From a virus: a DNA stretch of 24,238 nucleotides. The DNA lies in the IMG/VR virus record IMGVR_UViG_3300045146_000025, positions 1 to 24,238 of that record, one strand, 5' to 3'. The position numbers and the translations under genes are program-made. Below are positions 1 to 24,238 of the stretch, one piece after another (within the stretch, counting starts at the first letter, position 1; each line of letters starts with the position of its first letter). A model generated the notes under the pieces. It worked only from the letters and a program-made list of their open reading frames with translations. It ran no database searches and was not told the origin of the DNA.

Positions 1-1924
1 CTGCGATTAACCGCTTCAAATCCAACACTGTCCGTGAATCCAATATGCCATCGACCTGTACGGTATCGCCTGAGATATTAATGCTCGGCGCAGGAGCTCT
101 ACCGGTCCGATTGATATAGGACAGTGTCGGAAGCGTAAAAGAGTTGACGGACGACCTTTGGGTTACGAATTCGCCGGTCTGCATGATGACCCGTCTTTCA
201 TCGGGCCGAAGCCCCCCGGCGTGCATATATCCCCCCCCATGCATCACCATTCCGCCCTCGTGCCTCATGGCGTTGGCCCAAATCCCCCCGGTTGCCGCTA
301 CTCCGGCTTTCACTTGCGGGAAAATCAGGGTCAGAATCCATAATGCCGCGGCGCGTGCAGCGATCTGCGCCAATGCGTCAAACATCGAGGACATAAATAC
401 TTGAGCAACTTTCTGGAACGTCGATTTTGCTTTCCCAAAAATCTTTTCCCACAAAGTATTGAACTCATTCGAAAGAACGCTTCCGACGGACGAGAAGGCG
501 TTCATGATGGCCGATCCGGTTGCCTGTCCGCCGGTGCCAATGTCCTCCCATGCTATCTGCCAGGTTTCGCTTGCCTGCTGTGCAGCGCGTTCTGCCGCTG
601 TTCCAATATCTTCCACGGGCGGGGCATTTTCAACAGACATTCCGCCCTCTTTCGACTTCCCGGCTCCCCTGGGGCCTCCCCAATTGGGGGCCAAATCCAT
701 CGTGGCTCCCTGGAACCCGGCCTTGAAATTCGCGCCGGCCGCTGCGCCTTCGGCTTTGGCTTTTGCTTGATCCGCTTCGATCTTTACCTTGTCTGCCTCG
801 ATATTCCGTTTCGCCGTCAACCAGGCGTTTTGTATGTTGGCAATAGAGGTATTCCAGACCTTTTCCGTGGTCGCGATCGCATCCCGTGGCGCCTTGATAA
901 ATTCGTCCCATGCCGCTTTTATTTCGGATGGTCTGAGCGTCATGACACCGTTCAGCATCCGCCCCAGGGCGTTCAATTGTGTGAAGGTCGAAGAAAACCA
1001 CGCATTGAAAACCGTCCCAACGATCTTGACTGCGTTCCAAACCGTTATCAATCCGTCCAGAACGTTTTCAAACGCAATGGCTATATTTGTAATCCATCTT
1101 TCCATTTCTCCGTTCTTGATAAATGTCTGAATTTCTTTGGTCCAATCCTCTATCGTTGGGCCAAATTTGTGCATAATTATTTTACCAATTCCCTCGGATA
1201 CTTTATCGATATGATTTTTGAGTTGCTGGACTTTTGCGGAAAATGTGGTCACGCCAGCTGCGGATTCGCCGAATTTCTGAATCAGCAAGGTTTTAGCCGC
1301 AGCCCACTTTTCTTCCGCCGTCATGTTCTCTTTGATCAATCCGTTCGAGGCCCTCAACTTTGGAATGTAGCGGCCGAGCATTTCGACTTCGCCGGCCATC
1401 GCCATCCCTACGTACCGGGAGGCTGTTCCGACATCGAACAGCCCCGATTTCGCCATCGCCAACGCGATGTTGGTTCCCTCAAACGCACCCTTAACGTTGC
1501 CACTCAACTGAATGATTTCCTGAAGTGCAGGAATAAATTCATCCTCGCCGAACTGAGTCGTCGCCATGACCTGCTGGGAATATGCTTCGATTTTCCCTTT
1601 GACCGAATCATAGGACACCCCGGCCAATTCGATGGCAGATTTCAACCGGGCGAATTGTACCTCGTCCTCCATCGCTGCTTTCGTCACATCAATGATTGCG
1701 GCCGCGAAACCCGTAAACCCCATCATGGCCGGGAGGCCGGTCATGAAGGATTTCATCTTATTCCCCAGGCTCGCGATCCCGCCCTCGATCTTCTGCCAGG
1801 ACGATTTCATCTTGTTCCCGGCCTGCTCCACAGCATTAGGGAGCTTGCCGAGTTCGCCCTCGATTTGCTTGATGCCCGTGATCCCCTTTTTGGGGTCCAC
1901 TATGATTTCTAACTTGATAGCGAT
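1..1924 (-). CDS. Tail tape measure protein (C-terminus cut by window edge)
   Basis: The frame stays open for about 641 codons to the left edge. Tape measure proteins set tail length and are threaded through the tail tube. The N-terminal part is helical and charged; about residues 50-75 hold a Gly/Ala-rich hydrophobic stretch (FMTGLPAMMGFTGFAAAII). Around 1150-1300 is a segment resembling other tape measure proteins (KLRASNGLIKENMTAEEKW). A late Gly-rich region leads to GLRPDERRVIMQTGEFV, a pattern I know from tape measure C-termini. A run of eight Gs near 231-238 keeps the frame. No ATG or TTG starts the frame. Candidates are an ATC codon at 1924 preceded by GGAG with a 6-nt gap, giving an N-terminus MAIKLEIIVD, a GTG at 1900, or entry by frameshift from the preceding gene. 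The position after the chaperone fits. The assignment is firm; the start is not. Confidence 0.88.
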   Translation of the reverse strand, partial: MAIKLEIIVDPKKGITGIKQIEGELGKLPNAVEQAGNKMKSSWQKIEGGIASLGNKMKSFMTGLPAMMGFTGFAAAIIDVTKAAMEDEVQFARLKSAIELAGVSYDSVKGKIEAYSQQVMATTQFGEDEFIPALQEIIQLSGNVKGAFEGTNIALAMAKSGLFDVGTASRYVGMAMAGEVEMLGRYIPKLRASNGLIKENMTAEEKWAAAKTLLIQKFGESAAGVTTFSAKVQQLKNHIDKVSEGIGKIIMHKFGPTIEDWTKEIQTFIKNGEMERWITNIAIAFENVLDGLITVWNAVKIVGTVFNAWFSSTFTQLNALGRMLNGVMTLRPSEIKAAWDEFIKAPRDAIATTEKVWNTSIANIQNAWLTAKRNIEADKVKIEADQAKAKAEGAAAGANFKAGFQGATMDLAPNWGGPRGAGKSKEGGMSVENAPPVEDIGTAAERAAQQASETWQIAWEDIGTGGQATGSAIMNAFSSVGSVLSNEFNTLWEKIFGKAKSTFQKVAQVFMSSMFDALAQIAARAAALWILTLIFPQVKAGVAATGGIWANAMRHEGGMVMHGGGYMHAGGLRPDERRVIMQTGEFVTQRSSVNSFTLPTLSYINRTGRAPAPSINISGDTVQVDGILDSRTVLDLKRLIA

Positions 1925-2280
1925 GGAATGCTCCGAATCTTTTTTTGATTCATCTGATTGATTGTTGAGATGATGATCTTCAGGTTTTCGTAAAATTCCA
2001 CAATTTGATCCTCGGTGAATCGGTAATCCCGGAACGTCTTTACGACCTGAAGCCCCTCTCCGAAGTGGCCCAAATCAAAAAGCCCCTGATCATCGAATCC
2101 GCCTCTCGAGAAAAACAGTATATCCTCGAAAAAATCGAATACCTCGCGGTTCGTTTCAAAAAGATCAACTCTTCCACAGACATCGCAGGGAGGTTCCCGA
2201 TCATCCTCTTCATACCGTTCAGTACACCGACCGCAACTTTCCCCTTTGAGCTTGAACCATTGCTCGGCGTACTCTACGAG
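1909..2280 (-). CDS. Frameshift extension of the tail assembly chaperone (T-like part)
   Basis: This minus-strand frame is open for 123 codons beyond the slippery site of the preceding chaperone and ends at TAG 1909-1911. Between its upstream in-frame TGA and the first 70 or so codons I find no ATG, GTG or TTG, so it is probably read only as a -1 extension, giving a product of about 234 residues. That is the lambda G/GT arrangement, in which the longer form bridges tail tube and tape measure during assembly. The extension begins LVEYAEQWFKLKGE, then carries two Cys pairs (CGRC and CDVC, 19 residues between the first Cys of each) that look like a zinc knuckle, followed by an acidic aromatic region and a basic C-terminus. 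The last codons overlap the tape measure frame. Function is inferred from position and layout. Confidence 0.75.
   Translation of the reverse strand, partial: LVEYAEQWFKLKGESCGRCTERYEEDDREPPCDVCGRVDLFETNREVFDFFEDILFFSRGGFDDQGLFDLGHFGEGLQVVKTFRDYRFTEDQIVEFYENLKIIISTINQMNQKKIRSIPSLSS
1939..1945 (-). other. Second slippery heptamer A AAA AAG at the tape measure junction
   Basis: Within a run of seven As, the chaperone extension frame reads CAA AAA AAG, which contains A AAA AAG, the heptamer used in E. coli dnaX. A -1 slip here continues GAT TCG GAG CAT TCC ATC GCT, exactly the tape measure frame, ten codons before the extension frame's own TAG. I see no upstream Shine-Dalgarno stimulator and no clear downstream hairpin. 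It may be functional, a chance A-run, or the trace of an assembly error of one base. Confidence 0.4.
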
Positions 2281-2612
2281 TTTTTTCTTGCCGTCTCCTG
2301 GTCCTTCGGGACGAACCCATCCATCAGGGTGGTGGTGAATTCATCCACCACGGCTCCGGGAATGTTGTCGATTTTATCCGGAGTGTATTTCACTGGCCCG
2401 GTTTCGTCCTCGAATCCTTCCCAGTCCAGGATGGCATATTCCATCGCGGCTCGTCCGACTGCGTTCCAGTCTGTCCGATCCCCTCTGCGGGTCGTAAATT
2501 CCCGAACCCATTTCGAATACATGTACCGGGGGATGCGCTTGTAAAAGATTTTTGCTTCCCCGCTGCAATCGAAAACGAGCCTTTCGGTTTCCTGAATGAT
2601 CCTGATTGCCAT
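2274..2612 (-). CDS. Tail assembly chaperone (G-like)
   Basis: A 112-residue protein directly before the tape measure. Features usual for tail chaperones are visible: a basic aromatic N-terminal half (FYKRIPRYMYSKWVREF), then DWEGFEDETG, then YTPDKIDNIPGAVVDEF, the kind of segment seen in siphovirus chaperones. In the family it binds the tape measure protein and helps tail tube polymerisation around it. Its last codons AGA AAA AAC TCG TAG contain the heptamer A AAA AAC, the standard -1 slippery type, which joins it to the next frame. It starts at ATG 2612 after a short gap from the preceding gene. Sequence similarity is judged by eye; position and slippery site are strong support. Confidence 0.85.
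   Translation of the reverse strand: MAIRIIQETERLVFDCSGEAKIFYKRIPRYMYSKWVREFTTRRGDRTDWNAVGRAAMEYAILDWEGFEDETGPVKYTPDKIDNIPGAVVDEFTTTLMDGFVPKDQETARKNS
2280..2286 (-). other. Programmed -1 ribosomal frameshift site A AAA AAC
   Basis: On the minus strand the zero-frame codons AGA AAA AAC hold the X XXY YYZ heptamer A AAA AAC, six bases before the chaperone stop TAG. A -1 slip continues as CTC GTA GAG and stays open for 123 codons. Small complementary segments follow (ACTC/GAGT and CTCG/CGAG), but I cannot identify a convincing stem-loop or pseudoknot. Frameshifting here is inferred from the heptamer, the lack of a start in the second frame and the known behaviour of tail chaperone genes. Confidence 0.8.
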
Positions 2613-2635
2613 GATTTCCTCCTCGGCAGATAGGG

Positions 2636-2959
2636 TTAAAAAGTTAAATTGAACGAAATCTCGACGGGCGTTTTATCCCAATCCGCGCCTTCCAGGATGA
2701 CATAAAGCTTGCCATCTGAAAAATACGTGCGGGTTTTTTGCGGCCCTCCGGCTTGTACAATCTGTGCTCGTGCGTCGAGCGTAACCCCGAAAATACCGAG
2801 GACGAGCTTGTCGCCGCTCTGTCCGTCGCGGTAGATTCCGACAGGTCCGGTGATCGTAATTTCCGGAGGGCTGGACTTGATGAGAAGATTTCCGCCAAGC
2901 CCGCTTTTCTTGACCGGTATGTCCGGCAAATCCTGAGCGGGTTCCTTTTTGGGGGGCAT
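2636..2959 (-). CDS. Hypothetical tail-region protein
   Basis: A 107-residue protein between the second tail tube-like protein and the tail chaperone. The N-terminus is Lys/Pro-rich and probably disordered (MPPKKEPAQDLPDIPVKK). Residues 25-107 look like a beta-rich domain: alternating hydrophobic segments (EITITGPVGIY, KLVLGIFGVTL, KLYVILEGADW, VEISFNLTF) separated by Gly and Asp turns. No family recognised. Position suggests a small tail protein or an accessory to the tail tube. Confidence 0.75.
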   Translation of the reverse strand: MPPKKEPAQDLPDIPVKKSGLGGNLLIKSSPPEITITGPVGIYRDGQSGDKLVLGIFGVTLDARAQIVQAGGPQKTRTYFSDGKLYVILEGADWDKTPVEISFNLTF

Positions 2960-2960
2960 G

Positions 2961-4085
2961 TCAGTTCTCCGTCAAGTAATTGGTAGAATGATCATTGGTT
3001 AACATGATGACCATTTCCTTGTTCTTTTTAAGTTGGATATTGGACCATTCGGAAGCAAACTGGTCGGATGCGGGTATATAAGCCCTGCAATTGTGTTTCG
3101 GGCGAAGGATTCCCGCGCCTGCGACATTGGCATCGACTTTTTCGAATTTGAACGCCGAAAAATAAATCCCGAAATTGTATGCTCCGCTCGTCGCTTTCAT
3201 GGAGCAATACCGTTCCGTTCCGGCGTCGTAATTGTCAAACAGCGAATCCGATTCATGCCGCAAGAAATCGAATCCGAACGTCACCTCGCGCATCTCATCA
3301 CGCACCGGTTCCTTGATGTACAAGCCCGTGGCGGTGTCGCGTTCCGCGGCCAGTTTATTGTCGAGTGTCACTTCAAAATTCGACACTCCATATTCAGTCC
3401 CGTTGATCGAGAACACATAATCCGCGAAGAGAATGTTGCCCTGATTCGTGGCGAGCGTGAAATTCGCGGAATTGTACGATCCTCTGGAATAGTTGTATCC
3501 AATCAGGTCGAAAACAAATGATGTTCCTTTCGGTTCTGCTTTGATTGTCATCTTGTTGACCATCACGGAAAAAAATCGCCAGTCCGTGACCTGTTTTGCA
3601 ATGATGAGGCATCCGGATCGGACCTTTTGGTCGTTCGAATCCCACGTCCCTCCGCCCCCGCCGGACGGCAACCGATCCCCGTCGAGCGTCCATGTCTGCC
3701 GGTGTAGGACATCGTCCAGCTCGAATACGTGTTTATATTTTGCCGATACTGTCTCGGGCGATCCGTGATATGTCGCGCCCGCGACGTTGGGATTCTCCCA
3801 CCCCATCGCCATACAGAGCAGCCTCCCGATGTTGTTGTATCGGCCCTGAAGTGTGATAGGCCCAGCAATGTCTCGCGCCACCAGGTCAGAGGCCCTGAGG
3901 CCGGCCTTCCCTTCAATGGTCTGATCGGCTTCGAGCTTGTTGTCGCCGGCAACGCCTTCCGAAAGAAAAGGAACCTGATCCCCCGAACCCAAATCGGAAT
4001 CACCCCAATCGGTTTTCGGGTAAGCAGATTCTTCAGTGTCTTTTTTAAAGCCGGCCTTTGAAATTGCGCCGAGTCCTGTCGACAT
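2961..4085 (-). CDS. Tail tube-like protein, second copy (major tail protein candidate)
   Basis: A 374-residue protein starting MSTGLG, like its upstream neighbour. Both are preceded by TGAGGTGA as ribosome binding site and share an N-terminal layout: VPF-[TL]-[DS]-E, a GKAG motif, a DL segment, a hydrophobic LL-x-MA-x-G segment, then a WRF motif. The rest is rich in beta-strand patterns with a Gly5 linker near residue 143. Major tail proteins polymerise into the tail tube and lie between tail terminator and chaperone genes, as here. It is longer than its paralogue, with extra material between the GKAG and WRF motifs and at the C-terminus. Which copy forms the tube cannot be told from sequence. 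Confidence 0.68.
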   Translation of the reverse strand: MSTGLGAISKAGFKKDTEESAYPKTDWGDSDLGSGDQVPFLSEGVAGDNKLEADQTIEGKAGLRASDLVARDIAGPITLQGRYNNIGRLLCMAMGWENPNVAGATYHGSPETVSAKYKHVFELDDVLHRQTWTLDGDRLPSGGGGGTWDSNDQKVRSGCLIIAKQVTDWRFFSVMVNKMTIKAEPKGTSFVFDLIGYNYSRGSYNSANFTLATNQGNILFADYVFSINGTEYGVSNFEVTLDNKLAAERDTATGLYIKEPVRDEMREVTFGFDFLRHESDSLFDNYDAGTERYCSMKATSGAYNFGIYFSAFKFEKVDANVAGAGILRPKHNCRAYIPASDQFASEWSNIQLKKNKEMVIMLTNDHSTNYLTEN

Positions 4086-4093
4086 GCATCACC

Positions 4094-5035
4094 TCACGTA
4101 ATCGTTATGCGTGCTTCGTCCGTGATTGCCGCCATTGGCGTGTTCGAAATGTTCCGGAAACAATCGAACATTACATCATGCACTACCGTTTCCGCCCCAG
4201 CAACTGGCGCTTTCGCATCGGAAATTTTCATTTCGGGAATTTCCAGCAGGAACGTTTTTGTCTCATCGGTGAAATAAAAATCGGATTGAAGTTTTGTTCC
4301 CGCGTCGGCCCAATCTAGGAGCGTATCGACGGTATACCGATTGAATTTTGCTTCGAGCTTTACCGTTCTGAATCCATTGATCACCGGGACCAGGGCGGTT
4401 CTCTGTTCATTGGTGAAGTCGTCTTTTTTCAGGCCCCGTGTGATGGTGAACTTGAACGATTCGAGGCCCATTTGGTCCTCGGCCGCTAAAGCATCGGCTT
4501 GGTCAGCAATCCGTATTCGAGAGGCCGAGGTTGAATTTGAATAACGAATCCTTGATGGTGTCGTCAGCGAAAGAGACGGGAATGCCGTAGCCGATCTCGT
4601 CAGGTCACAACAAACCAGACCGTATTCGGTCGTCAGGACTTTTCCCTTTTCCCCTGCGATGACGAACTGTTCCACCATGCACCCGTTAAATCGCCATCGG
4701 GAGACATTTTTTTCAATCTCCATCCGAAAGCACTTGGTCTGATTGTCCAACATGGTGAACACGCCCGCGGTGTTCGTGCCGAACGCCATCTCGAGGAGCG
4801 TTTGACAATTGTAATAATCAAGATCGACCTTGAGATTCCCTTCGATCTTGATGAGCCCCAGATCGGGCGCAGCCCTGCCCGCCTTGCCCTGGAGAACGCT
4901 GTTTTCGATCAGCTCCGTAACTTTCGAGACGGATTCGTCGGTAAACGGGACCAGTTCGTCCACAGCGACCCAGGACGCACCCCACGCACAGGACGTGATC
5001 CCGACTTTTGCAAGAGTACCCAAACCGGTCGACAT
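4094..5035 (-). CDS. Tail tube-like protein, first copy (major tail protein candidate)
   Basis: A 313-residue protein beginning MSTGLGTLAKVG, located between the tail terminator candidate and a longer paralogue. Shared landmarks with the neighbour are VPFTDE near residue 31, GKAG near 51, a LLEMAFG segment near 83, and SRWRF near 113. The C-terminal half is beta-rich with a Lys/Asp-rich patch (LKKDDFTNEQR). The start at ATG 5035 follows TGAGGTGA. The role is taken from position and the usual single tube gene at this place in siphoviruses. The two genes are separated by only 8 bases, suggesting an old tandem duplication. Confidence 0.68.
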   Translation of the reverse strand: MSTGLGTLAKVGITSCAWGASWVAVDELVPFTDESVSKVTELIENSVLQGKAGRAAPDLGLIKIEGNLKVDLDYYNCQTLLEMAFGTNTAGVFTMLDNQTKCFRMEIEKNVSRWRFNGCMVEQFVIAGEKGKVLTTEYGLVCCDLTRSATAFPSLSLTTPSRIRYSNSTSASRIRIADQADALAAEDQMGLESFKFTITRGLKKDDFTNEQRTALVPVINGFRTVKLEAKFNRYTVDTLLDWADAGTKLQSDFYFTDETKTFLLEIPEMKISDAKAPVAGAETVVHDVMFDCFRNISNTPMAAITDEARITIT

Positions 5036-5044
5036 TTTTTCACC

Positions 5045-5545
5045 TCATACGTTAATATCTGAGTTTAAGGTTTTACACTTGTATTCAAGTTCTGCGAAGT
5101 GACACAGGACTGCCCCGAACATTCTGGCCTCGACAATTTGGACCTGCACGACTCCGATTCCGTTGGTGTTCTGATCATCTCCGGCCTCGATGGTAGAACC
5201 GATTCCGAGGTCCATGTCCATTCGAAAATCATCGCAGATGTTTTCAATGATGTCTTGAAAAGTTTTTTCCGATTCCGCGGAATCGTCCACGCTCATATAT
5301 CCGCGAATTTTAAAAGTAAATACCCTCTCGCTCTGATTGTTGGTACATAAAATTTCTTCGGTTGATGTCCTCGTGAAAGTCCACCCGTGGATTTTGCTCG
5401 TGCTTGTGACTTTAAACAAACTTAAAAATGATGTCCAATCCGTACTCAATCGCTGGTAATCATAGACATTCGCAGCCCCATTGATGCCTGTCACGGCTTC
5501 GAGTTTCGTCTTGATCGCGCCGATGATTGTCGTATAGGTACTCAA
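5045..5545 (-). CDS. Tail terminator-like protein
   Basis: A 166-residue protein between the gp10-like protein and the first tail tube-like protein, the usual place of the tail terminator, which caps the tube and joins it to the head. It opens with a helix (TIIGAIKTKLEAVTG), followed by a YDYQRLSTDW segment, a central strand region ending FTFKIRGYMSV, a helix containing FQDIIENICDDF, and C-terminal strands (VVQVQIVEARMFGAVLCHFAELEYKC). This order matches the small alpha/beta terminator fold. It starts with TTG at 5545, overlapping the previous stop codon, with GAGG eight bases upstream; there is no nearby ATG. Assignment rests on position and secondary-structure pattern. Confidence 0.6.
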   Translation of the reverse strand: MSTYTTIIGAIKTKLEAVTGINGAANVYDYQRLSTDWTSFLSLFKVTSTSKIHGWTFTRTSTEEILCTNNQSERVFTFKIRGYMSVDDSAESEKTFQDIIENICDDFRMDMDLGIGSTIEAGDDQNTNGIGVVQVQIVEARMFGAVLCHFAELEYKCKTLNSDINV

Positions 5546-6048
5546 TCCGAGAACCTCTTTTCAACCTCATCGAGCGAAAGAATAATTTCCCGCTGGATGT
5601 CGGAGAAAAATTTTGCTTCGGCCTTGTCGAACAAATCCTTTCCGTGAATCCCGCGGGCGTGAATGATATACTGGATTGCGTAAGCGATTCTGATCGTTTC
5701 TTCGCCCTGCCCCAGGCCCTTTCGGTGCGCCCAATAGATCAGCGGTGCAATGGGCGGCCAGTATTGGGCATGGCCTACCGCAGGCCCAGCGCCTTTCCCG
5801 AGAATGAACGAGGCGTATTTCAAGGGATTGCCCACGACCCCAACGTATTCCGTTCCTCGCACGACCGGGAATTCTGCACGTGTTGAATTCCGCAATAGGC
5901 TTGTCGCACCTTCCGGGGTCTGGTCCTGTATCCAGTTCGCGATTTTATTTGTGACTCTCAGGAGCGCTTCGCTTACGCTATTGCCGAGTTCCGGGGGAAA
6001 TTCCCCGAGCCGCGTCGTGTCCGTGACTTTTATTTCTATTCCGGCCAT
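5542..6048 (-). CDS. HK97 gp10-like head-tail joining or minor tail protein
   Basis: About 168 residues from ATG 6048; an upstream in-frame GTG at 6054 would add two residues. The pattern resembles HK97 gp10-like proteins: an N-terminal strand, a long helix (SEALLRVTNKIANWIQDQTPEG), the segment LLRNSTRAEFPVVRGTEYVGVVGNPLKYASFILGKG typical of the family core, and a C-terminal basic helix. These proteins sit at the head-tail joint in siphoviruses and fall between connector and terminator genes, as here. It overlaps the end of the connector gene by 13 bases. An insertion AVGHAQYWPPIAPLIYWAHRKGLG lies after the core. Confidence 0.7.
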   Translation of the reverse strand: MAGIEIKVTDTTRLGEFPPELGNSVSEALLRVTNKIANWIQDQTPEGATSLLRNSTRAEFPVVRGTEYVGVVGNPLKYASFILGKGAGPAVGHAQYWPPIAPLIYWAHRKGLGQGEETIRIAYAIQYIIHARGIHGKDLFDKAEAKFFSDIQREIILSLDEVEKRFSD

Positions 6049-6743
6049 GACCACCTATGCTTTCCGTGGAACATCATGTGCAATTGATCCAATCCAGAAT
6101 GAAGTTCCTCCTCGACGATCAGGGCCTGGCCCTCGGTCGGCTTATCCGGCGACACTCCGAGCCGGTCCTGCCAGGATTTCCTGAATTCTTTTGCCAGTTT
6201 CGAATACTCGGAAACCTTCGAGGCGTGGTTCACCGAATCCGCCCCGATAGTGGAATCATTCGAAGGCGCGTACATTGTCGCCAGAACGATGCAGGCTTTT
6301 TCCGAGGCCATGTCACAGACCGCGTAAAAATCGTTGTCCTGAATCGTCACCGCGGTGTTTTCAAGAAGCGTGTGCTTTGTCGTATAATTGAACCGAACCT
6401 TTTCGTCTGTCGCTGGCGTGGTATTGAAAAGCCTGAGCCGCCATTTCACTAGGGTAACATCATAATAAACATCATAATCTTCTTCTTCCAAATACTCGGC
6501 CGGCAAATTCCCTTGAGGATATTCAACGGAAATCAATTGGGAGAACCCGTTCACCCAATCGCTCGGTACGTCCCACGCAGACGTCGTGCCATCGCCGGTT
6601 TTTTCGGTCTGGGTCTCATAAGGACGATACCGGGAATAATCGTCCGCGACGGATTTCAGCAGGCCAGGAATCGAATCATGGACCTTGGAATCCGGGACCT
6701 GGGCCGTAACTTGTTCTTCATAATTGTCGAATGTCTTTGACAT
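6036..6743 (-). CDS. Head-tail connector-like protein
   Basis: About 235 residues from ATG 6743, preceded by AAGGATTGACG; a TTG at 6749 is the less likely start. The protein begins with helices (TFDNYEEQVTAQVPDSKV, GLLKSVADDYSRYRPYETQTEK), then a beta region (WDVPSDWVNGFSQLISVEYP, YDVYYDVTLVKWRLRLFN), then RFNYTTKH and a long C-terminal helical section (DFYAVCDMASEKACIVLATMYA, SKVSEYSKLAKEFRKSWQDRLG). That order is what I expect of head completion or adaptor proteins, which seal the portal after packaging. Position between capsid-side genes and gp10-like protein supports it. No domain-specific motif seen. Confidence 0.6.
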   Translation of the reverse strand: MSKTFDNYEEQVTAQVPDSKVHDSIPGLLKSVADDYSRYRPYETQTEKTGDGTTSAWDVPSDWVNGFSQLISVEYPQGNLPAEYLEEEDYDVYYDVTLVKWRLRLFNTTPATDEKVRFNYTTKHTLLENTAVTIQDNDFYAVCDMASEKACIVLATMYAPSNDSTIGADSVNHASKVSEYSKLAKEFRKSWQDRLGVSPDKPTEGQALIVEEELHSGLDQLHMMFHGKHRWSWPE

Positions 6744-6745
6744 CG

Positions 6746-7087
6746 TCAATCCTTGCCGACCAATTGCACCGTGACAGTGACCTTCGGGGTTCCGGTTCCG
6801 CCGACCACGAATTTCATTCGGAGGTATCGTCCAAAATTGGTGATCTTGACGATCTGCTTCGAAATACCCGTGAGCTGGGCGAACACATCCGCCCGGTCAA
6901 ACCATGTCGAACCATCTACCGATTGTTGAAGCGTTGCATCGTAGGTCTGCGTCGTACCGCTCACGGCCGTGATGTTGGTCAGGATCAAAGCTTCGTTCAA
7001 TTCCCCCACGTCGACCGCGTCGGAATAGGTCGTCCCGGCGGCTTTTAGGGTCGACGGCAGGACCGTATGGACAAGACACATCCTCAT
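6746..7087 (-). CDS. Small structural protein, paralogue of the preceding gene
   Basis: About 113 residues from ATG 7087, with AAGGATTGACG upstream. It matches its neighbour over nearly all its length: VGEL-x-EA-x-IL-x-N-[IV]-TA, SG-T, D-x-x-LQ-S, STWFD-x-AD-x-F-x-QLT, [IL]-VKITNFG, and a shared GKD C-terminus. The fold is likely a beta-sandwich; the text resembles small phage proteins that describe noise around a mean (STWFD, NFGRYLRMKF), often found in head or tail operons without known role. The same AAGGATTGACGATG junction follows both copies, so the duplicated unit probably included the intergenic spacer. Function unknown. Confidence 0.8.
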   Translation of the reverse strand: MRMCLVHTVLPSTLKAAGTTYSDAVDVGELNEALILTNITAVSGTTQTYDATLQQSVDGSTWFDRADVFAQLTGISKQIVKITNFGRYLRMKFVVGGTGTPKVTVTVQLVGKD

Positions 7088-7089
7088 CG

Positions 7090-7434
7090 TCAATCCTTCC
7101 CGGCCAAATAGACAGCCGTCGTCATGGTGGGAGTGTTGGTCCCGCCAACCGTAAGCTTGAGCCGGATGAACTTTCCGAAGTTCGTAATCTTGACCAAAAG
7201 TTTTGCCACGTCGGTCAGCTGAGTGAACGAATCGGCCATGTCGAACCAGGTCGAATTGTCCGGCGAAGTTTGCAGCACCGTGTCGAGCGTCGGGGAGGTC
7301 CCGGAACGCGCCGTGACGTTGATCAGGATTACAGCCTCCAGGAGTTCACCGACGTTGAACCCGGACGTGTAATTATCTCCTTCCTCAAGGGCGGCCGAGG
7401 CTTGAAGAACGTGGGTCATGCTGAATCTGGGCAT
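7090..7434 (-). CDS. Small structural protein, first of a tandem pair
   Basis: About 114 residues from ATG 7434, which follows AAAGGACAAATAAA; an upstream ATG at 7458 would overlap the preceding gene. It reads MPRFSMTHVLQASAALEEG, then VGELLEAVILINVTARSG, SPDNSTWFDMADSFTQLTD, LLVKITNFGKFIRLKLTVGG and ends AGKD. The alternating hydrophobic pattern suggests beta strands throughout. It is a tandem paralogue of the next gene. It lies between the capsid and decoration genes and the connector, so a virion component is likely; the exact role is not known to me. Confidence 0.8.
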   Translation of the reverse strand: MPRFSMTHVLQASAALEEGDNYTSGFNVGELLEAVILINVTARSGTSPTLDTVLQTSPDNSTWFDMADSFTQLTDVAKLLVKITNFGKFIRLKLTVGGTNTPTMTTAVYLAGKD

Positions 7435-7435
7435 T

Positions 7436-7690
7436 TTATTTGTCCTTTTTGGTTTCACTTTGCGATAGAACCGGAACCGGTTTCTCGGGTTGTTTGACGA
7501 TCACGTCATATCCGAGTTCTTTCATGACGCGCTGTAATTCCGGATTTCCTTTTGCGTTGATGATCTGTTCCGTGCGGGCTTTCATGGTGATGAGCTTTTG
7601 GACTGCCTGGCTTTCATATCCTCGCGCCGCCATCCAGACGACGATCCAGGACAGGACCACCATGACGATTTCACGCCAGTTCTTTTTCAT
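7436..7690 (-). CDS. Small membrane-anchored hypothetical protein
   Basis: An 84-residue protein with one N-terminal transmembrane segment (about residues 7-22, REIVMVVLSWIVVWMAARG) after a basic start, then a charged helical part and a Pro/Lys-rich tail (KQPEKPVPVLSQSETKKDK). The start at ATG 7690 follows GAGGAGAAAGGAA. Its stop lies two bases before the next start. A membrane protein in the middle of structural genes is odd; holin-like or spanin-like roles are possible, but nothing specific supports them. Confidence 0.7.
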   Translation of the reverse strand: MKKNWREIVMVVLSWIVVWMAARGYESQAVQKLITMKARTEQIINAKGNPELQRVMKELGYDVIVKQPEKPVPVLSQSETKKDK

Positions 7691-7733
7691 TTCCTTTCTC
7701 CTCGGTCAGAACATTTTTTTTGAATGCAATCAT
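7671..7733 (-). CDS. Possible 20-residue ORF (leader peptide?)
   Basis: ATG 7733 follows AAGGAG with a 3-nt gap, and the frame (MIAFKKNVLTEEKGNEKELA) ends at TGA 7671, overlapping the start of the next gene by 20 bases in another frame. It lies just after a strong hairpin. It could be a short coupling or leader ORF, or simply chance; the spacing is short for a good initiation site. Confidence 0.3.
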   Translation of the reverse strand: MIAFKKNVLTEEKGNEKELA

Positions 7734-7747
7734 GGTCTCCTTGAAAA

Positions 7748-7776
7748 GACCGGGGGGAGTGAAAGTCCCCCCGGTC
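7748..7776 (-). terminator. Perfect 11-bp hairpin, terminator-like
   Basis: The minus strand has GACCGGGGGGA, a seven-base loop (CTTTCAC) and TCCCCCCGGTC, followed by TTTTC. The stem is perfect and GC-rich, the T-tract is short. It lies 16 bases after the stop of the second decoration-like gene. It could be an intrinsic terminator that trims capsid transcripts, or an mRNA-stabilising hairpin. Downstream genes have no visible promoter, so readthrough is likely. Confidence 0.65.
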
Positions 7777-7792
7777 ATGGACCGTACAGGAA

Positions 7793-8215
7793 TCAAGCCC
7801 TCGCGGGTTCCCAAGTGACGAGCGTCATGAGGTTCGGGATTGCGACACCCGAATTGACCTCTTCGAACTGAAGCGTCAGCACGTCGCCCGCTTCCATCTC
7901 GACCCCTGAAGTCAGATAGATAGCATTCAGGGGAATATTTTTGAGATCGAGCGCAGTGAGATTGACGCCGGTCGGCAGATCAAGATTCCCAACTTCCGTA
8001 GACCCGGAACCGTCTCCGTTCTTAAAAATGACATTCAGGTTTTTCGTGTTGGTGTCGTTTCCCGTCACCGCTGTCCGAGGCACGAAATCCACCTGCGTGA
8101 CGCGGCATTTCTGAGGCGCGCAGAACAGCGCCGCCTCGTACGTCGCTGTGACTGCCGCCACCGTGGGAATAAAACCCTGTTGAGCGCGTTTACCCAAAAG
8201 AGCAGACCAAAGCAT
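7793..8215 (-). CDS. Capsid decoration-like protein, second of a tandem pair
   Basis: A 140-residue protein aligned end to end with its neighbour: MLWS-x-LLG at the start, APQKCRVTQVD, AVTG, KNLN, TEVGNLDL, VNLTA-x-DLKNIPLNA-x-YL, GVE-x-EAGDVL and a TW-x-P-x-A C-terminus, without gaps larger than a few residues. Strand-like patterns and lack of charged helices fit a small beta-rich virion protein. Its place directly after the capsid gene is where head decoration proteins usually lie; this is position-based. A hairpin follows its stop. Confidence 0.78.
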   Translation of the reverse strand: MLWSALLGKRAQQGFIPTVAAVTATYEAALFCAPQKCRVTQVDFVPRTAVTGNDTNTKNLNVIFKNGDGSGSTEVGNLDLPTGVNLTALDLKNIPLNAIYLTSGVEMEAGDVLTLQFEEVNSGVAIPNLMTLVTWEPARA

Positions 8216-8227
8216 GGTTTCCCCCCT

Positions 8228-8650
8228 TTAGGCCGCGGACGGTCCCCAAGTGATGAGCGCGATGCAGTCGGGCATGTCAACGCCATTCCCGACTTTTTCA
8301 TACGACAGCACCAGCACGTCTCCTGCTTCCAGTTCCACGCCCGGTGCGAGATACGTGGCATTGAGCGGGATGTTCTTCAGGTCGGCCGCCGTGAGATTCA
8401 CGTCCGCCGAAAGATCGAGATTGCCGACCTCGGTCGTTCCTGCCCCAGCAGATCCGGCATTCAAAATGTTGAGGTTTTTCCGGTCGGTTCCGTCGCCCGT
8501 GACGGCAGCCTGTGGGATGATGTCGACCTGTGTCACCCGGCATTTTTGCGGGGCCACGAACAACGGATGGGATTCGGTAGTCGTGGCGGCCGCCACTGCC
8601 GGAAGGAATCCCGTCGTCACCCGCGAACCCAGAAGATCACTCCAAAGCAT
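8228..8650 (-). CDS. Capsid decoration-like protein, first of a tandem pair
   Basis: A 140-residue protein from ATG 8650, same length as the next gene and similar throughout; more than half of positions look identical by eye. Its N-terminus MLWSDLLGSRVTTGFLPAV, the core APQKCRVTQVDIIPQ and the closing ITWGPSAA correspond to the copy downstream. Twelve bases separate the genes. The two could form a hetero-oligomeric decoration or act on distinct lattice sites, but this is speculation; neither has a catalytic motif. Confidence 0.78.
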   Translation of the reverse strand: MLWSDLLGSRVTTGFLPAVAAATTTESHPLFVAPQKCRVTQVDIIPQAAVTGDGTDRKNLNILNAGSAGAGTTEVGNLDLSADVNLTAADLKNIPLNATYLAPGVELEAGDVLVLSYEKVGNGVDMPDCIALITWGPSAA

Positions 8651-8676
8651 ATCGATTCTCCTTATTGAAATGTGAA

Positions 8677-8698
8677 GGCGGGCGGACCGCCGCCCGCC
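8677..8698 (-). terminator. 9-bp GC hairpin after the membrane-anchored gene
   Basis: On the minus strand GGCGGGCGG, loop CGGT, then CCGCCCGCC followed by TTCACATTTC. The stem is perfect and wholly GC, but the following T-tract is weak, so it may pause or stabilise transcripts more than end them. It lies between the small membrane-anchored gene and the first decoration-like gene. Confidence 0.5.
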
Positions 8699-8704
8699 GG
8701 TTTC

Positions 8705-9034
8705 TTAGTCAACAATCCGCGCAGTGTCGGCTGCGAGAACAGCCGCGAAAACTTGTCCGTTCAACGTGAACAGCCCCCACTTCACCACGCCGCCGCCGCT
8801 CTTGAGAGTGTCGACTGCGGTCAATGCCGCATCGCCCGAATCAAACGCGATCGACGCCATTGCTGTCGCAGCTCCCGTTGCCGAAATCCCCCAATCCGAA
8901 GAGGTGATCGCTGTAGTGCTTCCGGTATCGCCGAGCGTCAAAGCTCCGGAACCACCCGCCGCGGCGAATAGTGCGGCGGCGATTAGCGCCGCCGCGACGA
9001 GCAAATATTTCGGTTTGATGTTGATCTTCATCAT
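8705..9034 (-). CDS. Small protein with N-terminal signal or membrane segment
   Basis: About 109 residues from ATG 9034 (or 9031), with AGGAGG just upstream; an upstream TTG at 9046 overlaps the capsid gene stop. The N-terminus MKINIKPKYLLVAAALIAAALFAAAGG looks like a signal peptide or anchor, followed by a small Gly/Ala/Ser/Thr-rich domain (TLGDTGSTTAITSSDWG, KSGGGVVKWGLFTLNGQVFAAVLAAD). No family recognised. The IKPKYLL codons repeat, with one mismatch in 22 bases, a segment of the upstream capsid gene, where IKPKYLL also occurs in frame. A virion or membrane role cannot be decided. Confidence 0.7.
   Translation of the reverse strand: MMKINIKPKYLLVAAALIAAALFAAAGGSGALTLGDTGSTTAITSSDWGISATGAATAMASIAFDSGDAALTAVDTLKSGGGVVKWGLFTLNGQVFAAVLAADTARIVD
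8999..9020. repeat. 22-bp near-repeat, copy in the small membrane-anchored gene
   Basis: The 22 bases at 8999-9020 match 9388-9409 in the capsid gene with one mismatch, in the same orientation and the same reading frame (both encode IKPKYLL). It may come from a small duplication or recombination next to the capsid gene. Confidence 0.6.
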
Positions 9035-9042
9035 GGTCCTCC

Positions 9043-11358
9043 TCAACCCACGGTATTGCGATGGGCACAGCGCCAGTCAAGCAAACCGCGACCGTAGATA
9101 TGCCGAATCTTGAACGTGGTCTTGTCCGCCGTGAACATGGACCCGGACAGCGGATTGTCCTGCACGAACAGTTCCGGTTCCTCGCGGCCCTGGAAGAACC
9201 CCACTTCGAGGCCGGGGCAATCCCGCGGATCGGCGACACAATACCAGTCATTGGTATCGGACCAGTAATCCACTTGGATCGGCTCGATGCCCATTGCAGA
9301 CACCATCCGAACGTCGTTGTTTGCGGAACTCGTGACCTTTTCGGTCTTGAGCGCCGTAAAGACGGCATCCGCGAGATCGATCGGGTAGAGCAAATACTTC
9401 GGTTTGATGCCGAGCCGCTTGGAGCTCGACAGCTCCGCGAATTTGCCCATTGCGACCCAGACCGCAATCAGCGCCGTCTGGCTGAATGCCGTGGTCAACA
9501 GGTTGACATGCGATCCGGCATGGAACCATACCACTCCGTCCGGGGCCGTAATGGTGTTGTTGACGAACGTATCGAAAATGAATTCATTCAGCGTGTGCGC
9601 AGCTGCGCGGGCAAGCTTCCGGGGAATCCTCTGGACTGCGCCCACGTCGTCGTTGACGATGGTTTCCCAGGTCAGATCCTCGATCCCGCCGTATTTCGAC
9701 GGCGTGTACGTGGCGTGCACGTCGGTCGGGCTGGTCAGCGAAGGATAAGGCTGGCCTTCGCTCACGGCTCCCAGGTTCTCGTATCCGCCGATCTGGGTCC
9801 GGTCCTGTGCCCGCATGTCGGACACTGGAACGATCGACACGACCTTGCGCCACTGATCCAGACCGGATTCGGCGTATTCCTTCATCAGCGACTTATTGAC
9901 TGCGTTGCCGATCACCTGATCCCAATTGGATTGACTGATCGATTCGCCGAACCGACGCAGGCCGGGAGCGTTCTTGATTTCGCGGGTAAACCGTTCGTCA
10001 CCGGTGATGTCCACGTACAACTGGCGGATCGAGCGGAACCGCGGGGTTTTGTTCACATCCTGCCCCAGGAAAAAGCCATCCACGGCTTCCTGGAGCTTGT
10101 CGGCTTCATCCTTCTGGACGGTTGCACCGTATCCTTTGATCTGGTGGGTCTGGGCAAATGCCCCGATGACCTTTTCCCAGGATTCCAGGGATTCCCTGAG
10201 ATTTTTCTCCTGGAATACGATTACGTTCCCCTTGTCATCCGAGAACTGTTTCCGAATCGCATCCTTCGCCTCCCGGGGCAGGCTGGAACCAGCCAGGGCT
10301 TCGTTCAGCATTGCCCGGCATTCGATCCGGGAAATGCGATCGTCCTGGTCGGTGGATTTTGCCGTGGGCGGAGGCAGTTCCGGCTCCGGCTCCGGTTCCT
10401 CCCTGTGATTCAGGGCTTCGATGATTTTATCTACCGCGGCCGTGTCCATTTTGGCGGACAGGGTTTCACGGACCACATCGAGAACCTTGTCCTGATCCGG
10501 ATTGTCTCCGAGCGCCTTCACTTTGTCGGGCGCAACGGATTCGAGCAGTTTCAGCAGTTTTTCCAACATCTGAAAATCCTCCAATTGTTTTTGGTTTTCA
10601 CTTTCGATCATTTTGAGCAACCCCCCGCCGGCGGCCGGGTCCACCACCACGTCAACGGAATTGACTTTCAGGATTTTGCCAACCCAGTTAACCAACGTGC
10701 CGCCCATCTTTTTTGGATACGAGGTCCCTTCGGCTACATGGGAAAGGCCGAGGATGTCGCGTTTCCCTTTCCTGAACGCGCTCACCAACATGGTTTTCAT
10801 CCATGCGGCGTTTTCAAGGATGTTGAACGTCCCGTGGTTCGCCTGGGCGGATTCATTCCACGTCACACCGTCGATGAATCCCACGATGTCCTTGACCTTC
10901 TTCCCCGTGCCTTTCGAATGATCCTCATCGGACCGGGCCAGCACGCGAGCGCCTTCGTACAGGGGGGCTGCCTCTTTCAGGACTTCGGGCGGGTAATAAT
11001 TGCGATTCTTAGACAGTCCGGCCTTGATAATCTGCACCTCCCACGTCGAGCCTGTGTCGTCTTTGGCCTCGACCAAAGACATCTCGACCGGGAGCCGCAG
11101 GTTCTTCTCGCGGCCAACAAAATCCTCGAATTTGATTCCCTGCCTGTCGTTGTTCTTCGTGTCGGTTCCCTCCTTCATGACCCATTTTCCATCTTTCTTC
11201 TCGGCCATTTTGGACAGTACCGCGTTGGCCGTAGCTGTTGCTTTGCCGTCGTCTTTGTATTCCTCGAAGGCCGCGTTGAACGCCTTGATCCATGCGTCCA
11301 TCAATTTGGCCGGAAGCTTTTTCACCCAATCGGGAGCAGTTTTTGAAGTGTAAGGCAT
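9043..11358 (-). CDS. ChaB domain-prohead protease-scaffold-major capsid fusion
   Basis: A 771-residue protein joining several head functions. Residues 15-52 (LPAKLMDAWIKAFNAAFEEYKDDGK) resemble a ChaB-type domain. Residues 85-250 look like a Mu-I or S78-like prohead protease: strands, then H147 (DEDHSKG), S206 in LGLSHVAEG, and SVDVVVDPAAGGG near 234-246; I propose His147 and Ser206 as catalytic. Residues 255-430 are helical and charged with a Glu-Pro linker (about 319-331), fitting a scaffold. Residues 430-771 carry capsid-like text: RQLYVDITGDERFTREI, GGYENLGAVSEGQPYPSL, KLARAAAHTLNEFIFDTFVNN, LGIKPKYLLYP, FFQGREEPELFVQDNP. The protease would free the capsid domain during head maturation. 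ATG 11358 follows AAAGGGGAAAGTA. Domain calls are by eye. Confidence 0.85.
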   Translation of the reverse strand: MPYTSKTAPDWVKKLPAKLMDAWIKAFNAAFEEYKDDGKATATANAVLSKMAEKKDGKWVMKEGTDTKNNDRQGIKFEDFVGREKNLRLPVEMSLVEAKDDTGSTWEVQIIKAGLSKNRNYYPPEVLKEAAPLYEGARVLARSDEDHSKGTGKKVKDIVGFIDGVTWNESAQANHGTFNILENAAWMKTMLVSAFRKGKRDILGLSHVAEGTSYPKKMGGTLVNWVGKILKVNSVDVVVDPAAGGGLLKMIESENQKQLEDFQMLEKLLKLLESVAPDKVKALGDNPDQDKVLDVVRETLSAKMDTAAVDKIIEALNHREEPEPEPELPPPTAKSTDQDDRISRIECRAMLNEALAGSSLPREAKDAIRKQFSDDKGNVIVFQEKNLRESLESWEKVIGAFAQTHQIKGYGATVQKDEADKLQEAVDGFFLGQDVNKTPRFRSIRQLYVDITGDERFTREIKNAPGLRRFGESISQSNWDQVIGNAVNKSLMKEYAESGLDQWRKVVSIVPVSDMRAQDRTQIGGYENLGAVSEGQPYPSLTSPTDVHATYTPSKYGGIEDLTWETIVNDDVGAVQRIPRKLARAAAHTLNEFIFDTFVNNTITAPDGVVWFHAGSHVNLLTTAFSQTALIAVWVAMGKFAELSSSKRLGIKPKYLLYPIDLADAVFTALKTEKVTSSANNDVRMVSAMGIEPIQVDYWSDTNDWYCVADPRDCPGLEVGFFQGREEPELFVQDNPLSGSMFTADKTTFKIRHIYGRGLLDWRCAHRNTVG
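9388..9409. repeat. 22-bp near-repeat, copy in the capsid domain
   Basis: Partner of the copy at 8999-9020; one mismatch in 22. It encodes IKPKYLL in the capsid domain, a segment that is common in capsid proteins of this type, so this copy is likely the original. Confidence 0.6.
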
Positions 11359-11369
11359 TACTTTCCCCT

Positions 11370-11696
11370 TTATGTTGGTACGGCCGGGACATTCGTCCCG
11401 ACTTCGATTTCGACGACGGTTGACCGGAGTTTCACGCCGGTAGACAGTTCAACGTATGCCTGGATGCGATATGTTCCCGCCGAGGCGAAATCCGTCGCCA
11501 GCGTGACATAATACAATTTACCATCAGACCCATCGGTCGTGAAAATCGCAGTCTTTTCCGATGTCACGCCCGTCAAGTCTTTGACGTAAAACTTTTTGAC
11601 CGTCGCGTTTGAAATGTTTTTCGCCGCAAGCGTCACGGAGTCTTTGATCGTGATCGTGATCGTGACCCCGACATCTCCGGCTTGCATGTCACTCAT
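11370..11696 (-). CDS. Ig-like or BppU-N-like structural protein
   Basis: A 108-residue beta-rich protein. The order MQAGDVGVTITITIKD, ATVKKFYVKDLTG, FTTDGSDGKLYYVT, FASAGTYRIQAYVELSTGVKLRS, TVVEIEV resembles the N-terminal Ig-like domain of phage baseplate upper proteins, where a G-T/S-DGK-Y segment and a G-x-[YW]-x-[IV]-QA strand are typical. It starts at ATG 11696, overlapping the previous stop as ATGA. A virion surface or adaptor role is likely. Bases 11647-11664 contain three tandem TGATCG-like units, encoding part of the ITITI strand. Confidence 0.65.
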   Translation of the reverse strand: MSDMQAGDVGVTITITIKDSVTLAAKNISNATVKKFYVKDLTGVTSEKTAIFTTDGSDGKLYYVTLATDFASAGTYRIQAYVELSTGVKLRSTVVEIEVGTNVPAVPT

Positions 11697-11863
11697 ACGT
11701 AAACCGTCCTATCAATCGTCGCGACCATGTATGCATCTTCGTTGATATTAAAAGCCATGTTCGCGCTTTCGCTGATTGTTGTATGCACATACGCATCTTT
11801 CGGTAATTCCGGTCGCGTACGAAACCGATGAATGAACGAATCAAGTAAAAGTATAATGCTCAT
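11693..11863 (-). CDS. Small hypothetical protein, 56 residues
   Basis: ATG 11863 follows GGTGAATTGAT and the frame runs 56 codons to TGA 11693, overlapping the next start as ATGA. The product begins MSIILLLDSFIHRFRTRPELPKDAYVHTTISESANMAF and ends DRTVYV. No family recognised. Tight overlap with its neighbour and a plausible ribosome binding site support translation. The gap would otherwise hold 179 bases with no gene. Confidence 0.65.
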   Translation of the reverse strand: MSIILLLDSFIHRFRTRPELPKDAYVHTTISESANMAFNINEDAYMVATIDRTVYV

Positions 11864-11875
11864 ATCAATTCACCG

Positions 11876-12550
11876 TCACAATGCATTTATGGCCGCGTTG
11901 AGCCGAGAGATATATGGCGAAATGTCAATGCCATAGATTGCAATTGCCTGATAATAAACATTTATCCGAGCTACGTTGCTACCATTTCGATTCAGCCCAT
12001 TTATATCAATTTGATAATTTGGTTTATTCCCCGATGGTAGTGTGCAGTCCAAAATACCATTGCGATACGCATTTAATCCGGCCATTGCCAATGTTCCGGA
12101 AGTCGCTTCCGGTGCCGCTGTTTTCCCTGTGCCTCCGCCCGCAAAATACCAAACATCATATAAGATCGGTGGGCCTGTCGCTTTAACATGGGCTGGTTGT
12201 ATACCATAAAGATAGCTCAAGGAATAATCATAACTACCAAATATATAAAGGGATGATGCAAATGATGTCATATTAGAAAATCTTATTATAATACTATAAT
12301 TCGTTGCGGGAATAATTCCCGATCTTAGATATTGCGAGGTATTAAACTTCCACCCGTTTTCCACGTCCCACGTTGGAGCAACTCCCAGTGCCGCATTATT
12401 AACTCCCGGCGTTGCCAAATTTGTGTAACTACCGGCAAGACTGGATGCCCCCTTGGGTTGATACGCCGCAAGACAAGCCGTTCTTGGTATCCCTCCCGCC
12501 AGCCACCACGGGGGAGATTGCATTATCGATGTCCTGCGCATATTGAGCAT
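11876..12550 (-). CDS. LamG/concanavalin-like structural protein
   Basis: A 224-residue protein whose pattern resembles phage LamG-like jelly-roll proteins: LAAYQPKGASSLAGSYTNLATPG, then a W-x-x-x-x-GW-KFN segment with SQYLRSGIIPATNYSIIIRFSN, a central strand-rich part, NAYRNGILDCTLPSG and a C-terminal helix (ISPYISRLNAAINAL). Such domains bind carbohydrate or other surfaces and occur in phage tail fibre and head fibre proteins. It starts at ATG 12550, overlapping the previous gene as ATGA, after GAGGAACTG. The segment 11890-12300 is visibly AT-richer than the flanking structural genes, a sign of modular exchange. Confidence 0.68.
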   Translation of the reverse strand: MLNMRRTSIMQSPPWWLAGGIPRTACLAAYQPKGASSLAGSYTNLATPGVNNAALGVAPTWDVENGWKFNTSQYLRSGIIPATNYSIIIRFSNMTSFASSLYIFGSYDYSLSYLYGIQPAHVKATGPPILYDVWYFAGGGTGKTAAPEATSGTLAMAGLNAYRNGILDCTLPSGNKPNYQIDINGLNRNGSNVARINVYYQAIAIYGIDISPYISRLNAAINAL

Positions 12551-13629
12551 CAGTTCCTCATGAATCCGAATTGAATTTGCAGACCGGAAGCGGTATACGT
12601 CCCCGTGCCCCTGCTCACGCCCGCAACATAAAGCGATGTCGTAGCGGCCCCGGCCTTCATCATCAAGCCGATTCCTCGGACGCAGGCCACCCGGTTCGCG
12701 CCAAGATCGTAATAATCGGCGGATGAAATTGACACCCTGCCGATCACCGTCAGGACTTCCGTGTCGTTGATGTCGGGGGCCGAATTTTCTGTCCCCAGAC
12801 TCGTGTTTGCATTGAAAAAAATCAGATCGAACGGCTGGCCCTGGTCGCTGATGTCACTCACCATAACGGATTGTAAAATAACCGTTCCCCCATTGACCCG
12901 TGCTGCCGATGCAATTTCCTGCGTGTCGAAAAGTGTATCACCGTCCGCATATATACTCGTGTCGAGCGAAGCAGTGATGAGAACGACCGAATCAGGCGAA
13001 ACGGTTTGTCCGATCATGTTCTCGCCAGCAGCCACGGATGCCACGTCAACGTTGCCTATGTCCACGCCATCGTTGGACGCGAGTTTTCCGATGGCATTTG
13101 TTCCCGCCGGGAGGGATGTCATGCCCGCGATCCCGGAGGCCGCTAGATGCCGGAGCTTTGCGGAAATGCTTCCCGTCGCGCTGGCTGCATCGGCGTTTGC
13201 GCCGAACGGGTCCGTCGGGACCGAGGCTACGTCCACATCCCCAATGTCAACGCCGGAATTGGCAGCGAGTTTGCCGATTGCGGCAGAGCCGGCTTGTAAT
13301 GTCGCCTGCACCGCAAATGTGCCGGAGTTTTTGACGTTGCCGATTTCCGCGGTTCCGGCGGCCAGTTTTCCAATTTCAGCAGACCCCGCCCCAAGCACCA
13401 CGGCCTCGCTGTCCAGCGTGATTTTGACATCCGATGCTCGAAGTTCCGCATCGGTCACCGGGCCAGAGACCGGAACCGCCGTCGCCCTCAATTCGGTGTC
13501 GGTTAGCGGCGCAATGGCCGCGCCTGTGGTCGTCTTGACAACGATGACCTTCTGGTACTTTTTCGACGAAATTTCTTCCGTGGCGATGGTTTCGCCAGTT
13601 GCATCGTTTTGCCTAATCACTTCTGCCAT
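12550..13629 (-). CDS. Repeat-containing virion protein (IGKLA/DIGDVDVASV repeats)
   Basis: A 359-residue protein. Residues 75-210 contain degenerate repeats: IGKLAAG, AEIGNVKN, IGKLAANSGVDIGDVDVASV and IGKLASNDGVDIGNVDVASV, spaced by Ala/Gly/Ser-rich linkers. The last two are near identical over 20 residues, about 70 residues apart. The C-terminal part (from about residue 210) is a separate beta-rich domain (VVLITASLDTSIYADGDTLFDTQEIASAARVNGGTVILQSV). I have seen such IGKLA/DIGDVDV repeats in uncharacterised phage structural proteins. It precedes the LamG-like gene, so both may form a head or tail fibre. It begins 16 bases or so after a terminator-like hairpin's T-tract, at ATG 13629 after AAAGGAAATCCG. 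Confidence 0.72.
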   Translation of the reverse strand: MAEVIRQNDATGETIATEEISSKKYQKVIVVKTTTGAAIAPLTDTELRATAVPVSGPVTDAELRASDVKITLDSEAVVLGAGSAEIGKLAAGTAEIGNVKNSGTFAVQATLQAGSAAIGKLAANSGVDIGDVDVASVPTDPFGANADAASATGSISAKLRHLAASGIAGMTSLPAGTNAIGKLASNDGVDIGNVDVASVAAGENMIGQTVSPDSVVLITASLDTSIYADGDTLFDTQEIASAARVNGGTVILQSVMVSDISDQGQPFDLIFFNANTSLGTENSAPDINDTEVLTVIGRVSISSADYYDLGANRVACVRGIGLMMKAGAATTSLYVAGVSRGTGTYTASGLQIQFGFMRN

Positions 13630-13644
13630 CGGATTTCCTTTATC

Positions 13645-13687
13645 GTTTTAAAAAAGAGGAGCTGGCGGAGGCCAGTCTACCAGCTCC
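13645..13687 (-). terminator. Intrinsic terminator-like hairpin with T-tract
   Basis: The minus strand has GGAGCTGG, a 14-base loop and CCAGCTCC, followed directly by TCTTTTTTAAAAC. The eight-base stem plus T-run is the classical rho-independent pattern. It follows the stop of the holin-like gene by about 30 bases. The next gene begins about 16 bases after the T-tract with no room for its own promoter, so termination is probably partial, setting a lower transcript level downstream. Confidence 0.72.
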
Positions 13688-13718
13688 CCCTTGATGCACC
13701 CCGCCGAGGAGAGGGGAC

Positions 13719-14033
13719 TTACTTCAGCTTCTCCACTGCATCCCGTACCCCGACGAGACCCAAAACGCCCGCGATCCCATAGATGAGATCGTAGGGGAGT
13801 TTTACGCCCATCGTTTCGCATACGGCGACTGCAATCACGACCCCGACGGCCGCGTAGGTTTTCCATCCGGCATTCCCGGAAATGTCGGCCATTGCCGAGC
13901 GCACCGCGCCGAGACCCAAGGCGGCCAACACTGCATACGCGGCCTCCGGTATTTGCACATTGAAAATCACCGGGACCAATACGGCCACAGCCAGCAACCC
14001 GGCCATAATGTAAGTTTTTCTGCCCTTCAACAT
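13719..14033 (-). CDS. Small multi-spanning membrane protein (holin-like)
   Basis: A 104-residue, strongly hydrophobic protein. Two hydrophobic blocks, roughly residues 8-45 and 58-98, each long enough for two membrane spans, surround a small polar centre (SAMADISGNAGWK). It opens with a basic MLKGRKTYIM and ends VRDAVEKLK. The proteins GRKTYIMAGLLAVAVLVPVI and AALGLGAVRSAM match a widespread small phage membrane family that I associate with holin candidates. It lies at the end of a run of small membrane genes and before a terminator, after AGGAGGAGCATC. Holin function is inference. Confidence 0.6.
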   Translation of the reverse strand: MLKGRKTYIMAGLLAVAVLVPVIFNVQIPEAAYAVLAALGLGAVRSAMADISGNAGWKTYAAVGVVIAVAVCETMGVKLPYDLIYGIAGVLGLVGVRDAVEKLK

Positions 14034-14054
14034 GATGCTCCTCCTTTTTGGGGT

Positions 14055-14543
14055 TTATTTGATCCAACGGTCCGCGAGAACGATTCCCGAAACCAAAACC
14101 ACCCCGACAGCTACGCCGGGCCAGAACTTTGATTTTGGTTTGATCTCTTCGGCTACCTGTTTTTTAATCTTTTCCATCGCGGCAAATTCGCCGCCGGGAA
14201 AATAAATCGAATCACTTAAAGCTGTTGACATGCAGGGTCCATAATTCCGGACCAATGATTTAATTTCACCGAAAGCACTCTGTTGCGAAAATTCCTTTTC
14301 CGAAACAATCGTTTCGGCCGCTGCCGTGTCACCCTGGATCAAGACATATTCCGTGTCCGGCTTCGAGGGAACCGGAACGAATTTGATCCGTTGCTGATAG
14401 ACGGTGTCGGGCTTTGCCGGCAAATACGTAACCATCGGCACGGGTTTCTCAACGATCCGCTCGCGTGGATGTGCCCAATACAGCGTCCCCATGATAAGTG
14501 CCGCTGCCGCAAAAAGAACAATGACAAATGTCGTGAGCTTCAT
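14055..14543 (-). CDS. Membrane protein with N- and C-terminal spans (spanin-like?)
   Basis: A 162-residue protein. The N-terminus (residues 4-23, TTFVIVLFAAAALIMGTLYW) is a transmembrane segment or anchor, followed by a Pro-rich part (RERIVEKPVPMVTYLPAKPDTVYQQRIKFVPVPSKPDTEYV), a polar middle with one Cys near 116, and a C-terminal hydrophobic segment (residues 141-158, WPGVAVGVVLVSGIVLA). Location between a DUF5675 protein and a holin-like protein could suggest a lysis role such as a spanin, but I see no coiled coil or lipobox. It overlaps the previous gene's stop by four bases. Confidence 0.5.
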   Translation of the reverse strand: MKLTTFVIVLFAAAALIMGTLYWAHPRERIVEKPVPMVTYLPAKPDTVYQQRIKFVPVPSKPDTEYVLIQGDTAAAETIVSEKEFSQQSAFGEIKSLVRNYGPCMSTALSDSIYFPGGEFAAMEKIKKQVAEEIKPKSKFWPGVAVGVVLVSGIVLADRWIK

Positions 14544-14926
14544 CCGGTGATTTCCAGTTCAAAAAGTTCTGCCCGGTCCAGATACTGCAAAAGCGCCTCG
14601 TGCGCGATACCGCTCAACCACACGCCCCAATCGCCCCGTTTCCCGGCCTGCATGCCAACGGCCACGCATCCCCGCAGATCACGCGCCGGGACATTGGCAA
14701 TGTGGATTTCAACATCCGTATGTCCTTCAACTCCCATGATCTCGTAGGCCGGATAAGACTTATTACGTCCATAATGGGTTTGCAGCTTGCACGTGTAGAG
14801 GCCGGGCCGGAGAAACGTATCCGGGATTTCCGCAGTGAAAAACATCGGATGGTGATCCGCCGAACACAAAACGCCCCAGGTCCCATCCGGCGTTTTCGAA
14901 AAACGCTTTAAAAACAGGCGGGTCAT
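14540..14926 (-). CDS. DUF5675 family protein
   Basis: A 128-residue protein with features of the DUF5675 family as I know it: a basic N-terminal strand (RLFLKRFSKTPDGTWGVL), a C-x-x-x-HHP segment, a P-[DT]-x-F-x-x-PG-x-Y strand, a [KR]-x-Y-x-AYE-x-x-x-V-x-GHTDVEIH segment, then a DLRGCVAVG motif, and WGVWLSG before a C-terminal helix. The GCVAVG motif with a Cys and the IH pair resemble the active-site layout of L,D-transpeptidase-like folds, suggesting peptidoglycan contact, but activity in this family is not established. Its neighbours are membrane proteins, which fits a lysis-related cassette. The start is ATG 14926. Confidence 0.7.
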   Translation of the reverse strand: MTRLFLKRFSKTPDGTWGVLCSADHHPMFFTAEIPDTFLRPGLYTCKLQTHYGRNKSYPAYEIMGVEGHTDVEIHIANVPARDLRGCVAVGMQAGKRGDWGVWLSGIAHEALLQYLDRAELFELEITG

Positions 14927-15237
14927 CTATTCTCCTCAGTATGACTGCGCAACATTTCTTTGATCGCGGTCGTGTTGTCCATGATCCTCGGTATATCCGC
15001 CACGGCCTTTTCCACTGCCCGTAATCTGACCTCGTGATCATCGACCTGTTTGCATGCCGCATCGTATTTCGATGATCGCAGCCCAATTGTGTAAATCAGA
15101 TTGATAATTACTAGCGCGACCGTGACGATAACGGTTCCGGCAATGCCAAATTTGACTTGGCCCGGCCTTAACCTTTCGATGTGAATGTGGGAACCGCCGT
15201 CCCCGTCGGACTGCATTGTTGCACGCGGAGGGTTCAT
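14923..15237 (-). CDS. Small membrane protein with C-terminal coil
   Basis: A 104-residue protein: a polar N-terminus (residues 1-30), one transmembrane segment about 31-52 (IAGTVIVTVALVIINLIYTIG), then a helix with heptad-like spacing (DAACKQVDDHEVRLRAVEKAVADIPRIMDN). One span plus a coil resembles XhlA-type haemolysin-associated or accessory holin proteins, though the order of parts differs. It overlaps the previous gene's stop by four bases and the next start by four. Exact function unknown. Confidence 0.6.
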   Translation of the reverse strand: MNPPRATMQSDGDGGSHIHIERLRPGQVKFGIAGTVIVTVALVIINLIYTIGLRSSKYDAACKQVDDHEVRLRAVEKAVADIPRIMDNTTAIKEMLRSHTEENR

Positions 15238-15464
15238 TTTTTGACCACAACTTTCTGGCCGGTTTTCTTTCCTTCGACGTAGTACACGACCTTATCCGGG
15301 TATTCAGTCCATGTTAAAATTTCTTCGTCCGGCGCGAGCGTGACCTTGATGCTGCCGAGCTGGACATCTTTTGCCACCACAACCTTTTCGACTTTTTCGA
15401 TGATCTTCGCGGCCGGAACGGGGTTCTCGGCCTCTGGCTTTTCTGCTTTTTCTTTTGCGGCCAT
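15234..15464 (-). CDS. Small Lys/Glu-rich hypothetical protein
   Basis: A 76-residue protein. Residues 1-30 are charged and probably disordered (AAKEKAEKPEAENPVPAAK), followed by short strands (VQLGSIKVTLAPDEEILTWTEYPDKVVYYVEGKKTGQKVVVKK). It overlaps the next gene by four bases as ATGA and lies after the head morphogenesis gene. No family recognised; a structural or scaffolding role is a guess from position. Confidence 0.65.
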   Translation of the reverse strand: MAAKEKAEKPEAENPVPAAKIIEKVEKVVVAKDVQLGSIKVTLAPDEEILTWTEYPDKVVYYVEGKKTGQKVVVKK

Positions 15465-15477
15465 GATTTTTTTCCTC

Positions 15478-16275
15478 TCACATGATAAGTTGGAGGGTAC
15501 ACCCGCAATTGATTACATCCCCTGCGGGCAAACGTGGATCATAGGGGCCGTCACACGCGACCCCGTTCACGTCAAATTCGTAGTCCATCGGCACAGGGCC
15601 GAGTTCTTCTTGAGCTTGATGTTCGGGCCTGGAATTCAATTTGTGCGTAGCCTTCCACTTCTTTTTTGCGTCTTTGTACTTCTCGGCTACCTGCGCAAGC
15701 CTGTCCCGCGTAGCCGCGGCATTGATTCGTCCCATTTCGGTCCGGGCAATCGCTTCGGCCCGTCCGAATGCCGTCGAGGTCATGTTGCCTGCATCTTTGA
15801 GCGGCGGGATAAACGAGGACAATCGTTGCATCACCTGGTACGGCGACATATCGCCCATGAGCCCGAGCGTGATTTCGGTATTGACCCGCCGAGCCATGTC
15901 GTTCGATAGACCCGTGATGAGCTGAGAAGCCAATGCCTGAGAATTCTTTAAGGATTGGACCGGGATATATGGCAGATACGGGACTACACCTTGAGCAAGC
16001 AACACATCGTCGACCTGTTTGATTCCTTTCGTAAAGGCTTTTTCTTGCCGAGTGGTTAGATCGGTTATGGCGCCATTCCGCAAGTCCTCGGCATATCGTT
16101 CCGCAATGCCGTTGATTTCACGCAGGTTGGCAATCGACCAATCGACCGTTGCGAAGCGCCGCGCAATTGCAAGACGAAATTCCTCGACATACTGCTTGAT
16201 TCGAGTCGCGGCCGCATCCTCGATTTTCAGGTAATCCCCGCGAACGCGGGCAAATTCCCGTGAGGGAGTTTTCAT
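15478..16275 (-). CDS. MuF/SPP1 gp7-type head morphogenesis protein
   Basis: A 265-residue protein following the portal gene, overlapping it as ATGA. The N-terminal 160 residues are helical. The C-terminal part carries hallmarks of the MuF domain: AFGRAEAIARTEMGRINAAA (about 169-188), a charged helix with KKKWKATHKLNSRPEHQ, and CDGPYDPRLPAGDVINCGCTL (241-261), where PRLPAGEVINCRC is typical. In the family it associates with portal or is injected and helps head assembly. Bacterial toxins can share the module, but no toxin domain is fused here. Shorter than some Mu F homologues. Confidence 0.88.
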   Translation of the reverse strand: MKTPSREFARVRGDYLKIEDAAATRIKQYVEEFRLAIARRFATVDWSIANLREINGIAERYAEDLRNGAITDLTTRQEKAFTKGIKQVDDVLLAQGVVPYLPYIPVQSLKNSQALASQLITGLSNDMARRVNTEITLGLMGDMSPYQVMQRLSSFIPPLKDAGNMTSTAFGRAEAIARTEMGRINAAATRDRLAQVAEKYKDAKKKWKATHKLNSRPEHQAQEELGPVPMDYEFDVNGVACDGPYDPRLPAGDVINCGCTLQLIM

Positions 16276-17801
16276 TTTGCCGCCGTCCGGAACGGTTCGG
16301 GTACAGGTTTCTTTCCGTTTCCAAACAATGCCATGACCTGATCCGCTGTGATACTCTTGTCTTTGGCAATCAAGCCCTTGATTCGTTCGATGGGCAGGTT
16401 TTTATAATCCTCTCCGTCTGCATCTTCGGCGGAGGCTTGGGCCTTTTCCAATTCTTCCGCGGGATCAACTTCCACGCCTACGGCTTCCGCAGCGACCGCA
16501 ATTATTTTCAGTGCCGTTTCGTCTGAGATCCAGCCTTGCGTTTTCGCTGCCACCAGGCCGTTGATGATCTGCTGGAACGATGCGGCATTTTTCGAAATTT
16601 CGCGCTTATTCAATTCTGGCATCTGGACTTCAAATGAATCGTCCTCAATCGCCTTTCTCCCCGCCACTTCTTTCAGTGATCCGCGATGAATGAATGCCTG
16701 ATCAATCACATACTTGATGATGGTCTCGATCATGTGCTTGATGAATGCCTGGCGTTCTTCGAGCATTTTGTACGTAGGCCAGCCCATTTCGCCTGCAGTC
16801 GCAAGGTTTGCGTCGGAGCCATCGCCAAACCAATGCAACGGGAATCCCATCCCGCCGATAATTTGGGTTCTGAAAATCTTGAATAGCTCTGCCGAATCGG
16901 ATGATTTAAGATCGGGATTAACGGCTTCGAGCTTGACTTTTTCGTTTGTGTAAAGCATCCCGCCGTTATTGGGGAGTCGATTGGCCTTTTTAAATTCTTC
17001 GAGCTTATTTGAATCCGCTCCCTCGATCATGAAATGCCAAAGAAACGCATTGAGAAAATAAGATCGATCCACCATGTTGAACAGGAATTGATCGTACCCG
17101 TCGAGCCAGTCGGCGTTTGCTAAAATATCAGAGAATCCGCGGGAACCATTGGGGAGCGAATTGATCTTGAAATAAAATGCATCTCCGACCAGCCTCCCGG
17201 CCGTTTTGCTGTTGGGATCTTCGTCAACCTGGATGACTTTTAATCGTTTGCCTTCTTTCCCTCCGGTGCCCCTAAGCACCACCGCCACCGGCCTCTGCGC
17301 ATCTTCTGGATCCGTTGCTATACTGGCGACAGATTTCGCGTCTACATATGCCAGATGCACGAGCCCAGTCTGATCGTTAACGAACGGCGCAAAGATTTGC
17401 TCGCCGAACACCGACAGGGCTTCGCAGTAATCGGGAAGCCGAAGGTTCATTGCATTTCTGGGGTCACTCCAAAAACCGTCAATGATCTCCTGGATTTTTT
17501 GGTCCTTCGCCAAAATTTTGACCCCGCCGCCGACCGAGAAATTTTTGAACGTTCGGACAAGCTGTTTTGCAAGAGGATTTTGGAGCCAGAGTTTATAGGC
17601 AATGTCGATATGGCGGTCGTGGGCAATCGGCGAGAGATCGCGCTTGTTGTTGGGATCAGTAATGGATCGATAAAGATAATCGTCAGAATCGGTTGCCGTT
17701 TGTGCCTCGCGGAGTTTTGCCGCGATGATTTCGTCCAGCGCCCGCCCCGCAAGGAGGCGGCCGGCCTGTGTTCGGAAAGATTGGAAGGAGGGAAATCGCA
17801 T
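16272..17801 (-). CDS. Portal protein
   Basis: About 509 residues from ATG 17801 (a TTG at 17810 is the longer alternative). The portal forms the ring at one head vertex through which DNA is packaged. Recognisable pieces: IAHDRHIDIAYKLWLQNPLAKQLVRTFKNFSVGGGVKI (portal N-terminal helix and wing), a GRLVGDAFYFKINSLPNGSRGFSDILANADWLDGYDQFLFN segment, WHFMIEGAD, and FRTQIIGGMGFPLHWFGDG before the long C-terminal helix. The C-terminus is Glu/Asp-rich. Between terminase and MuF is the standard place. There is no good Shine-Dalgarno sequence before the ATG; a promoter-like TTGACA/TATTAT pair lies just upstream. Confidence 0.9.
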   Translation of the reverse strand: MRFPSFQSFRTQAGRLLAGRALDEIIAAKLREAQTATDSDDYLYRSITDPNNKRDLSPIAHDRHIDIAYKLWLQNPLAKQLVRTFKNFSVGGGVKILAKDQKIQEIIDGFWSDPRNAMNLRLPDYCEALSVFGEQIFAPFVNDQTGLVHLAYVDAKSVASIATDPEDAQRPVAVVLRGTGGKEGKRLKVIQVDEDPNSKTAGRLVGDAFYFKINSLPNGSRGFSDILANADWLDGYDQFLFNMVDRSYFLNAFLWHFMIEGADSNKLEEFKKANRLPNNGGMLYTNEKVKLEAVNPDLKSSDSAELFKIFRTQIIGGMGFPLHWFGDGSDANLATAGEMGWPTYKMLEERQAFIKHMIETIIKYVIDQAFIHRGSLKEVAGRKAIEDDSFEVQMPELNKREISKNAASFQQIINGLVAAKTQGWISDETALKIIAVAAEAVGVEVDPAEELEKAQASAEDADGEDYKNLPIERIKGLIAKDKSITADQVMALFGNGKKPVPEPFRTAAK

Positions 17802-17809
17802 TAAGCCCA

Positions 17810-17837
17810 ATAATAGGGCAAATCAAAAATTTGTCAA
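17810..17837 (-). promoter_or_regulatory. Sigma70-like promoter before the portal gene
   Basis: On the minus strand, TTGACA at 17832-17837 and TATTAT at 17810-17815 are separated by 16 bases. The expected transcription start would be near 17803, two bases before the ATG at 17801, so the mRNA would be nearly leaderless, matching the absence of a ribosome binding site. A 14-mer repeat ends at the -35 box. Both boxes match the consensus well, but it is only a sequence match. Confidence 0.5.
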
Positions 17838-17850
17838 ACTATCTGTAGTG
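17837..17850 (-). repeat. 14-bp direct repeat, proximal copy (operator candidate)
   Basis: The minus strand reads CACTACAGATAGTT. It matches the copy at 17897-17910 (CACTACGGATAGTT) in 13 of 14 bases, 60 bases apart, and overlaps the first base of the TTGACA -35 box. Such spacing suits a regulator site or a duplicated promoter unit. Confidence 0.5.
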
Positions 17851-17869
17851 TTTTCTTGCTGGAAAAGAC

Positions 17870-17910
17870 TATTTATGGCAATTTTTAGGTGAGCTCAACT
17901 ATCCGTAGTG
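17870..17910 (-). promoter_or_regulatory. Distal repeat copy with weak promoter-like boxes
   Basis: The distal repeat (CACTACGGATAGTT, 17897-17910) overlaps TTGAGC (17893-17898), followed after 17 bases by TAAATA (17870-17875). The boxes are weaker than those of the proximal copy, but the same order (repeat, then -35) recurs. This suggests a duplicated promoter with a shared binding site, about 60 bases apart. It starts right after the stop of the zinc-ribbon gene. The 100 bases between that stop and the portal gene hold no ORF. Confidence 0.35.
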
Positions 17911-18084
17911 TCATGCTTTGACTGGCCTTGTCCGAAATTCATTACTTTCGAGGGTCCACCACACCCGCCCGCAAACCGCACATTTTCTCCGACGACGCAA
18001 TCCCTCATCGTCATCTGTGCGCCGCGTTTCGAGGACTTTATCCTTCCCGCGCTCTACGAGATGATTGCATTTTGGGCAACGCAT
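17911..18084 (-). CDS. NrdR-like zinc ribbon mini-protein
   Basis: 57 residues: MRCPKCNHLVERGKDKVLETRR, then TDDDEGLRRRRKCAVCGRVWWTLESNEF and a short basic tail. The CPKC and CAVC pairs, the VLETRRTDDDEGLRRRR run and the GRVWWTLE close match the N-terminal zinc ribbon of the transcriptional repressor NrdR (family pattern: CPxC, VxDSR, DDGxxIRRRRxCxxCGxRFTTYE). The ATP-cone domain of NrdR is absent, so it cannot sense nucleotides the same way. It might bind DNA or modulate host ribonucleotide reductase regulation, or act locally on the following promoter region. The start at ATG 18084 follows the preceding TAA directly, with AGGGTGAG upstream. Confidence 0.8.
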   Translation of the reverse strand: MRCPKCNHLVERGKDKVLETRRTDDDEGLRRRRKCAVCGRVWWTLESNEFRTRPVKA

Positions 18085-18180
18085 TTACTCACCCTGGTTT
18101 AATTTCGGTTTCGCCTCGAACTGTTTGTTTTCAGAATATATTTCTTCGTGCCATAACATCATCCCGCAGTCGCAAGGCAT
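18085..18180 (-). CDS. Small Cys-containing protein, start uncertain
   Basis: From ATG 18180 the frame gives 31 residues (MPCDCGMMLWHEEIYSENKQFEAKPKLNQGE). The frame is open upstream to a TAG at about 18238-18240 and reads VWIYSGGGTNQRPFEG just before the Met, which looks like real protein and resembles small phage proteins I have seen with a GGGT-QRP-EG-PCDCG pattern. No ATG, GTG or TTG is found in that extension, so either a rare start codon is used or the 31-residue form is correct. AAGGA abuts the ATG, too close for normal initiation. The gene runs directly into the NrdR-like gene. Confidence 0.5.
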   Translation of the reverse strand: MPCDCGMMLWHEEIYSENKQFEAKPKLNQGE

Positions 18181-18260
18181 TCCTTCAAAGGGTCGTTGAT
18201 TTGTTCCGCCGCCGGAATATATCCAAACGTGATTGCCCTGCTAGCAAAGCGGCGAACTGA

Positions 18261-19574
18261 TTACATCATTCTGTCCCAAATGGACCTCCGTGTTTTTGCT
18301 GTATTCCGATCAAAGTTTTGATTGATCTGATGCGCCGGCGGACGGTCCTCGGCGACATGCGCGATGATATACCGGAGTGCATCGAGCAGATGAAATGAAT
18401 TCTTGTCATCGATTTCTTCCGTGGATTCGCCGCGGTCATCCAATTTTCTTGAATAGGTTCCGATCTCGTCCAGCACGCCGCAGCAATCCGAAAACACGAA
18501 AAGTCGGTTCGTTTTCATGAGGCCGTACACCCGTTGAATCCCCACCTCGACATCTGAGATTGGTGGTTCCTTGACCGGAATTCCGGCTGCCTGGAATTCA
18601 GCCCGCCATTGCTCTTCGGATTTCGACCCGCCGACCCAATTTGCAACGACTTCGCCCGCCGACCGCTCCGTGAAGCTCTTCGCATGTTCCTTCGCCGTTT
18701 TCGATCCTGCCAAATACTCCCGGTAAACGTACCAATTCGTGACCAGTTCATTGACCTTTTCCTCCGCCACCCAGACCGCCGCTGTATTGATGCTTCCAAA
18801 ATCAAGCCCGACGTGCCGAGGAAATTCCGGGTTGATTGAAAACCGAGGGACCCGCTGCTCATCTGAGAAACAGTCATAAATCATTCCGGCGGGCCGGTCA
18901 AACTGGGCCCGGTAAAACATATTGAATTTCCAGGACGGCAGCGTTCGACGCGCACGGTCATATTCCGCGCGGGGGAAAGCGGGATTTTGAATGCTTTCGA
19001 ATTGAATCACGTCGATGTCGGGATCGCCCGATTTCCACCGATCATAAATTTCATTTTTGAGCCAGCCCAAATTGTAAATCGTCGTCGTCCCAAGCACCCG
19101 GCCCTGGTGGATTGACAGTCTGCGAAGCACCGCCTCCCATGACGACAACCGGAAGGATTTCTGCCCAATTTCGTCGAGATGCGCCGCTTTCGCCGTGGCG
19201 GATTCAAGAGAATCCGGGTTGTCGGCAGACCCGAAAAATAGATTGACGTTTTCAATCCCAGTGCCGTTAATAAACAGCACTCTTTCGCTTGATTTGTATT
19301 CCCCTATTTTCAAAATTTCGCAGAAATATTTCAGGTAGATCGGCAAAAGTTTTTTCTGCATCAAGGGGTACGACGGAGATGCGGCTAAATAATCACCCGC
19401 GCCGCGGCGCTTCATTTCCCGCATCATCCACAGAGGACCGAATTCTGATTTGCCGCCCTGGGTCCCGGCGAGTACGAAAACCATCCGCTTTTCCGAATTC
19501 CAGGCTTTCGTTTGTCCGGGATGTAGATTAACTTTCAGCTTTTCATGTTCGAGTTCAAAAAGATGATCATTCAT
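18261..19574 (-). CDS. Terminase large subunit
   Basis: 437 residues. ATPase: Walker A GTQGGKS at 37-43 in FVLAGTQGGKSEF, Walker B AAHLDE at 130-135, and the coupling motif LGTTTIYNLGWL at 161-172. Nuclease domain: GLDFG at 256-260 provides the first Asp, a second acidic site lies near 363-369 (DCCGVLDE), and LLDALRY at 396-402 gives the last Asp. It cuts concatemers and pumps DNA into the head. The start at 19574 overlaps the small subunit stop by eight bases. The protein is on the short side for the family but holds all motifs. Confidence 0.93.
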   Translation of the reverse strand: MNDHLFELEHEKLKVNLHPGQTKAWNSEKRMVFVLAGTQGGKSEFGPLWMMREMKRRGAGDYLAASPSYPLMQKKLLPIYLKYFCEILKIGEYKSSERVLFINGTGIENVNLFFGSADNPDSLESATAKAAHLDEIGQKSFRLSSWEAVLRRLSIHQGRVLGTTTIYNLGWLKNEIYDRWKSGDPDIDVIQFESIQNPAFPRAEYDRARRTLPSWKFNMFYRAQFDRPAGMIYDCFSDEQRVPRFSINPEFPRHVGLDFGSINTAAVWVAEEKVNELVTNWYVYREYLAGSKTAKEHAKSFTERSAGEVVANWVGGSKSEEQWRAEFQAAGIPVKEPPISDVEVGIQRVYGLMKTNRLFVFSDCCGVLDEIGTYSRKLDDRGESTEEIDDKNSFHLLDALRYIIAHVAEDRPPAHQINQNFDRNTAKTRRSIWDRMM

Positions 19575-20106
19575 TTTTCACGACCATGACTTCGGTGATT
19601 TTGATTTCCTTGTTTTCTTCTCCGTCTTGAATCTGTTTTACGACGCTGAAATTTTTCTGCCCAAATTCCTCCGGTTCCGTCCTCTCGGCGAGCCAGGCGA
19701 TGGCCTGCCACTGTTTTTGTGAAAGCTTAACTGGGAATTTTTTATGACATTTCGGACATTCAACGTCGATTTCTCCGAGGCCCGCCGCCTGAATGATTTC
19801 CGCATAAAGATTGCATTTTCTGGCGCGTGCTTTTTTTATTCTCTCCGAGAATTCCGGATGCTTTCGAAGCCAAATATAAAATGTGTCTTGCTGAATCCCG
19901 ACCAAGTCGCAGGCTTTTTTATTCGATAGACCGTTAAGGATGGCTTTTTCAAGGTCTTGAACGATTTGTTCCGAATATTTTCCAATCGCTCCGCGCTTCT
20001 TGACAACCACCAGGGCCTTAGACTTCTTCGGCTTTTTCATTTTCCCCATGCCCTTTTCACCCTCCTGTACAATTGCTTCCATTCTTACGTTTGGCTTTCC
20101 CGCCAT
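19567..20106 (-). CDS. Terminase small subunit (helix-turn-helix), with CxxC insert
   Basis: About 179 residues from ATG 20106; a GTG at 20115 and later ATGs are possible starts. After a Lys-rich N-terminus, residues 43-97 (KYSEQIVQDLEKAILNGLSNKKACDLVGIQQDTFYIWLRKHPEFSERIKKARAR) form the classic small-terminase helix-turn-helix. Next comes a short insert DVECPKCHKKFPVKLS with a CPKC pair resembling half a zinc ribbon, then a helix (WQAIAWLAERTEPEEFG) and an acidic tail. It recognises the packaging start site and hands DNA to the large subunit, which follows directly. The WLAERTEPEEF text is typical of this group. Confidence 0.85.
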   Translation of the reverse strand: MAGKPNVRMEAIVQEGEKGMGKMKKPKKSKALVVVKKRGAIGKYSEQIVQDLEKAILNGLSNKKACDLVGIQQDTFYIWLRKHPEFSERIKKARARKCNLYAEIIQAAGLGEIDVECPKCHKKFPVKLSQKQWQAIAWLAERTEPEEFGQKNFSVVKQIQDGEENKEIKITEVMVVKNE

Positions 20107-20155
20107 AGGGTACACCCCCCGGTCTATGATGTTAAACTGTAAAGAGTTGTGTCTT

Positions 20156-20266
20156 TCAAAATGGATTAATCCTCGTCAGGATTCCATATTTTTTAAACTC
20201 CGTTGCACGTTTGTCGTACTCAGCGATGGACCAACGCCGCAGTATCTTCGCCCGCTTGCCCCTCAT
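20156..20266 (-). CDS. Small basic protein, 36 residues
   Basis: ATG 20266 overlaps the previous stop as ATGA and follows a perfect AAGGAG. The product (MRGKRAKILRRWSIAEYDKRATEFKKYGILTRINPF) is strongly basic and helical. No known family, though the pattern resembles short phage proteins before small terminase genes. A DNA- or RNA-binding role is possible from charge alone. The following 49 bases to the small terminase start hold no ORF. Confidence 0.72.
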   Translation of the reverse strand: MRGKRAKILRRWSIAEYDKRATEFKKYGILTRINPF

Positions 20267-20511
20267 GCTTTTTTCTCCTTCGTTTCTTTCTTCAGACGAT
20301 ACGCCGGAATGAGCATCATTTTCCCGGAAATTGCCAGACGGTAAACATATTTACATTCCAATTTATTGGCAGAATGCAGGGTTTTTAGCATCCCCCTTAC
20401 TTTCATCTTTGAAAGACCAAGGGCATCTTTCATTTCGTTCACCGTGGTCCAGTTTTCATTTTTCTCCGCGGCTTCCAAAATTTCCTTCAGCGATGCAAGC
20501 AGATCCGACAT
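20263..20511 (-). CDS. Small winged-helix-like protein
   Basis: An 82-residue protein with helix-turn-helix-like text: SDLLASLKEILEAAEKNENWTTVNEMKDALGLSKMKVRGMLKTLHSANKLECKYVYRLAISGKMMLIPAYRLKKETKEKKA. The middle (WTTVNEMKDALGLSKMKVRGMLKTL) resembles a DNA-recognition unit, followed by a short wing (KLECKYVYRLAISGKMMLIPAYRL). It could be a small transcriptional regulator acting on packaging genes, or a DNA-binding accessory. Overlaps the next gene as ATGA. Confidence 0.65.
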   Translation of the reverse strand: MSDLLASLKEILEAAEKNENWTTVNEMKDALGLSKMKVRGMLKTLHSANKLECKYVYRLAISGKMMLIPAYRLKKETKEKKA

Positions 20512-20522
20512 ATTGCCTCCCT

Positions 20523-21554
20523 TTAATCAAGATAAACAGGCATTTCGTAAACCATCCTTCCATCGGGCCTCCACACGATGAGCATCTGCTGGGGAGGTTC
20601 GGCCGGGAATCCCATCCCGTATGCGAATTCGTCATATCCCTTTACCGACCCAGTGAAAATGATCCCGCTTTGATTGATCGTTTGATGCCAATGGCCGCCG
20701 ACAAGAAAATCATACGGCTTGTTGATTGACTGTTGACGTTTCCTCCGGCGAAAATCTCCGATGAACAAAGGCGACCATGCCCCTTGAACTCCGGCCCCGC
20801 CCTTGAATTGGTCTCCGTGAATCACCCTGAAAATTTTCCCATACAGAGAAAATTGCGTTTCCGTGGAATCTGATAACTGCCATGTGATACGCTTGTCATC
20901 TAGCATCATCAGGCGGACAAATTGAAGCAATAGCCAATCCCAATTTCCCCAAACATATTGTTTATAATATGGCTTCGATCTGTCACGGCCATGATTTCCA
21001 ACAACAGAGACGATCCGCACTCGTTTAAATTCCCTGGTCATCGAGGAAATTATCCATTTGTAAATCGGGGCCAACCTTAGAACGGCCTGGGGAATCGTTG
21101 AATCGTTTGTGATTTGAAGCTCCTCGTGGATATTCCCGGTAACATTATCCCCCACGAGGACCAAATCGATTCCGTCGTATTTTGCATATATATATCGATG
21201 CAGTAGAGACGAACATTTTTCGACCATCGTCCGAAGCCGCGATTCCGCTATGTCGGAATCATATTTGTTGATCCCTTCGATTGCCCTGGGATCTACGACT
21301 TCCCCGAAATGCACATCGCCCATAATCAGCATGGGCATGAGGTTAGGGTTTTTATGGGGGGATGAAGGAACCCGTGCCGGCCAGGATATGGGTTTCTGGT
21401 CAACGAGGCCGGCCTGTGCCCCATAGATAATTTTCTTGATCGTCGCCGTGGTTACCTGTTGTTTTTCGGATGCCCTGATATTGTCCTGCAATTTCCGGAT
21501 TACTTCCCTGAGATGCGAGTTCTCGGCTTGTAAAAATTTCAAAGAGCTATTCAT
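20523..21554 (-). CDS. Calcineurin-like metallophosphoesterase
   Basis: A 343-residue enzyme with all metal-binding motifs in order: GDVHFGE at 79-85, GDN at 135-137, GNHGR at 186-190, HGD at 246-248 and GHWH at 287-290. An N-terminal coiled segment of about 35 residues (SLKFLQAENSHLREVIRKLQDNIRAS) precedes it. Members act on phosphodiesters or phosphomonoesters with two metal ions; SbcD/Mre11 nucleases share the fold. In phages such enzymes near the terminase are often annotated as DNA repair nucleases, but substrate cannot be told here. It starts at 21554, overlapping the preceding gene as ATGA. Confidence 0.85.
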   Translation of the reverse strand: MNSSLKFLQAENSHLREVIRKLQDNIRASEKQQVTTATIKKIIYGAQAGLVDQKPISWPARVPSSPHKNPNLMPMLIMGDVHFGEVVDPRAIEGINKYDSDIAESRLRTMVEKCSSLLHRYIYAKYDGIDLVLVGDNVTGNIHEELQITNDSTIPQAVLRLAPIYKWIISSMTREFKRVRIVSVVGNHGRDRSKPYYKQYVWGNWDWLLLQFVRLMMLDDKRITWQLSDSTETQFSLYGKIFRVIHGDQFKGGAGVQGAWSPLFIGDFRRRKRQQSINKPYDFLVGGHWHQTINQSGIIFTGSVKGYDEFAYGMGFPAEPPQQMLIVWRPDGRMVYEMPVYLD

Positions 21555-21793
21555 TTTGTCCTTTTTATCTGGTGAATAATTTTTATTCCGTGTTTCTTGC
21601 GGAGTTCTTTCGTTGCAGCATCGTCCCGTTCGCAGTCAATATGTATTTCATTGTTTTCTGTGGATATAGCAAAATCAAATACATGGACAAGCGAACAATC
21701 ACAACATTCCACCCGCAATTTTTCCGGCGGATGAATCGTTACAATTTCGCCATCTTCCCAATAAGTGAATTTATGTTTTACAATCTTCTTCAT
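21551..21793 (-). CDS. Small Cys-containing phage protein (CCDC motif)
   Basis: An 80-residue protein: MKKIVKHKFTYWEDGEIVTIHPPEKLRVECCDCSLVHVFDFAISTENNEIHIDCERDDAATKELRKKHGIKIIHQIKRTK. The ECCDCSLVH motif near residues 29-37, followed by strands and a D-D-x-A-T/R helix, is a pattern I recall from small phage proteins with CCDCGLVH; their function is not known. The extra Cys could complete a metal site. It lies in the loose run of small genes before the metallophosphoesterase. Confidence 0.7.
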   Translation of the reverse strand: MKKIVKHKFTYWEDGEIVTIHPPEKLRVECCDCSLVHVFDFAISTENNEIHIDCERDDAATKELRKKHGIKIIHQIKRTK

Positions 21794-22007
21794 TCCCGTT
21801 TTTTGTTTTTTAATGCCTGAATCAACGCCTTGAATTCGTCCCGCATGTGAATCAATTCGAAGGCTTTAATTTTTTCGGGCTTCGAATCGATCTGCTTTTG
21901 CAACATTTCCCCATATCCTCCCTGCCTGTCGTTTCCAGGCAATCCCGGAGCCGGATGTACTCCGAAAAGACTTTCCAGGTTTTTTTCTTTTCGGCTGCAA
22001 GCCCCAT
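21794..22007 (-). pseudogene. NinG-like N-terminal stub and small frames
   Basis: ATG 22007 lies four bases after the previous stop and follows GAGG. It gives 46 residues ending at TAA 21867: MGLAAEKKKTWKVFSEYIRLRDCLETTGREDMGKCC and a short unrelated tail. The segment W-x-x-FSEYIRLRDCLETTG-x-x-x-x-GKC resembles the start of NinG-like phage endonucleases, in which C-x-x-C-G and a GHF motif should follow; here neither does. In another frame the last 70 bases read as a helical tail (ELIHMRDEFKALIQALKNKKRE) with no proper start. The simplest reading is a remnant of a lost HNH/NinG gene; one-base indels in A-runs could also explain the frame break. Confidence 0.45.
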
Positions 22008-22011
22008 TATT

Positions 22012-22383
22012 TTACCTCACGCACTCAGTCATAAAATGCTTTTTCACCTTACGTAGAAAAGCAAGCTCTTTTAGGGCGTGTTTAAGAGTTAAGCGGACAG
22101 CCCACAATTCATAAGGCGTTCCACAACACCCAGCTGCTCGGGTATACTCAGCAATTAAACACATGCCCCGACAACCTCCCCTTATTGTATAAAGACAACA
22201 CCCACAAGTTGTTATCCCACCATCATCACTTATTGGCCAATGCTTAACAATGTATTCCCATTTTGCTATTGACCAATCCAAAGCTTCCATCTTGTTTTTG
22301 GGTTTACCCACCGTCAAGATTTCTAATGTTGGTTTCCCACACCAAATAATTTTTTTGAATGTAGGTTTCGTTATGCTTACCAT
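22012..22383 (-). CDS. Cys-rich small phage protein
   Basis: 123 residues with nine Cys. After a Lys-rich N-terminus comes MEALDWSIAKWEYIVKHW, then ITTCGCCLYT, GGCRGMC, GCCGTPYELW and a basic C-terminal helix. The layout W-x-x-I-V ... CxxC-like ... GCxGTPY-x-x-W matches a class of small phage proteins of unknown function that probably bind zinc. AAGGAGAAAC precedes ATG 22383. The 68 bases between this gene and the methyltransferase are AT-rich and show no ORF or clear promoter. Confidence 0.7.
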   Translation of the reverse strand: MVSITKPTFKKIIWCGKPTLEILTVGKPKNKMEALDWSIAKWEYIVKHWPISDDGGITTCGCCLYTIRGGCRGMCLIAEYTRAAGCCGTPYELWAVRLTLKHALKELAFLRKVKKHFMTECVR

Positions 22384-22451
22384 GTTTCTCCTTTTCTTTT
22401 GGTTGCAATATCTTAATTTCGTTTTATTATTTCATTTTTATCTTTGAAGTT

Positions 22452-23213
22452 TTATAATTCAAGTGTCCCCTGATTTAAAATTCGTTCAACTCGCTTTACT
22501 GCCACTTCGCAATATTTTTCTTCGATTTCAATGCCTATGGCTTTACGTTTTTCAATTGCCGCCGCAACCAAAGTGGTTCCGTGCCCCATAAACGGATCAA
22601 GGCACAAATCACCACGGTTGGAATGAATCTGTAAAATTTTTTGCATTAATTCGACAGGCTTTTCGGTTGGATGCTGTCCCGCGCTCGGGATTATTCTGTT
22701 TATTCTCCAAACGTTGGCCGTTTTATTCCCGCCGTTCCACCGATGAGCCGGGGTCCCATTCTGTGCAATTAAAACAAATTCATAATTTCTTCGATAGTGT
22801 ATTCCCATTCCAAGCCCGCCCTTGTCCCATACCACGGCGTGTTTAAAGCCGATTATTTCATCCATTAACAAAGCCCATTCGGCGAATAACGGCCTCGGTC
22901 CACCGCCGCCACCACAACAACAACACGCTCCGCCCTTAAGCAATTTATTTTTTGAAATCTTTAAAAATTTTTCAAATAATTTTATAGCCTCCTTGCCACT
23001 ATCTTCCGCAATTGGGCGAGTTCCAAAATTCTTTTTATTGCCTCCGAAAGCGAACTCCCTTCGAGAGGCTAAATCGCCATCGTCATTATAATTCACTCCA
23101 TACGGCGGATCAGTTAAAATCAAATCAAATTTCCGTTCGAGCCGTGGCATTATTTCAAGGCAATCCCCATTATAAACTGTAATTCCATTGTTTTCATAAT
23201 AAGGTTTAATCAT
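22452..23213 (-). CDS. DNA methyltransferase (DPPY type, beta-class order)
   Basis: 253 residues. The catalytic motif DPPYGVNY is at 35-42, followed by the target-recognition region, then HPTEKPVELM (181-190) and the S-adenosylmethionine motif DPFMGHGTT at 206-214. Catalytic motif before cofactor motif is the beta-class order, giving N6-adenine or N4-cytosine methylation; DPPY favours adenine but does not prove it. Residues 96-105 form ACCCCGGGGG, a Cys/Gly run that I also recall from phage methyltransferases. No restriction endonuclease is adjacent, so self-protection from host restriction is likely. AT-richer than the structural genes. Confidence 0.9.
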   Translation of the reverse strand: MIKPYYENNGITVYNGDCLEIMPRLERKFDLILTDPPYGVNYNDDGDLASRREFAFGGNKKNFGTRPIAEDSGKEAIKLFEKFLKISKNKLLKGGACCCCGGGGGPRPLFAEWALLMDEIIGFKHAVVWDKGGLGMGIHYRRNYEFVLIAQNGTPAHRWNGGNKTANVWRINRIIPSAGQHPTEKPVELMQKILQIHSNRGDLCLDPFMGHGTTLVAAAIEKRKAIGIEIEEKYCEVAVKRVERILNQGTLEL

Positions 23214-23228
23214 TTCATTCTATCCCCA

Positions 23229-24002
23229 TTATTCCACATTTACCGTTGTCGGTACATTTGGTTTTTCTATGGTTCCCACTTCTTCAATGTTCAGCGAGTC
23301 GCACAAAACATCGTCTAAAAAATAGATTGACACTTTTTTGACCCCTGCCGATACCTCTACTGTCCACTTATATTCTGACCAGCTTGGTGCTAAAGGAAAG
23401 TTGGCCCTATCTTTTTGATCTCCAATTTGTAATAGTACCGATCCATTAGTGGCATGGAAGGTCAATGTGTAAAAAGTTGTTTTTGGAAAAACCAGGTATT
23501 TTGAAATGCTCTGCCCTTGCGGAACCGATATGCCCCACGTCTGTAACCCACGATTGGTCAATACCATTGCGCCGGTTTTGTCCCATTTCCACAATTCCGC
23601 CGTATCTGCATAATATGGCACTTGGGTTCCCTGTACCGGAGGAGGAACAACAGGTTTGAAGATTACCGTAACTTTTTCCGATGGATCAGACTCAATTCCT
23701 GAATTAATCCAATAAGCCGTAATCCATAGACCTGTCGAATCCCGTAGGTCGGTTCTGGCAATGCGTTTTCTCAAAATGGGAATTGATAAAAAGTGCGTTC
23801 CGTCAGTATAAACATTGTATCTACAGAGGGCTGGAGTATCATGTTGCCATGAGACCGTTATGCTGTCCCTTGTTGCGGGAATTTCAAACCGTGTCTGGCA
23901 ATGTACTACCCCCGCACACAACAGGAAAAGGGACCATGCGAACACGCAAAATGCCAGCAATGCGAAATAGATAAGACCGTGTTTGATGCTGTCAGGTTTC
24001 AT
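23229..24002 (-). CDS. Signal-anchored Fn3 plus beta-sandwich protein
   Basis: 257 residues. A hydrophobic segment at about 11-33 (IYFALLAFCVFAWSLFLLCAGVV) is a signal peptide or anchor. Residues 37-115 look like a fibronectin type III domain: SITVSWQHDTPALCRYNVYTDG and a closing ITAYWINSGIESDPSEKVTVIF. A Pro-rich linker (KPVVPPPVQGTQV) leads to a second beta-sandwich (about 125-245) with YYADTAELWKWDKTGAMVL, LTFHATNGSVLLQIGD and VKKVSIYFLDDVLCDSLNIEEV, similar in style to carbohydrate-binding modules. It may be displayed on the host cell surface. It overlaps the upstream ORF as ATGA. Confidence 0.7.
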   Translation of the reverse strand: MKPDSIKHGLIYFALLAFCVFAWSLFLLCAGVVHCQTRFEIPATRDSITVSWQHDTPALCRYNVYTDGTHFLSIPILRKRIARTDLRDSTGLWITAYWINSGIESDPSEKVTVIFKPVVPPPVQGTQVPYYADTAELWKWDKTGAMVLTNRGLQTWGISVPQGQSISKYLVFPKTTFYTLTFHATNGSVLLQIGDQKDRANFPLAPSWSEYKWTVEVSAGVKKVSIYFLDDVLCDSLNIEEVGTIEKPNVPTTVNVE

Positions 24003-24238
24003 TTCGGCACCTCTCTATTTTTGTATTTTGGATTTATTCTGAGACTGTCTTCCCAATCGCCGCTATAATTAGCCGGTGCTAATCTTTTGTGAATGGGCAT
24101 AGTTTTCCCAGGGGTACACAACCAAACAGTTAATCCTAATTTCGGGCTTTCATCGTAACACCACCATCTTTTATCTTCATCTTGAGCAATCGCGTAATCA
24201 CACCAAGGAGGAAGGCAATTCCAATCAAACTTAATGTA
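23999..24238 (-). CDS. Small phage ORF, N-terminus cut by window edge
   Basis: The frame is open from the right edge (79 codons) and ends at TGA 23999, overlapping the next start as ATGA. It reads YIKFDWNCLPPWCDYAIAQDEDKRWWCYDESPKLGLTVWLC, then a basic tail (LAPANYSGDWEDSLRINPKYKNREVPK). The W-x-x-LPPW-x-x-YA-A-DEDG-like opening is common to small phage proteins of unknown function. Its start is outside the window. Confidence 0.65.
   Translation of the reverse strand, partial: YIKFDWNCLPPWCDYAIAQDEDKRWWCYDESPKLGLTVWLCTPGKTMPIHKRLAPANYSGDWEDSLRINPKYKNREVPK

Follow-up and report, generated by a model that had tools for sequence, protein, structure and literature searches.

The window analysed here is the whole of the 24,238-base virus contig IMGVR_UViG_3300045146_000025. 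Every gene lies on the minus strand, and the reading order includes terminase, portal, a protease-capsid fusion, two tube-like genes, a G-like chaperone, its GT extension and, as the last gene, the tape measure (TMP), which is truncated by the contig end. The protease-major capsid fusion (9043-11358) has a ChaB-like N-terminal segment and is 38% identical to its counterpart in Microcystis phage Mae-JY22. The adjacent genes at 2961-4085 and 4094-5035 each match PF18906, a Pfam tail tube family, and share 31% identity with each other, which suggests either duplication of the tail tube or a second tube protein with a specialised role. Tandemly duplicated pairs of small genes are also present, at 7793-8215 and 8228-8650 (61% identity) and at 6746-7093 and 7090-7458 (52%). 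A second IMG/VR contig, 3300024333_000072, shows only 2 differences from the window in 10,605 bases (99.98% identity over 10.6 kb), both near window position 200; the two contigs could derive from related samples, and their habitats are perhaps not independent.

The G-like tail assembly chaperone gene occupies positions 2274-2612, from an ATG at 2612 to a TAG at 2276-2274. Its product weakly matches the tail assembly chaperone family phrog_313 (E=0.0075), and both the gene order and the slippery ending are as in relatives. The 3' end of G reads AGA AAA AAC TCG TAG and thus contains the heptamer A_AAA_AAC (2286-2280), where a -1 shift opens the longer GT extension frame (1909-2280), with 123 codons after the slip, a CxxC...CxxC arrangement and a TAG stop at 1911-1909. 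The same heptamer is found at the equivalent place in Mae-JY22 (L088) and in loci L092, L095, L226/L248 and L326, and the window GT is homologous to that of L248/L226 (E about 3e-5). A slippery heptamer that ends G, a longer -1 frame and a location just before the TMP gene are the features of lambda-type G/GT pairs, and, by homology, we infer that GT is made from G by a -1 shift at A_AAA_AAC.

The TMP gene (2-1924, minus strand) follows G and GT as a long frame of 641 or more codons that runs open to the contig end, and its product is similar to known tape measures (phrog_1533, E=4e-4) and has homologs at 30-33% across about 230-250 aa (E about 1e-24). The frame is open from 2074, and upstream of 1900 it contains no ATG, GTG or TTG; its first conventional start codon is the GTG at 1900-1898. 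The absence of an ATG or TTG start had been pointed out in the original prediction, which sought the origin of this protein in a second -1 slip, in initiation at ATC 1924 or GTG 1900, or in a one-base sequence error. Direct reading of the sequence places all of the signals that it invoked where it had put them. The GGAG core of a Shine-Dalgarno (SD) sequence (1934-1931) precedes the ATC at 1924-1922 by a 6-nt spacer, with a duplex energy of -5.8 kcal/mol, which falls among the values for other genes of the window; 5.7% of internal codons have an SD core at such spacing and the energy is equalled at 10%, giving a chance expectation of 6-10%. A start at this ATC would overlap the GT stop by 16 nt. 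The heptamer A_AAA_AAG (1945-1939, minus strand), read as CAA AAA AAG, is in the zero frame of GT, and a -1 slip there enters the TMP frame without a stop, as had been described.

No close relatives were found in the collections searched, and distant ones were therefore used to compare starts. Single-protein searches of viral contigs, with TMP, G, GT or the tube protein as query, returned nothing beyond the near-identical contig and, in the case of G, L004; a first scan of genome contigs gave no match; a viral scan with a GT alignment recovered only L248 and its twins; and a TMP search of a phage collection yielded only EBPR siphovirus 6, at 24%. Distant relatives were collected via an alignment of 11 capsid proteins, and whole genomes were then searched with TMP. 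Most informative are L248/L226, which can be aligned to the window in both GT and the TMP N-terminus, together with L317, L321, L326 and L324; the TMPs of these last four match that of the window over about 220-285 residues at 26-33% identity (E 1e-12 to 1e-25).

In all of these alignable TMPs, an ATG-GCN start (“MA”) lies within 1-3 residues of ATC 1924, at a place where the window has no ATG, GTG or TTG. Their N-termini read MANELKITLTVDDQG in L226/L248, MAGITLSIEVDDKG in L317, MAEKLQLVIEVDDKG in L321, MAGSKIYVTLQVDDKG in L326 and MAERKLDVVIAAQD in L324, and the window aligns with those of L226, L317, L321 and L326 as (I)A-IKLEIIVDPKKG. The alignment between the window and L226 begins at IKLEIIVD, upstream of GTG 1900, and has a score of 61; shuffled sequences average 26.5 (sd 4.8), and none of 2000 shuffles reaches the observed score. 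Moreover, when a profile of four relatives' N-termini is compared with all six frames of the window, the best match is the TMP frame (E=0.001), beginning two residues after ATC 1924 and six before GTG 1900. An ATG in relatives at the position of the ATC had been named in the original prediction as one observation that would exclude a second slip, and it is found here in distant but alignable relatives.

A broader comparison gives the same layout. All 33 further TMP loci start with ATG, GTG or TTG, and residue 2 is Ala or Ser in 24 of the 31 compared, followed by a hydrophobic strand; initiation at ATC 1924 yields just this arrangement. Against the use of ATC, it belongs to the weakest start codons, and not one of the about 38 relatives examined starts with it. 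The TMP of L092 begins TTG-GCT-ATC where the window reads ATC-GCT-ATC. This gene (L092, 15450), a homolog of the Mae-JY22 tape measure, overlaps its GT stop by 17 nt and is another case of a weak start at this junction; it points the same way as a tolerated weak TMP start.

On this evidence, the TMP is probably a separate protein initiated at ATC 1924 behind GGAG, inside the 3' end of GT, rather than a GT fusion. Of the options first put forward, this one, with the N-terminus MAIKLEIIVD, is the best supported, and the support comes through homology: in related TMP genes an ordinary ATG is the start codon at the equivalent point of the protein, which favours an ATC start over a second frameshift. 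It is the N-terminal homology that decides, and neither the heptamer nor the SD alone is decisive. The protein would begin fMet-AIKLEIIVDPKKG..., with initiator tRNA starting at the rare codon, positioned by GGAG, to give the product fMet-AIKLEIIVDPKKGITG..., and ribosomes translating GT would probably assist re-initiation across the 16-nt overlap. The expected outcome is weak synthesis. Lambda-type tails need few tape measure copies per virion, and thus a weak start would be tolerable, perhaps even of benefit.

One alternative is a second -1 frameshift at A_AAA_AAG, which would produce the TMP as the C-terminal portion of a GT-TMP (G-GT-TMP) fusion; in one variant, RNA polymerase adds an A rather than the ribosome slipping, and a junction peptide ...NQKKDSEHSIAIK is expected. 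The heptamer has the right phase for this and belongs to the sites most prone to shifting in E. coli (PMC5009743), and an in-frame AAAAAAN heptamer falls within the open overlap in just 2.9% of GT codon shuffles (22% for any X_XXY_YYZ). A_AAA_AAG also stands in the zero frame of two other genes (10714 and 15667), where slipping would serve no purpose. However, the site is not kept in relatives: the Lys-Lys of the L248/L226 GT at the heptamer position is encoded by AAG AAA, which is not slippery. Nor is the frame relation. In L226/L248, Mae-JY22 and L092, the TMP occupies the +1 frame with respect to GT and overlaps the GT stop by 8, 14 and 17 nt, respectively, and thus a -1 slip cannot join the two proteins there. 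In L095 the TMP start and GT stop share one base (TGATG), with no slippery heptamer before them, and in L317 and L326 a gap, of about 260 nt in L326, lies between GT and TMP, and the TMP is preceded by an SD and ATG. No slippery site joining GT to TMP was seen in the relatives examined. In addition, RNA structure downstream of the A run is not significant (fold z = -1.06), no SD-like stimulator is visible by eye upstream of the heptamer, and two serial shifts would yield very little TMP. We consider this second shift unlikely. The chaperone-extension-tape measure fusion originally envisaged finds no support in relatives, where GT and TMP are separate genes of differing relative frame and spacing, with ATG or TTG starts of their own; the compared sequences preserve the G-GT shift but no link between GT and TMP.

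The tape measure is preceded by a long gap in the prophage-like loci L321 (about 1180-1462) and L326 (about 1141-1402), in coordinates of the reverse complement of the locus. The L326 gap separates a GT homolog from the TMP, and inspection of L321 by eye revealed no GT.

Re-initiation at GTG 1900, 8 nt past the GT stop, would produce a TMP without its first 8 residues, and we judge it just as unlikely as the second slip. No other conventional start codon lies near the 5' end of the TMP frame, and this one is close enough behind the GT stop for coupling to be possible. However, it has no SD (-0.2 kcal/mol), and it falls within the stretch aligned with relatives, so that a start here would remove the N-terminal strand that they have in common. 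The upstream peptide AIKLEII resembles the relatives' N-terminus, implying that it is translated, and in no compared relative does the TMP begin directly at the (V)D position. GTG 1900, offered at first as an alternative to the ATC, is thus disfavoured as the main start.

Even if ATC 1924 is the start, the heptamer may have some effect. We judge A_AAA_AAG to be incidental, possibly weakly shifty, and a small amount of fusion may be made by a slip there alongside the ATC product. Since the site is shift-prone and ATC is inefficient, the fusion could rival the weak ATC product in amount. A function for such a second shift has nothing comparative in its favour and a low probability. In its strongest form, tandem -1 shifts at A_AAA_AAC and A_AAA_AAG would give a functional minor G-GT-TMP fusion that carries the chaperone covalently on the ruler, in addition to weak initiation at the ATC or in its place, and this we regard as quite improbable. 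About as slim are the chances that an ATG has been corrupted into the ATC, by mutation in this lineage or by a mistake common to both assemblies, or that the A run was miscounted: ATG stands there in all homologs and only metagenome contigs are at hand, but the two assemblies agree at the 7-A run and at ATC 1924, the remaining TMP frame is intact for 641 codons, and the one-base error first suggested is accordingly unlikely.

If initiation at ATC 1924 is true, a phage tail-length protein begins at a codon that gene callers ignore, and automatic annotation would either shorten it to GTG 1900 or propose a false frameshift. The gene would then also be a natural test case of whether weak start codons set a low tape measure dose. 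There is a more general lesson in the heptamer, namely that an in-frame shift-prone site lacking comparative support is not in itself evidence of frameshifting.

A literature search for phage tape measures with a non-canonical start found nothing; parallels come from bacterial genes. In mycobacteria, ATC with an SD initiates at a low but above-background level, and the ATT/ATC assay required the SD (PMC4633059); in Streptomyces, sigR starts at GTC, a C-ending codon with a reported regulatory use (PMC5472188). These starts are non-canonical and of low expression, as is proposed here, and an ATC-started TMP would join the known rare-start-codon genes; the window case differs in that it concerns a phage structural gene and is deduced from sequence alone. 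The programmed frameshift of dnaX (PMC5009743) uses a heptamer identical to that at 1945-1939, but the window site is without convincing stimulators and the fusion is not conserved. The tail block as a whole is alike to lambda G/GT and tape measure gene H, where, in what PMC5009743 relates of the work that it cites (Xu, Hendrix, Duda 2004), GT arises by a -1 slip close to the end of G and the TMP gene comes next; in the window, by contrast, the TMP would start at an ATC and overlap the GT stop, and an extra slippery heptamer happens to precede it. A further likeness is the tail block of the Desulfobacca MAG contig L226 and its IMG/VR counterpart L248, which shares the A_AAA_AAC slip, the CxxC GT, a TMP overlapping the GT stop and a homologous MA-strand-VDxxG N-terminus, and which differs from the window in its ATG start, its +1 TMP frame relative to GT and its 8-nt overlap.
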